From contig NC_009142.1 in assembly GCF_000062885.1 (NCBI RefSeq), positions 5,259,584 to 5,323,583 of the forward strand: 64,000 nucleotides of DNA, in the 5' to 3' direction. The stretch comes from Saccharopolyspora erythraea NRRL 2338 (GTDB lineage: Bacteria; Actinomycetota; Actinomycetes; Mycobacteriales; Pseudonocardiaceae). The notes below the pieces were generated by a model. That model worked only from the letters and a program-made list of their open reading frames with translations, was not told the DNA's origin and ran no database searches. Positions within the stretch are counted from its first letter, which is position 1, and every line of letters begins with the position of its first letter. The translations under genes and the position numbers were made by a program. Below are positions 1 to 64,000 of this stretch, piece after piece.

Positions 1-104
1 TGTGGGGCATGGTCCTCGGCCCGCTGACCGGGCAGCTCCTCGCGGACTCCATCACGGGACGACCGGGTCCCGCGTGGCTGCGGCAACTGGACCCCCGCCG
101 GTGA
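1..104 (+). CDS. FAD-dependent oxidoreductase (DAO family), C-terminal end only
   Basis: Only the last 33 codons are inside the window, read from base 3 to the TGA at 102-104. The residues include GMVLGPLTGQLLADSITG, which resembles the conserved last helix of DAO/glycine-oxidase type flavoproteins, where the FAD-binding fold closes with a (G)MxLGPxTGxLLAxLI motif. Substrate and start cannot be judged. An alternative reading as the last helix of a membrane transporter is less likely because the LGPLTG-LLAD pattern is so typical of the DAO fold. It converges on the PhzF-like gene with a 30-bp gap and no clear hairpin between them. Confidence 0.5.
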   Translation, partial: WGMVLGPLTGQLLADSITGRPGPAWLRQLDPRR

Positions 105-134
105 ACGCTTCCACACGCGACACGGGTCAGTGGC

Positions 135-1058
135 TCAGTCCCGGCTCGGCCCGCACAGGCGCCCTTGCGCGCTGAGCACCGCCGAGCCGCTGACGGTGAC
201 CTCGCCGCCGGCACCCGCGAACGCGGCGATGGTGCTGGGCCGTTGCATCGACTCGCCCTGGTGCACCAGCAGTTCCCCCGTGGGGTCGAGAATCCCGAGG
301 TGCGCCAGGTAGGCGGCCAACGGCCCGGCCGCACTCCCCGTGGCGGGATCTTCGTCCAGACCCGAGCCGGGGTTGAAGAACCGGGCGGATGTGGTGGCCA
401 CCGGCCGCCGGTCACCGACCACGGCGAGGTACACCCCTTGTGCTCCGACAGGCCGGGCGAGGTCGACAAGGGCCTTCTTGTCGACGGCGGCCGCGTCCAA
501 CGCCGCGTCGCTCGCGACACCGACCATGAGGTGGTCGGCGCCGGTCCCCACCACGCGGGGCGGAACCGCGGGGTCAAGGTCCTCCGGCGCGAGGCCGACC
601 GCGGCTGCCACGGCCGACGGCTCGGCCTCGGCACCGAAAGCGGCGGCGGTCTGCGCCATCGTGAGCCGGCCCGAATCCCCTACCCGGACCTCCAGCAGCC
701 GGTCCCCGATCTCCTGCACGATCACCCCGTCGTCGGGACGCGGCACCCGGCCGGTGGCCAGCAGCCACCACCACGCGCCCAGCGCGTTGTGGCCCGCGCC
801 GAACACCTCCACACCACCCGCGGTGAACGAGCGCAGCCGCCGGTGCGCTCCCCCGCTCCCGGCAGGCAGCACGAACGTCGTCTCGGCCTGGTTCATCTCG
901 CGGGCCACCTGCCGCATCCAGCGCGGGGGCGGCCCCTCGCCGCCCAGCTCGCAGGCGTCGACCACCGCCAGCGGGTTGCCGGACAACGGGCTCGACCCGA
1001 ACACGTCGACCAGGGCGAACGGAACGGGATCGCGGAGCTCTGCCAACCATGAGGACAT
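135..1058 (-). CDS. PhzF-family isomerase
   Basis: Product of 307 residues, the normal size for the PhzF/DapF-fold family of cofactor-free isomerases related to the phenazine enzyme PhzF. Visible family motifs are SGNPLAVV near residue 26, MNQAETTFV near residues 55-63 with the expected catalytic glutamate (about Glu59), and the C-terminal GLDEDPATGSAAGPLAAYL-type block that closes the second half of the duplicated fold. No phenazine genes are nearby, so the substrate is unknown. It is divergent from an Lrp/AsnC regulator 93 bp away, which is the likely controller. The ATG at 1058 is chosen because the fold begins immediately after it. Confidence 0.85.
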   Translation of the reverse strand: MSSWLAELRDPVPFALVDVFGSSPLSGNPLAVVDACELGGEGPPPRWMRQVAREMNQAETTFVLPAGSGGAHRRLRSFTAGGVEVFGAGHNALGAWWWLLATGRVPRPDDGVIVQEIGDRLLEVRVGDSGRLTMAQTAAAFGAEAEPSAVAAAVGLAPEDLDPAVPPRVVGTGADHLMVGVASDAALDAAAVDKKALVDLARPVGAQGVYLAVVGDRRPVATTSARFFNPGSGLDEDPATGSAAGPLAAYLAHLGILDPTGELLVHQGESMQRPSTIAAFAGAGGEVTVSGSAVLSAQGRLCGPSRD

Positions 1059-1124
1059 GCCACGAGACTAGGTACGCCCCACCGCCGGATCACAGCGCAC
1101 GATGACGCGATTCCGAGCGGATCA

Positions 1125-1139
1125 CCGCAGAATCTGCGG
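1125..1139. promoter_or_regulatory. Lrp/AsnC-type operator palindrome
   Basis: A perfect 7-1-7 palindrome, CCGCAGA-A-TCTGCGG, lies in the 93-bp space between the divergent PhzF-like gene and the Lrp/AsnC gene, 13 bp before the regulator's ATG. Lrp-family proteins commonly bind about 15-bp palindromes near their own promoters, so this is the likely autoregulatory site. The palindrome is seen directly; the binding partner is inferred. Confidence 0.5.
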
Positions 1140-1151
1140 CAGAATCAGCCC

Positions 1152-1622
1152 ATGACCACACGCCACGTGACACCGGAGCTCGACGAGGTCGACCGGGTGC
1201 TGCTGGAGGCTCTCCAACGCGACGGCCGCATCTCGATGACCGACCTGGCCCGGCAGGCGCGGCTCGGACTCTCGGCGACCCGGGTGCGCCTGCGCCGGCT
1301 GGAAGAGCACGGGATCATCACGGGCTTCACCGCCCGCGTCGACCCCTCGGCGCTCGGGTTCACGCTGCGCGCACTGGTCCGGATGAAGGTGCACGGTGCC
1401 CTCTACGACAAGGTCGAGGCGCACCTCGCCAAGAACCCGCAGATCGTCCGATGCGTGCGGGTCACCGGCGAATCCTGCTACGTCATGGAGGTGCTGGCCG
1501 CGGACATGGCCGACCTCGACACCATCACCAGCGACCTCGCCCGCACCGGCTCGGTCACCACCGACCTCGTCTACGACATCGTCGCCGACCGGCCCGTTCC
1601 CGTGGACGGGCCGGGCGGCTGA
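1152..1622 (+). CDS. Lrp/AsnC family transcriptional regulator
   Basis: Protein of 156 residues with the standard two-domain plan. An N-terminal helix-turn-helix spans about residues 8-60 (LDEVDRVLLEALQRDGRISM, then a recognition helix with GLSATRVRLRRLEEHGII). The C-terminal RAM/ligand-binding domain follows, with the G-YDIVADRP end. Size and order match AsnC-type feast/famine regulators that sense amino acids or related small molecules as octamers. It is divergent from the PhzF-like isomerase, and a 15-bp palindrome sits between them, so it probably controls that gene and itself. The ligand cannot be predicted. Confidence 0.9.
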   Translation: MTTRHVTPELDEVDRVLLEALQRDGRISMTDLARQARLGLSATRVRLRRLEEHGIITGFTARVDPSALGFTLRALVRMKVHGALYDKVEAHLAKNPQIVRCVRVTGESCYVMEVLAADMADLDTITSDLARTGSVTTDLVYDIVADRPVPVDGPGG

Positions 1623-1638
1623 GCTTGCGCTGCCGGGC

Positions 1639-2394
1639 TCAGTGGGCGGTCAGTCCGCCGTCGACGACGAACTCGGCTCCGGTGACGAACGACGACTCGT
1701 CGGAGGCCAGGAACAGCATCGTGGGCGCGACCTCGTCGGCACGTCCCGCGCGGCGCATCGGGGTGCGCACGACGTCGGGCTGCTGGTCGCCCTGCTCGTC
1801 GAGCAAGTCCTGGATCATCGGGGTCCGGATGACGCCGGGATGCACCGAGTTGACCCGGACTCCCTGCGTGGCGTACTCGACCGCGGCGGTTTTGGTCAGC
1901 AGCCGCACGGCTCCCTTGGATGCCTGGTAGGCGGCGGCCGCCCCGCTGCCGACGAGACCGAGGACCGACGAAGTGTTGATGACCGATCCGCCGCCGGACG
2001 CGCGCAACAGCGGCATGGCGGCCTTCATCCCGAGCCAGGTGCCGGTCTGGTTCACCGCGATCACCCGCTCCCAGGCGTCCCGCGCGGTGTCCTCGATGCC
2101 CGGCCAGTCCACGATCCCGGCGAGGTTGACCAGGACGTCCAGCCGGCCGAAACGTCCGCGGACCAGGTCTGCGACCTCGTCCCAGTGCTCGGCCGAGGAG
2201 ACGTCCTGCGGTGTCGTCAGCACCTGCGCACCGTGCCCCCGGAGCCGATCCGCCAGCGCCCGCAGGCGGTCGTCGGCGATGTCGGTGAGGACCAGGCGGG
2301 CTCCCTCGCGGGCGAACAGCTCCGCGGTGGCCTCTCCGATGCCGCCGGTCGCGCCGGTGATCAGCGCGACCTTACCTCCGAGCCTCGCAGCCAT
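1639..2394 (-). CDS. SDR family oxidoreductase
   Basis: Classical short-chain dehydrogenase/reductase of 251 residues, NAD(P)-dependent. The nucleotide-binding GATGGIG is at residues 14-20, the acidic residue after strand 2 is in LTDIADD (favouring NAD), NLAG follows beta4, and the catalytic Ser and YxxxK are in NTSSVLG and YQASKG. The C-terminus has SFVTGAEFVVDGGL. The ATG at 2394 has a strong GGAGG-type site just upstream (AGGAGGAACGAAGC), which rules out the longer open frame. It is divergent from an XRE/MmyB regulator, a very common actinobacterial SDR-regulator pair. Substrate unknown. Confidence 0.9.
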   Translation of the reverse strand: MAARLGGKVALITGATGGIGEATAELFAREGARLVLTDIADDRLRALADRLRGHGAQVLTTPQDVSSAEHWDEVADLVRGRFGRLDVLVNLAGIVDWPGIEDTARDAWERVIAVNQTGTWLGMKAAMPLLRASGGGSVINTSSVLGLVGSGAAAAYQASKGAVRLLTKTAAVEYATQGVRVNSVHPGVIRTPMIQDLLDEQGDQQPDVVRTPMRRAGRADEVAPTMLFLASDESSFVTGAEFVVDGGLTAH

Positions 2395-2524
2395 GCTTCG
2401 TTCCTCCTCTGCCGCGGTCTTGTGCCACCGAGTCTCGGAAGTCGGTGCGGTGAGCGGCAGGACGTGCGGTGGCTGGGTGCGCCGCACCCACCCAGCCGCA
2501 CGGGAACCGGCCTACGGTGGCCGC

Positions 2525-3367
2525 ATGAGCGGTGGAGGGTTGGGCGAGTTCCTGCGGGCACGGCGCGCGCAACGGTCACCTGAGGACGCGGCCGTGCTCC
2601 ATTCAGGCCGGCGCAAGGTGGCCGGACTGCGCCGCGAGGAGGTCGCCGTGCTCGCCGGCGTGAACGCCGACTACTACACCCGCCTGGAACAGGGCCGCGA
2701 ATCCAGTCCCTCTCCGCAGGTCCTCGACGCGCTGAGCCGCGCACTGGACCTCGGCCCCGACGCGCGCGAGCACCTGTACCGGCTGGCGGGCACCGCACCG
2801 GCGACCGCGCCCGCACCGGTACCGCAGACCGCGAGCCCGGAGCTGCGGCAGCTGATGGACGGCTACTCCAGCACCCCGGCGTTCGTGCTCAACCGGATCC
2901 TGGACGTGCTGGCCACCAACGCCTTGGCCGACGCGCTGTTCGCACCGTTCCACCGCGCGGACAACCTCGCCCGCATGACCTTCCTCGATCCCTCGGGCCG
3001 CCACTTCCACGCGCGCTGGCACTGGACCGCGCAGGCCACCGCGGCCAACCTCCGCAGGGGCTTCGGCGTCGACCCGAACGACCCCGGTCTGCTGCGCCTG
3101 GTGGCCGAGCTCAGCGACGGCAGCGAGGAGTTCCGCGCCCTGTGGAACTCCCACGAGGTACGCGGCAAGACCCACGAACCCAAGCACCTGGTCCACCCCG
3201 ATGTCGGGCCCTTGACGCTGACCTACCAGGCTTTCGACGTGCGCAGCGCCCCAGGGCAGCAACTGGTCATCTACCACGCGGAACCGGCGAGCCCCAGTGC
3301 CGACGCCCTCGCGCTGCTGAGCACCCTGCACGCCACCACACACCAACACCAACCCGAACGTTCCTGA
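2525..3367 (+). CDS. XRE-family regulator with MmyB-like ligand domain
   Basis: Protein of 280 residues. The N-terminal helix-turn-helix (residues about 5-75) contains LRREEVAVLAGVNADYYTRLEQGRE, the hallmark of the MmyB-type subgroup, and the rest is the PAS-like MmyB ligand-binding domain (VLNRILDVLATNALADALF, then NHEVRGK-type and HP-VGPLTLTYQAFDV segments). This family binds fatty-acid-like ligands in known structures. The gene starts at the ATG at 2525, 130 bp from the divergent SDR start, so the SDR is the expected target. Confidence 0.9.
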   Translation: MSGGGLGEFLRARRAQRSPEDAAVLHSGRRKVAGLRREEVAVLAGVNADYYTRLEQGRESSPSPQVLDALSRALDLGPDAREHLYRLAGTAPATAPAPVPQTASPELRQLMDGYSSTPAFVLNRILDVLATNALADALFAPFHRADNLARMTFLDPSGRHFHARWHWTAQATAANLRRGFGVDPNDPGLLRLVAELSDGSEEFRALWNSHEVRGKTHEPKHLVHPDVGPLTLTYQAFDVRSAPGQQLVIYHAEPASPSADALALLSTLHATTHQHQPERS

Positions 3368-3455
3368 CTGCTCCCCTCGGCTTGACGGCGAGCGAACATC
3401 GGAGCCGGTAGCGTCCCCGCGTCGGAGCAGGCTCATGTGTTGACGGGGTGGTGTC

Positions 3456-4232
3456 GTGCCGACGGTGGCCGCGCACGACGGCAGCGAGATCTATTACGAG
3501 GCCCATGGCGAGGGGCCTGCCGTGCTGCTCTTCAACGCCGATCCCCGTCCGCCCCAGCACCCGCTGCGCGACCACGTCCTGCGTTTCACCGAGACGATGA
3601 TCGGCGGGCTGCGCGACCGCTACCGCGTGGTCGTGATGAGCTACCCGGGCCCCGCGACCACCAGCGCGCTCACCCCGGACGGCGTCAGCGACGACATGCT
3701 CCGCATCGCCGACGCCGCCGGAGCCGGCGACTTCGCCTGGTGGGGCTACTCGTGGGGCGGCGTGGCCGGCCTCCAGCTGGCACTGCGCACCGACCGCCTG
3801 ACGGCACTGGCGATGACCGGCTTCCCGCCCCTGGGCGGCCCGTACCGGGAGATGCTGCACTACAGCCGCGCACTGGCCGACGTGGAGCTGGACGCGTTCG
3901 GCCAGCAGATCCCCGAGGAGCAACGAGCCCAGCTGACCCGGTTCGTCACCTACTACGAGCACTTGGCCGGTTTCGACGACCGCGCCGCGCAACAGCGCAT
4001 CAGCTGCCCGAGGCTGTGCTTCGTCGGCGGTGAGGACCGCATCACCGCGGGAACCGAGCCGATCGCCGACCTCGGCGCCATCGTCACCCGCCACCAGGCC
4101 GAGCTCGAAGCCCTGGGCTGGTCGGTCGAGGTGATCCCCGGTGAGGACCACCTCGGAGCCATGTCAGCGGACGTGGTTCTCCCACGCCTCGCGCACTTCC
4201 TCGACTCCGATCACCCCGGCACGACTCCCTGA
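3456..4232 (+). CDS. alpha/beta hydrolase
   Basis: Hydrolase of 258 residues. The nucleophile elbow is GYSWGG with Ser99, the acid is probably Asp in VGGEDRITAG, and the histidine is in PGEDHLG near the C-terminus, so the triad is complete. No signal peptide is seen, so it should be cytoplasmic. The chosen start is GTG at 3456, where the beta-sheet of the fold begins (TVAAHDGSEIYYEAHGEGPAV). It converges on an MFS gene with only 8 bp between stops. The substrate is not predictable; lid residues differ from well-known esterases. Confidence 0.85.
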   Translation: MPTVAAHDGSEIYYEAHGEGPAVLLFNADPRPPQHPLRDHVLRFTETMIGGLRDRYRVVVMSYPGPATTSALTPDGVSDDMLRIADAAGAGDFAWWGYSWGGVAGLQLALRTDRLTALAMTGFPPLGGPYREMLHYSRALADVELDAFGQQIPEEQRAQLTRFVTYYEHLAGFDDRAAQQRISCPRLCFVGGEDRITAGTEPIADLGAIVTRHQAELEALGWSVEVIPGEDHLGAMSADVVLPRLAHFLDSDHPGTTP

Positions 4233-4240
4233 GTCCGTCG

Positions 4241-5443
4241 CTACCGCAGCGGGCGTCGTACCGACCAGATCACGTTCACCGCCGCGACGACGGCCGCGAC
4301 CAGGTAGAGCACGCGGTAGCCGACCGCCTCGACGGCCCATGCGCCCAGCAGGTTGGCCAGGGGTTGCGGGGCGAACAGCAGCAGGCCCGCCGCCGCTGCG
4401 ACACGTCCTTGCAGCCGCACCGGTGTGAGCCGCTGGCTGAGGTTGATCTGCGAGATCACCGTCCACGGCAGGGCGAAGCCCAGCACGAAGGAGCCGAGGA
4501 GCACACCCGGCAGCCATCCGGTGGCGGTGAGCAGGTATCCCGCACACGCGTTGCCGAGGCCGAACAGGAGCACGTTCGGTTCGCGGAACCGCCGGATCGC
4601 GGACGAGCTGGTGAGACTCGCGACCAGCGAGCCCACCCCGAGGAGCCCGGTCACGACGCCGATGAAGCCGGGTGGGTAGCCGAGTGCGTCGACCAGGTCG
4701 AATCTCGCCGCGATCAGCGTGCCGGAGGCGAACATCGCGATGGTCGCGCCGGCCGTCGCGGTGCGCAGCGCCGACCGCCGCGCGATGTGCTTGAAGCCGG
4801 CGACCAGTTCGCCGCGCCGCCGCCCCCGCGGGGCGGACGGCGACGGTTCCGAGACGCGCAGCCGCGAGATGACCACGGCAGCAACCGCGAACGCCACCGC
4901 CGAGGCGAACGCGACCGGCCCACCGCCGATCGCGGCGTAGAGCCCGACCCCCAGCAGCGGAGCCGCGATCTTGCCGCCCTCCTGGATGGCCATGCGGGCG
5001 CCGTTGATGCGCCTGCGCTCCTCAGTGGACAACAGCGCGACGAAAAGTCCCTGCTCCGCCGGATCCGTCAGCACCAGTGCGGTGCCGTAGCAGGTCATCA
5101 CGACGTAGATCAGCCAAAGCTGGTCGTCCGAACGCACCGCCAGCAGGAGCAGCATCGCGATGGCGGCGGCGCCGTTGGTCGCCGCGAGCAGCGGTTTCCG
5201 CCGCACCCGGTCGGCGACCAGACCGGCGAGCAAACCGAACGCGGAAGGCGCGTAGACGCAGGCCGAGACCAGCGCGGCGAGCGAGCTGCTGCCGGACAGG
5301 TCCTTCACCCAGACACCGGCGACGAGGACCATCGTGCTCCCGCCGAGCAGCGCCGCGGTCATCCCCGTCAGGTAGTAGGCGGCATCGCGCCGCGCCGCGG
5401 TGCGCCGCCGCACCATCGCGGTGGCCGCTCGTTCCGGAACCAC
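4241..5443 (-). CDS. MFS transporter, probable drug efflux
   Basis: Integral membrane protein of about 400 residues with 10-12 hydrophobic segments, the size of DHA1-type major facilitator drug exporters. The loop after TM2 carries the MFS motif A-like ADRVRRKPLL. The GTG at 5443 is preferred over the ATG 27 bases inside because a TAGGGT -10 box (5456-5451, minus strand) places the transcript start on it, giving a leaderless message. It is divergent from an ArsR-type regulator, and both promoters lie in one perfect inverted repeat, so expression is almost certainly relieved by the ligand of that regulator. Confidence 0.85.
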   Translation of the reverse strand: MVPERAATAMVRRRTAARRDAAYYLTGMTAALLGGSTMVLVAGVWVKDLSGSSSLAALVSACVYAPSAFGLLAGLVADRVRRKPLLAATNGAAAIAMLLLLAVRSDDQLWLIYVVMTCYGTALVLTDPAEQGLFVALLSTEERRRINGARMAIQEGGKIAAPLLGVGLYAAIGGGPVAFASAVAFAVAAVVISRLRVSEPSPSAPRGRRRGELVAGFKHIARRSALRTATAGATIAMFASGTLIAARFDLVDALGYPPGFIGVVTGLLGVGSLVASLTSSSAIRRFREPNVLLFGLGNACAGYLLTATGWLPGVLLGSFVLGFALPWTVISQINLSQRLTPVRLQGRVAAAAGLLLFAPQPLANLLGAWAVEAVGYRVLYLVAAVVAAVNVIWSVRRPLR

Positions 5444-5448
5444 GCCCC

Positions 5449-5472
5449 ACACCCTAGCGAGTGCTAGGGTGT
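5449..5472. promoter_or_regulatory. shared operator/promoter of MFS gene and ArsR-type regulator
   Basis: A perfect 10-bp inverted repeat: ACACCCTAGC at 5449-5458 and its complement at 5463-5472, with spacer GAGT. Each arm contains a TAGGGT -10 box, one per strand, and each box lies 6-7 bp before a GTG start (5443 on minus, 5477 on plus). The operator therefore covers both -10 elements of two leaderless divergent genes. Symmetry and positions are seen; binding by the adjacent regulator is inferred. Confidence 0.75.
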
Positions 5473-5476
5473 CGCG

Positions 5477-6016
5477 GTGGCGAACGATCCCAACGGCAGC
5501 AACGCCGATCCCGCCCTGCGGGCGCTGGCGCATCCGGTGCGGCTGCGCATGCTGTCGCTGATCTGGTCGGCTCCGCGGAGTGCGGCCGGTCTGGCCAGGG
5601 CGCTCGGCATCTCCCACGGCCTGGCCAGCCAGCACCTGCGCAAGCTGGTCGACGTCGGGTTGGTGGAGCTCGACGAGGTCCGCGCCAAGCGGGGCGGCCG
5701 GGAGCGGCTTTACCGGACCGTCCACGGCACGCACCTGTCATCGCGGCCGGAAAGCGTTGCGCTGCTGTCGGAAGCGCTCGCCGTGAACATGCGCTGGCGG
5801 TCGCAGCGCTGCGTGCCCGGAGAAGCGGTGATCGTCGACGCCGACCTGTGGGTGCGGCCCGAGGAATGGGAGGAGTTCCGCCGTGACCTGGCCGACCTCG
5901 TCGACCGGCTCCACGCGCGAAGCCGGCCCCCGAGCACTCAGGGCACGATTCCGGTCGCCGCCACCATGATGACCTTCCAGATGAGCGTTCCCGCGGACGA
6001 CGAGGAGCGGTCGTAG
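5477..6016 (+). CDS. ArsR-type winged-helix regulator
   Basis: Protein of 179 residues with an ArsR/MarR-like winged helix in residues about 15-85: LRALAHPVRLRMLSLIWSAP, then the recognition helix ISHGLASQHLRKLVDVGL and the wing RGGRERLYR. No cysteine cluster for metal sensing is evident, so it is the non-metal subgroup often named helix-turn-helix domain 20. The C-terminal 90 residues resemble those of regulators located beside MFS exporters. The GTG at 5477 coincides with the predicted transcript start, giving a leaderless message. It likely represses the divergent MFS gene and itself. Confidence 0.85.
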   Translation: MANDPNGSNADPALRALAHPVRLRMLSLIWSAPRSAAGLARALGISHGLASQHLRKLVDVGLVELDEVRAKRGGRERLYRTVHGTHLSSRPESVALLSEALAVNMRWRSQRCVPGEAVIVDADLWVRPEEWEEFRRDLADLVDRLHARSRPPSTQGTIPVAATMMTFQMSVPADDEERS

Positions 6017-6031
6017 CGAGCGGCAGCGCTG

Positions 6032-7186
6032 CTACACCCGCTCGGTGGTGAGCCGGTGCAGCAGGCCCGCCACGAGTGCGGTCCGGTGAGGCAGCGCTTC
6101 CAGCAGGACGTGCTCGTGCCGCGCGTGCGCTCCGCCGCCGCTGGCGCCGAGCCCGTCCAGCACGGGAAAGCCGAGCGCGGCGAGGAAGTTCGCGTCGCTG
6201 CCGCCGCCGACGTGCAGCGCGCCGAGAGGTCCGCGCAGTTCGGTGGCAACCTCGTCGGCGAGGGCGAACAGCCGCCGCCCGGACGGCGTGAGCCGCATCG
6301 GCGGCCTGCTCCACCGGCCGTGCACCGCCACGGTGACGCGTGGGTCGGCGGGCCGGAGTCCCGCGAGGACTCGGTCGATCCGCTCGGCCTCCTCGGTGGA
6401 TTCGACCCGGATGTCGACCAGGCACGAGGCGGATGCGGCCACCACGTTGCGCGCGCTGCCGCCGGTGATGGTGCCGACGTTGATCGTGGTGCCCGCGCCC
6501 AGGTCCTGCGCGGCGACGAGCCGGCCGACCAGTTCGCACAGCGCGTGCACGGCACTCGCGCCCGCCGCCGGGTCGAGCCCCGCGTGCGACTCGACACCGG
6601 TGGTGGTCAGCGCGAAGATGCCGACGCCCTTGCGCTCGGTCTTGACGTCCCACCCGCTGCCCGGTTCGAGCACCAGTGTCGCCGCGGCCCCGGCGGCGGC
6701 TTCCTCGATCCGGGCCCGCGAGTGCGGGCTGCCGAGTTCCTCGTCGCCGTTGAACAGCAGCCGCACGGTGGGGCGCGGCAGGTCGAGCTCCCGCAGTGCG
6801 CGCAGCGCCCACACGCCGGTGGCCAGACCTGCCTTCATGTCGAAGACGCCCGGTCCGGTCACCTCGCCGTCGCGGACTTCGAACGGCCAGTCCGCCAGAG
6901 TCCCCTCCGGCCACACGGTGTCGTAGTGCCCGAGGAGCACCACCTCGGTTGCGGTGGTACCGCAGTAGACGGTTTCCAGGAGGTCGCCGCAGTCGTCGTG
7001 CTGGTGCCGGTGGCACTCGTCGGGGCGGCCGAGCCGGTCGGTCAGCCAGGTGGTGATGGCCGAGGCGGTCTTGTCCAGCAGCGGTTTCCGCGAGCTGGGC
7101 GACTCGTGCGTCACGAGCAGCCGGAGGTCGGCCAGCATCGCATCGAGCCGGTCGTGGCACCAGTCGGACAATCGCCGGGCGGGCAT
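6032..7186 (-). CDS. M20 family metallopeptidase (carboxypeptidase G2-like)
   Basis: Zinc-dependent amidohydrolase/peptidase of 384 residues. Metal ligands are all visible: GHYDTVWP (His87, Asp89), GPGVFDMKAG (bridging Asp117), and GDEELGS (catalytic Glu149, ligand Glu150). A dimerisation insert occupies the middle. The combination of DTVWP and DMKAG is typical of the glutamate carboxypeptidase branch that removes C-terminal glutamate from folate-like compounds. It is 43 bp downstream of an AbgT-family transporter, so the pair probably imports and hydrolyses p-aminobenzoyl-glutamate or similar acyl-amino acids. Confidence 0.88.
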   Translation of the reverse strand: MPARRLSDWCHDRLDAMLADLRLLVTHESPSSRKPLLDKTASAITTWLTDRLGRPDECHRHQHDDCGDLLETVYCGTTATEVVLLGHYDTVWPEGTLADWPFEVRDGEVTGPGVFDMKAGLATGVWALRALRELDLPRPTVRLLFNGDEELGSPHSRARIEEAAAGAAATLVLEPGSGWDVKTERKGVGIFALTTTGVESHAGLDPAAGASAVHALCELVGRLVAAQDLGAGTTINVGTITGGSARNVVAASASCLVDIRVESTEEAERIDRVLAGLRPADPRVTVAVHGRWSRPPMRLTPSGRRLFALADEVATELRGPLGALHVGGGSDANFLAALGFPVLDGLGASGGGAHARHEHVLLEALPHRTALVAGLLHRLTTERV

Positions 7187-7229
7187 GGCGCGGGGCCTTT
7201 CTGTCTGTTGTGGACGGCGGAGGTGGCGG

Positions 7230-8792
7230 TCAGCGGATCGGCACGCCCGGGCCGAGCGGCAGGCCGAGTCCGTACCAGGCGAGGAAGAGCAGGGTCCACA
7301 CGCACAGGTTCACCAGCGCGAGCGGCAGCACGAGCGACATCAGCGTGCCGACGCCCGCCGACGGCCGGTACCGGCGGATGAAGCCGAGCGCGATGACGAA
7401 GTACGGGCTCATCGGCGTGAGGCTGTTGGTCGGCGCGTCGGCGACGCGGAACAGCGCCTGCGTGGTCTCCGGCTGGATGTCCAGCAGCATGAGCATCGGG
7501 ACCAGCACCGGTGCCACCAGCGCCCACATCGCCGACCCGCTGGTCAGCAGCAGGTTGAGCACGCTCACGAGCACGATGGCGCCGACGAAGATCAACACCG
7601 GGCTCGCGCCCAGCGAGCGCAGCAGATCGGCACCGCCGATGGCGATCACCTGGCCGATGTTGGTCCACTTGAAGTAGCCCAGGAACTGCGACGCGGCGAA
7701 GAACAGCACGAGCACCGGCACGAGCTCCCGCAGGCCCCGCGCCATGAGCTCGGGAACGTCACCGGGTGCGGTGATCGTGCCCGTGGTGGCGCCGTAGACG
7801 ACGCCGATCACGAGGAAGAACAGCATCAGCACGACGGCGACGTTGTCCATCAGCGGTGAGTCCACGATGGACCCGCCGTCGCCGCGCAGCGGCGACCCGG
7901 ACGGCAGCACCGCCAGGACGACACCGGCCAGGAACGCGGCGGCGGCGATCATCGCTCGCCGCACTCCGGTCTTCTCCCCGGCGGACAGCGTCATGTCGGG
8001 CAGCTCTTCGACGTCGGTGAGCTCCGGCTCGGCGCGGTTCATCGCGGCCACCCTGCGGGCGACGACGAGTTCGGTGACCACCGTGATGCTGATCGCCAGA
8101 ATCACCGACGACACCGCGGAGAAGTAGTAGTTCGACACCGGCGTGACGGCGTAGCCGGGGTCGATCGTGTGCGCGGCCGACGTGGTGACGCCCGCGAACA
8201 CCGCGTCGCTGCCGGTGATGACCAGGCCGATGCTGCTCGCGCCGCCGACCGACACGTACCCGACGACGGCACCGATCACCGGGCTGCGCCCCACCGCCCG
8301 GAACGCGACCATCGCGAGCGGGATGATCACCACGAACGCCGCGTCGGAGGCCACCTGGCCGAACATCGAGGTCAGCGCGACGGCGAACGTGACGAGCCTG
8401 GGCGGCACCCTCGACAGGGCACCGCGCATCATCGCCGGCAGCAGTCCGGTCTTGTCGGCGACCGCGACGCCGAGCATGACCACCACGATCAGGCCCAGCG
8501 GCGGGAAGTTCACGAAGTTGTCGATGAGGTCGCCGAGCATCATCCGCACGCCCTCACCGGAGACGAGGCTGCGCACGGCGATGCGCTCCCCGTCGGCGGG
8601 CGAGACCGCCGACACCCCGAGCGCGGCCAGCGGCCAGCTCGCCAGGACCACCAGCGCGCCCAGGATGACGAACAGCCAGAACGGATGGGGCAGCTTGTTT
8701 CCGACCCGGTCCACGACCTCGAGCGCACGGAGCACCAGCGAGGTTCCCGGTCGTTCCCGAACCGCTCGACGCACGCCGCCACCGCCTTCCAT
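7230..8792 (-). CDS. abgT: AbgT family transporter
   Basis: Membrane protein of 520 residues, close to the normal 510 of the AbgT family of p-aminobenzoyl-glutamate/sulfonamide transporters. It has about a dozen hydrophobic segments, starting with VVDRVGNKLPHPFWLF, the conserved AbgT N-terminus. The family segment SGSAMWALVAPVLVPML-type hairpin and DAPTNSLTPMSPYF are present near the C-terminus. The ATG at 8792 is chosen because the AbgT fold starts there; longer versions would run through the regulator's promoter. It probably forms an operon with the M20 peptidase and is controlled by the divergent Lrp-like gene. Confidence 0.9.
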   Translation of the reverse strand: MEGGGGVRRAVRERPGTSLVLRALEVVDRVGNKLPHPFWLFVILGALVVLASWPLAALGVSAVSPADGERIAVRSLVSGEGVRMMLGDLIDNFVNFPPLGLIVVVMLGVAVADKTGLLPAMMRGALSRVPPRLVTFAVALTSMFGQVASDAAFVVIIPLAMVAFRAVGRSPVIGAVVGYVSVGGASSIGLVITGSDAVFAGVTTSAAHTIDPGYAVTPVSNYYFSAVSSVILAISITVVTELVVARRVAAMNRAEPELTDVEELPDMTLSAGEKTGVRRAMIAAAAFLAGVVLAVLPSGSPLRGDGGSIVDSPLMDNVAVVLMLFFLVIGVVYGATTGTITAPGDVPELMARGLRELVPVLVLFFAASQFLGYFKWTNIGQVIAIGGADLLRSLGASPVLIFVGAIVLVSVLNLLLTSGSAMWALVAPVLVPMLMLLDIQPETTQALFRVADAPTNSLTPMSPYFVIALGFIRRYRPSAGVGTLMSLVLPLALVNLCVWTLLFLAWYGLGLPLGPGVPIR

Positions 8793-8873
8793 CTGAAAAC
8801 TTGTGCGCGAATGCAACACCACGGCGCGATGATGTGTCAATGGAAAGCCTGTCATCGGGTGCATCGTTCCGAT

Positions 8874-8886
8874 TAGGATGCCCACG
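8874..8886 (+). promoter_or_regulatory. -10 box and leaderless start of the double Lrp regulator
   Basis: TAGGAT at 8874-8879 is followed by 6 bases and then the GTG start at 8886, with no ribosome-binding site. This is the geometry of leaderless actinobacterial transcripts. No convincing -35 box is seen. Confidence 0.45.
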
Positions 8887-9923
8887 TGGATGCTCTCGAC
8901 GACGCCGACCTCGACCTGATCGCGGCGCTGCAACTGGCCCCCCGGGTGCCGCTGAACGTGATCGCCGACGTGCTCGGCAGCTCGGCGACCACGGTGGGCC
9001 GGCGGCTGCAGCAGCTCCAGCGGCGGCGGCTCGTGCGGGTGATCTCCACGGTGCACTGGTCGCTGATCACCAGCGGCAACCCCTACGTGGTGTGGATCCG
9101 CTGCGAGCCCGGACGGACCGAGCAGGTCGCGACCGCGCTCCAAGCGGTCCCGGAGGCGCAGTCGATCCTGATCACCACGGGCGACGCCGACATCCACTGC
9201 ACCATCTACCCGCTGCGGGGCACCGACTCGAGGAGGCTGCTCTCACGCGACCTGCCGAGCATCCCCGGCGTCGCGTCCCTGCACTCGGAGCTCGTGCTGC
9301 GCCCCGTCCGGCAAGGCATCGACTGGCGCATCGGACGGCTCAGCACCGAGCAGGCGTCGGCGCTGTCCCAGCACGGGCTACCGGGCACCGACAGCGAACC
9401 GCGGACCGTCCCGCCGCTGAGCACCACCGAGTTCGACGTCCTGCGGCTGCTGTTCGACGACGGCCGGATCTCGGCGGCGCAGGTCGCCCGCGAACTCGGC
9501 CTGAGCAGGTCGACCGCCTACCGCGTCATCCAGTCCCTGCTGGACGGCGGTGCCGCGAGACCGCGCGTCGAGGTCGAGCCCGCCGCGGTGGGTTTCCCCG
9601 TCACCGCGCTGTGCGCGGTCAAGGTCCAGCCGCAGCACATCCCGAGCGCGCTCGACGCGCTGTCCCGGCATCCCTCCGGCCGGTTCACCGTCATGGTGGC
9701 GGGCAGCTCAGCGCTCATCCACCACGGCGTGTTCCGCGGCGAGGACGATCTGGCGTCGTTCGTCACCGACGAGCTCGGCGCGCTGCCCGGCGTGCGCGAG
9801 ACGGCCATGTCCATCGCGCTGGGGGTGTTGCGCAGGCAGTGGATCGACCGCGAGCAGGACGTGCTACTCGGCGAGCGCCGCCACGACATCCTCGCTCGCC
9901 GCACGGCCGAAGGCACGGGCTGA
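8886..9923 (+). CDS. Lrp/AsnC-type regulator with two fused copies
   Basis: Protein of 345 residues made of two Lrp units in tandem. Unit 1 has the helix-turn-helix DLDLIAALQLAPRVPLNVIADVLG (residues about 5-60) and a RAM-like domain. Unit 2 has FDVLRLLFDDGRISAAQVARELGLSRSTAYRVIQ (about 180-230) and a second RAM-like domain. Twice the length of ordinary AsnC proteins, this form would make an Lrp dimer from one chain. It is divergent from the abgT-M20 pair and ends in a hairpin that shares its stop codon. Ligand unknown, plausibly an acyl-amino acid. Confidence 0.85.
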   Translation: MDALDDADLDLIAALQLAPRVPLNVIADVLGSSATTVGRRLQQLQRRRLVRVISTVHWSLITSGNPYVVWIRCEPGRTEQVATALQAVPEAQSILITTGDADIHCTIYPLRGTDSRRLLSRDLPSIPGVASLHSELVLRPVRQGIDWRIGRLSTEQASALSQHGLPGTDSEPRTVPPLSTTEFDVLRLLFDDGRISAAQVARELGLSRSTAYRVIQSLLDGGAARPRVEVEPAAVGFPVTALCAVKVQPQHIPSALDALSRHPSGRFTVMVAGSSALIHHGVFRGEDDLASFVTDELGALPGVRETAMSIALGVLRRQWIDREQDVLLGERRHDILARRTAEGTG

Positions 9924-9939
9924 GCCGGAACCCGGCTCA
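9921..9939. terminator. bidirectional hairpin sharing both stop codons
   Basis: Perfect 8-bp stem TGAGCCGG/CCGGCTCA with a 3-base loop. The left arm begins with the TGA of the double Lrp gene (9921-9923) and the right arm ends with the TGA of the opposite-strand glycosylase (9937-9939). No U-tract follows, as is usual in high-GC actinomycetes. Confidence 0.55.
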
Positions 9940-10713
9940 ACCCCGCTGGCACGCCGGGCACCAGACGGTCGTTCTCCCGGCCACCTTCGCCCGCCGCAAC
10001 GTCCCGGAGCAGCGCGGGCAGCGTTCGCCCGGGTCGTCGCGGTGCCCGGTGAGCCAGGACGGCCGGTCCGGCACCCGCCCCGCGCGTTCGGCCTGCCGCA
10101 GCACCGAGCGCATCGTCCGGTGCAGGGACCGCCAGCGGTCGCCGTCGAGCTCGGTGGTGGGCGTCTTCGGGTCCAGCCGGGCCCGCCACAGGATCTCGTC
10201 GACGCACAGGTTGCCCAGCCCGGCCACCGTCGACTGGTCCATCAGCGCCGACTTCAACGCGCGCCGGCCCCGGCCGACGCACGCGCGGAAGTCCGGCAGG
10301 GGCACCGCCGCCGCGTCCGGGCCGAGCTCGTCGAGGAACCCGTCCACCTCGGACCGCCGGACGACCCGCATGCCCTTGAGCTTGCGCATGTCCCGGTAGC
10401 GCAGGTCGTCCCTGGTGAGGTGCAGAACCACGCGGTCGTGGGCGTGGACGTCCTCGCCGGGCGGGCAGCGCAGCAGCATCCCGGTCATGCCGAAGTGCAC
10501 GAGCAGCCACGGCGGATCGTCGCCGTCGCGCGACGAGGTCGGCAGCACCAGCCACTTCCCGTGCCTGCGGGCCTCGCCCAGGTAGCGGCCCCGCACCTGT
10601 TCGACGAGACCGCGCACCACCTGCGGATCGAACACCTCCACGTCACGCACCCGCTGGCGCGCGGCCTCGGCGGCCACTCGGCGGAACCCCTCGACATCGG
10701 GCAGCTCGGGCAT
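9937..10713 (-). CDS. Fpg/Nei family DNA glycosylase
   Basis: Base-excision repair enzyme of 258 residues. It begins MPELPDVE, giving the catalytic Pro2 (after Met removal) and Glu3. Lys53 in RRHGKWLVL is the conserved beta-hairpin lysine. The helix-two-turn-helix carries GLGNLCVDEILWRARLDP, and the C-terminal zinc finger is CPRCSGTLRRAKVAGRTTVWCPAC. It is slightly shorter than canonical MutM (about 270-290), so it is likely one of the extra Fpg/Nei paralogs common in actinobacteria; lesion preference cannot be assigned. It is divergent from a methyltransferase gene. Confidence 0.92.
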   Translation of the reverse strand: MPELPDVEGFRRVAAEAARQRVRDVEVFDPQVVRGLVEQVRGRYLGEARRHGKWLVLPTSSRDGDDPPWLLVHFGMTGMLLRCPPGEDVHAHDRVVLHLTRDDLRYRDMRKLKGMRVVRRSEVDGFLDELGPDAAAVPLPDFRACVGRGRRALKSALMDQSTVAGLGNLCVDEILWRARLDPKTPTTELDGDRWRSLHRTMRSVLRQAERAGRVPDRPSWLTGHRDDPGERCPRCSGTLRRAKVAGRTTVWCPACQRG

Positions 10714-10817
10714 CCCTCGTGGCTACCCCGGCTGGACCGGCTCCATGCCGCCGAGCGTCTGCCGCGTGGAACGACCGTCGCAGTGGGATGGCTACGCTGA
10801 GGGCGCACGGGAGAGGG

Positions 10818-11486
10818 ATGGAGGACGTGGTGGACGACGAGTTGGCCGAGAGCCAACGCGCGCACTGGCAGGACACCTACAGCGCCCACCCCGGTATGTA
10901 CGGCGAGGAGCCGTCCGCCCCCGCGGTCCACGCGGCCGGCGTCTTCCGCGCCGCGGGCGCCCGGGACGTGCTGGAGCTGGGAGCCGGGCACGGCCGCGAC
11001 GCGCTGCACTTCGCCCGCGAGGGTTTCACCGTCCAGGCCCTCGACTTCAGCTCGTCCGGACTTCAGCAGCTCCGGGATGCCGCCCGCGCGCAGCAGGTCG
11101 AGCAGCGGGTCACCACCGCGGTGCACGACGTGCGGCATCCGCTCCCCTCGGCGGATGCGTCCGTCGACGCGGTCTTCGCGCACATGCTGCTGTGCATGGC
11201 TTTGTCCACGGAGGAGATCCACGCCCTGGTCGGCGAGATCCACCGCGTCCTGCGGCCCGGCGGGGTGCTCGTCTACACCGTCCGCCACACCGGAGACGCC
11301 CACCACGGCACCGGCGTCGCGCACGGCGACGACATCTTCGAGCACGACGGCTTCGCCGTCCACTTCTTCCCGCGCGGTCTGGTCGATTCGCTCGCCGACG
11401 GCTGGACGCTCGACGAGGTGCACGCCTTCGAGGAGGGCGATCTGCCCCGTCGGCTGTGGCGGGTCACCCAGACCCTCCCGCGGTGA
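10818..11486 (+). CDS. class I SAM-dependent methyltransferase
   Basis: Protein of about 222 residues with the SAM-binding motif I VLELGAGHGRDALHF, the acidic end of beta2 in VQALDFSSSGL, and a UbiE-like HRVLRPGGVLVYTV block. The target-binding C-terminus is short. Starts at ATG 10788, ATG 10818 and GTG 10830 are all possible. GGAGG at 10820-10824 would favour GTG 10830, while GAGAGGG lies directly before 10818; I use 10818. Substrate unknown. The gene stands between the divergent glycosylase and a degraded glycosidase gene. Confidence 0.85.
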   Translation: MEDVVDDELAESQRAHWQDTYSAHPGMYGEEPSAPAVHAAGVFRAAGARDVLELGAGHGRDALHFAREGFTVQALDFSSSGLQQLRDAARAQQVEQRVTTAVHDVRHPLPSADASVDAVFAHMLLCMALSTEEIHALVGEIHRVLRPGGVLVYTVRHTGDAHHGTGVAHGDDIFEHDGFAVHFFPRGLVDSLADGWTLDEVHAFEEGDLPRRLWRVTQTLPR

Positions 11487-11513
11487 CCGCGGAACCCGCG
11501 GCGGCAACGGTGC

Positions 11514-11536
11514 ACCGGCCGGTTCGAGCCGGTTTT
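11514..11536 (+). terminator. small hairpin with T-rich tail
   Basis: ACCGGC (11514-11519) and GCCGGT (11528-11533) form a 6-bp stem with an 8-base loop followed by TTT, 28 bp after the methyltransferase stop. A plausible but short terminator. Confidence 0.35.
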
Positions 11537-11994
11537 GCACGACTGGTCACGATTGTCGGGACAGTGCCCTCGCACCGCGCTCGCGACCGGCTCGCTCTCG
11601 CTCGTGCTGCTGCTGACGAGCACCGCGTCGGGGTTTCCGGCCGCTCCGGCGGAGCCGGAGTGGACGAGCAGCGAACTCGCTGTGGGGAGTGCGGCGCCAG
11701 CCACGCATCATGGCCGGCATCGACCAGGCGGGCCGTCTGCTGCCGGTCACCGTCGACGGGCGCCGGCCGGGCAGCAGCGCGGGCTTCACCCTGCTGGAAG
11801 CGGCGCGCTTCATGCGTTCGCTGGGCGCGGTGAACGCGATGAACCTCGACAGCGGCGGCTCGACCTCGTTCGTCGTCAACGGGAAGCCGGCCAACTCCCC
11901 GTCCGACGCCACCGGCGAACGTGCGGTCGGAGACGCCCTGGTAGTCGTCCCCGGACGCCGAGGCCCCGGCGTCCGGCGACCAACAGGTTCCTAG
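11535..11994 (+). pseudogene. phosphodiester glycosidase (NAGPA-like) remnant
   Basis: Two parts of one secreted-enzyme gene remain in different frames. From 11535 a signal-peptide-like stretch is readable (TALATGSLSLVLLLTSTASG then FPAAPAEPEW). From about 11695, one frame away, comes the end of a NAGPA/DUF2233 domain: PRIMAGIDQAGRLLPVTVDG, LLEAARFMRSLGAVNAMNLD, the SGGSTSFVVNGK motif, and SDATGERAVGDALVV up to the stop at 11994. The middle of the protein, normally some hundreds of residues, is absent. This is best explained by an internal deletion with frame change. Its end overlaps the stop of the next gene on the other strand. Confidence 0.7.
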
Positions 11995-13037
11995 GTCCGG
12001 ATCTCGTAGACGAGGTTGAACGGGGTCCGCGTGGCGCGCCGGAATCGGGTGAAACCGGCGTCGGCGGCCACCTGGCGGGTCGCGCTCTCGCCGGCCTGGG
12101 CGCCGAGCGCGTACCCGCCCGGCTGGGAAAGAGCGTTGGGGACGCAGAGGAACGTGGAGCCGCTGTAGTACAGCCGTCCGACAGGGTTGAAGTTGTCCTC
12201 CACGTCATCGGCGGCGTAGGGCTCGACCAGCAGCCAGGTCCCGTCCGGTGCCAGGGCCCGCCGCACCTGGCGGGCCGCACCGAGCGGGTCTCCCATGTCG
12301 TGCAGGCAGTCGAACATCGTCACCAGGTCGAAGTCGCCGCCGGTGAACGACTGCGCGGTGGAGACCTCGAAGGTGACGCGGTCGGTGACCCCGGCCCTGG
12401 CTGCCTGCTTGCGGGCCAGCTCGATCGACTCGGCGTGGTAGTCCGAGCCGACGACGGTCGTGCGCGGGTAGGCCTGGGCGATCAGCACCGAGGTGGAGCC
12501 GAGCCCGCAGCCGAGGTCGGCCACCCGGGCCCCGGCGGTGAGCTTCGCGTCGACCCCCTCCAGCGCCGGGATCCAGCTCGCCACCAGTTCGGCCACGTAG
12601 CCGGCCCGGTAGAAGGCGTCGCAGCCGACGAAGACGTCCTCGTGGTGCTCGTGCCAGCCGAACCCGGCGCCGGTGCGGAACGCCTCGGTGATCCGGGGTT
12701 CGGCGCGCAGCATGCCCAGCGCGACGAGGAACGCGGCGGGCAGGTTCGGGCCGTTCGGGTCGGCCAGGCAGAACGCCTGCTCCTCGCTGAGCGAGAACTC
12801 CCCGGTCGCCGGGTCGTAGCCGACGTAGCCGCCGGCGGCCTGGCCGCGCAGCCACTCGGTGAGGTAGCGCAGGTCGTACCCGGTCCGCTCGGCGAACTGG
12901 TCGGGCGTCGCCGGGGCCTGCGCCAGCGCGCGGTAGAGGCCGAGCCGGTGCCCGATCACGACCGAGCCCGCGGCCTCGGTCGCGGCCAGGTCGCTCACGA
13001 ACCGCCCGAGGAACTCGTCGACCTTCTTGTGGTCCAT
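11991..13037 (-). CDS. SAM-dependent methyltransferase with winged-helix N-domain
   Basis: Protein of 348 residues. Residues 1-100 form a winged-helix dimerisation-like domain (GLYRALAQAPATPDQFAERT, then DLRYLTEWLRGQAAGGYV). The SAM-binding core starts with VADLGCGLGSTSVLIAQAYP, then VVGSDYHAESIELARKQA, and FDLVTMFDCLHDMGDP. This plan is that of the mycobacterial Rv2258c-type methyltransferases and of O-methyltransferases. A GAGGGGG ribosome site precedes the ATG at 13037. Substrate unknown; it stands alone in its transcription unit. Confidence 0.87.
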   Translation of the reverse strand: MDHKKVDEFLGRFVSDLAATEAAGSVVIGHRLGLYRALAQAPATPDQFAERTGYDLRYLTEWLRGQAAGGYVGYDPATGEFSLSEEQAFCLADPNGPNLPAAFLVALGMLRAEPRITEAFRTGAGFGWHEHHEDVFVGCDAFYRAGYVAELVASWIPALEGVDAKLTAGARVADLGCGLGSTSVLIAQAYPRTTVVGSDYHAESIELARKQAARAGVTDRVTFEVSTAQSFTGGDFDLVTMFDCLHDMGDPLGAARQVRRALAPDGTWLLVEPYAADDVEDNFNPVGRLYYSGSTFLCVPNALSQPGGYALGAQAGESATRQVAADAGFTRFRRATRTPFNLVYEIRT

Positions 13038-13150
13038 CTGCGGCCCCCTCCCGTCGGCAGCGACTCATACCGCTCTAGCACGGCCCCGCCAGGTTCCGTA
13101 GGGCCGACGGACCCTGCACATCTGGTGGTGGCCCTGCGGAGCGGCGGAGA

Positions 13151-13162
13151 TATCGTCGGGCG
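13151..13162 (+). promoter_or_regulatory. -10 box directly before a GTG start
   Basis: TATCGT at 13151-13156, then 5 bases, then the GTG at 13162 of the next methyltransferase. No ribosome site is seen, so a leaderless message is likely. Confidence 0.4.
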
Positions 13163-13980
13163 TGGACGATGACACCTGGGCCGGTTTGGCCGACCAGTTC
13201 GCCGATGGGGCCTACGCCTCGGTGAAGGGGCGCGTGCGCACCTATGTGTTGCACCAGCAGTTGCTCGAGCACCTGCCGCCGCCTCCGGCGCCGGTGCTCG
13301 ACGTCGGCGGCGGCGCGGGCCACCAGTCGTTCCCGCTGGCCCAGGCCGGCTACGACGTGACGTTGCTCGACCCGTCGTCGGCGATGCTGGACAAGGCCCG
13401 GCAGCGCCTCGATCGGCTGCCTGACGAGGCCCAGCGGAGGGTGACGCTCCTGGAAGCCGACGGCGAGAACGCCGACGAGGCGGTGAACGGCCGGCGATTC
13501 GCCGCCGTGTTGTGCCATGGCGTGCTCGGGTACCAGGAGCAGCCGGAGCCGTTGGTCGACCAGCTCTGCCGGTGCGCCGCTGCCGGGGGCATCGTCTCGA
13601 TCATGGCGGGCAACGCGAACGCGATGGCGGTGCGCCCGGCCCTGGAACGGCGGTGGGACGACGCCCTGGCGTCCTTCGACGCCAGGGGCGAGATCGGGGT
13701 GCTGGGAGTGCCGACCCGAGCCGACACGGTGGAGGAGCTCAGCGAGCTCGTGCGGAGCCGCGGCGTGGAGCCACTGCGCTGGTACGGGGTGTGGCTGTTC
13801 GTCGACTGGCTCGACTTCAGCGGAGCCGAGCTGGACCCGGGCGATTCGGAGCAGGTGGCGGCGGCCGCCGCGGTCGAGCTCGAAGCCGGCCGGCGAGACC
13901 CCTACCGCGGGCTCAGCCGCGTCTTCCACCTCGTGGGGCGCAAAGGGCCGAATGACGGGACAACAGCGGCCAAGCGCTGA
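13162..13980 (+). CDS. class I SAM-dependent methyltransferase (CmoA/SmtA-like)
   Basis: Protein of 272 residues. Motif I is VLDVGGGAGHQSFPLAQAGY, beta2 ends in VTLLDPSSAMLDKA, and the post-I region is HGVLGYQEQPEPLVDQLCRC with the SIMAGNANAMAVRPAL segment typical of SmtA/CmoA-like enzymes. The start is a leaderless-type GTG at 13162. It is divergent from the winged-helix methyltransferase (125 bp apart) and ends 2 bp before the stop of the convergent AraC gene. CmoA modifies tRNA, but no CmoB partner lies nearby, so the role is open. Confidence 0.85.
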   Translation: MDDDTWAGLADQFADGAYASVKGRVRTYVLHQQLLEHLPPPPAPVLDVGGGAGHQSFPLAQAGYDVTLLDPSSAMLDKARQRLDRLPDEAQRRVTLLEADGENADEAVNGRRFAAVLCHGVLGYQEQPEPLVDQLCRCAAAGGIVSIMAGNANAMAVRPALERRWDDALASFDARGEIGVLGVPTRADTVEELSELVRSRGVEPLRWYGVWLFVDWLDFSGAELDPGDSEQVAAAAAVELEAGRRDPYRGLSRVFHLVGRKGPNDGTTAAKR

Positions 13981-13982
13981 AG

Positions 13983-14804
13983 TCAGCCCACGCGTTCGCG
14001 CCGGAGCGTCGCCCCGGTCCGGGCGTACTGGCCCGGGGCCACGCCCAGGACCCGCTTGAAGTGCCGGGTGAGGTGGGACTGGTCGTAGAAGCCGGCCGCG
14101 ATAGCCGCCTCGCCCGGCGGCCGTCCGTCGAGGAGCAGCCGGCGGGCGAGGTCGACGCGGCGGGACGTCACGTACTGGTGGGGTGCGATGCCGAACGCGG
14201 CGCTGAACGCACGCACGAGGTGCGCGGGGTGGGCGTGGAGCAGGCGCGCGGTCCCGGCCAGCGTGGTGCCTTCGAGGAGCCGCTCGTCGAGGATGTCGCG
14301 CAGGTCCTGGGCGATGCCGCGGACGGGCACCGCGCCGGCGACGGCCGCCCTGGGTAGCAGGTGCTTACGCAGGCGCTGGCCGATGAGGGCCAGGCGGCTC
14401 TCCGCCTCGAGCTCGTCTCCCCTGTTCGAGAGTGCGGTGTGCAGCTGTCCGACACGTGTGCGCAGGACGGGATCGGTGAGGTCCGGAGCGTCGACCGCCG
14501 GCCCGATCAAGCTCTCGTCCAGCAGCGTCGTGTCGAGGTAGAGCACGCGCTTGCGGAAGCCGTGGGCGGTGGCGGCCGAGCCGTTGTGCGGGACGTGCGG
14601 CGGCAGCAGGCTGACGGTGTTGCCCGGGGTGCCGCGCTCGTGGCGGTCGAGGTCGTAGCGGACCGCGCCGTCGTCGACGACCAGCAGCGTCCAGGCGGCG
14701 TGGACGTGCATGGGGTACACGTGCTCCGTGAAACGGGCGTGGAGAACCTCCGTGACGCCCGGGACCGACGGGCGCCAAGCGGAGATCTCCTGCTGGGACG
14801 CCAT
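13983..14804 (-). CDS. AraC family transcriptional regulator
   Basis: Protein of 273 residues from the ATG at 14804. The N-terminal cupin-like sensing domain contains HVYPMHVHAAWTLLVVDDGA and PHVPHNG. The C-terminal double helix-turn-helix has LAGTARLLHAHPAHLVRAFSA and the conserved AIAAGFYDQSHLTRHFKR. A TACGTT box six bases ahead of the ATG suggests a leaderless transcript. It is divergent from a DUF2000 gene 50 bp away; AraC-DUF2000 pairs are frequent in actinobacteria, so that gene is the likely target. Confidence 0.9.
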   Translation of the reverse strand: MASQQEISAWRPSVPGVTEVLHARFTEHVYPMHVHAAWTLLVVDDGAVRYDLDRHERGTPGNTVSLLPPHVPHNGSAATAHGFRKRVLYLDTTLLDESLIGPAVDAPDLTDPVLRTRVGQLHTALSNRGDELEAESRLALIGQRLRKHLLPRAAVAGAVPVRGIAQDLRDILDERLLEGTTLAGTARLLHAHPAHLVRAFSAAFGIAPHQYVTSRRVDLARRLLLDGRPPGEAAIAAGFYDQSHLTRHFKRVLGVAPGQYARTGATLRRERVG

Positions 14805-14854
14805 GCGAAGAACGTACAAGACCGCGAGGGCGTGCGGCCCGCACCATCCGGGGC

Positions 14855-15322
14855 ATGAGAACGACGCGAGGGACCGAGAGCCAGGCCGGTGCGGGGGCGG
14901 AGAACGCACCTGTTCGCTTCGACACGAAGATCGCAGTGCTGTTGCGCGACGACCTGGAGTCCTGGCAACGGCTGAACGTGACCGCCTTCGTCGTCAGCGG
15001 CATCGGCACCGCCTCACCCGAGGTGATCGGCGAGCCGTACGCCGACGCCGACGGCACCGCGTACCTGCCGATGTTCCGCCAGCCGGTGCTGGTCTTCGAA
15101 GGGACGAAGGAGGTGCTGACCGCCGCGCACGGACGCGCGCTCTCCCGCTCGTTGCCGATGGCCGTGTTCACCTCGGACCTGTTCGGCACCGGCAACGACC
15201 GGGACAACCGGGCGGCCGTGCGGGCGGTGGGAACCGACCGGCTCGACCTGGTGGGAATGGCCGTCCACGGGCCGCGCAACGCGGTGGACAAGGTCCCCAA
15301 AGGCGCGCGGTTGCACCCCTGA
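14855..15322 (+). CDS. DUF2000 domain protein
   Basis: Protein of 155 residues matching the DUF2000 family: FDTKIAVLLRDDLESWQRLN near residue 22, VVSGIG, then PVLVFEG and ending in FGTGNDRDNRAAVRAV. Function of the family is unknown; the fold is related to peptidyl-tRNA hydrolase 2. The first about 18 residues look unstructured, so translation could start slightly later. It is followed by a strong hairpin terminator shared with the convergent nucleotidase. Confidence 0.85.
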   Translation: MRTTRGTESQAGAGAENAPVRFDTKIAVLLRDDLESWQRLNVTAFVVSGIGTASPEVIGEPYADADGTAYLPMFRQPVLVFEGTKEVLTAAHGRALSRSLPMAVFTSDLFGTGNDRDNRAAVRAVGTDRLDLVGMAVHGPRNAVDKVPKGARLHP

Positions 15323-15342
15323 GAACCCCGAGACGCCTCAGC

Positions 15343-15380
15343 ACCTTTCGTCGGCCCACCGCGGTGGGCCGACGAGAGGT
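15343..15380. terminator. strong bidirectional terminator
   Basis: Perfect 12-bp stem CGTCGGCCCACC (15349-15360) with GGTGGGCCGACG (15363-15374). Pairing continues outward almost without break for six more base pairs to 15343 and 15380. It lies exactly between the convergent DUF2000 and 5'-nucleotidase stops. Confidence 0.85.
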
Positions 15381-15386
15381 CCCTGC

Positions 15387-17078
15387 CTACGGGGTCGCCG
15401 TGATGCGATCCGCTGGAGGGGGCGCCACTGCGGGGTGCGCACCCAGGTAACCGATGAGCGCGTCGAGGTCCACCGGACCTCCCGTGATGTCGGTGCCCCT
15501 GGTGAACTCGGTGAACCCGTCGCCACCGCCGGCCAGGAAGTTGTTCACCGCGACCCGGTAGGGCGCGTTCGGGTCGACGGGCTGACCGGCGACGGTGATG
15601 CCGGAGACCTTCGAACCCACTGGCGCGGAGGCCGAGTAGGTGTAGCGCAACGTGGCGGAGACCTGCAGGACGCGCGTCGCGCCCGGCTGCCACTGCTGTT
15701 CGAGAACGGCCTTCAACTGCGCGCCGGTCAACGTCATCGTCTGCATGACGTTGCCGAAGGGCTGCACCGCGTACGCCTCGCCGTAGGTGACCACCCCGTC
15801 GCCCTCACCGGCGGGGGAAGAGGCGTGCACGAGGTCCGTCCTGATCCCGCCTGGGTTGGTGATCGCGACCTGCGCGCCGCCGGCGGCGGTCGCCTCCAGC
15901 TGCGCGTCGGCGATCACGTCGCCGAGCGGGGATTCGCCGGAGGGCGCGGCCTGGCGCACGAGGTCCGCGGCGATCGTGCCGACCGGGCGGTTGGCGATCG
16001 GCCCCGCCTTCGCCGCGGCCTCGTCGATCAGCCGCTGCGCGTCGGGATCCGGCGGCACGTCCCGGGTGACGACCTCGTTGCGCGCTCGGGTCCGCGCACG
16101 CACCACGTCCCGGCTCTGCCTGTCGATCGTCAGGTCGGCCACCGACAGCAGCCGGCCGAACGAGGCGCCCTGCAGCACGGTCCGCGGGTTGCCCGCGGGG
16201 TCGTTCACCACGCAGTTGTACTGCTGGTGGCTGTGTCCGGTGAAGACCACGTCCACCTTCGGCGAGGCGTGCGCGGCGATCTCCGAGGCCGGGCCCGGTT
16301 TCACGCGGCAGTCGTCGGGGCCGCCGCCTTCGGTGCCGTCGCCCTGGTGCAGCAGCACGACCTGGGCCTTCACCCCGAAGCGGTCCAGGACGTCGGCGGT
16401 GCGGTCGATCGCCTCGACCTCGTCGCCGAACTCGAGCCCCTCGACCGCCTCCGGCGTGACCATCGCGGGAAGGTCCTCCAGGGTGACCCCGATGATCCCG
16501 ATCGGCGTCCCGCCGACCCGTTCGAGCCTGAACGGCAGCAGGGCGGGCCTACCGTCGTCGAAGGTGACGTTCGCGCCCAGGTAGGGGAAATCCGCCCCGT
16601 CGTAGGGCTCGCGGAACTGGCACCCGTCGGCCGGGTGGCAACCGCCGGACTGGATGCGCCGCAGCTCGGCGTAGCCCTCGTCGAACTCGTGGTTGCCCAC
16701 GACGGAGGCGCGGACCCCGATCTCGTTGAGCAGGCCGATGGTCGGCTCGTCGTGGAACAGCGCCGACTTCACCGGCGAGGCGCCGATGTTGTCCCCCGCC
16801 GAGAGCACCACCGAGTTGCGAGCCTCGGCGCGCAGCCGGTCCACGTGCGTCGCGAGGTAGGCGGCGCCTCCGGCGTCGACGGTGCTGCCGTCCGGCAACG
16901 TCACCCGTCCAGACGAACCCGTCGGCGGATCGAGGTTGCCGTGCAGGTCGTTGAACGCGATCAACCGGACGTCCACCGTCTCACCGGCCGCACTCACCGA
17001 TGCCCCCGGCAAAACCATGGTGACCAGCAGCGCGGCGCCGATCACCGCGACGCCACGGCCCAACCGACTTCGTCCCAC
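15387..17078 (-). CDS. secreted 5'-nucleotidase / UshA-like metallophosphatase
   Basis: Exported enzyme of 563 residues. A signal peptide (RLGRGVAVIGAALLVTMVLP to SVSAAG) is followed by the metallophosphatase domain with FNDLHGNL, LSAGDNIGAS, GNHEFDEG and TGHSHQQY metal-ligand motifs. The C-terminal 5'-nucleotidase domain has ITNPGGIRTDL and VQPFGNVMQTMTLTG, with YRVAVNNFLAGGGDGFTEF at the end. The GTG at 17078 is chosen over the upstream GTG at 17123 because GGAGGAAGG lies 5-6 bases before it. It would release phosphate and nucleosides from extracellular nucleotides. Confidence 0.93.
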   Translation of the reverse strand: MGRSRLGRGVAVIGAALLVTMVLPGASVSAAGETVDVRLIAFNDLHGNLDPPTGSSGRVTLPDGSTVDAGGAAYLATHVDRLRAEARNSVVLSAGDNIGASPVKSALFHDEPTIGLLNEIGVRASVVGNHEFDEGYAELRRIQSGGCHPADGCQFREPYDGADFPYLGANVTFDDGRPALLPFRLERVGGTPIGIIGVTLEDLPAMVTPEAVEGLEFGDEVEAIDRTADVLDRFGVKAQVVLLHQGDGTEGGGPDDCRVKPGPASEIAAHASPKVDVVFTGHSHQQYNCVVNDPAGNPRTVLQGASFGRLLSVADLTIDRQSRDVVRARTRARNEVVTRDVPPDPDAQRLIDEAAAKAGPIANRPVGTIAADLVRQAAPSGESPLGDVIADAQLEATAAGGAQVAITNPGGIRTDLVHASSPAGEGDGVVTYGEAYAVQPFGNVMQTMTLTGAQLKAVLEQQWQPGATRVLQVSATLRYTYSASAPVGSKVSGITVAGQPVDPNAPYRVAVNNFLAGGGDGFTEFTRGTDITGGPVDLDALIGYLGAHPAVAPPPADRITATP

Positions 17079-17246
17079 GGCCTTCCTCCCGAAGAGTCCA
17101 CGCGAGCCCCGGGTGAGGGGCACGACCGCTGATCTTGCTCCTTCGAACGGGCGAAAACCAGCACTTCGCGTCGACTTCAGGTGAACGCGCCGCTACCGGC
17201 GAGCGGCGCGGTGGCGTGGTGGCCGGTCACGGACCGCCGTCGGCGG

Positions 17247-17567
17247 TCAGGCACCGGGGGCGCGGAAGTCGAGGTTCTTCCTCGCGGCCTCGTCGATCTC
17301 CTCGGGGCGCAGGAGCTGCACCGCCCTGGACGTGACGGCCCCGGTGGCCCGCACCGCCATGGCCGTGGCTGCCATGGAGACGTCGTCGGGCATGTCGACG
17401 ACGATGTGGAAGTCGTCGGGACCGAACGCGAAGTACATCGACTCGAGCGATCCGCCGCACGAGCTGAGGACCCTCTCTACTGCCTCCCGCCGCCCGGTTC
17501 CGCCCTCGGCGAGCACTCCCTTCGTGCCCTCGGCGGTGTAGCTGCCCTGCACCAGGTACTTCGGCAT
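17247..17567 (-). CDS. GYD domain protein
   Basis: Small protein of 106 residues beginning MPKYLVQGSYTAEGTKGVLA, the standard opening of the GYD family (ferredoxin-like dimeric alpha/beta barrel). SMYFAFGPDDFHIVVDMPDD is the second conserved block. GGGGGAG precedes the ATG at 17567. Biochemical function of the family is unknown. It is transcribed in the same direction as the next unknown gene upstream, but a hairpin separates them. Confidence 0.85.
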   Translation of the reverse strand: MPKYLVQGSYTAEGTKGVLAEGGTGRREAVERVLSSCGGSLESMYFAFGPDDFHIVVDMPDDVSMAATAMAVRATGAVTSRAVQLLRPEEIDEAARKNLDFRAPGA

Positions 17568-17681
17568 CGCTCCCCCAATTCGCCGTGCGGCCACCTCCAG
17601 CCGCGGTCCGGTCCCCACCCTCGGACACGAGAGCCGGTTCGGCCATTCGGCCCGTTGCGGCAGTCGCCCGCAGCGGTTCCG

Positions 17682-17718
17682 CACCACCCGGCCCTGCCGA
17701 CCGGCGGACCGGGTGGTG
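17682..17718 (-). terminator. hairpin after the 236-residue gene
   Basis: CACCACCCGG (17682-17691) pairs with CCGGGTGGTG (17709-17718), a perfect 10-bp stem with 17-base loop, 5 bp beyond the stop at 17723. Confidence 0.65.
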
Positions 17719-17722
17719 TCGT

Positions 17723-18433
17723 TCAGGCCCGGAAGCCGGGGCGGCGTTCGGCCAGGCGCTCGCGCAGCGGCGCGTAGTCGTGGTCGGGGAAAAGCTTCGG
17801 GAAGAGGTCGAGCATGATCTCCATGAACCGCCCGGAGACCGCGAACTGACCCTCGTCGTGCATCGAGACGTCGGTGAACAGGAACTGCCAGCCGAAGGTG
17901 CCCTTCGTGATGCGCAGCGCTTCGAGATATCCGGGATAGTCGACGTCCATCCGGTGGTAGCCCTTGGTCGTCGCGTCGAACCACAGCTCGGGATCGGCCA
18001 CGCCCGGCTGGATCCGCAGCATCGAGAGATGCCCGACTCCGGTCTCCCCGGTTCCGTCGAAGCTGCGCAGCTCGGAATAGAGCTGCCGTTCTTCGGGAGT
18101 CGGGTCGTAGAGGCGTGCCAGGAGCGCACCCCCTCGGACCGCCTGGTGGATGTTGAGCAGGTCGAACTCCCCGGCGATGAGCGATTCCTCCTCGTACTCC
18201 GGATCGGGGACGTCCCACACCGCCGCCATGCTGGTAAAGCGCAGGTGGTAGCTCTTCAGCGACGGGTCCAGCTCGATGCCGTCCCGTTCGGCCAGTTCGG
18301 CGAACACCTGGTCGGCGTCGCCGGCGAGGTCCCGCTCAGCCTGGTCGCCGTTGTCGAGCCTGATGTCCGGGCACCCGCGCAGTTCCTCCAGCACACTGAG
18401 CCACGTGGCCTCGTACGCGGTCAGCTCGGTCAT
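17723..18433 (-). CDS. unknown protein, 236 residues
   Basis: I do not recognise this family. The protein is soluble, acidic, with no signal peptide or transmembrane segment. Sequence features are an N-terminal helix TELTAYEATWLSVLEELRG, central YHLRFTSMAAVWDVPDPEYE and GEFDLLNIHQAV, and a C-terminal LFPKLFPDHDYAPLRERLA. The WFDATTKGYHRMDVDYPGYLE stretch suggests a compact alpha/beta domain; a SMI1/SUKH-like immunity fold is possible but not supported by a clear motif. The ATG at 18433 has AGAGGAGGAG just upstream. It has its own terminator. Confidence 0.75.
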   Translation of the reverse strand: MTELTAYEATWLSVLEELRGCPDIRLDNGDQAERDLAGDADQVFAELAERDGIELDPSLKSYHLRFTSMAAVWDVPDPEYEEESLIAGEFDLLNIHQAVRGGALLARLYDPTPEERQLYSELRSFDGTGETGVGHLSMLRIQPGVADPELWFDATTKGYHRMDVDYPGYLEALRITKGTFGWQFLFTDVSMHDEGQFAVSGRFMEIMLDLFPKLFPDHDYAPLRERLAERRPGFRA

Positions 18434-18529
18434 GCGCCGCTCCTCCTCTGGCCGATTGATCAACTGCTGCGACGCGGCGCACGAGCGGCTGGTTCCCGCG
18501 AGCGGGCTGCGCGGCGGCCCGCCACGCAA

Positions 18530-18569
18530 CGATCGACCCGGACGGACCGATGTCCATCCGGGTCGATCG
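18530..18569 (-). terminator. hairpin terminator upstream of actP region
   Basis: CGATCGACCCGGA (18530-18542) pairs perfectly with TCCGGGTCGATCG (18557-18569), 13 bp with a 14-base loop, 21 bp past the actP-like stop. Confidence 0.8.
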
Positions 18570-18589
18570 CCTCGGTCAGAAGCCGGGAT

Positions 18590-20200
18590 TCAGTGCACGG
18601 TGGCTTTCTCCGCCCCTGCTCCGGTGAGCGAACGCACCTCCATCTCCGCGTATTTGTCCTCGTTGTGCTCCCGGGAGAGCACCGTGCCCAGCCAGCCGAA
18701 GAAGAACGACAGCGGGATGGACACCAGGCCCGGGTTCTGCAACGGGAACCAGTGGAAGTCGACCCCGGTCAGCATCGCCTCGTCGCCACCGGAGACGGCC
18801 GGGGAGAACACGATCAGCACGATCGTGGTGGCCAGTCCACCGTAGATCGACCACAGCGCTCCGGAGGTGTTGAACCGCTTCCAGAACAGCGAGTACAGGA
18901 TCGTCGGCAGGTTCGCCGACGCGGCGACGGCGAAGGCCAGCGCGACGAGGAACGCGACGTTCTGGTTGCGCGCCAGGATTCCGCCGACGATCGCGACGGC
19001 ACCGATCACCAGCGCCGTGATCCGCGCGACCCGGACCTCCGCGGCCTTGTCCTCGACCTGCCCCTTCTTGATCACGTTCGCGTAGATGTCGTGGGCGAAG
19101 GAGGCCGACGCGGTGATGGTCAGCCCGGCGACGACCGCGAGGATCGTCGCGAAGGCGACCGCCGCGATGAAGCCGAGCAGCACCGGGCCGCCGAGCGCCT
19201 GCGCGAGCAGCGGAGCCGCCGAGTTGGACGAACCCGGTGCGCTCTTGATCGCCTCCGGTCCGACGATGGCTCCGGCGCCGTAGCCGAGCACCAGCGTGAA
19301 CAGGTAGAACAGGCCGATCAGCCAGATCGCCCAGACCACCGAGCGGCGGGCTTCCTTGGCTGTCGGGACGGTGTAGAACCGCATCAGCACGTGCGGCAGA
19401 CCGGCGGTGCCGAGCACGAGCGCCAGGCCCAGCGAGAGGAAGTCGAGCTTGCTCGCCTCGCTCTTGCCGTACTTCGCGCCGGGGTTGAGCAGCTTCTCCC
19501 CCGTCTCCCCGGCCCGGTCGACCGCCGCCTGCATCACGGCCGAGAGGTCGAACCCGAAACTGCCGAAGACCCACAGCGTCATCGCCGCCGCACCGCTGAT
19601 CAGCAGCGCCGCCTTGATGATCTGCACCCATGTCGTGCCCTTCATGCCGCCGACCAGCACGTAGACGATCATGATCACGCCGACGATCGCGATCACCACG
19701 GCCTGCCCCGTGCCGCTGGTGATGCCCAGCAGCAGCGAGACCAGCACACCGGCTCCGGCCATCTGCGCCAGCAGGTAGAAGAAGCTGACCGCGAGTGTCG
19801 AGGTGGCCGCCGCGGCGCGCACCGGGCGCTGTCGCATCCGGAACGCCAGGACATCGCCCATCGTGTACTTGCCGGTGTTGCGCAGCAGCTCCGCGACCAG
19901 CAGCAGGGCCACCAGCCAGGCGACCAGGAAGCCGATCGAGTAGAGGAAGCCGTCGTAGCCGTACACCGCGATCGCGCCGACGATGCCGAGGAACGACGCC
20001 GCCGACAGGTAGTCACCTGAGATCGCGATTCCGTTCTGCGGCCCCGAGAACGCGCGACCGGCGGCGTAGTAGTCCGACGCGGTCCGCGTGTTGCGGCTGG
20101 CGCGCAGCACGACGACGAGGGTGACGACGACGAAGGCCGCGAAGATGCTGATGTTCAGCAGCGGGCTGCTGCCCTCCACGCCTTGCGCGAGGTTGTTCAT
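18590..20200 (-). CDS. actP: cation/acetate symporter (ActP-like)
   Basis: Sodium:solute symporter of 536 residues with about 13 hydrophobic segments. Conserved SSS features are SGDYLSAASFLGIVG near residue 53, the LPHVLMRFYTVP block, and the early AGRAFSGPQNGIAIS. It matches the ActP/MctC acetate-pyruvate branch. The start overlaps the stop of the DUF485 gene by 4 bases, the same pairing as yjcH-actP in enteric bacteria, which supports the assignment. GAGGGGG precedes the ATG. Acetate taken up would be activated by the Acs encoded at 24.9 kb. Confidence 0.9.
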   Translation of the reverse strand: MNNLAQGVEGSSPLLNISIFAAFVVVTLVVVLRASRNTRTASDYYAAGRAFSGPQNGIAISGDYLSAASFLGIVGAIAVYGYDGFLYSIGFLVAWLVALLLVAELLRNTGKYTMGDVLAFRMRQRPVRAAAATSTLAVSFFYLLAQMAGAGVLVSLLLGITSGTGQAVVIAIVGVIMIVYVLVGGMKGTTWVQIIKAALLISGAAAMTLWVFGSFGFDLSAVMQAAVDRAGETGEKLLNPGAKYGKSEASKLDFLSLGLALVLGTAGLPHVLMRFYTVPTAKEARRSVVWAIWLIGLFYLFTLVLGYGAGAIVGPEAIKSAPGSSNSAAPLLAQALGGPVLLGFIAAVAFATILAVVAGLTITASASFAHDIYANVIKKGQVEDKAAEVRVARITALVIGAVAIVGGILARNQNVAFLVALAFAVAASANLPTILYSLFWKRFNTSGALWSIYGGLATTIVLIVFSPAVSGGDEAMLTGVDFHWFPLQNPGLVSIPLSFFFGWLGTVLSREHNEDKYAEMEVRSLTGAGAEKATVH

Positions 20201-20541
20201 CGCTCAGCCCCCTCGACCTCGGCGCGGATCCGGTCGGCCACCGGGTCCAGGTGCCGGTTCGCGAACCGCACGTACAGCGCGGTGATGACGAACGTGGACA
20301 CGAACTGGAGCAGCCCCAGCACCAGGCCCACGTTGATGTTGCCGACCAGCTTGATGGACATGAATCCTTGCGCGTAGTCGGCCAGCAGCACGTACACCAG
20401 GTACCAGGCGAGGAAGAACGCGGTCATCGGGAACACGAATCCCCGGAGGCGGTGGCGGAGAACGCGGAACTCCGCACTCTCGTGCACTTCGCGCCACACG
20501 TCCGCAGTGGGCGCTGGCTCAGCTCGCTCACTCCTAGTCAC
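20197..20541 (-). CDS. DUF485 membrane protein (YjcH-like)
   Basis: Small inner-membrane protein of 114 residues with two hydrophobic helices (FPMTAFFLAWYLVYVLLADY and NVGLVLGLLQFVSTFVITAL) and the DUF485 signature FRVLRHRLRGFVFP. It is the usual accessory partner encoded before ActP-type symporters. GTG start at 20541 with GGAGG 7 bases upstream. The stop overlaps the actP start, implying translational coupling. Confidence 0.9.
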   Translation of the reverse strand: MTRSERAEPAPTADVWREVHESAEFRVLRHRLRGFVFPMTAFFLAWYLVYVLLADYAQGFMSIKLVGNINVGLVLGLLQFVSTFVITALYVRFANRHLDPVADRIRAEVEGAER

Positions 20542-20720
20542 GACAGCCTCCTAACGAGTGGTGCGCGACACGTTAGGCGCGTCACACTCGAGGGAGAACC
20601 GATCGCGGTCCGATAGACGACGGGCGCGACGAACGGTCCACGAACGGCACCCGGAACAGGTCGAACGGTTCCGCGAAGCCCGGCCCGGACACCGGTACCG
20701 CGGCGTTTCCGGGGACGGAG

Positions 20721-22409
20721 TCACCGCACCCGCTGGGCCGACCTGGACTCCTCGTCGAGGTGCAGCCGCAGCATGGCCGCCTCGGCCCACGGCGGCGGAT
20801 ACCCGCGCAACGAGACCACCACCATCGTGGCGAACGCCAGCGGCACCGCCCAGGGTGCGGGCTGGGCGACCAGGATCGCCAGCCAGCCCGGCAGCGGTGG
20901 GCCGAACAGGGTGGCCGCGATGGCCGCCGACGACGCCGTCAGGCCGACCAGGACGCCGCTGAGCGCGCCCGCGCTGGTCAGCCGCCGCCACCAGATGCCC
21001 AGCACCAGCAACGGGCAGAACGTGGCCGCGGCGACCGAGAAACCCCAGGTCACCAGCGTCCCCGCCGCCAGGTGCGCGGCCTGCAGCGCGAGCAGGACCA
21101 CCACCGCCGCGGCCAGCACGACCGCGACGCGCAGCTGGCCGAGACCGCCCGCGGCCAGGTCGTGCGAGATCGCCCCGGACACCACCAGCAGCAGACCCAG
21201 CGACGTGGCCAGGAACGCCGCGAACGCCCCGCCGGTGAGCAGCGCCGTGAACAGCGTCCCCTGCCAGCCGGTGTCCACCCGCGTGGGCAGCGCGACGACG
21301 AGCACGTCGGTCACGCCCGAGAGGTAGAGGTGGGGCACCAGCACCCTGCCGAGCGCTCCGTAGATCCCCGGGAACAGGTAGAAGACGCCGAGCAGCACGA
21401 CGGTGAGCGCGGCGGTCCGGCGGGCCGACCGGCCGTCCGGGCTGGTGTGGAAGCGGACCAGCACGTGCGGCAGGCCCATGGTGCCGAACATCGTGGCCAC
21501 CAGCACCGCCCACGTGCCCAGCAGCGGGTGCTCGGCGTTCTCCAGGTCGAGCAGCGGACGCCGCCAGTCGTGCCCGCCCGGCACGTCGGCGCCGCGCAGA
21601 CCGGGCACGGGGGCACCGCTGCCGAAGACCACCGTGCGCCCGGCGGTGATCTCGTGCTCTCCGGCCGGGAGCAGCGAAACGGCACCGTCCGGGCCGCGCA
21701 CCGGCGTCGGCTCGCCGACCTCCAGCACCACGTCCACCTGGAACACCACCGGGGTGTCCTCGGCGAAGCGGGTGATCTCGACCGGGTGCAGGGCGTCGTG
21801 GCGCACCGACGGGCCGGCCTGCAGCAGCAACCACACCGCGGGCACGATGAACAGCGTCAGCTTCAGGCAGAACTGGAACGCCTGGACGTAGGTCGCGGCC
21901 CGCATCCCGCCGAGCGCCAGCGTCGCGCTGACCACCGCGCCTGCCAGCACCACGCCCACCCAGTACGGCGTGCCGCTGACCACGCTCAGCACCAGCCCCG
22001 CCGTCCTGAACTGGGGCACCAGGTACAGCCCGGCGATGATCAGCACGACCACCGCGGCGACCCGCCGCAGACCCGGCGAGGCCAGCCGCGCCTCGGCGAA
22101 GTCGGGGACCGTGAGGGCCCCCGACCGCCGCAGCGGCGCGGCGACGAGCACCAGCATCGCGATGTAGCCCGCGGTGAACCCGACCGGATACCACAGCGCC
22201 CCCACGCCGTCGGACACCATGATCCCGGCGACGCCCAGGAACGACGCCGCGGAGAGGTACTCGCCCGAGACGGCCGCGGAGTTGACCAGCGGGGAGACCT
22301 GACGCGAGGCGACCAGGAAGTCCGAGGTGGTGCGCATCGCCGCCACGCCCCGAAGGCCGATCAGCAGCGTCAGCAGCACGATCAGCGCCACGGCGACCGC
22401 GGCGGACAT
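20721..22409 (-). CDS. second sodium:solute symporter (ActP/MctC-like)
   Basis: Membrane protein of 562 residues, same family as the 18.6-kb symporter: SGEYLSAASFLGVAGIMVSD, the LPHVLVRFHTSPDG block and AISHDL. It has a hydrophilic insert of roughly 90 residues (after LLLQAGPSVRHDALHP) not present in the first symporter. The start at 22409 overlaps the stop of the small membrane gene before it, so it belongs to the lytS-lytR operon. It is probably the transporter whose substrate (a short carboxylate such as acetate or pyruvate) is linked to that two-component system. Confidence 0.88.
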   Translation of the reverse strand: MSAAVAVALIVLLTLLIGLRGVAAMRTTSDFLVASRQVSPLVNSAAVSGEYLSAASFLGVAGIMVSDGVGALWYPVGFTAGYIAMLVLVAAPLRRSGALTVPDFAEARLASPGLRRVAAVVVLIIAGLYLVPQFRTAGLVLSVVSGTPYWVGVVLAGAVVSATLALGGMRAATYVQAFQFCLKLTLFIVPAVWLLLQAGPSVRHDALHPVEITRFAEDTPVVFQVDVVLEVGEPTPVRGPDGAVSLLPAGEHEITAGRTVVFGSGAPVPGLRGADVPGGHDWRRPLLDLENAEHPLLGTWAVLVATMFGTMGLPHVLVRFHTSPDGRSARRTAALTVVLLGVFYLFPGIYGALGRVLVPHLYLSGVTDVLVVALPTRVDTGWQGTLFTALLTGGAFAAFLATSLGLLLVVSGAISHDLAAGGLGQLRVAVVLAAAVVVLLALQAAHLAAGTLVTWGFSVAAATFCPLLVLGIWWRRLTSAGALSGVLVGLTASSAAIAATLFGPPLPGWLAILVAQPAPWAVPLAFATMVVVSLRGYPPPWAEAAMLRLHLDEESRSAQRVR

Positions 22410-22756
22410 CAGCCCCCCTCCGCCCGTTCGGCGCGGCGCAGCTGCCACCAGGCCAGCGCCGCCATCGCAGGGAAGGGCACGACCACCAGCAGCAGCCACG
22501 AGAGCGGGACGCCCAACAGCCGGACCTCGTCGAGCGCCGGCACCAACGCGAACAGGACCGGCAGCCCGAACAGCAGGGCGAACAGCGCCGACAGCGTCAC
22601 CGCGCCCCGCCTGCGCTGGGCCTGGTAGAGCCGTCGGGCACGCCCGGCTTCGGCGAGGTCCAGCCTCGGGGCCCGCCAGCGGCGGCGCACCACGCGGCGG
22701 GCGTGCGCGACCCGCGTCTGCGGGCTCATCACGGTGACCCGCCTGCGAGCGCTCAT
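22409..22756 (-). CDS. small membrane protein between LytR and symporter
   Basis: Product of 115 residues. The first 45 are strongly basic (RRVVRRRWRAPRLDLAEAGR), followed by two hydrophobic helices, LSALFALLFGLPVLFALVPAL and VPLSWLLLVVVPFPAMAALAWW, and a charged tail. It resembles, in size and topology, the DUF485-type partner of SSS symporters and is likely an analogue. Both ends overlap neighbours in TGATG fashion, so four genes are translationally coupled. Confidence 0.75.
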   Translation of the reverse strand: MSARRRVTVMSPQTRVAHARRVVRRRWRAPRLDLAEAGRARRLYQAQRRRGAVTLSALFALLFGLPVLFALVPALDEVRLLGVPLSWLLLVVVPFPAMAALAWWQLRRAERAEGG

Positions 22757-23541
22757 CACTCGCCCCGGCCGGACCGGGCGAGCTCGCTGCGCTGGGCGTC
22801 CCGCAGCAGCCTCTCGCGCAGGTCCCGCGCGTGCCGCCTGCTGACCGGGACGTCGCCGACGTCGGTGCGCGCGATCAGCGCCCCGGTCGTGTCGCTGCGC
22901 AGCTCGCGCACGGCGCCGAGCGACACCAGGAAGCTGCGGTGCACCCGCGAGAAACCGGCGTCGCCCCAGTACTCCTCCAGCCTGGAGATCGGCATCCGCA
23001 CGACGTGCACCCCGCTCGGGGTGTGCAGGCGGACGTAGTCGCCCTGGGCTTCGGCGAACCGCACCTCGCTGCGCCGCACGTAGCGGGTCCGGCCCGCCGC
23101 CTCCACCGGCAGCGCGGCCATCGCGTCCGGCTGCGGCGCGGGCGGCTCGGCGCTCGCGGGTTCCTCCGGTGCCAGCATCCTGCCCACGCGCTCCAGCGCG
23201 GCCGCCAGGCGCTCGACGCGCACCGGTTTGAGCAGGTAGTCGACCGCGCCGATGTCGTAGGCCGTCACGGCGTGGCGGTCGTAGGCGGTGACGAACACGA
23301 TGGCGGGCGGATCGGCCAGCCTGGCCAGCAACGTCGCCAGCTCCAGCCCGTCCAGCCCCGGCATCGAGATGTCCAGGAACACCGCGTCGAAGCGGGCGGT
23401 CCGGATCATCTTGAGCGCGGCGACCGCGTCGACCGCGCCTGCGACCTCGGCCACCTCCGGAGCCTCCCGCAACAGCCGGCACAGCTCGTCGAGCGCGGGA
23501 GCCACGTCGTCGACGGCGAGAACGCGCAGTCCTGCGGGCAT
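22756..23541 (-). CDS. LytR/AlgR-type response regulator
   Basis: Protein of 261 residues. The receiver domain (1-120) has VLAVDDVAPALDEL, phospho-acceptor Asp in DAVFLDISMPGLDG, and the Lys in DYLLKPV. A proline-rich linker leads to a LytTR DNA-binding domain (about 165-255: YVRRSEVRFAEAQGDYVRLH, SRVHRSFLVSL, VPVSRRHARDLRERL). Start ATG 23541 overlaps the kinase stop. LytTR domains bind two direct repeats spaced by whole helical turns; such repeats lie at 24.7 kb before lytS. Confidence 0.93.
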   Translation of the reverse strand: MPAGLRVLAVDDVAPALDELCRLLREAPEVAEVAGAVDAVAALKMIRTARFDAVFLDISMPGLDGLELATLLARLADPPAIVFVTAYDRHAVTAYDIGAVDYLLKPVRVERLAAALERVGRMLAPEEPASAEPPAPQPDAMAALPVEAAGRTRYVRRSEVRFAEAQGDYVRLHTPSGVHVVRMPISRLEEYWGDAGFSRVHRSFLVSLGAVRELRSDTTGALIARTDVGDVPVSRRHARDLRERLLRDAQRSELARSGRGE

Positions 23542-24632
23542 CACGGCACCACCCCCGGTTGGAACCGGGGTACCCGGACGACCACCCGGGTACCCGCGCC
23601 TTCGGCGGTCTCGACGACCAGCCCGTACCACGCCCCGTACACCGTGCGCAGCCTGCGGTCGACGCTGGCCAGCCCCATGCTCTCCGCCGAGTCCTGCCCG
23701 GCCAGGAGGGCCTGCGCGCGGGCCGGGTCCATGCCGACGCCGTCGTCCTCCACGCTGATCACCAGGTCGGTGCCCTCGGCCTCGCCCTGCACCTGGACCA
23801 GCCCCGTGCCCTGCCCGTCCGGGGTCAGCCGGGGTTCGATCCCGTGCCGCACCGCGTTCTCGACCAGCGGTTCGAGCACCAGGTACGGGATGGCGACCGC
23901 GAGCACCTCCGGCGCGACCCTGATCTGCACCTTCAGCCGATCGCCGAGCACCGCGCGCTGCAGCCCGAGGTAGGTCTCGATCGCGTGGAACTCGTCGGAG
24001 ACCGTGGTGTACTCCCGGTGGCGGGCCAGTCCGTATCGGATGAAGTCGGCGAAGTCGAGCATCAGCTCGTGCGAGCGGTCGGGGTCGGAGCGCACCAGCG
24101 AGGCGATCACCGTCATCGCGTTGTACATGAAGTGCGGCGAGATCTCCGCGCGCAGGGCCCGCAGCTCGGCCTGCGCGGCCAGGTCGGCGGAGTTCTCCAG
24201 CCGCGCGCGTTCGAGGGCGGCCTCGGTCCAGGCCGCCACCTCGCGCACCGCGGTCATCCGGGTGTCGCCGTCCACCACGAGCACCCCCGCGAGCTCCTCG
24301 AACACCAGCAGCGGCATCGCCACCAGCGGCGGACGACCGCTGCGGTCCTCGGTGTCCAGCACGTCGGCCACCAGCCGCTCCGGGTCCGGCGCGGTCCGCG
24401 GGCTGCCCGACCAGCGCACCGCGCCGGACAGGTCGGCGAGCCCCACCGCGCGGGCTCCGAGCAGTTTGCGCAGGTCACGGGCCGCCGCCGAGGCGCGCGG
24501 GCCGGCAGCGCCCTCGCGGAGGTCGTCGACCACCCGGCGAGCGATGTGCAGCACCGAAGCCGCGGTGCGCGAGCGCGGCCACCACGCCCCGAGGAGCTCG
24601 TGGTGGAGCGTGCGGTCGGCGGGCACCGGCAT
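23541..24632 (-). CDS. LytS-type sensor histidine kinase, soluble
   Basis: Kinase of 363 residues (ATG at 24632 with GGGAG five bases upstream; an ATG at 24644 is the alternative). The His_kinase block has the phospho-acceptor histidine in LRAEISPHFMYNAMTVIASL, and the ATP-binding half shows LEPLVENAVRHG and ISVEDDGVGM. The N-terminal 150 residues have no membrane helices; LVAMPLLVFEELAGVLVVDG is GAF-like, so the signal is sensed in the cytoplasm, unlike classic LytS. It heads the operon lytS-lytR-small membrane protein-symporter. Confidence 0.9.
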   Translation of the reverse strand: MPVPADRTLHHELLGAWWPRSRTAASVLHIARRVVDDLREGAAGPRASAAARDLRKLLGARAVGLADLSGAVRWSGSPRTAPDPERLVADVLDTEDRSGRPPLVAMPLLVFEELAGVLVVDGDTRMTAVREVAAWTEAALERARLENSADLAAQAELRALRAEISPHFMYNAMTVIASLVRSDPDRSHELMLDFADFIRYGLARHREYTTVSDEFHAIETYLGLQRAVLGDRLKVQIRVAPEVLAVAIPYLVLEPLVENAVRHGIEPRLTPDGQGTGLVQVQGEAEGTDLVISVEDDGVGMDPARAQALLAGQDSAESMGLASVDRRLRTVYGAWYGLVVETAEGAGTRVVVRVPRFQPGVVP

Positions 24633-24672
24633 CGTCGCTCCCATCGCCGTCGACAGGATGCCTGGATGTTAG

Positions 24673-24764
24673 TTCCGTTCATGCCACCCAGGCGAGGGAC
24701 CCCTTTCGTCGGCCGTTCGTCGCGCCCTGGACGCATTCCGTCGTGACTGTCCGGCATTCCGTCG
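24673..24764. promoter_or_regulatory. phased TTC(C)GTCG repeats, candidate LytTR sites
   Basis: TTCGTCG or TTCCGTCG-like elements occur at 24673 (TTCCGTTC), 24705, 24716, 24736 and 24757. The last two are 21 bp apart and the one at 24716 is 20 bp before; 24673 is 63 bp (three times 21) before 24736. Direct repeats on one helix face are what LytTR regulators bind. They lie between the divergent lytS and acs genes. Repeats are seen; binding is inferred. Confidence 0.5.
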
Positions 24765-24824
24765 CGAGGAACGTGCCGGGCCTCACTCGATCCACTTACG
24801 TTGACCGACACGCAAAGTGAGAGC

Positions 24825-24905
24825 TTGTCTTTGATCTACGAGGCGGCGGAGCCGCTTGCCCACCCGCCACCAGCACCGCCACGCGAGGAGAGTTCGAAGA
24901 CAGGC
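24825..24905 (+). repeat. dispersed repeat, copy 1 (in acs leader)
   Basis: The segment from TTGTCTTTGATCTACGAG through GGCGGAGCCG and CACCGCCACGCGAGGA to GTTCGAAGACAGGC corresponds, block by block, to the reverse complement of 28524-28612 (TGTCTTTGATCTTCGAAG, GGCGGAGCCGGAG, AACCGCCACGCAAGATGAG, then CGACAGCCT). It sits in the untranslated leader of acs, ending 10 bp before the ribosome site. It may be a miniature repeat family of this genome. Confidence 0.55.
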
Positions 24906-24928
24906 ACTGAGCACAGCGAGGAGTGGTC

Positions 24929-26896
24929 GTGAGCATCGACGCCGAGAACGCGAGGTCCGCAGCCGAGGTGGCGTTCCCGCCGTCCGGGGAGTTCGCCGCC
25001 CAAGCCAATGCGACGTCGGAGCTCTACGCCCAGGCCGACGCCGACCGTGAGGCGTTCTGGGCCGACCAGGCCCGCCACCTGCACTGGGACACCGAGTGGG
25101 AGCAGGTGCTGGACTGGTCCGGCGCCCCGTTCGCCAAGTGGTTCGTCGGCGGCAAACTCAACGTCGCCTACAACTGCGTGGACCGCCACGTCGAGGCCGG
25201 CAACGGCGACCGGGTGGCCATCCACTGGGAGGGCGAACCGGGCGATTCCCGCGCCATCACCTACGCCGAGCTGGCACGCGAGGTCTCCCGCACCGCCAAC
25301 GCGCTGGCCTCGCTCGGGGTCGGCGCGGGCGACCGGGTCGCGATCTACCTGCCGATGCTGCCCGAGGCGGTCTACTCGATGCTGGCCTGCGCCCGGCTGG
25401 GCGCGCTGCACAGCGTGGTGTTCGGCGGGTTCTCCTCCGAAGCGCTGCGCACCCGCATCAACGACGCCCAGGCCAAGGTCGTCATCACCGCCGACGGCCA
25501 GTACCGCCGCGGCAAGGCCATGCCGCTCAAGACCAACGTCGACGAGGCCGTGGCCGCCACCCCCAGCGTCGAACACGTCCTGGTCGTCCAACGCACCAAG
25601 ACCGACGTGGAATGGAACGACGGCCGCGACCAGTGGTGGCACGACGTCGTCGAGGGCCGGCCCGCATCCCACACCCCGGAGTTCTTCGACTCCGAGCACC
25701 CGCTGTTCATCCTCTACACCTCCGGCACCACCGGACGCCCCAAGGGCATCCTGCACACCTCCGGGGGCTATCTCACCCAGGCCGCCTACACCCACCGCAC
25801 CGTGTTCGACCTCAAACCCGAAACCGACGTGTACTGGTGCACCGCCGACATCGGCTGGGTCACCGGCCACACCTACATCGTCTACGGGCCGCTGGCCAAC
25901 GGCGCCACCCAGGTCATCTACGAAGGCACCCCCAACACCCCGCACGAAGGCCGCCACTGGGACATCGTCCAGAAATACGGCGTCACGCTCTACTACACCG
26001 CGCCGACCACCATCCGCACCTTCATGAAATGGGGCGCGGAGATCCCCGCCCGCTACGACCTGTCCACCCTGCGGGTGCTGGGCTCGGTCGGGGAACCGAT
26101 CAACCCCGAGGCCTGGATGTGGTACCGCGAACACATCGGCGGCAACCGCGCCCCCATCGTCGACACCTGGTGGCAGACCGAAACCGGCGCGATCATGATC
26201 TCGCCGCTGCCCGGGGTCACCGCCACCAAACCCGGCTCCGCCCAGGTCCCGCTGCCCGGCATCGCCGCCAAGGTCGTCGACGAGTCCGGCGAGCAGGTCG
26301 GCCACGGCGGCGGCGGACTGCTGGTGCTGGACCAGCCCTGGCCCGCGATGCTGCGCGGCATCTGGGGCGACGACGACCGCTACCGCGAAACCTACTGGTC
26401 GAAGTTCGCCGACAAGGGCTACTACTTCGCCGGCGACGGCGCCAAATACGACGACGACGGCGACATCTGGCTGCTCGGCCGGGTCGACGACGTCATGAAC
26501 GTCTCCGGCCACCGCATCTCCACCACCGAGGTCGAATCCGCCCTGGTCTCCCACCCCACCGTGGCCGAGGCCGCCGTGGTCGGCGCCAGCGACCCCACCA
26601 CCGGCCAGGGCATCGTCGCCTTCGTCATCCTGCGCGGCGGCGCCGACGACCAGGCCTCCGGCGAAGCCGCGATCAAGGCCCTACGCGACCACGTCGCCCA
26701 CGAAATCGGCCCCATCGCCAAACCCCGCCAGATCATGGTCGTGCCCGAACTGCCCAAAACCCGCTCCGGCAAGATCATGCGACGGCTCCTGCGCGACGTC
26801 GCCGAAAACCGCGAAATCGGCGACGTCTCCACCCTCGCCGACTCCTCCGTGATGAACCTCATCTCCGCCGGGTTCGCCACCTCCAGCGACGACTGA
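24929..26896 (+). CDS. acs: acetyl-CoA synthetase
   Basis: AMP-forming acetate-CoA ligase of 655 residues, normal length. Signature motifs: [20 protein letters not shown] (P-loop), [19 protein letters not shown], the WWQTETGAI motif, [20 protein letters not shown] hinge region, and [11 protein letters not shown] with the acetylatable catalytic lysine. The GTG at 24929 is preferred to the one at 24923, since AGCGAGGAG is spaced 5 bases from it. It activates acetate for central metabolism and fits the neighbouring acetate-type symporters. A strong hairpin ends the unit. Confidence 0.96.
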
Positions 26897-26921
26897 AGAC
26901 CCTGCGGCTGACGCGCTACGG

Positions 26922-26951
26922 GCGTGCCCGCACGAGAAGGTGCGGGCACGC
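26922..26951 (+). terminator. acs terminator
   Basis: GCGTGCCCGCAC (26922-26933) and GTGCGGGCACGC (26940-26951) form a perfect 12-bp stem with a GAGAAG loop, 26 bp after the acs stop. Confidence 0.85.
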
Positions 26952-26967
26952 TCGTGTGCAACGCCGG

Positions 26968-27297
26968 TCAGGTGTGCAGCGCGAAGTCCCGCCAGCTCTT
27001 GCCCGCGGCCGGTTCGGTGTCGACCCACAGCGCGGTGACGCAGTCCGGGCAGACGTGGGCGACGGCAGTCAGCGACTCGTGGACGCGCACGTCGCCGCCC
27101 AGGTCCTCCGGTCCGAGCGACACCCTGCCCGCAATGCCTTCCCAGCCCCTCGCCAGGCTGCCGAGCACGGCGCCGCAGTGGCGGCAACCGGCCGTCGGTC
27201 CCGCCTGACCGGGCCAGGTCACCAGCGAGGCACCCCAGATCCCGGTGGGTTCACCCGTGACCGTGCTGTCGCCGGCACGGGCAGCAGGCGGGGTCAT
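26968..27297 (-). CDS. small zinc-ribbon-like protein
   Basis: Product of 109 residues with two paired cysteine motifs, CRHCG near residue 38 and CPDC near residue 83, which would bind one zinc. The ending HVCPDCVTALWVDTEP then SWRDFALHT distantly resembles the tail of acetone-carboxylase gamma subunits, but the larger alpha and beta subunits are absent here, so it may be an orphan of a lost operon. No clear ribosome site precedes the ATG at 27297. Converges on acs. Function uncertain. Confidence 0.5.
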   Translation of the reverse strand: MTPPAARAGDSTVTGEPTGIWGASLVTWPGQAGPTAGCRHCGAVLGSLARGWEGIAGRVSLGPEDLGGDVRVHESLTAVAHVCPDCVTALWVDTEPAAGKSWRDFALHT

Positions 27298-27374
27298 GCG
27301 GGAGCGCCGGGACTCCCGGATCCGCTCCCGGCGCGTATTCGTGGCGTCCTCGTCGACCGTGCCGCTCTCGGTGA

Positions 27375-28511
27375 CGACGACCCCGTAGAGGCGGGCAGCC
27401 CGGTCTGGTCAGCGCGCTGTTCCGGCCGCTGCTCGGCCGCCGCGCCGAGGGCCCCGTCGGCGGTGCCATCGACGTGTGCGCGATCCTGGCGACGCTGTTC
27501 GGGACCACGACCTCGCTCGGGCTCGGTGCGCTGCAGGTCAACGGCGGCTTCACCGCCCTGTTCGGGATCCCCGACTCCCGGCCCGTGCAGTTCGCGATCA
27601 TCGGGATCATCACCCTGCTGTTCACCGCGTCCGCGCTGACCGGCGTCTCCCGGGGGATCCGCTACCTGTCCGAGACCAGCATGGGCCTGGGCGGGCTGCT
27701 GTTCGTGTTCGTCCTCGTCGTCGGCCCCACCATCTACCTGGAAAACCTCTACGTGCAGTCGGTCGGCCGCTACCTCAGCGAGCTGATCTCCACCAGCCTG
27801 ATCACCCCGGCCAGCGGCGATCTCGGCTTCATGCAGTCCTGGACCTACTTCATGCTCGCGTGGTGGCTGTCGTGGGGCGCGTTCGTGGGGGTGTTCCTCG
27901 CCCGGATCTCCCGCGGGCGCACGGTGCGCGAGTTCGTCGTGGGCGTGCTCCTGGTGCCGAGCCTGGTTTTCTCGGTCTGGTTCACCGCTTTCGGCGGCAC
28001 CGCGATCCACAGCGACCTGGCCGGCACCACCCGGGTCGCGGCGGCAGCGGCCGCCGACGCCAACTCGGCGTTCTTCGCCACGCTGCAGTCGCTGCCGATG
28101 CCCGCGGTCAGCTCGGTGGCCACGATCGTGCTCGTCGTGCTGTTCTTCGTCTCGGGAGCCGACGCCAACACGTTCGTGCTCGGGATGCTCACCAGCCGCG
28201 GCGCCGAGCACCCGCGGTCGTGGGTGCTGGCGTTGTGGGGCGTGGTGACCGGCGCAGCGGCGATCGCCCTGCTGGCCGCAGGCGGCCTGGACGCGCTGCA
28301 GCAGATGGTGATCGTCAGCTCGGCACCGTTCCTGCTCATCATCGTCGGAGTCGCGGTGTCGCTCGCCAAGGACCTGGCCGCGGAGCCGGTACCGGGCACC
28401 CCGTCGGCCAACGGCGCCGCGCTCGGAACGGGGAGCCTGTCCGCCGAGCCGCCGGAACCCGCACCCACCGCGGCCCTGCCGACCGCGGCCCCGACGACAC
28501 CGAGGCCGTGA
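27375..28511 (+). pseudogene. BCCT-family transporter lacking its N-terminus
   Basis: The readable frame, open from 27375, matches betaine/choline/carnitine transporters from the middle of the protein: ALFRPLLGRRAEGPVGGAID then ATLFGTTTSLGLGALQVNGG, the conserved YFMLAWWLSWGAFVGVFLAR with its substrate-site tryptophans, and GGTAIH. About 370 residues remain of a usual 500-550; the first four or so helices are missing, and a TGA lies just upstream at 27372. A proline/alanine-rich tail ends the protein. A GTG at 27474 could start translation but would yield an incomplete transporter. Probably a 5'-truncated gene. Confidence 0.75.
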
Positions 28512-28523
28512 CCGGCCCCAGAG

Positions 28524-28612
28524 GCTGTCGTTGAACTCATCTTGCGTGGCGGTTCCGGTGGCGGAACCTCGGACACCCTCCGGCTCCGCCACTTCGAAGA
28601 TCAAAGACAGGT
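28524..28612 (-). repeat. dispersed repeat, copy 2 (inverted relative to copy 1)
   Basis: Reverse-strand counterpart of the 24.8-kb repeat, located just after the BCCT remnant. It holds its own stem: GTGGCGGA and TCCGCCAC around 28558-28592, plus GGCGGTTCC/GGAACC. The two copies bracket the acs, zinc-ribbon and BCCT block in opposite orientation. Confidence 0.55.
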
Positions 28613-28644
28613 TCCCAGTGCCGCAGGGGTGAGACCGGCAGCGG

Positions 28645-30279
28645 TCACTTCCCGGGCGCGCCGCCCTCGGCTCGGGCGGCGCGTCCGGCGCGCTGGGCGT
28701 CGAGAGCGGCTACCGCGACGTGCAGCTGGGCGCGGAAGTCGCCTGCCTCCAGGTCGCCGTGCAGGACCTCTTCGATGAGCCGCAACCGCTGGTAGAGGGC
28801 CTGGCGGGAGAGGTGGCCCCGCCGGGCGGCGATGGACTTGTTGCCCGCGGAGGCCAGGTAGTGGCGCACCGTGGCCAGCAGGTCCGTGCCGTGGCACTGG
28901 TCGTAGGCGAGCAGGGGTGCGAGCTGGCGCTCGGCGTAGGACTGCACCCGGGGGTCCTCGCGCAAGGCGTAGAGCAGTTCCGGGAGACCGATGTCGGTGA
29001 CCGTGTGGACCCCCGGCGGCCCGCCCCGCGGGACGGCGTCGGCGACCTGCTCGGCCTCGGCCGCGGACCGGGCCACTTCGGACAGTTCACCCACCTCGGC
29101 TCCGACGTGGACGGGGGCGCCGGCCAGCTCGGTGATCTCCTCGGCCAGCGCGCGCCAGCCACCCGGCTCCCGGAACGACAGGAGCACACCGACGCCGCGC
29201 TCGCCGAGATCGCCCACCAGAGCGCTGCCTTCCAGCCTTGCCCGCAGCTTGTCGAGCAGCACGGCCCGGTCGTCGACGCGGACCACGACGACGGCGAGCC
29301 TGCGTCCCTGGACCGGCACGCCCAGCGCGGTGATCCTCGTCCGGGTGTCGCGCCAGGACAGCTGCCGCTGCTCGAGCACGTCGAGCAGCGCGTCCCGGTG
29401 CGCCTGCTCCTCCCACCGGGTCTCGCGGGTGAGCCGCGCCAGCGTGAGGGCGACCGCGGCGCGCTCGAGGATCACCACGTGCTCGGAGTGGAAGTGCTGC
29501 TCGGCGGGGCTGGCCGGGAGCATGGCGAGCCTGCCCCACTGCTGCCCTCGGAACTCCACCGAGGTGACCAGCCAGCCCTCCTGCCCGCAGACGTCGGTGC
29601 GCTCGGCGGGCGAGGGCGTGGCGCGGGAGCGCTCCTCCCACCGGTTGAGCACGTCGTCGAGGACCCGCTCGACCGACGCGAAGATCAGCGCCTGGTGCGC
29701 CAGGTTCTCCAGCACGACCGCCCGGCCGGTCATCGTCGCCGCCGCCCGGATGATCTCGTCGGGCCCGGCGCCGCGCAGCGAGAGCGCGGTGAAGGTGTCG
29801 TGGATGCGCTGCGCCGTCCGCAGCGTGCGCAGCTGGCCGCCCAGGATCATCGCGTGCACTTCCTGCGTCACGTCGACGAACTTGACCCCGCAGTGCAGCA
29901 CCACCAGCGGCACGCCGCGCGAACGGCAGCCCGCGACCAGTTCGTGCGGCGCCTCCCGGTAGCAGCGGCCGAGCTCCAGCACCACGGCGGCGGCACCGAC
30001 GTCGCAGAGCTCGGCCGCGTAGTCGTCCAGCCGCGCGGGGAAGCCGATGCCGGTGGTCAGCACCAGCTCCCCGCCCCGCAGCGCCGAGGCGGGACTCGCC
30101 CATTCCGTGACGTGCACCCAGCGCACCGGCCGGTCCAGCCGGTCCTGGCCGGCGAGGACCTTGGGCAGCCCGCGAGCCAGCACCGGCAGGGACAGCACCT
30201 CACCCAGCGTCACAGTCCCGCCGTCGCTGTTCACCACCACACCCTGCGCCTTGCGGGCGCCGAATTCAACGGCGGTCAC
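28645..30279 (-). CDS. PucR family transcriptional regulator
   Basis: Regulator of 544 residues. The N-terminal PucR domain (VTLGEVLSLPVLARGLPKVL, then VRWVHVTEWASPASALRGGE and LVLTTGIGF) is followed by a GGDEF-like middle region and the C-terminal PucR helix-turn-helix (LLATVRHYLASAGNKSIAAR, then RHLSRQALYQRLRLIEEV-like). PucR proteins often control nitrogen compound or purine breakdown. It lies just downstream of, and in the same direction as, an MFS transporter (40 bp), and that transporter is divergent from HAD and FAD-oxidase genes, so it probably regulates this group. Confidence 0.9.
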   Translation of the reverse strand: MTAVEFGARKAQGVVVNSDGGTVTLGEVLSLPVLARGLPKVLAGQDRLDRPVRWVHVTEWASPASALRGGELVLTTGIGFPARLDDYAAELCDVGAAAVVLELGRCYREAPHELVAGCRSRGVPLVVLHCGVKFVDVTQEVHAMILGGQLRTLRTAQRIHDTFTALSLRGAGPDEIIRAAATMTGRAVVLENLAHQALIFASVERVLDDVLNRWEERSRATPSPAERTDVCGQEGWLVTSVEFRGQQWGRLAMLPASPAEQHFHSEHVVILERAAVALTLARLTRETRWEEQAHRDALLDVLEQRQLSWRDTRTRITALGVPVQGRRLAVVVVRVDDRAVLLDKLRARLEGSALVGDLGERGVGVLLSFREPGGWRALAEEITELAGAPVHVGAEVGELSEVARSAAEAEQVADAVPRGGPPGVHTVTDIGLPELLYALREDPRVQSYAERQLAPLLAYDQCHGTDLLATVRHYLASAGNKSIAARRGHLSRQALYQRLRLIEEVLHGDLEAGDFRAQLHVAVAALDAQRAGRAARAEGGAPGK

Positions 30280-30319
30280 GGCAGGCGGGGCGGTCGGCCA
30301 CCGGCGCTTGCGACGTCCT

Positions 30320-31678
30320 TCACGACACCGCCCGCTCCTCGACGGGAGCCGCGCTGGTGTTGCTCGCGGCCGCGAGGCCCAGGCCCTTGGTCTCCGGGGC
30401 GAGGGCCAGCGAGACGACCAGGCCGACGAGCGTGATGCCCGCGCCGATCAGCAGCGTCCCGGTGTTGCCGACACCGGCGATCAGCAGCGGCAGGAAGAAC
30501 GTGCCACCCGCCGAGCCGAAGCGGCTCATCGCGGAGGCGAAGCCCACCCCGGTCGCCCGCAGATCGGTGGGGAACAGCTCGCTGGGGTACAGGAACTGCA
30601 GCGCGCTGCCCGCGGCCTCGGCGAAGTGGAACAGCACGAACAGCAGGATGATCGGCAACGCCAAGTGCAGCGGCAGCAGCGCCAGGCACAGCAGCGACGC
30701 GAAGATCGCCACGAAGGTGCCGATCAGCAAGGGCCGCCTGCCGAGCCGGTTGACCAGGAACAGGCCGGCCGTCACGCCCAGGATCGGGATCAGCATCATC
30801 ACCGCCGAGCTCGCCGTCGCGTTGCCGACGCCCATCGACTCGAGGATCTGCGGCTGGAACGTGCGGATCGCGTAGCCCGTCGCCACCTGGCACATGAAGA
30901 ACGTCGAGCAGAACACGACCTGCTTGGTGTAGCCGCGGCGGAACACCTCGCCGATGTTGCCCAGCCCGGACCCGTTGCGCTGCGGTGCCTTGCTCTCCGC
31001 GACCAGGTCGTCGACCCGCACGTCCGGACCGACGTACTTGCGCACGATCGCGGTCGCCTCGTCCATCCGGCCCCGGCTGGCAAGCCACCGCGGCGACTCC
31101 GGCACCCCGGCGCGCATCAGCAGGAACACCAGCGCCGGCACCGAGCCCGACAGCAGCATCCAGCGCCACCCGTCGGGGCCGAGGTTCGTCAGGACCAGGC
31201 CGACCCAGTAGCTGACTCCGTAGCCGATCCACCACGACAGCACCAGACCCGACAGCGACGGACCGCGGAGCTTGCGGGGCACCAGTTCGGCGGTGATGGC
31301 CGAGGCGATCGGGTAGTCCGCGCCCACGGCGATGCCGATGACCAGCCGCAGCACGAACAACTGCCACGCCTCGGTGACGAAGAACTGCGGAATCGACGCG
31401 GCGACGAACACCGCGAGGTTGAGCACGTACATCAGCCGCCGGCCGATCCGGTCGGTGATCGCGCCGAAGACCAGCGCGCCGACGAAGACGCCGATCAGCG
31501 CGGAGCTGGCCAGCAGGCCGGACCACACCGAGCCCAGCCGCAGCTGGGGCGTGATCTGGCTCAGGGCCACCGCGATGATGCCGAGCAGGTAGCCGTCGCA
31601 GAACGGCCCGCCCATCGCGACGGTGACCAGGCGGCGGTGGAAGCGGGTGACGGGGACATCGTCCAGGGTGGTGGTCAT
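30320..31678 (-). CDS. MFS transporter (sugar/metabolite porter type)
   Basis: Membrane protein of 452 residues with 12 predicted helices. Sugar-porter-branch motifs are FGAITDRIGRRLMYVLN after TM2, GADYPIASAITAELVPRKLR, and PESPRWLASRGRMDEA before the central loop; PETKGLGL comes after TM12. A GAGAGG site lies before ATG 31678. The set of neighbours (PucR regulator, HAD hydrolase, flavin oxidase) suggests uptake of an amine or modified amino compound, but the substrate is not readable from the sequence. Confidence 0.88.
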   Translation of the reverse strand: MTTTLDDVPVTRFHRRLVTVAMGGPFCDGYLLGIIAVALSQITPQLRLGSVWSGLLASSALIGVFVGALVFGAITDRIGRRLMYVLNLAVFVAASIPQFFVTEAWQLFVLRLVIGIAVGADYPIASAITAELVPRKLRGPSLSGLVLSWWIGYGVSYWVGLVLTNLGPDGWRWMLLSGSVPALVFLLMRAGVPESPRWLASRGRMDEATAIVRKYVGPDVRVDDLVAESKAPQRNGSGLGNIGEVFRRGYTKQVVFCSTFFMCQVATGYAIRTFQPQILESMGVGNATASSAVMMLIPILGVTAGLFLVNRLGRRPLLIGTFVAIFASLLCLALLPLHLALPIILLFVLFHFAEAAGSALQFLYPSELFPTDLRATGVGFASAMSRFGSAGGTFFLPLLIAGVGNTGTLLIGAGITLVGLVVSLALAPETKGLGLAAASNTSAAPVEERAVS

Positions 31679-32055
31679 CGGCGGTGCCTCTCGGTGGCGA
31701 AGGCGGACTGCGTTCACTGTGCGCCAGACCACCCCCGGTGGACACAGACAGATTGTCACTTCGTGGGCGGCTTCGTTGACACGACGCCTCGACTCCCCCG
31801 CGCGCTGTTCTCTCTCCGCGATCGATGCGTTACATCTGGTAGTCGCGCCTTCGGCGAGGTTCCAGGCCGGGCACGGCATGACCTGTCCGCCGCACCGGGC
31901 AGGACTGGACGTTTTGTCAACCGGCCAGGGCCCGCGCCAGGCGTAGCGTCTGCCACGAACCACTCCGCCGCGCCCCGTGAGCGACACCTCGCCGGAGGAG
32001 TCAGCGCATCTTCCGCCGGCGGCTCTCCGGCCGCCCGACCAAAGGAAAAGCGACC
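31679..32055. promoter_or_regulatory. divergent control region of the MFS and HAD/FAD-oxidase genes
   Basis: This 377-bp space has no gene. It holds the divergent promoters. A GACA-GAT-TGTC imperfect palindrome (31747-31757) near the MFS side is a candidate operator, and TAGCGT at 31944-31949 is a possible -10 for the HAD operon. AAAGGAAAAGCGACC directly before 32056 is the HAD ribosome site. Confidence 0.4.
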
Positions 32056-32727
32056 ATGAGCCCTCGCCCCGTCGTCACCTTCGACTGCTACCGCACCCTG
32101 GTCGACTTCGACCTCAACCGCGAGACGCTGCCCATCGTCCGCGACCGCCTCGACGAGGTCGGCGTCGACCACGAGGTCTTCCTCGACAACCTGCGCGTCA
32201 TGCGCTTCCAGGGCGTCGTCCAGCCCTACCGGCGCTACCGCGACATCCTCCGGGACTCCCTGGAGAACTGCATGCTGCTGCATGGAATCGAATACCGCGA
32301 CGAGGACTACGACCGCCTGATCGCCGCCGCCGAGAAGTTTCCCGCATTCCCGGAAGTGCCCGACGCGCTGCGCACGCTCAAGAAGCACTACGACATCGCG
32401 ATCCTGACCAACAGCGACGACGACCTGATCCCCCACCACCTCGAGGCCATCGGGGTGCCGTTCGACCACGTCGTCACCGCCGAGCAGGCCCGCGCCTACA
32501 AGCCGCGGCGCCAGGCCTTCGAGAAGCTGTTCTCGGTGCTCCCGCAGACCCGCGACCAGATCACCCACGTCGCCCAGGGCTGGGACTACGACATCATGCC
32601 CACCAAGGCCCTCGGCATCCACCGCCGCGTCTGGGTCAACCGCTACGGCTTCAAAGGCAGCGACCACTACCAGCCCTACGACGAGATCCGCGACCTGTCC
32701 GAGCTCCCCCCGCTGCTGGGGCTGTGA
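32056..32727 (+). CDS. HAD hydrolase, haloacid-dehalogenase type II-like
   Basis: Protein of 223 residues in the HAD superfamily. Motif I is VVTFDCYRTLVDFDL with nucleophile Asp10 and the tyrosine at +2 typical of L-2-haloacid dehalogenases; motif II is IAILTNSDDD; motif III lysine is in ARAYKPRRQAFEKLF; the final acidic motif is GWDYDIMPTKALG. A cap domain follows motif I. It is 7 bp ahead of an FAD-dependent oxidoreductase and is surely cotranscribed with it. True dehalogenation is only one option; phosphatase activity is equally possible. Confidence 0.88.
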   Translation: MSPRPVVTFDCYRTLVDFDLNRETLPIVRDRLDEVGVDHEVFLDNLRVMRFQGVVQPYRRYRDILRDSLENCMLLHGIEYRDEDYDRLIAAAEKFPAFPEVPDALRTLKKHYDIAILTNSDDDLIPHHLEAIGVPFDHVVTAEQARAYKPRRQAFEKLFSVLPQTRDQITHVAQGWDYDIMPTKALGIHRRVWVNRYGFKGSDHYQPYDEIRDLSELPPLLGL

Positions 32728-32734
32728 CGCCGGC

Positions 32735-34129
32735 ATGAGTTCCGCGACAGGCACCGGCCTGGTCAACGGCAACGTGTCCTTCTGGTTCGACGCCCTGGGC
32801 GGCCGCCCCACACCTCGACCCCCGCTGCCAGGTGACATCAGCGCCGACATCTGCATCGTCGGCGGCGGCCTGACCGGACTGTGGACCGCCTACTACCTGA
32901 AGAAGTCCGATCCCTCGCTCGACATCGCCATCGTGGAGCGCGAGTTCACCGGGTTCGGTGCTTCCGGCCGCAACGGCGGCTGGGCATCGGGACTGATCGC
33001 CGGATCACGCGAGCGGTTCGCGAAGCTCTACGGCACCGAGTCGGTCAGGTCCCAGCAGCGGCTGATGAACGAGGCGGTCGACGAGTTCGTCGCCGTGGCG
33101 CGGACCGAAGGCATCGAGGCCGACATCATCAAAGGCGGCACGATCCGCATCGCCTCCTCCGCACCCCAAGCGCGACGGCTGCGGGCCGGAGTCGAGGACG
33201 ACCACCACTGGGGCGTGCTCGACTCCCGCATCCTCGAACGCGACGAACTGCGGGAACGCATCAACATCCCCGACACCGCGCTCGCCGCCTACACCCCGCA
33301 CTGCGCCCGCATCCAACCCGCGCGCTATGTGCGCGGACTGGGCGATGTCGTCGAATCGCTCGGCGTGCGCATCTACGAATCGACCACCGCGACCCGGATC
33401 GAGCCACACCTCGCCCACACCGACCGCGGCGTCGTCCGGGCACCGGTCATCCTGCGAGCGACCGAGGGCTACACCGCCTCCCTGGCCGGCCAACGGCGAA
33501 CCCTGCTGCCGATGAACAGCTCCATGATCGTCACCGAACCGCTGCCAAAGCAGGTCTGGGACCAGATCGGCTGGAGCCGCGGCGAAACCCTCGGCGACAA
33601 GTGCTACTCCCACATGTACGGCCAACGCACCGCCGACGACCGGATCGCCATCGGCGGCAGAGGCATCCCCTACCGGTACGCATCGGCCACCGACCGCGAC
33701 GGAGCCACCCAGCAAGCCACCATCCGCTCCCTCACCGGCATCCTGCACCGCAGATTCCCCGTCACCCGCGACCACCGCCTCACACACGCCTGGTGCGGCG
33801 TGCTCGGAGTGCCCCGCGACTGGTGCTCCAGCGCCGCCTACGACCCCCGCACCGGACTCGGCCACGCAGGCGGCTACGTGGGCCAAGGCGTCACCACCAC
33901 CAACCTCGCCGGACGCACCCTGCGAGACCTCGTGCTCGGCCACGACACCGAACTCACCCGGCTGCCCTGGGTAGGACACACCACCCGCCGATGGGAGTTC
34001 GAACCCCTGCGCTGGCTCGGCGTCCGATCCATGTACCTCGCCTACGGCTGGGCCGACCACCACGAACTCACGAGCGGACGTCAGTCGCGCCTGGCGGAAC
34101 TCGCCGACCTCATCACCCGCCGCCCGTGA
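32735..34129 (+). CDS. FAD-dependent amine/amino-acid oxidoreductase (DAO, PuuB-like)
   Basis: Flavoprotein of 464 residues. The Rossmann FAD motif is ICIVGGGLTGLWTAYYLKK (residues 39-57), and FGASGRNGGWASGLIAG is the signature of the gamma-glutamylputrescine-oxidase-like branch. HAWCGVLGVPRDW and GLGHAGGYVGQGVTTTNLAG near the end contact the flavin. It would oxidise an amine or imino acid to the carbonyl with release of ammonia and peroxide. Start ATG 32735 follows the HAD stop closely. Its stop overlaps the convergent hydrolase gene by 17 bp. Confidence 0.88.
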   Translation: MSSATGTGLVNGNVSFWFDALGGRPTPRPPLPGDISADICIVGGGLTGLWTAYYLKKSDPSLDIAIVEREFTGFGASGRNGGWASGLIAGSRERFAKLYGTESVRSQQRLMNEAVDEFVAVARTEGIEADIIKGGTIRIASSAPQARRLRAGVEDDHHWGVLDSRILERDELRERINIPDTALAAYTPHCARIQPARYVRGLGDVVESLGVRIYESTTATRIEPHLAHTDRGVVRAPVILRATEGYTASLAGQRRTLLPMNSSMIVTEPLPKQVWDQIGWSRGETLGDKCYSHMYGQRTADDRIAIGGRGIPYRYASATDRDGATQQATIRSLTGILHRRFPVTRDHRLTHAWCGVLGVPRDWCSSAAYDPRTGLGHAGGYVGQGVTTTNLAGRTLRDLVLGHDTELTRLPWVGHTTRRWEFEPLRWLGVRSMYLAYGWADHHELTSGRQSRLAELADLITRRP

Positions 34130-34970
34130 AAGGTCCCCATCCCCGGAGGAAGTCCACGAGCGTCGCGGTGAGGTCGGCGGGATTGTCTTCCTGCACGAGG
34201 TGGCCTGCGCGCGGGACGGGGTGGAACGTCGCTTCGGGGATGCGGGCGGCGAGTTCTCGTCCGCGCGCTTCGGGCATCCAGGTGTCGTCCTGCCCCCAGC
34301 AGATCTTGACCGGTATCCCGATCCGCTCGTACCGGCCCTGGATCTCGTCGATGAACGAGGGATCGTTCGTGCGCTGCCCGAGCTGGCGGTAGAACGCCGC
34401 CTGGCCGGGCTCGTCCATCCAGGGGGCCGCCAGGGCGTCGAGCGTTGCCGGATGCAGCCCGCGGCTGCTCGCGCTGTTCACGTACTCGCGCAGCAGCGCC
34501 TGGTGCACCCGCAACGGCAGGCCGGCGAAGACGTCCGCGTGCCCACCCACGACTTCGAAGAAAGCGCTGCCCCACGGTCCGAGCGCGACGGCGTCGACCA
34601 GCGCGAGCCTGCGGTACCGGGCGTTGTGCAGCAGATGCGCGCCCAGGGCGATCGCCCCACCGGAGTCGTGCGCGACCACCAGCGGTTCCGCCAGGCCCCA
34701 GTGGTCCAGGAGCTCGGCGAAGACGCTCGTGATCGCGCCGAGCGACAGGTCCTGCGCTTCCGACATCTCGGAGACTCCGTAGCCGGGCATGTCCCAGACG
34801 TGGACGCGGTACCGGTGCGCGAGCGTCGCGGCGATGTCCCGCCAGATGTAGGAGGAGAACGGCGTGCCGTGGAGCAGAACGAGCGGTTCGGCATCCGGAG
34901 CGCCCAGCTTCTCCCAGCGCACCTCGCCGAGACCCGACGAGTAGGCGGCGGTCAGCTGCCAATCGTCCAT
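34113..34970 (-). CDS. alpha/beta hydrolase, haloalkane-dehalogenase/epoxide-hydrolase type
   Basis: Enzyme of 285 residues. The nucleophile elbow reads VVAHDSGGAIAL, with Asp102 in the nucleophile position as in haloalkane dehalogenases and epoxide hydrolases rather than a serine. The oxyanion HGTPFSSYIWRD, the acid region ICWGQDDTWMP and histidine in RAGHLVQEDNP are present. GGAGGAAGCAC precedes ATG 34970. Substrate unknown. With a HAD hydrolase nearby the locus holds two possible dehalogenating enzymes, though on different transcripts. Confidence 0.85.
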   Translation of the reverse strand: MDDWQLTAAYSSGLGEVRWEKLGAPDAEPLVLLHGTPFSSYIWRDIAATLAHRYRVHVWDMPGYGVSEMSEAQDLSLGAITSVFAELLDHWGLAEPLVVAHDSGGAIALGAHLLHNARYRRLALVDAVALGPWGSAFFEVVGGHADVFAGLPLRVHQALLREYVNSASSRGLHPATLDALAAPWMDEPGQAAFYRQLGQRTNDPSFIDEIQGRYERIGIPVKICWGQDDTWMPEARGRELAARIPEATFHPVPRAGHLVQEDNPADLTATLVDFLRGWGPFTGGG

Positions 34971-35229
34971 GTGCTTCCTCCCGGCGCGCTGACGAACCGG
35001 CTCGGACCCACCACGGTAGCCGCCTCGCCCGACTTCGCACGCCACGGCACAGGAACACAGGTTCGATCCTTCAACAGTCATCCACAGTGGACCCGCGCTC
35101 CGGCTGGCCGCGCCCGCGAACCGCCACCGCTTAGCCAGGTCCGCCGGTGCGCCGGTAGCGTCGTGAAATGACCTCCGCACCACCCCGACCACTCCTGCCT
35201 GGGACGCCGGCCCGCGCACGGAGGTCGCC

Positions 35230-36612
35230 TTGAACGACTGGATGCTCGGCGACCTCGCCGGTCTGGCGTCGCCGTGGGCCTACGTCGTCGTCGGAGTGCT
35301 GGCGGCGGGCGAGGCCGTCTTCGCCGGGCTGCTGCTGCCCGGCGAGCTCGCCCTGCTGCTCGGCGGCTTCCTCGCCTTCACCGGCCACGTGTCGCTGCCG
35401 CTGATGGTGCTCGTGGCGACCGCCGCGGCGCTCGCGGGGCCGCTGCTGGGCTACGAGGTGGGCCGCTGGATCGGCCCGGCGCTGCGCCGCGGATGGATCG
35501 GGCGCCGCATCGGCGCCGCGAGGTGGGAGAAGGTGGAAACCGCCCTGACACGCTACGGCGGCCGGGCACTGCTGTTCGGCAGGTTCGTCTCGGTGCTGCG
35601 GTCGCTGCTGCCGTTCGTCGCGGGCGCGAGCCGCATGCCGTATCGGACCTTCCTGCTCTACACCGTCGTCGGCGGCCTCGTCTGGGGACCGGGGTTCGTC
35701 CTGCTCGGGTACGCGGCCGGGCACTCCTACCAGGCCGTCGCCCACCTCGCCGGTTCCGCCGGGCTGGTGCTGCTGGTCCTGCTGGCCATGGTCGTCGCGG
35801 TCGTCGCGGCAGCCCGGTGGGCCGGTACCCACCGCGACCGCATCCGGGTGGTCACCGCCTCCGCGCTGGAGCTGCCGTGGGTGCGCGCGGTGCGGTTCCG
35901 CTTCCGGCGCCAGCTCGCCTTCCTGGCGCGGCGGCTGCACCCCGGTGGCGCCCTCGGGCTGTCCCTGACGCTCGGGCTGCTGCTCATCGTCGGCTGCGGC
36001 TGGGCCTTCGGCAAGATCACCGAGGACGTGCTCGGGCACGAGGAGCTGGCCGCCGACGACAGCCCGCTGTCCCATTGGCTCGTCGCGCACCGCACCGGCT
36101 GGCTGACGGTCGCCATGCAGGTGGTCACCGCGCTGGGCAGCGCGTGGATCGCGGTGCCCGCGACCGCGCTGGCCGCCGCCCTGCTGACCGCGCGCGGGCA
36201 CCGGCGCCGGGCGGTCACCACCGCGCTGGGAACGGTGGCCGGCGCCGCCGTGCTGGTCAACGCGATCAAGCTGCTCATCGGCCGCGACCGGCCCGACCTC
36301 GCGCTGATGCTGGTGGAGACCGGCAGCTACTCGTTCCCCTCCGGGCACGCCGCCCAGTCCGCGGCGGCCTGCGCCACAATCGCCTACTTCGCGGCCGCGC
36401 GCCGGCCGCAGTGGGGGCACCAGGTCACCGCCTGGGCCGCGGCGGTCCTGCTCGCGCTGCTGGTGGGCTTCTCCCGGATCTACCTCGGTGCGCACTGGTT
36501 CACCGACGTCCTCGGCGGCTACGCGCTGGGCCTGGCCTGGACCGCCACCGTCATCACCACCACCGCCACCCTGCACCGCCTGCGCCGCGAGAAGGCCGTC
36601 ACCGACGCCTAG
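35230..36612 (+). CDS. DedA (SNARE-associated) domain fused to PAP2 phosphatase
   Basis: Membrane protein of 460 residues. Residues 1-200 form a DedA/VTT domain: AGEAVFAGLLLPGELALLLG and the conserved GRFVSVLRSLLPFVAGASRM with GG-VWGPGFVLLGYAAG. Residues about 235-455 form a PAP2 phosphatase with all three motifs: KLLIGRDRP, SFPSGHAAQSAA and SRIYLGAHWFTD. DedA proteins flip or carry polyprenyl phosphates or phospholipids, and PAP2 enzymes dephosphorylate lipid phosphates, so the fusion may recycle a lipid carrier. TTG start at 35230 with GGAGG. It precedes lysX by 28 bp, an apparent operon. Confidence 0.92.
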   Translation: MNDWMLGDLAGLASPWAYVVVGVLAAGEAVFAGLLLPGELALLLGGFLAFTGHVSLPLMVLVATAAALAGPLLGYEVGRWIGPALRRGWIGRRIGAARWEKVETALTRYGGRALLFGRFVSVLRSLLPFVAGASRMPYRTFLLYTVVGGLVWGPGFVLLGYAAGHSYQAVAHLAGSAGLVLLVLLAMVVAVVAAARWAGTHRDRIRVVTASALELPWVRAVRFRFRRQLAFLARRLHPGGALGLSLTLGLLLIVGCGWAFGKITEDVLGHEELAADDSPLSHWLVAHRTGWLTVAMQVVTALGSAWIAVPATALAAALLTARGHRRRAVTTALGTVAGAAVLVNAIKLLIGRDRPDLALMLVETGSYSFPSGHAAQSAAACATIAYFAAARRPQWGHQVTAWAAAVLLALLVGFSRIYLGAHWFTDVLGGYALGLAWTATVITTTATLHRLRREKAVTDA

Positions 36613-36640
36613 AATCGGCTCGCGACGCTGAGGAGGCCCC

Positions 36641-39600
36641 GTGGTGGAGCATGCGCGGCGGTTCCGGTGGCGCGACCGCGTCCCGGGCGCGGCCGCGGGG
36701 CTCGTGTTCGCGATCGCCCTGCTGTGCTCGTTCGCGGCCGTCGGCCTGGTGCTGCACGGCCACGTCCAGCCGGTGCGCCGGTTCGTCGACGACGTCGTCT
36801 TCCCCGCCCCGCCCAACCTCGCCTACGGGGCCTTCCTGGTGGTGCTCGCGGCGGCGCTGAAGCGGCGCAAGTGGGTCGCGCACCGGATTCTCGCGGCGAT
36901 CGTGCTGCTCCAGCTGCTCGTGGACCTGGCGGTGCTGTTGGCCGCGGGCGGCGAGGGTTCGCTGTGGATCGACGAGATGGGCACGTTGCGGCAGGTGCCG
37001 GTCAGCCCGTGGCCGTTCGGGGTGAACGTCGCGGTGAGCCTCGCCGCGCTGACGCTGCTGGTGTGGGCGCGGGGCGAGTTCTACGGGCGCACCGGCACCG
37101 GCAGCGTCCGCCGCGCGGCGGCCACCTTCTGCGGACTCGTCGCGGCGTCCGTGGCGCTGGGCTTCGGCCTGGTGACGGTGTTCCCCGGTTCGCTGGACGA
37201 CCCGCGGGAACGCCTGACCTGGACGGTGGAGCGGGTGCTGGGCGGCGCGGTGGTCTTCGACGTCACCCGCGTCGGCCACGCCCCGGGCTGGGTCAACCTG
37301 CTGCTCGGGCTGTTCGGCAGCGCCGCGCTGTTCGCGACGCTGTTCGTCCTCTTCGCCGCCCAGCGGGTGGCCGCGGCGCTGACGCCCGAGCAGGAGCAGC
37401 GGATCCGGCAGCTGCTGGACGACCGCGACGGCGACTCGCTGGGCTACTTCGCCACCAGGCGCGACCGGTCGGCGCTGTTCTCGGCCAGCGGCAAGGCGGC
37501 GATCAGCTACCGTCCGGTCGCCGGGGTGTGCCTGGCGGGCGGCGACCCGGTCGGCGACCGCGAGGCGTGGGCCCCGGCGATCCAGGACTGGCTGGCGATG
37601 TGCCGGGAGTACACCTGGATGCCCGCGGCGATGGGGCTCAGCGAGCCCGCTGCCGCCGCGTTCGCCCGGGCCGGGCTGAAGGTGCTGCAACTTGGCGACG
37701 AGGCGGTGCTGCACACCGCCGAGTTCGGCCTGGCGGGCCGGGACATGCGACCGGTGCGGCAGGCGGTCAACCGGGTCCACCGCGCCGGGTACCGCACGCG
37801 CGTCAGGCGGCATCGGGACGTGCCTGGAGCCGAGATGCGCGAGATCGTCGAACTGGTCGACCGGTGGCGCACCAGCGGCACCGAGCGCGGCTTCTCGATG
37901 GCGCTGGGCAGGCTCGGCGACCCGCAGGACGGCGACTGCGTGCTCGTGGAGGCCGTCGGACCGGACGGACGGCGGCACGCCCTGCTGTCGCTGGTCCCGT
38001 GGGGCCGCGACGGTCTGTCGCTGGACCTGATGCGCCGCGATCCGGACGCCGACAACGGGCTGGTCGAGCTGATGGTCTCGGGCCTGATGCGCACGGCGCC
38101 GGTACTCGGTGTGACGCGGGTGTCGCTGAACTTCGCGGTGTTCCGCTCGGCGTTCGAGGAAGGCGCGCGGCTGGGCGCGGGCCCGGTGCTGCGGGCTTGG
38201 CGGGGACTGCTGCTGTTGCTGTCGCGCTGGTGGCAGCTGGAGTCGCTGTACCGGTCGAACGTGAAGTACCAGCCGCACTGGTATCCCCGCTACATCGCCT
38301 TCGCCGAGCACCGCGAGCTCGCCCGCGTGGGCCTGGCCTCGGCCATCGCCGAGGGCTTCGTACCCGCCTTCGGCCACCGCCGGGCGATGACGGTGTCCGG
38401 CGCGCGGCCCGAGGCCTCGGCGACGGCGCCGACCGCACCGCAGCCGACCGCCGAACCGGAGCAGCAGCAGGTGCGGCGGCGCAAGCTCGCCGAGCTCCGC
38501 GAGGCAGGCGTCGACCCGTACCCGCCCGAGGTGCCCCGCACGCAACCGTGCCGCGCGGTGGCCGAGCACCACGGTGGGCTGGAGCCCGGAACCCGCACCG
38601 GCGAGACCACGTCGGTGGCCGGCCGGGTGATGCGCCTGCGAGACCACGGCGGCCTGTGCTTCGCGACCGTGCGCGACTGGTCCGGCGACCTCCAGGTGCT
38701 GCTCACCGCCGACGACAGCGGCCACGACCTGCTGGTGGCCTGGCGCGGCGAGGTCGACCTCGGCGACCAGGTGTCGGTGACCGGAGAGGTGGTGACCTCC
38801 GACCGCGGCGAGCTGACGGTGCTGGCCAAGAGCTGGACCCTGGCGGGCAAGTGCCTGCACCCGCTGCCCGACAAGCACCGCGGTCTGTCCGATCCGCACT
38901 CGCGCGTCCGCGCCCGCCACCTCGACCTGATCACGCGGCCGGAGGCGCGCTCCGTGCTGCGGGCGCGCAGCGCGGCCACCCACGCGCTGCGGGACGTGCT
39001 CGTGCGGTCCGACTTCGTCGAGGTCGAGACGCCGGTGCTGCAACCGGTCCGCGGCGGGGCGAACGCGCGGCCGTTCAGCACCCACATCAACGCCTACGAC
39101 CTGCGCCTGTACCTGCGGATCGCCCCGGAGCTCTACCTCAAACGGCTCTGCGTCGGCGGCGTCGAGCGGCTGTTCGAGATCGGCCGGGCGTTCCGCAACG
39201 AAGGCGTGTCGCACAAGCACAACCCGGAGTTCACGATGCTGGAGGCCTACCAGGCGTTCGGCGACTACACCACGATGCGCGAGCTGTGCCGGGAGCTGGT
39301 GGTGGCCGCCGCGGTCGCCGCGACCGGTTCGACCGTCGTGACCGGCCGCGACCGGCTCGGCCGCGATGTCGCGACCGACCTCGCGGACGACTGGCCGGTG
39401 ATCGGCGTGCACGAGGCGGTGTCGGCCGCGACCGGCGAGGAGGTCACCGCGGACACACCCGTGCGACGGCTCCGGCGCCTCTGCGACGACAACGGCATCG
39501 CGCACCTGCGGGACTGGGGACGCGGGGCGGTGCTGCTGGAGCTCTACGAGCGGTTGGTGGAGGCCGAGACCACCGGGCCGACCTTCTACCGCGACTTCCC

Positions 39601-39940
39601 GGCCGAGGTCTCGCCGCTGGCCCGCCCGCACCGCCACGACGCCAGGCTTGCCGAGCGCTGGGACCTGGTCGCCTTCGGTACCGAGCTCGGCACCGGCTAC
39701 TCGGAGCTGACAGACCCGGTGGAGCAGCGGCGGCGGCTGGCCGACCAGGCCCGGCTCGCCGCCGAGGGCGACGCCGAGGCCATGGACGTCGACGAGGACT
39801 TCCTCACCGCGCTGGAGTACGCCATGCCGCCCACCGGCGGCCTCGGGCTCGGCGTCGACCGCCTGGTCATGCTGCTCACCGGCCGCTCCATCCGCGACAC
39901 GCTCGCCTTCCCGCTGGTCAAGCCGCAACGCGCGACCTGA
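36641..39940 (+). CDS. lysX: bifunctional lysyl-tRNA synthetase / phosphatidylglycerol lysyltransferase
   Basis: Protein of 1099 residues with the LysX architecture known from mycobacteria. The N-terminal 230 residues contain about six membrane helices. Residues about 230-560 are the DUF2156-type lysyltransferase (YFATRRDRSALFSASGKAAI, CLAGGDPVGDREAW, RWRTSGTERGFSMALGRLGD). An OB-fold (MRLRDHGGLCFATVRDWSGDL) and class II synthetase core follow, with RAFRNEGVSHKHNPEFTMLE (motif 2) and GLGLGVDRLVMLLTG (motif 3). It charges tRNA with lysine and transfers it to phosphatidylglycerol, lowering surface charge and giving cationic-peptide resistance. GTG start after GAGGAGG. Confidence 0.95.
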   Translation: MVEHARRFRWRDRVPGAAAGLVFAIALLCSFAAVGLVLHGHVQPVRRFVDDVVFPAPPNLAYGAFLVVLAAALKRRKWVAHRILAAIVLLQLLVDLAVLLAAGGEGSLWIDEMGTLRQVPVSPWPFGVNVAVSLAALTLLVWARGEFYGRTGTGSVRRAAATFCGLVAASVALGFGLVTVFPGSLDDPRERLTWTVERVLGGAVVFDVTRVGHAPGWVNLLLGLFGSAALFATLFVLFAAQRVAAALTPEQEQRIRQLLDDRDGDSLGYFATRRDRSALFSASGKAAISYRPVAGVCLAGGDPVGDREAWAPAIQDWLAMCREYTWMPAAMGLSEPAAAAFARAGLKVLQLGDEAVLHTAEFGLAGRDMRPVRQAVNRVHRAGYRTRVRRHRDVPGAEMREIVELVDRWRTSGTERGFSMALGRLGDPQDGDCVLVEAVGPDGRRHALLSLVPWGRDGLSLDLMRRDPDADNGLVELMVSGLMRTAPVLGVTRVSLNFAVFRSAFEEGARLGAGPVLRAWRGLLLLLSRWWQLESLYRSNVKYQPHWYPRYIAFAEHRELARVGLASAIAEGFVPAFGHRRAMTVSGARPEASATAPTAPQPTAEPEQQQVRRRKLAELREAGVDPYPPEVPRTQPCRAVAEHHGGLEPGTRTGETTSVAGRVMRLRDHGGLCFATVRDWSGDLQVLLTADDSGHDLLVAWRGEVDLGDQVSVTGEVVTSDRGELTVLAKSWTLAGKCLHPLPDKHRGLSDPHSRVRARHLDLITRPEARSVLRARSAATHALRDVLVRSDFVEVETPVLQPVRGGANARPFSTHINAYDLRLYLRIAPELYLKRLCVGGVERLFEIGRAFRNEGVSHKHNPEFTMLEAYQAFGDYTTMRELCRELVVAAAVAATGSTVVTGRDRLGRDVATDLADDWPVIGVHEAVSAATGEEVTADTPVRRLRRLCDDNGIAHLRDWGRGAVLLELYERLVEAETTGPTFYRDFPAEVSPLARPHRHDARLAERWDLVAFGTELGTGYSELTDPVEQRRRLADQARLAAEGDAEAMDVDEDFLTALEYAMPPTGGLGLGVDRLVMLLTGRSIRDTLAFPLVKPQRAT

Positions 39941-40143
39941 ACGGCACACCCACCGCAGCGGCGAGGCCGCCGCGATGCCGCGTCCGGCCCAAGTCCGGTG
40001 TGCGGATCCGCAATGGATGGACGCGAGGCCGAGCAGGCGGTGGCCCGTGCAGATTCGGTCAATCGGCCGATGTGACGGAACCTCCTGGCTCTCGGCGCGT
40101 CTCACGGTCTGCAAGGCATCAGCAGAACAAGGGGGCACTCGTC

Positions 40144-40785
40144 ATGTCTTTCCACAGCAAGCTCGCCGTCGCCACCGGCTCGGTCGTGTTGTCCGCGCTC
40201 GTGCTGACCGGGTGCTCGGCGGGTGCGCAGCCGGCCGTGCCCGCTCCCGGACAGGCCAACGGGAACCAGGCGTCGCCCGGTGTCGGCGGCGCGGCCGGGG
40301 AGAGCAGCGAAGTCGCTGAGAGCAGCGCTGAGGCCACTGGAACCGGCAGGAGCGGCGAGGTCCGCGAGAGCGGCCAGGTGATCAACAACAAGCCGGGCGA
40401 GATCGACATCCGAGGCGGCCTGCACGGCCCCGAGGAGCGAGTGGTCTTCGACCTGAGCACGCTGCCGGAGCTGTCGGGCGGCATCAGGCTGATGAAGCAC
40501 GAGCTCAACGAGGAGGCCCCGGTCTGGGGCGGCTCCGCCGAACCGGTCGAGGGCATGGAGGGCAAAGCCTTCCTGCACGTCCACGTGGAGGCCGCCGACG
40601 CCGCCCGGACCACCGCGGGCCCCGAGTCGTTCGACCTGCCGACCGCCAAGAGCGCCGTCGTCAACGACAACTCCCACGGCACCGCCGAGATGACCGTCGG
40701 CCTCGACGCCGGCGTGGACTACGAGGTGCTGGTCGAGGGCGAGAAGGTGATCATCAACATGAGCCGTGGACCGCTGGGCCGGTGA
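40144..40785 (+). CDS. lipoprotein with AMIN-like domain
   Basis: Lipoprotein of 213 residues. The lipobox is VLSALVLTGCSAG with Cys24. A low-complexity, Ser/Glu/Gly-rich linker (to about residue 75) leads to a single domain that begins GEIDIRGGLHGPEERVVFDL and contains GGSAEPVEGMEGKAFLHVHV. This pattern is the AMIN-like domain of actinobacterial lipoproteins, proposed to contact the cell wall. GGGGG lies about 10 bases before the ATG. It has a strong terminator and may be linked functionally to the envelope genes upstream. Confidence 0.8.
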   Translation: MSFHSKLAVATGSVVLSALVLTGCSAGAQPAVPAPGQANGNQASPGVGGAAGESSEVAESSAEATGTGRSGEVRESGQVINNKPGEIDIRGGLHGPEERVVFDLSTLPELSGGIRLMKHELNEEAPVWGGSAEPVEGMEGKAFLHVHVEAADAARTTAGPESFDLPTAKSAVVNDNSHGTAEMTVGLDAGVDYEVLVEGEKVIINMSRGPLGR

Positions 40786-40806
40786 TCTGACCTCGATCCC
40801 GCGATC

Positions 40807-40845
40807 GCCGACGGTGGCAGCGGACAAACCGGTGCCACCGTCGGC
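40807..40845 (+). terminator. lipoprotein gene terminator
   Basis: GCCGACGGTGGCA (40807-40819) pairs perfectly with TGCCACCGTCGGC (40833-40845), a 13-bp stem with 13-base loop, 21 bp after the stop. Confidence 0.85.
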
Positions 40846-40977
40846 AGGTGTTCCCGTCGAGGAGCATCGCCGTCCGACGCAGGATCGGCCGACCCGCATT
40901 CCCGCCTCGGACGACAAAAGCGTTGCCACGCGCCGCGTGTTCCGGCTAGGTTGCGTGAGCCCTACGACAACGAGGAG

Positions 40978-41040
40978 GTGAGCGCCGTGATCACGACATC
41001 CGCGCGCTCCCGCCTCGGCACGAGGGCACCGAGGTCCTGA
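40978..41040 (+). CDS. short leader ORF before the GNAT gene
   Basis: A 20-codon frame from GTG 40978 (or 17 codons from GTG 40987, which has AACGAGGAGG upstream at good distance): MSAVITTSARSRLGTRAPRS. It ends one base before a hairpin that immediately precedes the GNAT ribosome site. Too short to judge coding by composition. The RBS-ORF-hairpin-RBS order resembles a translational attenuator. Confidence 0.4.
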   Translation: MSAVITTSARSRLGTRAPRS

Positions 41041-41058
41041 CCGGGAGCGCTCTCCCGG
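41041..41058 (+). promoter_or_regulatory. hairpin between leader ORF and GNAT ribosome site
   Basis: CCGGGAG (41041-41047), loop CGCT, CTCCCGG (41052-41058): perfect 7-bp stem directly followed by AAGGAA, the ribosome site of the gene at 41069. Confidence 0.55.
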
Positions 41059-41068
41059 AAGGAAACCC

Positions 41069-41971
41069 GTGACCCGTCTGGTCATCCGGCCCCTCGTCGC
41101 CGACGAAGGGCCGCTCTTCGAATCACTGCCCGAAGCCGGGCTGCTCGGCCCAGCTTCCCCGATCCACACCTACGACGTTCTGGTCGCCGCCGGCGAATAC
41201 CGTCCGGAATGGACCTGGGTGGCGCTGCGCGAGGGCGCCGTGGTCGCCCGTGCCGCCTGGCGGGGAGGCACTGGACTCGATGTCCCGTTCGTCCTGGACG
41301 CCCTGGACTTCACCGACTTCGACGCTGCCGTGCAACTCCTGCGCACCGCACCGCTGCGCACCGAGTACACCCTCGTCCTGCCACCCGACTGGCGCGACGT
41401 TCCGGCGGTGAAGGAGGCCGCGGACGCCCGGATCGCCGCCGCTACCGCGGCCGGACTCCGGTTCCTCGTCGAACGCCACCGCTACCGCTGGACCCCGGAC
41501 CACGGCCTCCCGCCCCGCCCCGGCCGGCTGGAGTTCCGCCCGGAATCCGACGACGAGGTCTTCCTCGCGGCTTTCCGGCGCGTGCACGAAGGCACGCTCG
41601 ACGCCCACGCCCGCCGCGCCACCGACGAGTCCGGGCTGGACGCCGCCGCCCGCGAGGACCTGGATCTCATGCTGGGCATGCCCAGTCCGCGTTCCTGGTG
41701 GCGGTTGGCCTTCACCGGTGACGGCGAGCTCGCCGGGCTGAGCATCCCCGGCCGCAACCAGCGCGACCCAATCATCGGTTACATCGGCGTGCTGCCCGAG
41801 CAGCGCGGCCACGGCTACGCCTACGACCTGCTGGTGGAGGCCACGCACCTGCTCGTCGCCGAGGGCGCCGACCGGATCGCGGCCGCCACCGACACCACGA
41901 ACCGCCCGATGGCCGCCGCCTTCGCCCGGGCCGGGTATCCGGTCACCGAGCACCGGATCGACTTCGTGTGA
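41069..41971 (+). CDS. GNAT family N-acetyltransferase
   Basis: Protein of 300 residues. The acetyl-CoA fold is in the C-terminal half, with IIGYIGVLPEQRGHGYAYDL as the acetyl-CoA-binding motif A (Q/RxxGxG/A) and DTTNRPMAAAFARAGYPVTE as motif B. The N-terminal half is a degenerate second GNAT-like unit with RPLVADEGPLFESL. GTG start with GGAAGG. The substrate cannot be predicted. A short ORF and hairpin in its leader may attenuate expression. Confidence 0.85.
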   Translation: MTRLVIRPLVADEGPLFESLPEAGLLGPASPIHTYDVLVAAGEYRPEWTWVALREGAVVARAAWRGGTGLDVPFVLDALDFTDFDAAVQLLRTAPLRTEYTLVLPPDWRDVPAVKEAADARIAAATAAGLRFLVERHRYRWTPDHGLPPRPGRLEFRPESDDEVFLAAFRRVHEGTLDAHARRATDESGLDAAAREDLDLMLGMPSPRSWWRLAFTGDGELAGLSIPGRNQRDPIIGYIGVLPEQRGHGYAYDLLVEATHLLVAEGADRIAAATDTTNRPMAAAFARAGYPVTEHRIDFV

Positions 41972-42042
41972 CGGTCGGGTCCGGATAGGTCTCGCCGCGC
42001 GGAGTGGCATGCCGGAACGGCCAGTCAATCGCGCGCGGCGGA

Positions 42043-42075
42043 GGCGGCGTCACCGAGCACAGCGGTGGCGCCGCC
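42043..42075 (+). terminator. hairpin after GNAT gene
   Basis: GGCGGCGTCACCG (42043-42055) and CGGTGGCGCCGCC (42063-42075) pair over 13 bp with one G-U, loop AGCACAG, followed by TTCT. It is 70 bp past the GNAT stop. Confidence 0.7.
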
Positions 42076-42131
42076 TTCTGGTGCATCGAGGTACGTCTGC
42101 CGCGCACCGGTCGGGCCTCACGCCGGCGCGT

Positions 42132-42159
42132 GGCGGGCGGCGGGCGGCGGGCGGCGGGC
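42132..42159. repeat. four tandem copies of a 7-bp unit
   Basis: GGCGGGC is repeated four times without interruption in the space between the GNAT gene and a nitrilase remnant. Likely a simple slippage repeat. Confidence 0.7.
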
Positions 42160-42173
42160 TCACCGGTGTCGAA

Positions 42174-42401
42174 TCAGTAGCGGTGGATCTTGCGGTACGT
42201 GCCGCGCAGCGCCCCGGCGCGGTCGAAGACCCACGCGGTGTTGTGGAGCGCACCGTTGCCGTCCGGCTCGACGATGGTCCCGCGTGCAACCACACCTGCG
42301 GATCTGACAGCCTCCGACATCATCCGCGCGGTGGGGCCGTCCACGCGTTCGGCGCCTTCGATCGGGGCCGGTGTGCCGAAAATGATGTCCAGGCGCCGCA
42401 A
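42174..42401 (-). pseudogene. nitrilase/carbon-nitrogen hydrolase fragment
   Basis: The 75 residues include ARGTIVEPDGNGALHNTAWV then FDRAGALRGTYRKIHRY, which match the NxxxxxDxxG-xxxYRKxHL block holding the catalytic lysine of the nitrilase superfamily. A TGA follows directly after this motif where the cysteine half should begin, and the first part with the catalytic glutamate is only partly recognisable. The enzyme would normally be 260-300 residues, so this is a remnant. Confidence 0.65.
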
Positions 42402-42488
42402 GAGATTTCCCGCCTGTTCCTCCGCGCCACGTGGACGCTCATCCAGACATGGCGGGCCAGGGCGACCTCGGAGCAGCCCGGCGACGGC

Positions 42489-43226
42489 CTACCGAACGCG
42501 TGCGCCGGTGATGAAGAACCCTTCGCCCACCGGTCGCGCGAACTCCGGCAGCAGGTCGTCGAAGCGCTCGCCCCGCCGGAACCCGCCGGCGGCGAGGATC
42601 GCCTGCGCGCGCTGCGGGGTCAGCCCCTTCCAGTTCGGCGTAGCCCGGCCGATGCGGACGTAGTCGCGCAGGAGCCTCCAGGCGAACCCGTGGTCGCCAC
42701 CCGGTCGCAGCGACGCGAGCAGCCGCCTGCCGTCGCCGCGCCAGGTGTGCCAGGTGCTGTCGGCGATCAGCACCGCGCCACCCGGCCGGAGCACTCGGCT
42801 CCACGCGGCAGTGGCCCGCACGGGTGCGGGCAGCGTCCAGAGCACGTACCGCGCGGTGACGAGGTCGAAAGTGCTCGCGAGATCTTCGACGTCGTGCGCC
42901 CCGCACTCGCGGAAACTCACATCGACGCCGCGGCGCTCGGCTTCCTCCCGCGCATAGCCGAGCATCGTCGCGGAGGGGTCGACCGCGGTGACGCGGTGCC
43001 CCAACTCGGCCAGCAGCGTCGAGAGGAACCCCGTGCCCGTGCCGACATCCAGCACATCGAGAGGCCCGGCACCGCCCGGACGCAGGGCGGGCACGATCTT
43101 CTCGCACGCCGTGCGCCACGCATCGCGCCGGTCCGCGCTGAAACGCCGGTAGAAGCGGTTGTAGTCGCGGGCCCGCCGGTCCCAGTTCCGCCGCACCGCG
43201 TCGAGAGCGCCGTTGACGTCGCCCAC
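42489..43226 (-). CDS. class I SAM-dependent methyltransferase (UbiE-like)
   Basis: Protein of 245 residues. Motif I is VLDVGTGTGFLSTLLAELGH, beta2 ends VTAVDPSATMLGYAREEAER, and DLVTARYVLWTLPAPVRATA plus RVLRPGGAVLIADS give the UbiE/YcgJ pattern. A C-terminal segment after DSTWHTWRGDGRRL is likely substrate-binding. AAGGAG lies 9 bases before GTG 43226, preferred over the TTG at 43235 which is too close. It is divergent from metE, 250 bp before its riboswitch promoter. Substrate unknown. Confidence 0.87.
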   Translation of the reverse strand: MGDVNGALDAVRRNWDRRARDYNRFYRRFSADRRDAWRTACEKIVPALRPGGAGPLDVLDVGTGTGFLSTLLAELGHRVTAVDPSATMLGYAREEAERRGVDVSFRECGAHDVEDLASTFDLVTARYVLWTLPAPVRATAAWSRVLRPGGAVLIADSTWHTWRGDGRRLLASLRPGGDHGFAWRLLRDYVRIGRATPNWKGLTPQRAQAILAAGGFRRGERFDDLLPEFARPVGEGFFITGARVR

Positions 43227-43447
43227 CCGTACCAACTCCTTCCAGCCCGATCACCGCATCCGGCACGACCGTATGGCCCGGTGCGCGGTGTGGCTTCGCG
43301 GGGTTCCACGGCCGCTGAGCGAAACCGAAGACCGCCGGATGTGACCGGCCTCTCATGATGCGGCTCAGGCGCGTGAACGACGACTTCAGACCGGAGTTGC
43401 CGTCCCGCCGATGCACGCATTCCGATGCGACCACCCTTCGGGAGGGC

Positions 43448-43475
43448 TTGCCAACCGAGAGCGGGTCACTAGCCT
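43448..43475 (+). promoter_or_regulatory. metE promoter
   Basis: TTGCCA (43448-43453) and TAGCCT (43470-43475) with a 16-bp spacer form a good sigma-70-type promoter. Transcription would begin near 43482, at the 5' edge of the riboswitch. Confidence 0.6.
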
Positions 43476-43483
43476 GTCGTGTG

Positions 43484-43730
43484 CTGGTGGTTCGTCCGCC
43501 ACGGACGCGGCCGAGAGCCGCGACCGCGGCGGTCGAGGCAAGAGGGAACCCGGTGCGAATCCGGGACTGCCCCGCAGCGGTGAGCGGGAACGAACGCCGT
43601 CCCCGGTCCGAGGAGACCGGGAACAGCACTGGACCACAGCGTCTGGGAAGCGACGGCCAGTAGGAACACCCGGCCACGACGAGGCCGGGAAGCGCCCGCG
43701 AGTCCGAAGACCTGCCACCGGTGCGTGCAC
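43484..43730 (+). ncRNA. cobalamin (AdoCbl) riboswitch
   Basis: The conserved core GGGAACCCGGTGCGAATCCG starts at 43544 and continues to the GCCCCGCAGCGGTGA block. The B12 box AGTCCGAAGACCTGCC is at 43701-43716, close to consensus. P1-P3 arms (GGACGCGG, CCGCGACC, GGTCGAGG region) lie 5' of the core. It is directly upstream of metE, the B12-independent methionine synthase, the classic target: with cobalamin present, MetE is repressed. The hairpin GCGTGCAC/GTGCACGC at 43723-43742 and pairing near the ribosome site are candidates for the expression platform. Confidence 0.92.
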
Positions 43731-43870
43731 ACCCGTGCACGCCGATCCGAGGTCTCGAGGGAGGACCTGGCGGATGCCCACCGCGGCTGCCCGACGCTGC
43801 CCGCTGGCGCTCCCGCACACCCTCGCCCGGACCTCGGAGCCCATGCCGTCGAGCTCGCGAGGAGAGGGCG

Positions 43871-46156
43871 TTGACCACCAAGATCGGATCGACCGTACTC
43901 GGCTACCCCCGGATCGGACCGAACCGGGAACTCAAGCGCGCGCTGGAAAGCTACTGGGCTTCGCGCAGCGGCGCGGAGGACCTGCGTGAGGTCGCGCGCC
44001 GGCTGCGCGTCGACACCTGGCGCACGCTTCAGGACGCGGGGCTGGACTCGGTCCCCGGCAACACGTTCTCGTACTACGACCAGGTGCTCGACACCGCGGT
44101 CACCTTCGGTGCGGTGCCCCCGCGCTACACCGAGCTGGGGCTGAACCCGCTGGACACCTACTTCGCCATGGCTCGAGGCGTGGACTCGACGCCGCCGCTG
44201 GAGATGACGAAGTGGTTCGACACCAACTACCACTACCTCGTTCCCGAGATCGGCCCGGACACGCGGTTCTCGCTGAGCGACCGGACTCCGGTGCGGCTGT
44301 TCCAGGAAGCCGCGGACCTGGGCGTCACCACGCGGCCGGTGCTCGTCGGCCCGCTGACCTTCCTGCTGCTGTCCAAGTCCGCCGAAGGAGCGCCGGAGTC
44401 GTTCCACCCGCTGGACAAGCTCGACGAGTTGCTGACCGCATACGCCGAACTGCTCGGTGAGCTCAAGCGGGCCGGGGCCGAGTGGGTTCAACTCGACGAG
44501 CCCGCCTTCGCCGCCGACCGCTCGCAGACGGAGCTGGACGCGCTGCGCGCCGCCTACCGCAAGCTCGGTGAGCTGGAGGGCCGGCCGAACCTGCTGGTGG
44601 CCGGCTACTTCGGCGACCTCGGCGACGCGCTGGACGTGCTGGCCTCCGCCCCGGTCGATGCGCTCGGCGTCGACCTCGTCGCCGGATCCTCCACTGTGGA
44701 CAAGCTGCCGACGCTGTCCGGGCTGCGGAACAAGACGCTCGTCGCCGGACTCGTCGACGGCCGCAACATCTGGCGCACCGACCTCGACAAGGCGCTGACC
44801 ACCGGCGCGACCCTGCTGGGCCTGGCCGGGGAGGTCGCCGTCAGCACCTCGTGCTCGCTGCTGCACGTGCCCTACGACGTCGAGGCCGAGGAGCGGATCG
44901 ACCCGCAGGTCAAGTCCTGGCTGGCCTTCGCCGTGCAGAAGGTGCGCGAGGTCGTCGTGCTGGGCCGCGCGCTGCGCGAGGGACGCGACGCCGTCGCCGA
45001 CGAACTCGCCGCAGCCGCCGCGGTCGCCGACCGCGCCAAGGCCGACCGCGTACGCAACAACCACGTCCGGGCCCGGCTGCAATCGCTGCGGCCCGAGCAC
45101 TCCCGCCGCAGCGACTACGCGCTGCGGCGGGAGGCGCAGGAGAAGTCGCTGCGGCTGCCTCCGCTGCCGACGACGACCATCGGTTCCTTCCCGCAGACCA
45201 CCGACGTCCGCAAGGCGCGGGCGGAACTGCGCAACGGCACCATCGACGAGGCCGCCTACGAGCAGCGCATGCGCGACGAGATCCAGCGCGTGATCGAACT
45301 GCAGGAGGGCCTCGGACTGGACGTGCTGGTGCACGGCGAGCCCGAGCGCAACGACATGGTGCAGTACTTCTCCGAGCTCATGGAGGGATTCGTCAGCACC
45401 CACAAGGGCTGGGTGCAGTCCTACGGTTCGCGGTGCGTGCGCCCGCCGATCCTGTTCGGCGACGTCTCCCGCCCGGACCCCATGACCGTCGAGTGGGCCA
45501 CCTACGCCCAGAAGCTCACCGATAAGCCGGTCAAGGGCATGCTCACCGGCCCGGTGACCATCCTGGCGTGGTCGTTCGTCCGCGACGACCAGCCGCTGGC
45601 CGACACAGCCGGGCAGGTCGCGCTGGCCATCCGCGACGAGGTGCGCGACCTCGAGTCGGCGGGCATCCGGGTGGTCCAGGTCGACGAGCCCGCGCTGCGC
45701 GAGCTGCTGCCGCTGCGCTCGGTCCGGCACGAGGAGTACCTGGACTGGGCGGTGGAGTCGTTCCGGCTGGCCACCTCCGGGGTCGCCGACTCCACTCAGA
45801 TCCACACCCACCTGTGCTACTCGGAGTTCGGTGACGTGATCAACGCGATCGTCGCGCTGGACGCCGACGTCACCAGCATCGAGGCGGCCCGCTCCCGCAT
45901 GGAGGTGCTGGCCGACCTCAACGCGGTCGGCTTCGCCAGGGGCGTCGGTCCCGGCGTGTACGACATCCACTCGCCGCGCGTGCCCGAGACCGAGGAGGTG
46001 ACGGCCCTCCTGCGCGCCGCGCTGGAGGCCGTTCCGGCCCAGCGGCTGTGGGTCAACCCCGACTGCGGTCTGAAGACCCGGGGCTACACCGAGGTCGAGG
46101 CCGCCCTGAAGAACGTGGTCAGCGCGACCGCCGCGGTGCGCCCGACACTGCGCTGA
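43871..46156 (+). CDS. metE: cobalamin-independent methionine synthase
   Basis: Enzyme of 761 residues, normal for MetE. It transfers a methyl group from 5-methyltetrahydropteroyl-triglutamate to homocysteine. The N-terminal domain starts [20 protein letters not shown]. Zinc ligands in the C-terminal barrel are visible: the HTHLCYSEF motif, and the [12 protein letters not shown] cysteine; [19 protein letters not shown] and [11 protein letters not shown] are conserved. The start is taken as TTG 43871 since GAGGAGAGGG lies before it and the conserved N-terminus begins there; no in-frame ATG fits. Controlled by the upstream cobalamin riboswitch. Confidence 0.96.
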
Positions 46157-46163
46157 CCGCCGG

Positions 46164-46212
46164 GCCGCGGGCGGTGCCGTCGCGTCGCAGAACCACCGGC
46201 ACCGCCCGCGGC
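46164..46212. terminator. strong terminator between metE and protease
   Basis: GCCGCGGGCGGTGCCG (46164-46179) and CGGCACCGCCCGCGGC (46197-46212) form a perfect 16-bp stem with 17-base loop, 7 bp after the metE stop. The convergent protease ends at 46341, so it may serve both. Confidence 0.88.
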
Positions 46213-46340
46213 GCCATCCCTGGTAATCAACGTGGGGTGATCGCGAGAAATGCGGCCGCACCACGAGTGCCCGACGCGGCTGGCGTGCAGTCGCGTCGGG
46301 CGGTCGCAAGTGGACGGACCGCTTCTGCGCGGTGGAACCG

Positions 46341-47117
46341 TCAGCCGCCGATCTGCTGGTCGATCCAGTCGGTGTAGGCGGTCACGTCGGTCCAGATGCC
46401 GGGGCCGGTCGCGCACTTCGGGTCGTCGTCCCCGTCGCGGCTGGTGGCTCCGATGAGCTGCCACTCGCCGGGGCGGCCCACGACCTGGGGTCCGCCGGAG
46501 TCACCGAAGCAGCCCATCGCGTCGGGCGTGTCGCTGTCGGTGCACAGCTCGGTGCCGCCGTCGAAGTTCGTGCACCGGGCGTCGTCCACGAGCTCGGTGT
46601 CCAGTTCCTGGAGCGTGACCGGCAGTTCCGGGCACTGCTGCTCATCGTCGCAAGTCATACCCCAGCCGATGATGCGGGTGGCCGTGCCCGCCGCACCCGG
46701 GTCCGGTGCGATCGCGATCGGCTTCTGCTCCACGGCGTGGTCCAGCTTCAGCAGCGCGATGTCCCCGCCGGGGCCCGCGCCGCCGTTGTAGTCGGGGTGG
46801 ACGATGGCCTGGGTGACCTTGGCCTCGGAGCCGCCGCCGGTGCGGTCCGTGCTGCCGATCCGGGCCGTCATCCCGTCCGGCGCACCGACGCAGTGCGCCG
46901 CCGTGACCACCCAGTCGGGCCGGATCAGGCTGCCGCCGCAGCCGTGCTGCCCGCCCTGCTGGAGCGAGACCATGAAGGAGTACTGCTCGGTGGCGTCGTG
47001 GCCACCGATGATGAACGGCCGGGTGTCCGCGGTGGCCACCGAACCGGGTAAGACCAGAGCGGCTCCCGCAAGGATCCCACCGACCAGAGACAGCGTTCGT
47101 CGTGCGGCGCCAGGCAT
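46341..47117 (-). CDS. secreted trypsin-like serine protease (S1)
   Basis: Exported protease of 258 residues. The signal peptide is RRTLSLVGGILAGAALVLPG to SVATADT; the mature enzyme would begin IIGGHDAT, the typical activation N-terminus. The triad is complete: His in VVTAAHCVG, Asp in GGDIALLKLDH, Ser in CFGDSGGPQVVG. Six cysteines can form three disulfides, including the C-terminal pair. GAGGGG precedes ATG 47117. The S1 pocket residue six before the serine is Asp (in DTPDAMGCFGDSGGP), suggesting trypsin-like specificity for Arg/Lys. Confidence 0.92.
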   Translation of the reverse strand: MPGAARRTLSLVGGILAGAALVLPGSVATADTRPFIIGGHDATEQYSFMVSLQQGGQHGCGGSLIRPDWVVTAAHCVGAPDGMTARIGSTDRTGGGSEAKVTQAIVHPDYNGGAGPGGDIALLKLDHAVEQKPIAIAPDPGAAGTATRIIGWGMTCDDEQQCPELPVTLQELDTELVDDARCTNFDGGTELCTDSDTPDAMGCFGDSGGPQVVGRPGEWQLIGATSRDGDDDPKCATGPGIWTDVTAYTDWIDQQIGG

Positions 47118-47232
47118 TCGCGCCCCCTCGTAGATCGACTGCACTTACCGCGTCGACCGTATTCATCCGGAGGTGCCTGGACATCAACCTGATGGACAGG
47201 TTCCGATCTTCTTTCGTGCGAGGCTTCTCTGA

Positions 47233-47263
47233 CCGTTCGGCCGATGTGCTCCCGGCCGAACGG
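47233..47263 (-). terminator. inverted repeat after the PF04672 methyltransferase
   Basis: CCGTTCGGCCG (47233-47243) and CGGCCGAACGG (47253-47263) form a perfect 11-bp stem with 9-base loop. It lies between the methyltransferase stop (47331) and the protease start (47117), both on the minus strand, so it may terminate the former. Confidence 0.55.
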
Positions 47264-47330
47264 CTGCTACTCCCGCCGTCGCGGTCTTTCGGCGACGCGG
47301 CGGGATCGACCGCCGCACACGACGTCGCGG

Positions 47331-48131
47331 TCAGGGCTTCCGGGCGATGGCCCCGTACATGGCGATGTCGGCTTCGGGGATCTGCCGGTAGGTGTCGTCG
47401 TCGGGGCGCCACTTGTGCATCTGGACAATGCCGGGGTCGACCAGTTCGAGACCGTCGAAGAAGCGCTCGGTCTGGGAGAGGTCGCGCCAGCGCAGGGTCT
47501 CGCCGTGTTCGTGGTAGGTGCGGCGGACCTCGGCGAGCATCTCCGGGGCGAAGTCGTCGGTGGCGACCGTTGCCGCCAGGTGGCTGCCGGAGGGCAGCAC
47601 GTCGACGATGCGCCGCACGACGTCCAGCGCCTCGTCGTCGTCCTCGATGAAGTGCACCACCGCGATGAGCATCAGCCCGATCGGCCGGTTCGGGTCGAGG
47701 GTCTCGCGGAATTCCGGAGAGGACAGGATCGTGTCCGGGTCCCGGAGGTCGGCCTCGACGTAGGCGGTACGGCCCTGCTCACTGCCGGCCATCAGCGCGC
47801 GGGCGTGGACCAGCACGATGGGGTCGTTGTCGGTGTAGACGATGCGGGCGTCCGGGCGCACCTCCTGCACGACCTCGTGCAGGTTCGGCGGGGTGGGGAT
47901 GCCGGTGCCGATGTCGAGGAACTGGTCGATCCCGCACTCGGTGGCCAGGTAGCGGCCCGCGCGATGCATGAACTCGCGGTTGGCGCGCATGTGGACCGGC
48001 AGCGCGGGCCAGATCCGCTTGGTGGCCTCGGCCGCGGCCCGGTCTACGGCGTAGTTGTCCTTGCCGCCGAGGATGTAGTCGTAGATCCGCGCACCGTGCG
48101 CCCGATCCGTGCCAAGGTCGACGTCGTTCAT
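47331..48131 (-). CDS. SAM-dependent methyltransferase, PF04672 (DUF574) family
   Basis: Protein of 266 residues. It opens with the family signature RAHGARIYDYILGGKDNYAV and has FLDIGTGIPTPPNLHEVVQE as motif I, YTDNDPIVLVHARALM at beta2, and the IGLMLIAVVHFIEDDDEA stretch. This family is almost confined to actinomycetes, where it is highly multiplied; its substrates are largely unknown. GGAAGGAG precedes ATG 48131. The gene upstream on the same strand is the LURP-one-like gene, 100 bp away. Confidence 0.92.
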   Translation of the reverse strand: MNDVDLGTDRAHGARIYDYILGGKDNYAVDRAAAEATKRIWPALPVHMRANREFMHRAGRYLATECGIDQFLDIGTGIPTPPNLHEVVQEVRPDARIVYTDNDPIVLVHARALMAGSEQGRTAYVEADLRDPDTILSSPEFRETLDPNRPIGLMLIAVVHFIEDDDEALDVVRRIVDVLPSGSHLAATVATDDFAPEMLAEVRRTYHEHGETLRWRDLSQTERFFDGLELVDPGIVQMHKWRPDDDTYRQIPEADIAMYGAIARKP

Positions 48132-48230
48132 CGTGCTCCTTCCGACCTCGGCGCCACACGAGCGTTCAAGATCAACATCAATATTGTCGTTCGTCCATCC
48201 GCGGGCGTCAAGGAACCGCGGGCCGCGAGG

Positions 48231-48836
48231 TCAGCGGGACTGCAGGGCGTCCAACGCGATGGCCTGGGCGAGCACGAGTCGGCGGTCCAGGTCCGGATCG
48301 TCGATCCGCACCAGGTAGTGGTCCCGGAACCGGGTCTTCTTGTCCACCGCGCCCACCGCACTCGCGTCCTGGACGAAGTCGAAGTGGTACCGCAACGGGA
48401 ACGGCAGGTCGCCCACCCACGGAAGGGCACCCCAGACCCGGCGGAACACCGCGATGCCCATGCTGCGCTCGCGGACGGTGATCGGCTGCCGGCCGGGCTG
48501 CTCGAGCTGCCAGGTGGAGCGCAGGAGGGACTTGCCGAACCTCTTGCCGAAGACGCCAACCGAACCCCCCTCCGGCGTCGTCACGTCGTAGGCGCTGGCC
48601 AGGTCGATCACCTTGCGCGCCTGGAATGCCGCGAGCACCGACCGCTTGTTCTCGTCAGCGTAGAGGGTGACGTGTTCCTTGAAGCTCATCCGCTTCTGCT
48701 CGACGAAAGCGACGAGCGGACCCGGCGCGCCCGAACCGTCGTCGGCGAAGATGCGATAGCGGTTGACCATCATGGTGATCTTCTGGTGCATGTGGAACAG
48801 ACGGTGTTGCTGCAAGTCCTGGATCTGCATGGTCAC
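48231..48836 (-). CDS. LURP-one-related / Tubby-C2-like protein
   Basis: Protein of 201 residues predicted as mostly beta strands. FHMHQKITMMVNRYRIFADD near residue 14, the LVAFVEQKRMSFKEHVTLYA stretch and YDVTTPEGGSVGVFGKRFGK, then LVRIDDPDLDRRLVLAQAIAL resemble the LURP-one/scramblase-like domain (Tubby C-terminal fold), which binds phospholipids in other proteins. No membrane anchor is seen. GTG start at 48836; an ATG 6 bases inside is possible. Function in bacteria is unknown. Confidence 0.7.
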   Translation of the reverse strand: MTMQIQDLQQHRLFHMHQKITMMVNRYRIFADDGSGAPGPLVAFVEQKRMSFKEHVTLYADENKRSVLAAFQARKVIDLASAYDVTTPEGGSVGVFGKRFGKSLLRSTWQLEQPGRQPITVRERSMGIAVFRRVWGALPWVGDLPFPLRYHFDFVQDASAVGAVDKKTRFRDHYLVRIDDPDLDRRLVLAQAIALDALQSR

Positions 48837-49021
48837 CGAACCCTCACGTGAATCGACGCGGCCTCGCGGATTGCGACGGGGATTCTCGCAGCCGGCTCAC
48901 CCGGCGGGCAGGCGTGTTCGCAATCGAGTAGCGGACGTCACCCGCACGCAGCGGAGGGCAGGACGCCGTCCAGCCGCTCGTCCACAGTGGTCGCTCTCCG
49001 CTCCCTTGCGGACGGTGGACG

Positions 49022-51346
49022 TCATCGCTGCTCGCGCTGGGCCACCCAGGTCGCGATCTGCAGGCGGGAGGTGAAGCCGAGCTTGACCAGGATGTGCTCG
49101 ACGTGGGCCTCCGCGGTGCGCTGGGAGATGACCAGGTCGGCCGCGATCTCCTTGTTGGACTTGCCCTCGGCGACGAGCGCGGCGACCTCGCGTTCGCGCC
49201 TGGTCAGCGCCAGCTCGCCCTCGGACGCCGTCCCGGCTCGAGCCGGCGCCCGCGCAGCGGAAGTCTCACCCAGGGCGTAAGCCACCGTCCGCTCCTGGTC
49301 CATCCGCTCGCCTTCCTGGCGCGCCGAGTCGAAAACGGCGCCCCGGAGCTGCTCGCGGACCCGCGCCTTGGCCGGTTCACGCCAGGAGCACAGCGTTTCG
49401 GACCCGAACAGCGGCGAGCCGATCAGGTCCCACCGCTTCCCCAACGCCCCGAAGAGCACGGCCGCCCGGCGCGCGTCCCCCTTCGCCGCCGCCACCCAGG
49501 TCAGCACCTCGACGCAGCACGCGATCCCGACCAGATCGTTGAGCTGCTGCTTCTTGCGGAGGGCCGACGACACGTGCTCGGCCGCCTCGTCCGGTTCACC
49601 CGCCGCCCACCACACGACGCCGGTGTTCCACTCCGTCCACGACAGCGCCCAGCGCTCACCGAGCGGTTCGCAGACCGCCCGGCACTCGCGCAGGAAGGCC
49701 ATCGCCCGGTCGACGTCGCCTCGCAGCCCCGCCGTCGACGCCTGCAGCGCGAAGGTGATCAGCCCGGGAGCCGTCCAGCGCCGCGATGCGCGGTGGCGCC
49801 GCAGGGCATCGTCGAGCAACGGACCGGCCGCCGCCAGGTTGCCGTCCCACATCTGCGTGTCGCCGAGGAACTGGATCGCGTGGCTCAGCCCGGTCTCCGC
49901 TCCCAGGCGCCCGGCGAGGCAGCGGCTCTCCTCCAGCAGGGCCAGCGACGCGTCGCGGTCTCCGTGCAGGTGGGCGACCCACCCGTTGATCCACAGCGCC
50001 CGGGCCCGTTCGGCGTTGGGCTCCGCATCCAGGGCCAGGACGCGGTCGAGCCAGTTGCGTCCCTCCCGGACGCAACCGCACGCGACCCAGTAGAACCACA
50101 GCGCGGTGGTCATGCGCAGGCCCGTTCGCGCCTCGCCCGGAGTGGTGGCGCAGTGCTCCAGCGCGGCCCAGAAGTTGGCGCGCTCGACGTTGAGGCGCTT
50201 GATCCAGCCGGCCTGGTGCGGACCGGTCGACTCGGCGTCGGACTGCTCGGCCACGTGCAGGCAGTGGTCGCGGTGCCGACCCAGCAGCGCCGCCTCACCG
50301 CCCGCCTCGGCGAGCCGTTCCCGGCCGTACTGGCGGATCGTCTCCGGCATCCGGTACCGGCTCTGCGCGTGGCTGCCCACCCTGGCCAGGATGGACTTGT
50401 CGATCAGCCCGGCGATGCCGGTGAACACGTCCTGGGTCGTCAACCCGTCACCCGCGCACACGTCCTCGGCGGCGTCGAGGTCGAACTCGCCCGCGAAGAC
50501 CGAGCAACGCGCCCACAGCCGCTGCTCCTGCTCGGTGCACAGGTCGAAGCTCCAGTCGACGGCCGCCCGCAGGCTCCGGTGCCGCGGGGCTACCGTGCGC
50601 GGCCCGCTGCTGAGCAGGTCGAACCGGCTCTCCAGCCGGTCGAGGATGTCGGCGACCGACAGCATGCGCACGCGCACGGCGGCGAGCTCGATCGCCAGGG
50701 GGACACCGTCCAGCCGCCGGCACAGCCGGGCGACCGCCCGCTCGTTGTCCTCGTCGAGCGAGAACTCCGGCAGCACGGCCGCGGCCCGGTCCTCGAAAAG
50801 CCGCATCGCCTCCTGGTCCTTCGCCATCCCCGGGCCGTCTTCCGCAGGAACCCGCAGGGGCGGCACCGGCCAGACCTGCTCCGGGGCGATCCTGAGCGGC
50901 TCGCGGCTGGTCGCGAGCACCCGCAGCCGCGGGGCGGCGGTGAGCAGGACGGCGGTCAGCCGGCCGCACGCGTCCAACAGGTGTTCGCAGTTGTCCAGCA
51001 CGAGCAACAGGTTCCGGCCGGCGAGGTAGTCCACGAGCACCGTTTCCAGGTCTCGCGCGGACCTGTCGTGCAGCCCGATGGCCGCCGCGACGGCGTGCGG
51101 CACGAGCGAGGGGTCGTGCACGTCGGCGAGCTCGACGAGGTGCGCGCCGTCCGGGAAGGCCCGCCGCAGCTCGTGCGCCACGTGCAGCGCCAGCCGGGAC
51201 TTGCCGATGCCGCCGAAGCCGGTCAGCGTGACCAGCCGCGAGTCCGCCAGCGCGCGCCTGAGCCCCGTGGTCGCCTCGCGGCGCCCCACGAAGCTCGTCA
51301 GCTCATGAGGAAGACCAGTCACGTCCGGGAGGGCCACCTGCGTCAC
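49022..51346 (-). CDS. LuxR-family regulator with AAA/NB-ARC ATPase and TPR-like repeats
   Basis: Large regulator of about 774 residues from GTG 51346. Residues 1-300 hold a STAND-type ATPase: VTLTGFGGIGKSRLALHVAH (Walker A) and RNLLLVLDNCEHLLDACGRL (Walker B), with the LATSREPLRIAPEQVW sensor. The middle has helical TPR-like repeats (RALWINGWVAHLHGDRDASL and similar). The C-terminus is a LuxR helix-turn-helix: LTRREREVAALVAEGKSNKE, IAADLVISQRTAEAHVEHIL. This is the ATP-binding LuxR type that links a signal to activation of nearby or distant genes. An alternative start cannot be excluded. A CTACGTACGTAG palindrome lies 160 bp upstream. Confidence 0.88.
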   Translation of the reverse strand: MTQVALPDVTGLPHELTSFVGRREATTGLRRALADSRLVTLTGFGGIGKSRLALHVAHELRRAFPDGAHLVELADVHDPSLVPHAVAAAIGLHDRSARDLETVLVDYLAGRNLLLVLDNCEHLLDACGRLTAVLLTAAPRLRVLATSREPLRIAPEQVWPVPPLRVPAEDGPGMAKDQEAMRLFEDRAAAVLPEFSLDEDNERAVARLCRRLDGVPLAIELAAVRVRMLSVADILDRLESRFDLLSSGPRTVAPRHRSLRAAVDWSFDLCTEQEQRLWARCSVFAGEFDLDAAEDVCAGDGLTTQDVFTGIAGLIDKSILARVGSHAQSRYRMPETIRQYGRERLAEAGGEAALLGRHRDHCLHVAEQSDAESTGPHQAGWIKRLNVERANFWAALEHCATTPGEARTGLRMTTALWFYWVACGCVREGRNWLDRVLALDAEPNAERARALWINGWVAHLHGDRDASLALLEESRCLAGRLGAETGLSHAIQFLGDTQMWDGNLAAAGPLLDDALRRHRASRRWTAPGLITFALQASTAGLRGDVDRAMAFLRECRAVCEPLGERWALSWTEWNTGVVWWAAGEPDEAAEHVSSALRKKQQLNDLVGIACCVEVLTWVAAAKGDARRAAVLFGALGKRWDLIGSPLFGSETLCSWREPAKARVREQLRGAVFDSARQEGERMDQERTVAYALGETSAARAPARAGTASEGELALTRREREVAALVAEGKSNKEIAADLVISQRTAEAHVEHILVKLGFTSRLQIATWVAQREQR

Positions 51347-51503
51347 GACGCACCGCACTCGTCCGCCAACAGCAACCGCACCATCGTTGGCCGGTCCGCG
51401 CGGGGCGCTTCCCGCGAAGACTACTGGACGGTATCCATCCGGCTTGGCCACGAGGAGCCCACGGGCGGGCGAGCGGAGCCAGGGCCGAAGGTCCCGAGAA
51501 GGG

Positions 51504-51515
51504 CTACGTACGTAG
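51504..51515. promoter_or_regulatory. 12-bp palindrome upstream of the LuxR-ATPase gene
   Basis: CTACGTACGTAG is a perfect palindrome between the LuxR-type gene (start 51346, minus) and a small plus-strand ORF. Likely a regulator site; the protein is unknown. Confidence 0.4.
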
Positions 51516-51611
51516 GTTCCTTGGTATTTCTCCCGTCGTCCTACGGGCCCCTCACGGGCGATCGTGGAAATCACCACCAGACCCCCGACCCAGCCCAGGA
51601 CACGACTCGCC

Positions 51612-51854
51612 ATGTACGTCCACCCGACACCAGTCACCCCCACCCACGACGGCCTCGGTTTCTCCCCGCACCGCGGCAACGGCCTGCCCCACAGGCACCA
51701 CGCACCACACGTCTACCGAAACCCCTGCACGCGCACGTGGATCTGCGACTACGAGGGCACCCGCGCCGCTCCCGGACCGGACCGCGCCCGGACCGTGTGC
51801 CGGACCCACCTCGACGCCCTCCGCGTCGCCCTGGGCAACGGCTTCGCCCCGTGA
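51612..51854 (+). CDS. small unknown protein with Cys/His
   Basis: Possible product of 80 residues (a GTG at 51564 would add 16). It is rich in His and Pro at the start (PHRGNGLPHRHHAPHVYRNP) with CTRTWICDYE and VCRTHLDALRVAL later, so a metal-binding site of three cysteines and histidines is possible. AGGA lies 10 bases before ATG 51612. I do not recognise the family. It is divergent from the LuxR-type regulator and could be its target. Confidence 0.35.
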   Translation: MYVHPTPVTPTHDGLGFSPHRGNGLPHRHHAPHVYRNPCTRTWICDYEGTRAAPGPDRARTVCRTHLDALRVALGNGFAP

Positions 51855-51913
51855 GAGTCCTGGCGCGGCCGTAGCGCCCCAAGCGCCTCACCGGTATCCG
51901 TTCACCGCACGAG

Positions 51914-52044
51914 TCACGTTGCCGGTTCCGCGATCGCAGACCGGTCGAAGGTGCCGTCGACGATCAGGCCGCCGTCGACCGGGAGCATCACGCCGGTGAT
52001 GAATCCGGCCTCCGGCGACACCAGGAAGCCGATGGCCGCGGCGT
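51914..52044 (-). pseudogene. C-terminal scrap of an SDR gene
   Basis: The minus-strand frame ending at 51914 reads AAAIGFLVSPEAGFITGVML then PVDGGLIVDGTFDRSAIAEP, the standard end of short-chain dehydrogenases (FLxSxxAxFITG-xxxVDGG). The upstream portion with the cofactor and YxxxK motifs is absent. Only about 40 residues remain. Confidence 0.65.
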
Positions 52045-52167
52045 CAAGGACCGCCCCGCCGACGACGGACGGGTTGCTTCACGCCCGAGCGAGATGCTTC
52101 CCGTGACCGGTCCTGCGGACCGACGCGCGGAAACCTCGTTGATCACCGGCTCCCCGAGTGGTGGGGC

Positions 52168-52331
52168 GATCCCGAGCCCGGAGCGCGTTGGTACGACATC
52201 GACCACCCGGCCGTAGTCGAAGCGCGGGAACAGCTCTTTCCCGAGCGACCGAACTACTCGCCGAGTGCCTCGTCGGTGACCGACCACGAGTGGCTGGAGC
52301 AGACCCCGGCCGTCCGGCGCTGGCCACCGCC
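52168..52331 (+). pseudogene. fragment of a leucine-carboxyl-methyltransferase-like gene
   Basis: In the frame through 52189 one reads RWYDIDHPAVVEAREQLFPE then RPNYSPSASSVTDHEWLEQT. This matches the region of LCM/PPM1-type methyltransferases where a W/F-D-x-DxP motif is followed by K/RRxLxP and a SSVxDxxWLD motif. No start, SAM motif I or C-terminus is present in frame. A remnant of a larger gene. Confidence 0.6.
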
Positions 52332-52445
52332 CTGGGCCCGATCATGTACTGCGACCCGCTGAAGGGCATGCGCTTTTCGCACGACGCCGAATCCTCCTGA
52401 CGGCACCGATCAGAGGGAGACTGCCAGCATGTCGGCCTTGACCAA

Positions 52446-52660
52446 GGTCCGGCCGCCGTGCCGCCGGATCCGGACGGCGCGCTACTCGCCATCGCCGGCA
52501 CCGACCGCACGGTGCGGCTGTGGAATGTGGCCGGCCGCAAGCACATCGCCACCGGTGACCGGTCACTCCGACGGCATCTACGACGCGGCCTTCAGCCCGG
52601 ACGGCAGGATGCCGGCCACCAGAGGCCGCGACGCCTGGGTGGAGATCCGGGCCGTCGCGA
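52446..52660 (+). pseudogene. WD40-repeat gene fragment, frameshifted
   Basis: One frame gives PDGALLAIAGTDRTVRLWNV then AGRKHIATG; the next frame continues VTGHSDGIYDAAFSPDGRMP. These are successive blades of a WD40 propeller (LA-xG-DxTVRLWDV, then LxGHxxxVxxxAFSPDGxxL), so a single frameshift near 52555 separates them. Nothing else of the propeller is left. Confidence 0.65.
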
Positions 52661-52726
52661 GCCAACGGCGGATCGCCGCTTTTCGCGGCCACACCGGGAA
52701 AACATCCGCCGAGGCGTCCAGCTCCC

Positions 52727-52903
52727 CTACCGGCACGATCGCTTGGCAGAGCCTCGCGTCTTGATGTCGCAGAAGCGCGGGAGCGAGGAGTTCGTCGCTG
52801 CCCCGCAAGGAACGAGCGAGGACAACCTGCCCCCGTACAGCACCGCCTGGTGAAGCGTGGACTCGCTCGGATTGATGTCTGGGCAGTACAGCATCACGGA
52901 CAT
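52727..52903 (-). pseudogene. 5' end of an unidentified gene
   Basis: From ATG 52903, preceded by GGAGG with a 5-base spacer, the frame reads MSVMLYCPDINPSESTLHQA then VLYGGRLSSLVPCGAATNSS and stops at 52727. The good ribosome site and initial codon choice suggest a real gene start whose remainder is lost. I cannot name the family. Two TGCAACC direct repeats (53019, 53029) lie in its upstream region. Confidence 0.35.
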
Positions 52904-53116
52904 GGGTGCCTCCAGTGCGGAGCAGGCCATCGCCGTGCCCGGCAGCCGTTCGGCAAACCCGACGCCGTAACTCGAACGGGTGAGGTCGTCCTGTGGTCCG
53001 GCGCCCCGGAATCGAAAATGCAACCAATTGCAACCCTTGCTCGGCGCACCGCGGATCGGGTCTGCTGAATCCGCCCCGACGTGATCTGGGTTACACGATG
53101 GGGATTGGAGGCGACG

Positions 53117-54220
53117 GTGCACCAGGACCCCTCAGGCGACGGGCTCGTGCCGCCCCCGCGCCCGGCCGGCGAGCTGCCCGTGGTGCCGGGCTCGGCGCTC
53201 GGCATCATCGCCAACCCCATGTCCGGGCGGGACATCCGGCGGCTGGTCGCGCACGCCTCGGTCTTCCCCAACGCCGAGAAGACCAACATGGTCCTGCGCC
53301 TGGTGGCCGCCGCGGGCGCGCTGGGCGTCGAGCGGGTCCTGGTCTCCACCGACGACTTCGGCGTCGCGGGCGGCGTGCTGCGGGCCGCCCGCAAGCGCAC
53401 CGGGCAGGACCCCGGCCGCTGGCCGCGGCTGGACTTCTGCGAGCTCGACACCCTCACCGGAACCGCCGAGGACACCCGCAGGCACGTGCGCCGGATGCGC
53501 GCGCAGGGCGCGGAGGTGATCATCGTCCTCGGCGGTGACGGCACCGTCCGCGCGGCCGCGTCCGAACTCGGCGACACCGCGCTGCTGCCGCTGAGCACCG
53601 GCACCAACAACGCCTTCCCGGAGATGTGGGAGGCGACCGTGGCGGGCAGCGCCGCCGCGCTGGTGGCCACCGGCCGGGCGGACGCGACCCGGCAGGCGAA
53701 GGTGCTGCACGTCGAGTGCGGCGACCGGCGCGAGCCCGCCCTGGTCGACGTGTGCGTCTCCACCACCGCGCACGTCGGCGCGCGGGCGCTCTGGCAGGTC
53801 GACGAGCTGCGGGAGCTGTACTGCACGTTCGCCGAGCCGCACGCCATCGGGCTCTCCAGCATCGCCGGGCAGCTGCTCCCGACCGCGCGCCACGATCCGG
53901 TGGGTGTGGCGATCGAGCTCGCCGGGGGCCGCCCGTCCAGCCAGACCGTGCTCGCCCCGATCGCCCCCGGGCGCATCGTCGCCGTCGAGGTCGCCGACGC
54001 CCGCCCGCTGCCGCTCGGGCAGCGGCGGGTCAGCGCCACACCGGCCGGGACCGTCGCCGTCGACGGGGAGCGGGAGCTCGAGTTCGGTCCCGGGACGCCG
54101 GTCGCGGTCACCCTCTCCGACCAGGGTCCCCGAGTGGTGGACGTCCGATCGGTGCTGGAGGCCGCCGCGCGGCAGCGGCTGCTGACCCCACCACCGCCGC
54201 TCTCGCCGAGGCCGTCATGA
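53117..54220 (+). CDS. acoX: AcoX-like NAD kinase-fold protein
   Basis: Protein of 367 residues with the ATP-NAD kinase fold: ALGIIANPMSGRDIRRLVAH near residue 30, and VIIVLGGDGTVRAAASELGD, the GGDG active-site motif, then LPLSTGTNNAFPEMW. AcoX is encoded with acetoin dehydrogenase genes in several bacteria; its exact role is not established. GGAGG before GTG 53117. It is the first gene of the aco operon, 73 bp before the E1 alpha gene. Confidence 0.88.
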   Translation: MHQDPSGDGLVPPPRPAGELPVVPGSALGIIANPMSGRDIRRLVAHASVFPNAEKTNMVLRLVAAAGALGVERVLVSTDDFGVAGGVLRAARKRTGQDPGRWPRLDFCELDTLTGTAEDTRRHVRRMRAQGAEVIIVLGGDGTVRAAASELGDTALLPLSTGTNNAFPEMWEATVAGSAAALVATGRADATRQAKVLHVECGDRREPALVDVCVSTTAHVGARALWQVDELRELYCTFAEPHAIGLSSIAGQLLPTARHDPVGVAIELAGGRPSSQTVLAPIAPGRIVAVEVADARPLPLGQRRVSATPAGTVAVDGERELEFGPGTPVAVTLSDQGPRVVDVRSVLEAAARQRLLTPPPPLSPRPS

Positions 54221-54293
54221 GGCCCCGGGCCGAGGCCGTGCCGCGGGAGGGCTGCCCGCGGCGCTTCGCACTGCACATCGCGGGAGGATGATC

Positions 54294-55283
54294 ATGACCG
54301 GAACCCTTCGGCCGACCGGCGCGCTGGATGCCACCGCGCTGCTGGACGGCTACCGCACGATGCGCACCATCCGCGAGTTCGAGGAGCGGGTGCACGAGGA
54401 GTTCGCCAAGGGCGACATCCCCGGATTCGTGCACCTCTACGCCGGCGAGGAAGCCTCGGCCACCGGCGTCTGCGCCCACCTCGACGACCGGGACACGATC
54501 GCCAGCACCCACCGCGGCCACGGCCACTGCATCGCCAAGGGCGTGGACGTCACCGAGATGATGGCCGAGATCTACGGCCGCAGGACCGGCGCGTGCAAGG
54601 GCAAGGGCGGCTCGATGCACATCGCCGACCTGAGCAAGGGCATGCTCGGCGCCAACGGGATCGTCGGCGGTGGCCCGCCGCTGATCTGCGGCACCGCGCT
54701 GGCCGCCAAGCAGCAGGGCACCCGCGGCGTCGGCGTCGCGTTCTTCGGCGACGGCGCCAGCAACCAGGGCACCACGCTGGAGGCGATGAACCTCGCCTCG
54801 GTGTGGAACCTGCCCGCGATCTTCGTCGCCGAGAACAACGGCTACGCCGAGGCCACCGCCGCCACCTGGTCGGTGGCCGCCGACAACATCGCCGACCGGG
54901 CGGCGGGTTTCGGGATGCCCGGCGTCATCGTCGACGGCTTCGACTTCTTCGCCGTGCACGAGGCCGCGGGCGAGGCGGTCGAGCGGGCCCGCGACGGCGG
55001 CGGGCCGACGCTGATCGAGGTCAAGCTCACCCGCTACTACGGCCACTTCGAGGGCGACCAGCAGACCTACCGCGGCGACGAGGTCGCGCGGGCGCGGGCC
55101 GAGCTGGACTGCCTGAAGACCTTCCGCAGCCGGGTGACCAGCGCGGGCCAGCTCACCGACGAACAGCTCGACTCCGTCGACCGCGAGGTCACCGAGCTGA
55201 TCGACCGGGCCGTGGCCACGGCGCTGGAGGCGCCCAAACCGACCGGCGACGACCTCGAGACCGACGTCTACATCTCCTACTGA
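54294..55283 (+). CDS. acoA: acetoin dehydrogenase E1, alpha subunit
   Basis: Thiamine-diphosphate-dependent subunit of 329 residues. The TPP motif is FFGDGASNQGTTLEAMNLAS with the closing IFVAENNGYAEAT; the upstream HRGHGHCIAKGVDVTEMMAE and GKGGSMHIAD blocks are typical of PDHA-like E1 alpha chains. Start ATG 54294, spaced 6 bases from GGGAGG; the ATG at 54288 is too close. It decarboxylates acetoin with the beta chain, giving acetaldehyde and acetyl-CoA. 17 bp separate it from the E1 beta gene. Confidence 0.92.
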   Translation: MTGTLRPTGALDATALLDGYRTMRTIREFEERVHEEFAKGDIPGFVHLYAGEEASATGVCAHLDDRDTIASTHRGHGHCIAKGVDVTEMMAEIYGRRTGACKGKGGSMHIADLSKGMLGANGIVGGGPPLICGTALAAKQQGTRGVGVAFFGDGASNQGTTLEAMNLASVWNLPAIFVAENNGYAEATAATWSVAADNIADRAAGFGMPGVIVDGFDFFAVHEAAGEAVERARDGGGPTLIEVKLTRYYGHFEGDQQTYRGDEVARARAELDCLKTFRSRVTSAGQLTDEQLDSVDREVTELIDRAVATALEAPKPTGDDLETDVYISY

Positions 55284-55300
55284 GCCCCGGGAGGACCGAC

Positions 55301-56314
55301 ATGGCACGCACCATCAGCTACCGAGAAGCGCTCAACGAGGCACTGGTCCAGGAGATGGAGCGCGACGAGAGCGTCATCGTCATGGGCGAGGACAACGCGG
55401 GCGGCGCCGGAGCGCCCGGCGCCGACGACGCCTGGGGCGGCGTCCTCGGCGTGACCAAGGGGCTCTACGACCGCTTCCCCGGCCGGGTGCTGGACACCCC
55501 GATCACCGAGTCGGCGTTCGTCGGCGCCGCAATCGGCGCGGCCACCCGCGGCATGCGGCCGGTGGCCGAGCTGATGTTCATCGACTTCCTCGGGGTGTGC
55601 CTGGACCAGATCTACAACCAGGCCGCCAAGTTCCGGTACATGTTCGGCGGCAAGGCCGTCACGCCGGTGGTCATCCGCACCATGTACGGGGCCGGGCTGC
55701 GCGCGGCGGCGCAGCACTCGCAGTCGCTGTACCCGATCTTCACCCACATCCCCGGGCTGAAGGTGGTCCTGCCGTCGTCGCCGTACGAGGCCAAGGGTCT
55801 GCTGACCACCGCGATCCGCGACAACGACCCGGTGATCTTCTGCGAGCACAAGGCGCTCTACGACACCACCGGGGAGGTCCCGGAGGAGCCGTACACGATC
55901 CCCTTCGGCGAGGCCGACATCGTGCGCGAGGGCGACGACCTGACCATCGTCGCGTTCGGCCGGATGGTCTCGGTGGCCGCGGAGGCCGCCGACGAGCTGG
56001 CGCGGTCGGGGGTGCGCTGCGAGGTCATCGACCCGCGCACGACCAGCCCGCTCGACGAGGAGACGATCCTGGAAAGCGTCGAGAACACCGGGCGGCTGGT
56101 GGTCGTCGACGAGGCTTCGCCGCGGTGCAACCTGGCCACCGACGTCTCGGCGCTGGTGGCCCGGCAGGGCTTCGGCTCGCTGCTCGCGCCGATCGAGATG
56201 GTCACCCCGCCGCACACCCCGGTGCCGTTCAGCGACGTGCTGGAGGACCTCTACATCCCGGACGCGCAGCGGGTCGTCAACGCGGTCAAGAACGTGATGA
56301 GCTGGGAGCGCTGA
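55301..56314 (+). CDS. acoB: acetoin dehydrogenase E1, beta subunit
   Basis: Protein of 337 residues. The N-terminus MARTISYREALNEALVQEME and VIVMGEDNAGG are followed by the E1 beta signatures DTPITESAFVGAAIGAATRG, RPVAELMFIDFLGVCLDQI and CEVIDPRTTSPLDEETI. GGGAGG precedes ATG 55301. It pairs with the alpha chain to form the thiamine enzyme. Its stop TGA is directly followed by the ATG of the lipoyl-hydrolase gene. Confidence 0.93.
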   Translation: MARTISYREALNEALVQEMERDESVIVMGEDNAGGAGAPGADDAWGGVLGVTKGLYDRFPGRVLDTPITESAFVGAAIGAATRGMRPVAELMFIDFLGVCLDQIYNQAAKFRYMFGGKAVTPVVIRTMYGAGLRAAAQHSQSLYPIFTHIPGLKVVLPSSPYEAKGLLTTAIRDNDPVIFCEHKALYDTTGEVPEEPYTIPFGEADIVREGDDLTIVAFGRMVSVAAEAADELARSGVRCEVIDPRTTSPLDEETILESVENTGRLVVVDEASPRCNLATDVSALVARQGFGSLLAPIEMVTPPHTPVPFSDVLEDLYIPDAQRVVNAVKNVMSWER

Positions 56315-57430
56315 ATGACCGACGAGCGGATTCACCGGGTCACCATGCCCAAGTGGGGCCTGTCGATGACCACCGGCAAGATCACCGACTGGTGGGCCTC
56401 CGAGGGCGACGACGTCTCCGACGGCGACGACCTCGCCGAGATCGACACCGACAAGATCGCGGGCACCCTGGAGTCCACCGGCGAGGGCGTCCTGCGCCGG
56501 ATCGTGGTGGCCGCGGGCTCGGACGCACCGGTCGGCGCGACGATCGCGGTCGTCGCGCCCGCCGAGGTGCCCGACAGCGAGATCGACGAGGTGGTCGCCG
56601 AGGCGCAGGAGCAGCTGGCCTCCGGCGAGGTCGAGGAGGCGGCCGGTCCGGCGGTGGCCGAGGTCGACGTCGGCGGCCGGATGATCTCCTACGCGTCGAT
56701 GGGCGAGGGCCCGCAGGCGGTCGTGCTGGTCCACGGCTTCGGCGGCGACAAGAACTCCTGGCTGTTCGTCCAGGAACCGCTGGCGGAGGGCCGCACCGTC
56801 TACGCGCTCGACCTGCCCGGGCACGGCGCGTCGACCAAGGACGTCGGCGACGGATCGGTGAACGAGCTGGCGGCCACCCTCATCGCATTCCTCGACGAGC
56901 TGGGCATCGAGCGGGCGCACCTGGTGGGCCACTCCCTCGGCGGGGCCGTGGTCACCAACGCCGCGGCGTCGGTCCCGGACCGGGTGCGGTCGCTGACGCT
57001 GATCGCACCCGCCGGAATCGGGTCCGAAGTGGACGCCGAGTACCTGCGCGGGTTCGTGGCGGCGAGCACCCGCCGGGAGCTCAAACCGCACCTGCGCAAG
57101 CTGTTCGCCGACGAGTCCCAGGTGACCCGCCGGCTGGTCGACGACCTGCTGAAGTACAAGCGGATCGACGGCGTGCAGGAGGCGCTGGAAACCCTGCTGG
57201 GCACCCTGCTGCACGGCGAGGCCCAGGCCATCGACACCGGGCCGATGCTGGCGGAGGCCGACGTGCCGCTGGCGGTGGTCTGGGGCCGCCAGGACGCGGT
57301 GCTGCCGAGCGCGAACGCCTCGGCGCTCGGCGACCGCGTGGAGGTGCGCTTCGTCGACGGCGCCGGGCACATGGTGCACATGGAGAACCCGCACGCCACC
57401 CGAGAAGCCATCGAGTCCGTGCTGCGCTGA
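56315..57430 (+). CDS. acoC: AcoC: lipoyl domain fused to alpha/beta hydrolase fold (acetoin dehydrogenase E2)
   Basis: Protein of 371 residues. Residues 1-75 are a biotinyl/lipoyl domain, HRVTMPKWGLSMTTGKITDW with the lipoyl-lysine Lys47 in AEIDTDKIAGTLES. After a Glu-rich linker, residues about 125-370 form an alpha/beta hydrolase with HGFGGDKNSW and VGHSLGGAVVTNAAASVPDR, and His in DGAGHMVHMENP. This layout is that of AcoC, the acetyl-accepting E2 of acetoin dehydrogenase, which replaces the usual E2 catalytic domain. No E3 gene follows, so a shared dihydrolipoamide dehydrogenase is likely used. Confidence 0.92.
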   Translation: MTDERIHRVTMPKWGLSMTTGKITDWWASEGDDVSDGDDLAEIDTDKIAGTLESTGEGVLRRIVVAAGSDAPVGATIAVVAPAEVPDSEIDEVVAEAQEQLASGEVEEAAGPAVAEVDVGGRMISYASMGEGPQAVVLVHGFGGDKNSWLFVQEPLAEGRTVYALDLPGHGASTKDVGDGSVNELAATLIAFLDELGIERAHLVGHSLGGAVVTNAAASVPDRVRSLTLIAPAGIGSEVDAEYLRGFVAASTRRELKPHLRKLFADESQVTRRLVDDLLKYKRIDGVQEALETLLGTLLHGEAQAIDTGPMLAEADVPLAVVWGRQDAVLPSANASALGDRVEVRFVDGAGHMVHMENPHATREAIESVLR

Positions 57431-57877
57431 GCCCGAGCCCGTGAGTCTCTTTCGGTCGCTATGGGGGACCTCTATTCGTGCCCTGTCGTTACCCACGGCC
57501 TTTGCCGACTTGCGACTGGTTCGGCGGGGTGCGGATACGCGGTCTCCACCTGCAAGGGAGGAGCTCTGTCCTCTTCCCGTTGACCTGGCTCCGCCCGATC
57601 AGGTCGGGTCAAGGGGGCACCCTCGTGCGTGTGGGAGGTTGCGCAGGGTTTGCCCCCTTGACGCGACCTGATGCCCCTCGAGGAGGTCGACGGGAAGAGG
57701 ACTGCCCCGAGCGAACCGCAGCATTCGAACTACCGTTCCCGGAGACCTGCCGGGGCCCTGGAACGGCGAGCGCCCCAGTTCTGAGCGGACTCGGCGGCCG
57801 GCCACGAAGGCTGCATTCGGCCTCGTCTTGCACGGTGTGACCGGTAGACCGCGGCTGACCATGGCTATCCTGGGACC
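57431..57877. other. gene-free spacer after the aco operon
   Basis: This stretch of about 450 bp holds no convincing gene. The first 130 bp are less GC-rich than the surroundings. The middle holds the 135-bp hairpin element described separately. The last 30 bp form the promoter of the GNAT gene: TATCCT at 57866-57871 followed by 6 bases and the ATG. Confidence 0.6.
57568..57702. repeat. 135-bp inverted-repeat (long hairpin) element
   Basis: The ends GTCCTCTTCCCGT (57568-57580) and ACGGGAAGAGGAC (57690-57702) are perfect complements apart from nothing. The inner arms AGGTCGGGTCAAGGGGGCA (57601-57619) and TGCCCCCTTGACGCGACCT (57651-57669) pair with a single mismatch. Between them each side has diverged 20-base segments. 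The 31-base loop is CCTCGTGCGTGTGGGAGGTT plus GCGCAGGGTT-type sequence. It is far longer than a terminator; a mobile miniature element or structured RNA is possible. Confidence 0.75.
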
Positions 57878-58453
57878 ATGGCTCGGCAGCTGGGCACGGA
57901 TCGGTTGATCCTGCGAACCTGGCACATCGACGACGCGGAAGCGGCGCTCGGCGTCTACGGGAACGCCGAGGTGACGCGGTGGCTGAGCCCGATCATGGAA
58001 CAGGTCCCTGACCTTCCAGCCATGCGCCTGTTGCTGCGGCAGTGGATCTCCGAGGACGCCAGGGCGGTCCCGCCGGTTGGGCGTTGGTGCATCCAGCGGC
58101 GCGAGGACAACAGCGTGATCGGCGGCGCGACTCTGCTGCGGCTGCCGCCCGGCAACCAGGACCTCGAAGTCGGGTGGCACCTGCATCCGGACCTCTGGGA
58201 GCACGGCTACGCGAGTGAGACGATGTTCGCGCTTGCAGGGTGGGCGTTCCGGCACGAGGTCGATGAGCTTTTCGCGGTGGTCCAGCCGGACAACGTCCAG
58301 GCAGCTGAAACGGTGCGTGAAAACGGCATGGAATGGGCTGGGGAGACCGACAAGTACTTCGGGCAACGCGTGGAGCTTTACCGGCTTCGGCCAGCGGACC
58401 TCGACCGTTCAGCACGGCGCGCGGACCTGCCGCCCGGCTTCGGGGCGCAGTAG
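57878..58453 (+). CDS. GNAT family acetyltransferase (RimJ/RimL type)
   Basis: Protein of 191 residues. It begins LGTDRLILRTWHIDDAEAAL, typical of RimJ/RimL-like enzymes, with WCIQRREDNSVIGGATLLRL in the middle and LHPDLWEHGYASETMFALAG as the acetyl-CoA motif (HxxG/YAxE). DNVQAAETVRENGMEWAGET follows. ATG 57878 lies 6 bases after a TATCCT box, so the message is probably leaderless. Substrate unknown. Confidence 0.87.
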   Translation: MARQLGTDRLILRTWHIDDAEAALGVYGNAEVTRWLSPIMEQVPDLPAMRLLLRQWISEDARAVPPVGRWCIQRREDNSVIGGATLLRLPPGNQDLEVGWHLHPDLWEHGYASETMFALAGWAFRHEVDELFAVVQPDNVQAAETVRENGMEWAGETDKYFGQRVELYRLRPADLDRSARRADLPPGFGAQ

Positions 58454-58637
58454 CGTCGGGGCACCATGCGCGCCCGCCGGGCCGACGGTCGTCTTCTCCT
58501 TGTCTCGACCTTGGGGTGAAGGGAAGATCGTCGGTCATCAGGGATCCGTTTCCCCCGGCGTACAGCGGTGAACTCGCGTCCGTTCTGCCAGTCCCAGAGC
58601 AGTCCGGCCTGGCGTTGTTCGCGGTATGGGTCCCAAC

Positions 58638-59210
58638 TCAACCCACTGGGGCGGTCCGCGGCTCCCGATGGCCCAATGCCTCTCCACGGGTTCGTCGGCC
58701 GAGCTCAGCTGCGGGCGGTGAGATCTGGTTGAGGCCGCCGTCGACGAAGAGCTCGGTACCGGTGACGAAACTGCTTTGGTCGCCGGCGAGGAAGAGCGCC
58801 GCGGCGGCTGCCTCATCCGGGCGCCCCATGCGACCCAGGGGAACCCGGCTCGCGAAGAAGTCCCACAGCTTGGCTGCCTCATCCGGATTGGGGGCGAGGC
58901 CGGCGGTGCCGGGTGTTGCGATGGGCCCGGGGACGAGGGTGTCGACACGGATCTTGCGATGCTTGAGCTCATTGGCCCAGGTTCGGGAAAAAGAACGGAC
59001 GGCTGCCTTGGACGCGGCATAGACGCCGAACGCCTCGCCACCGGAACCCGCCGCGGTGGAGCCGGTGAGGATCACCGAGGCTCCGTCATTCAGCAGGGGA
59101 AGCGCCTTTTGGACGGTGAAGAGCATGCCCCTCACGTTGGCGCCGAAGGTGGTGTCGAAATGCTTTTCGGTGACATGCTCCAAAAGAAAGAATTCGCCAC
59201 TCCAAAATAG
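58638..59210 (-). pseudogene. SDR oxidoreductase missing its N-terminal third
   Basis: From about 59210 the frame reads LEHVTEKHFDTTFGANVRGM, KALPLLNDGASVILTGSTAA, catalytic YAASKAAVRSFSRTWANEL and SSFVTGTELFVDGGLNQI. These are strand 4 to the C-terminus of an SDR. The Rossmann GxxxGxG motif and about 85 residues before LEHVTE are absent; what precedes is unrelated sequence ending beside the AcoR gene. The C-terminus continues about 20 codons past the usual end. A 5'-truncated gene. Confidence 0.75.
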
Positions 59211-59248
59211 GGACACGAATGCAGGTTCGCTGTGGCGACCGAAAGGAC

Positions 59249-60463
59249 TCACGGGCCCTTCGTGACGCTGACTTCCAGGTTGGTGTGGAAGCGGTACGGC
59301 CGGTGGTCGAGCAGGTCGGCGAACCGCTTGCGCAGTCGCGACATCTCCGCCCGGACGGTGACCGTCCTGGTGCGGTCGGCGAACAGGTGCTCGGCGAGGT
59401 CGGCCGCGCTGGTGCCCGCCCGGTTCCCGGCGAGGTGCAGGAGGATGTCGGCGTGCCTGCCGCTGAGCGGGTAGGTCCAGCTGCCGGTTTCGCGGTGCAC
59501 CGTCAGCGTGGGCCGGGCGGAGCCGACGTCGAGCACCAGCCGGGTCCCGGCCACCGACCGCTGCCCCTCCGGGCGCAGCAGCACCCCTTCCGGCAGCGGC
59601 TCGCACGAGCAGGTACCGAACGCGGGCAGCCACACCCGCTCGGCGCCGGGGCGCTCCGGCAGCACGACGCGGTCGGTCGGCGGCATGCCGGTGGAGGCGG
59701 CGACCCAGCCGTGGCGGTCGGTCACCATCGCCTGCCCGTCGATCTTGGCGAGCAGAGGCGCCGCGATCGCGCGCAGCCGGTCGAGCCGGGTGCGATGCGC
59801 CTCGCGCAGCCGCGCCTCGGCGAGTCCGGCCACGGCGTGCACCAGCGCCAGCGTGCTGGGGTGGACGGTGCCGGCGGGTCCGCTGATGTTCACCGCGCCC
59901 AGCAGGCGGCCGTCGGCGGCGTCGTGGATCGGCGCCGCGGCGCAGGTCCAGGCGTGGTGGGTGCGGACGAAGTGCTCGGCCGAGTGGACCTGCACCGGCC
60001 GGTCCTCGACCAGCGCGGTGCCGATGGCGTTGGTGCCCACCGCGTTCTCCGCCCAGCTCGCCCCCTCGACGAACCCGAGCCGGTCGGCGCGCCGGAACAC
60101 CGACGGATGCCCTTCGCGCCACAGCACCCGGCCGTCGACGTCGACGATGACCACGATGTGCCCCGTGCTCTCGGCCGCGGGCACCAGCCCGGTCCGCAGC
60201 GCCAGCAGCGCGTCCCCGGTGAGACCGCAGGTGGCGCGCCGCTGCTCGACCTCCTCGGAGGACGCCGGCCTGCAGTCCCCGCCCCGGTCGGGGTCGACGC
60301 CCTGGCTGCGCACCCGTCCCCACGACTGGCGGATCAGCGGCCGGGGCTGCACCGGCGGCCGCCGCCCGGACAGCACGGCCTCGTGCGCGCGGGCCAGGTC
60401 GCGGGTGTACTGGTGCGGGTCGACTCCGGTGGGCACGGCGGTCTCGAGGTGGCCGGTCCGCAT
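59249..60463 (-). CDS. AcoR-like GAF regulator without sigma-54 domain
   Basis: Protein of 404 residues. The N-terminal part matches AcoR-type sensors: RDLARAHEAVLSGRRPPVQP, LIRQSWGRVRSQGVDPD, the VLWREGHPSVFRRADRLGFV GAF segment and SWAENAVGTNAIGTALVEDR, then FVRTHHAWTCAAAPIHD. The sigma-54-interacting AAA domain is missing; instead residues about 310-400 form a winged-helix-like domain (YPLSGRHADILLHLAGNRAG, LRKRFADLLDHRPYRF). GGGAG sits 6 bases before ATG 60463. It probably controls the aco operon, with which it shares the region. Confidence 0.85.
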   Translation of the reverse strand: MRTGHLETAVPTGVDPHQYTRDLARAHEAVLSGRRPPVQPRPLIRQSWGRVRSQGVDPDRGGDCRPASSEEVEQRRATCGLTGDALLALRTGLVPAAESTGHIVVIVDVDGRVLWREGHPSVFRRADRLGFVEGASWAENAVGTNAIGTALVEDRPVQVHSAEHFVRTHHAWTCAAAPIHDAADGRLLGAVNISGPAGTVHPSTLALVHAVAGLAEARLREAHRTRLDRLRAIAAPLLAKIDGQAMVTDRHGWVAASTGMPPTDRVVLPERPGAERVWLPAFGTCSCEPLPEGVLLRPEGQRSVAGTRLVLDVGSARPTLTVHRETGSWTYPLSGRHADILLHLAGNRAGTSAADLAEHLFADRTRTVTVRAEMSRLRKRFADLLDHRPYRFHTNLEVSVTKGP

Positions 60464-60675
60464 GGGCAGCTCCCGTCGGTAGGTTTCGCGCGACCACTCG
60501 CGGAGCCGACCGACCCGGCGGCCGGAGGACCGCGATGTCCTCACGCCGATCGAAGCGCTACGGGAGACAGCCTCCCGGTTCGCGGCCGGAATTTCCAGGC
60601 TGGTCACACGCGGCGCCTACCGCCCTGAGCGCCAAGCGGCCGCCCACCCTCGCAAGACGGTCGGGTAGCCGGCGG

Positions 60676-61581
60676 TCACGAGAGGAGCGGGAAGCCCCGC
60701 AGGTCTGCCGCAGGTGCATCACCTGCCGCGGGATGAACTCCGCGATCGTGAACCCGACGACGTCCGCGGACTCGTCGACGTCGGCCACGATCCGCCGCAC
60801 CTCGGTGCTGGTGAGCCCGTTGGGTTCCGCGCCGAGGCCCAGGACGAGTTCATCGCTGTCGATCACGTCGACGTCGAAGTGGATCGCCACGCGCGAGCAC
60901 CCGGTGGCCTCGAGCCAGTCGAGCACCGGCCGTGTGGTCGCGCGCAACTCGTCGGGGCCGAACGACTGGATTCCCCACTCGGCGACGTTGGGGAAGTCGT
61001 CATCGGTCCACGAGTGCAGCCCCACGAGGGCGACCCGGTCCGGCGAGACGGTCGCGGGCAGCAATTCCTGCACGTCGGGATCACCGTGGCCGGTGAGCGC
61101 GGCCACGGCCATCGTGGCCCGGGTACTCGCTGCGCGGAGTGCCGATGTCGGGGTGCGCGTCGATCCAGACGACCGCCAGGTCGTCGCCGTACCTGCGGGC
61201 GAGCTCGGAGAACGGTGCCACGCTCACCGAGCACTACCCTCCGAGGGTCGTGATGCGCGCCGGATCGTGTCCGCGGATGACCTCGAACGCGCTCGCGAGC
61301 TGGTCGAGCACGGCCGACTTGGCTTCAACTCCGTCTCGCACGTCCAGACCCTCGTCGGACATCGTGACCGGCGCGGTCGCGGTGGGGCCGTCGTGCGGCG
61401 GCAGGACCGCTTCGAGGACCGCGGTGCCCACGGCGTAGCCGCGGCGGGCGACCTCGAGCGGGAGCTCGGAGGCGAACGCCTCGACGCCGGCCGTGCCGGC
61501 ACCCTGCCACTGGGGCCAGAGGAGCCGGAGGTGGACCCCGCCGTCGGAGGTAGCTGTCCGCGACGGATCGGGTTGCGCCAC
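60676..61581 (-). pseudogene. arginase/agmatinase-family gene with nonsense and frameshift lesions
   Basis: A near complete ureohydrolase-like gene is readable: LLWPQWQGAGTAGVEAFASE, VTMSDEGLDVRDGVEAKSAV, then LGG followed by a TAG near 61242 where a Glu or Asp codon is expected before CSVSVAPFSELARRYGDDLA. VVWIDAHPDIGTPRSEYPGH contains the metal-binding DAHPD. The frame then changes near 61115 to MAVAALTGHGDPDVQELLPA and VAIHFDVDVIDSDE (second metal motif). A last shift near 60700 leads to LRGFPLLS. Start GTG 61581 has AAGGA. Three independent lesions argue against sequencing error alone. Confidence 0.8.
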
Positions 61582-61777
61582 TGCTGGTTCCTTCCTCCGG
61601 AACCACCCTGCTGGACCGCTCCCTGACCCGGCGGCAGCAGCCGGCCGCAACGGGTTCAGCGGTGCTCGGCACGTCCCACCCGCAGAAGGCCCGCCACCAC
61701 CCGCTGACCACGGGCCTGCACCGAGCCGTCATGGCGTCAACGTCCTTGGGCCCCGTCGCCCTGTAAGCCACGCTCGT

Positions 61778-61793
61778 TGTGCGCTAGCGCACA
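61778..61793. promoter_or_regulatory. 16-bp palindrome, candidate GntR/FadR-type operator
   Basis: TGTGCGCTAGCGCACA is a perfect palindrome between the arginase-family pseudogene (start 61581, minus) and the opine-dehydrogenase-like gene (start 61913, plus). The 330-bp space has no gene. No regulator is encoded beside it. Confidence 0.55.
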
Positions 61794-61912
61794 CACCCTG
61801 CGGCGGCAGGAACCGCGAGCCAGGTGTCCACGACCTGTGGCCGTACGCGACATGCGCTCGGCGGGTACCCGCTGGCCCTGCCGAGCGGCGCCAACGGCGG
61901 AGGGATTCGCAG

Positions 61913-63025
61913 GTGGACGAGATCGGCGTGATCGGAGCGGGCGGCGAAGGACTGGCCGTGACGGCCTACCTGTCCTCGATCGGACGCATGGTGCGGCTGT
62001 GCACCCGCGATCCCGCACGGATCGGCGGAATCCGGCGCACGAGAAGCATCCGGGCCACCGGGTCCCTGGAGGGCCGCTTCCCGGTCGGGGAAGTGACCGG
62101 CGACCCGGCCCACCTGGCCTCCCACTGCCGTGTGCTGGTCGTCGCCGCGATCACCACCGCCTACCGCGACATCGCTCGCGCGCTGGCGCCCCACCTGACC
62201 GGCGACCACGTGGTGGTGCTGTTCTCCAGCAAGCTGTGCGGCAGCGCCGAGTTCGCCGAAGCCCTCAGCCGCGAAGGACGGCACGGCGTCGACGTGGTCG
62301 AAACCGACGCGCTTTTCGCGGCGCGGCCCCGCGACACCGACGGGGTGGCGGTGCTCGGCGTGAAACGGTGGAACCTGCTTTCCGGTGCCCGCCGGGAGTC
62401 CGTCACGCGGTGCGCTCCCCTGCTGCGCGAGTGGTTCCCGTGGGTGGAACCGGCGCGGAACCTGATCGAGCGCGGGCTCACCGACTTCGGCGCCGTGGCC
62501 CACGCCCCGATCGCCCTGGCCAACCTCGGCAGCATCGAGCGCGGCGAGGAGCTGCTGTTCTACCTCGACGGCATGTCGGACCGCACCGTGGTGCTGCTGG
62601 AGCAGGCCGAACGGGAGTTCCGCGCGGTCGCCCACGCCTACGGTGCGGACCTCACGCCGATGGCCCAGGTCCTCGACCGCTACTACGGCTGCCGGACCAC
62701 CTGCGTGCTCGACGCCATGCGCAGCGTCGAGGCGTACCAGACGATCCCGGCACCGGAGTCGCTCGACCACCGCTTCCTGCGCGAGGACATCGCCTCCACC
62801 CTGGTCCCGCTCGAAGCGCTCGCGGCCACGGCCGGTGTGCCGACGCCGATGATCAGCTCGACCATCAACATCATGTCCCTGCTGTCGGGCGAGCAGTTCC
62901 GCGACACCGGACGCACCCTGCACCGGCTCGGCTGGGCCGAGCTCACCCACGACGAGATCCTCGACCGCATCTCGCCCGATGATCGGCACGCACTTGCCGT
63001 CGATAGCCTCGTCCCGACTCGGTAG
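61913..63025 (+). CDS. opine/octopine dehydrogenase-like NAD(P) oxidoreductase
   Basis: Protein of 370 residues. The N-terminal dinucleotide fold is DEIGVIGAGGEGLAVTAYLS with GxGxxG and RLCTRDPARIGGI after beta2, and HVVVLFSSKLCGSAEFAEAL. The C-terminal octopine/nopaline dehydrogenase domain has GLTDFGAVAHAPIALANLGS, YDDGM-like LFYLDGMSDRTVVLLEQAER and ends with DTGRTLHRLGWAELTHDEIL. The family reductively condenses an amino acid with a 2-oxo acid, including metallophore-forming enzymes. GGAGGG is 8 bases before GTG 61913. No partner synthase is seen nearby. Confidence 0.85.
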   Translation: MDEIGVIGAGGEGLAVTAYLSSIGRMVRLCTRDPARIGGIRRTRSIRATGSLEGRFPVGEVTGDPAHLASHCRVLVVAAITTAYRDIARALAPHLTGDHVVVLFSSKLCGSAEFAEALSREGRHGVDVVETDALFAARPRDTDGVAVLGVKRWNLLSGARRESVTRCAPLLREWFPWVEPARNLIERGLTDFGAVAHAPIALANLGSIERGEELLFYLDGMSDRTVVLLEQAEREFRAVAHAYGADLTPMAQVLDRYYGCRTTCVLDAMRSVEAYQTIPAPESLDHRFLREDIASTLVPLEALAATAGVPTPMISSTINIMSLLSGEQFRDTGRTLHRLGWAELTHDEILDRISPDDRHALAVDSLVPTR

Positions 63026-63033
63026 GTACTTGC

Positions 63034-63501
63034 TCAGCACCCTTCGTAGTCGGAGAGGACGGCGACCTTGCCGGCCGACGCGGAGTCCGGGTCGAAGCGG
63101 TAGCCGAGCCATTCCCGGGCGAGCCGCCGCGCCAGCTCCAGGCCGATGACGCGCTGGCCGAAGGTCAGCACTTGGGCGTTGTTGCTCAGCACGGACCGCT
63201 CCACCGAGAAGCTGTCGTGCGCGGTGACCGCTCGGATGCCCTTGACCTTGTTGGCGCTGATCGCCACCCCCAGACCGGTTCCGCACACCAGCAACGCGCG
63301 GTCGGCCTCGCCGCGCGCGACCATCTCGGCCGCGGCGATGGCGATGTTCGGGTACGCGGTCACGTCGTCGCCGTTGACCCCGACGTCCACAACGGACCCG
63401 ACGCGCGGGTCCTCCGCCAGGTCGCCTTTCAGGACGTCCTTGTACTGCAGGCCGGCGTCGTCCGAACCCACGACGACGCGCAACGGCTCGGCCTCACTCA
63501 T
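63034..63501 (-). CDS. RpiB-type sugar-phosphate isomerase (erythrulose 4-phosphate isomerase-like)
   Basis: Protein of 155 residues of the RpiB/LacAB family. [20 protein letters not shown] near residue 8, catalytic Cys73 in [20 protein letters not shown], and [20 protein letters not shown] are conserved. [11 protein letters not shown] and the Y-EGC tail resemble the D-erythrulose-4-phosphate isomerase of the mycobacterial erythritol pathway more than true RpiB, which usually has GxDHAG. Start ATG 63501 overlaps the upstream Dak gene by 8 bases. Its stop is 9 bp from the convergent opine gene. Confidence 0.85.
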
Positions 63502-64000
63502 CACTTGCCTCCACTGCTCGGGCAGTCGTCTCGGCGACCAGGGCGAACGAGATGGCACCGGCGTCGGGGGTGCCGATGCTGCGTTCCGCCAGCGGCCGGG
63601 CGCGGCCGACCCTGGGGGTGAGCGACGCGGTGTCCTCGGCGGCCTGGCGAGCGGCCGCGGCGGCCCGGCGCCAGGAGCCCTCCGCGGCGAAGGACCGGGC
63701 GAACGGAACGATCGCGTCGATCATCGTCTTGTCGCCGACCTCGGCCTTGCCGGTGCGCTGGATGGCTTCCGCGAACGCCGCGACACCTGCGGCGATGTCG
63801 GACCGCGACGGCGTGCGGTCGTCGCCCAGGCACTCGGCGAAGGCGCGCAGGCCGGTCCCCCACAGCACGCCGGAGGTGCCTCCCGCCCTCGCCGCCCAGG
63901 CGTCGCCCGCCTCGGCCAGCACGGACCGCGCTCCGGCCCCGGCGGCGCAGGCGGCCGCGGCGGCCTCGACGGCTGCCGTCGAGCCCTTGACCATGCCGCG
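63494..64000 (-). CDS. dihydroxyacetone/erythrulose kinase, DhaL (Dak2) part, cut by window edge
   Basis: The last 169 codons of a gene that enters from beyond 64000. The visible part is the Dak2/DhaL nucleotide-binding helical domain: [14 protein letters not shown], the [20 protein letters not shown] motif with Asp residues that bind Mg-ATP, and [20 protein letters not shown] then [10 protein letters not shown]. The motif VGDKTMxDAxxP and VGRAxxxxxRSxGxPDAGA are diagnostic. With the isomerase after it, the kinase is likely an erythrulose or dihydroxyacetone kinase. Whether a DhaK half is fused upstream is not visible. Confidence 0.9.

Follow-up and report, generated by a model that had tools for sequence, protein, structure and literature searches.

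The window analyzed here is a 64,000-nucleotide stretch of the Saccharopolyspora erythraea NRRL 2338 chromosome, located at 5.26–5.32 Mb, and it bears a long hairpin at 57568–57702 on the + strand, approximately 140 nt 3′ of the last aco gene in the window. The hairpin, which had been predicted at this place, folds far beyond chance, as the minimum free energy of 57558–57712 is −102.3 kcal/mol against −67.9 kcal/mol (sd 4.7) for shuffled sequences (z = −7.37), and 0 of 200 shuffles were as low. The outer stem (P1) consists of two 19-nt arms, arm 1 at 57568–57586 and arm 2 at 57684–57702, with a single mismatch that is a G·T pair on the + strand; the outermost 13 bp, described as perfect in the original prediction, are all paired in the window copy. 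Concerning the inner stem (P2), the single mismatch was counted correctly, and its arms (57598–57619 and 57651–57672) measure 22 nt instead of 19. P2 encloses a variable loop of 31 nt (57620–57650), which is weakly conserved among copies and orthologues, and it is separated from P1 by 11 nt on either side, in agreement with the equal-length segments expected there.

Alignment of the genome copies and of loci from the family showed that the hairpin makes up just the initial portion of a unit of about 230 nt (57546–57778, +), hereafter the head; the 135-bp unit proposed originally contains the hairpin and ends too early. The sequence common to all copies begins about 22 nt 5′ of arm 1 and extends through the end of a further hairpin with a GGCGA loop, and a covariance model of the head (R1) matches the window copy at G000:C1:5317147-5317357 with 173.6 bits. 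Three features were located on the + strand 3′ of arm 2: an unpaired conserved linker motif, CGAACCGCAGC, at 57712–57722; arm 3, GTTCCCGGAGACCTGCC, at 57735–57751, a near-repeat of arm 1; and the P3 hairpin at 57758–57778, which has an invariant GGCGA loop (57765–57769) and, in the window copy, a weak stem. Across the genome alignment the 3′ end of the unit reads CATCCCGGAGACCTGCC, followed by the hairpin with the GGCGA loop.

We were able to examine the pairing in alignment A1, a sequence-only MAFFT alignment of 25 heads on which R1 was built. Standard pairs occupy 96.9% of the cells of P1, P2 and P3 (98.9% in P1 and 97.6% in P2), and both-side changes were found in 24/44 pairs (9/19 in P1 and 12/21 in P2), with 0/500 shuffles reaching any of the five pairing measures. 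When 71 distinct heads were aligned, two or more Watson-Crick types occurred in 33/40 pairs, although this alignment was made on R1 and hence leans towards the structure. The mismatch cells are strongly one-sided, with 42 G·T against 1 A·C in P1 and P2 of the 25 heads, and 121 against 11 in the 71-head alignment. As such a bias is not to be expected of a cruciform or a duplex site, it indicates that the + strand of the unit acts single-stranded and that the folded form is this one fixed strand, either as RNA or as ssDNA. A plain protein-binding palindrome, which was among the identities suggested originally, leaves the bias unexplained.

Arm 3 approximately repeats arm 1 and mostly changes along with it between lineages. 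Specifically, CATCCCG in arm 1 is accompanied by CATCCCG or CATCCTG in arm 3, CACCCCG by CACCCTG (L084, L090, L093) and TTCCCG by TTCCCG (window) or TTTCCTG (L087), and in genus g21 a wholly unlike arm sequence, CCTCTTCTCCGTTTGGCCT, occurs together with CCCTCTTTTTTGGAGGTCT; locus L075 is an exception to this joint change. Pairing between arm 2 and arm 3 amounts to 79.3% in 28 lineages, compared with 73.5% (sd 0.9) when arms 3 are permuted (0/5000), in a statistic that ignores the kinship of the lineages. Since arm 3 co-varies with both arms 1 and 2, arm 2 has two possible and mutually exclusive partners, and both pairings may be in use. Covariation also extends to P2 and to the outer ends of P1, though they lie outside the repeated arm motif. 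Many copies in actinomycete integrative and conjugative elements (AICEs) carry a T-rich stretch 3′ of P3.

Search of the 8,212,805-bp chromosome (G000) with the 135-bp unit led to 16 further places of 72–84% identity, leaving out one extra row in which the palindrome was read on the opposite strand, and a better query raised the count to about 26 places, including short forms, hairpin deletions and fragments. The original prediction had proposed to look for copies elsewhere in the genome and for compensatory changes in homologues; both are present, the latter strongly, and together they make the element both interspersed and structure-constrained. Copies sit behind, between and in front of genes, and their orientation is not fixed. 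Behind most heads of the S. erythraea genus stands an array of degenerate 55-nt units that occur nowhere except behind such heads; the window copy has no such array. Each array unit to the right of the heads at L013, L015 and L022 carries a TCGAAAA motif and a small stem with compensatory changes, and these arrays change faster than the flanking DNA (72% identity between sister species).

Within Pseudonocardiaceae, BLAST with one S. erythraea copy as query (three candidates scored per genome) gave a match in 96 of 249 genomes, belonging to 32 of 46 genera, and R1 matched 18 of the 20 complete genomes, mostly at 1–4 loci each. In an order-level sample of 200 genomes, all matches fell within the family apart from one (G400) of only 42 bits. 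No Rfam family matched the element, and no match was returned by R1 against pIJ101 or by blastn with three queries, the third possibly off the exact head, against plasmid and phage collections.

The genomic setting of the heads points to mobile elements. Among 64 heads, drawn mainly from genomes without amplified copies, 33 are followed on the 3′ side and the same strand, within 13 kb, by RepSA (PF20199), the rolling-circle initiator of pSAM2 (distance 0.5–11.7 kb); it was found on the opposite strand once and on the 5′ side never, and the remaining 30 heads, several of them on short contigs, have no RepSA nearby. By our own estimate, at 1–6 RepSA genes per genome, less than 1% would be linked by chance. 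Apart from RepSA, the neighbors at several loci are GntR/UTRA repressors (KorSA type), DUF218 proteins, an FtsK-like protein and integrases (among 100 neighboring proteins, GntR in 7 and Phage_integrase in 3; FtsK-like at L143). The RepSA linkage thus makes an AICE the usual home of the module, and the polarity may in part reflect a common AICE gene order. The window copy itself has neither RepSA nearby (both RepSA matches of the genome are at 6.73 Mb) nor GntR/KorSA, FtsK-like Tra or integrase neighbors. At L143 and L144 (G061, G141), two heads of the same orientation are found per AICE locus, 1.4 and 2.8 kb apart. Many RepSA-linked heads are followed downstream by a tail hairpin and then TTGATGAAGAAAAGAAACTCTGAACAC; at L078, L090, L093, L095, L102 and others, the tail hairpin GGCGGCCCCGCAGGGGCCGCC precedes CTTGATGAAG, which resembles pC194-type nick sites (CTTGATA), and by this analogy tail hairpin and CTTGATGAAG could form a double-strand origin.

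Copy numbers, given as match counts in which some palindromes are possibly counted twice, are about 20 each for S. erythraea and its sister species, 30 each for G021 and G058, and 40 for G063; G099 has at least 7 copies. The copies are alike within one genome and unlike between genera. At least four genera have amplified the element into dispersed repeats. In the tree, the dispersed S. erythraea copies are sister to an AICE copy of the same genome (L018), located 11.7 kb from RepSA, and one G063 copy (L196) is RepSA-linked too, at 9.0 kb. The window copy is placed outside the S. erythraea dispersed group, closer to heads of other genera, and in the sister species the end of the aco genes is the same and the DNA behind the operon is different. 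On these two grounds it is probably a separate arrival, that is, a solitary copy from another sub-lineage than the remaining dispersed copies of S. erythraea. At the G063 loci L195–L201, to the right of the head and about 300–400 nt from its start, a larger GGGGGCGGGGG stem encloses another long palindrome, TCGCCGAGCAGGGTTGTCAAGGC...GCCTTGACAACCCTGGTCGGCGA.

Most S. erythraea copies are established at orthologous loci in the sister species. Where the pairs align well, identity is 98–100% in the arms and the 3′ module and mostly 90–96% in the upstream flank (40–200 nt), and the fast parts are the linker (~80%), the loop (~75%) and the array (~72%); pooled arm identity is lower because L010/L052, one member of which is a short form, aligns badly. 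This suggests that the dispersed copies are not plain debris and that they are kept under structural constraint in S. erythraea, while gene conversion among copies may add to the identity of the arms. Long and short forms swap at the same orthologous locus between the sister species (L010/L052, L057/L026), and AGCCC direct repeats flank P2. An origin of P2 as an inserted MITE was considered in this respect and rejected, as P2 co-varies across genera; it is thus ancestral, and its loss recurrent.

The interpretation that we favor, with a probability of roughly 50%, is that pSAM2-type AICEs possess a structured non-coding module which acts on a single strand and has spread as repeats, and that the hairpin belongs to one solitary copy of it. 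The module folds as a single strand into the P1 and P2 hairpin, arm 3 and the GGCGA hairpin, and in the AICE it would act on the strand displaced when the element replicates by rolling circle or is transferred. Its most likely role there would be that of a single-strand (minus-strand) origin (sso), with the exchange of arms 1 and 3 on arm 2 as a possible switch. At least four genera would have scattered copies of the folded unit as non-autonomous repeats, and those of S. erythraea would be kept by structural constraint. The fixed polarity upstream of RepSA agrees with a role on the strand that rolling-circle replication displaces, and the multiplication of a folded structure without a promoter speaks for handling at the DNA level.

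The module resembles known sso. The sso1 of ICEBs1 is non-coding, has several stem-loops and works in one orientation (PMC4595007), and loss of the sso of pIJ101 leads to accumulation of ssDNA (PMC4170104). Like these loci (sti in pIJ101), the module is non-coding and folds as a single strand with several stem-loops (PMC4170104, PMC4595007), it has an orientation fixed relative to the rolling-circle initiator, and it is borne by integrative or conjugative elements. Unlike them, it has a third arm vying for arm 2, sequence conservation throughout the family and tens of solitary chromosomal copies, and neither its sequence nor its model matches pIJ101, which is weak counter-evidence as sso types differ widely. 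We know of no description of an arm 1/arm 3 exchange as a feature of sso. The identification of the module as an sso proper is tentative and would leave the conservation of many chromosomal copies unexplained. Somewhat less probable is that AICEs of the family carry a conserved three-arm strand-exchange switch acting in cis, of a kind not known from rolling-circle elements; it would have got loose more than once, and dozens of constrained chromosomal sites would be retained because they serve the host or the mobilization of the chromosome.

Among the alternatives, roughly one third of the probability goes to a structured RNA, as the exchange of arms resembles an RNA switch, in which G·U pairs are expected. 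Each copy would then be transcribed, and the exchange between arm 1:arm 2 and arm 2:arm 3 would make it an attenuator or a trans-acting AICE sRNA with a chromosomal family of paralogues. The fixed-polarity pairing of a single strand, the many G·U pairs, the two alternative pairings and the T-rich stretch behind P3 all agree with such an RNA, although co-varying pairs are also expected of folded ssDNA, and RNA-seq has revealed many intergenic ncRNAs in S. erythraea (PMC3610266, PMC3827479). However, homology of the repeated unit starts only 5–50 nt 5′ of arm 1 and carries no promoter-like flank, so that a conserved promoter is absent from it, the copies occupy every kind of position relative to genes, and the Rfam search returned no relative. 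The original prediction, which had listed a structured RNA, is borne out in part; the home in AICEs, the third arm and the full length of the unit were unforeseen. Duplex DNA recognition is unlikely. It would make arms 1–3 three sites for an AICE protein (TraB at clt, RepSA or a GntR repressor) and the dispersed copies clt-like, in keeping with the joint change of the three related arms; yet an 11 to 1 excess of G·T over A·C is unexpected for a duplex, and covariation reaches beyond the repeated motif, into P2 and the outer ends of P1. In pMEA300, stf is a transfer region. The clt of AICEs and Streptomyces plasmids is, like the module, a non-coding cis locus of the same element class, and TraB-bound clt-like sites scattered on Streptomyces chromosomes offer a precedent, according to a passage of PMC3218068 that cites Vogelmann et al.; clt is read by TraB as a duplex, whereas the module is constrained as a single strand.

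A family of the REP/RAYT, IS200/IS605 or ordinary MITE type, with ends on which a Y1 or DDE transposase would act to move it, is far less probable. REP, BIME and REPIN sequences with their RAYT are likewise palindromic, intergenic, dispersed, lineage-specific and probably handled as single strands, but their units measure 20–40 nt, about a tenth of the present one, which is moreover conserved across genera within AICEs. Y1_Tnp was absent from G001, G021, G063 and G099, all rich in copies (G000 has one, at 3.0 Mb), and an origin from REP or IS200 was rejected for this reason. Bacterial MITEs (ERIC, RU-type) and MIRU arrays resemble the module as dispersed structured repeats of 100–250 bp, some with tandem arrays comparable to the 55-nt units, which here stand behind the heads of one genus only. 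The MITE-like nature first suggested holds as far as a dispersed repeat is concerned; no terminal inverted repeats were seen at the unit ends in the alignment of genome copies, and the comparison with the sister species gave neither a target duplication nor a clean empty site. Least credible is a terminator or 3′-end stabilizer of the aco operon. The hairpin lies close behind the last aco gene, but no U-tract follows it, the same gene end is followed by other DNA in the sister species, and copies elsewhere lie between divergent genes; the original prediction had also judged it too large and too structured for a terminator. A 3′-UTR element was rejected because upstream genes are of mixed orientation, as taken from a crude gene call, and a chance hairpin because of the shuffles, the further copies and the covariation.

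AICEs have been studied almost only via their genes, and with the module they would gain a conserved non-coding component whose structure can be tested. The module would also tie an AICE cis module to lineage-specific repeat families of antibiotic producers, including the producer of erythromycin. If the dispersed copies still act as single-strand start or transfer sites, they could influence which parts of the chromosome are transferred in conjugation. The availability of three genera with three arm sequences makes direct swap experiments possible.

Some further observations concern the dispersed copies and their surroundings. Their orientation relative to the replication fork has no bias in S. 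erythraea (about 14 to 12 by hand count, with the origin assumed near position 1). Also by hand count, about 23 of the 26 copies are within approximately 2 Mb of position 1, mid-chromosome being avoided, and in G021 none of about 29 copies is located between 3.1 and 6.07 Mb. Insertion sequences were found in or beside several units. At L055:1000-1980 (genome 720960-722074) an IS5-like element, with a 280-aa transposase-like frame assigned by eye, interrupts a short-form copy precisely at its loop and is bordered by TTA on either side, and the same locus of the sister species has a deletion form of the unit. An IS110-like element at L062:800-1760 (genome 3678771-3679769) lies within the 3′ module, between CCGGGGGATGCT and CTGGGGGCGGCGAGCG, and suggests that the structures of the unit may serve as insertion targets. 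Finally, at L012 and at G000:C1:468074-470588, an istB-like gene (IS21-type, by eye) parts the head from its 55-nt array.
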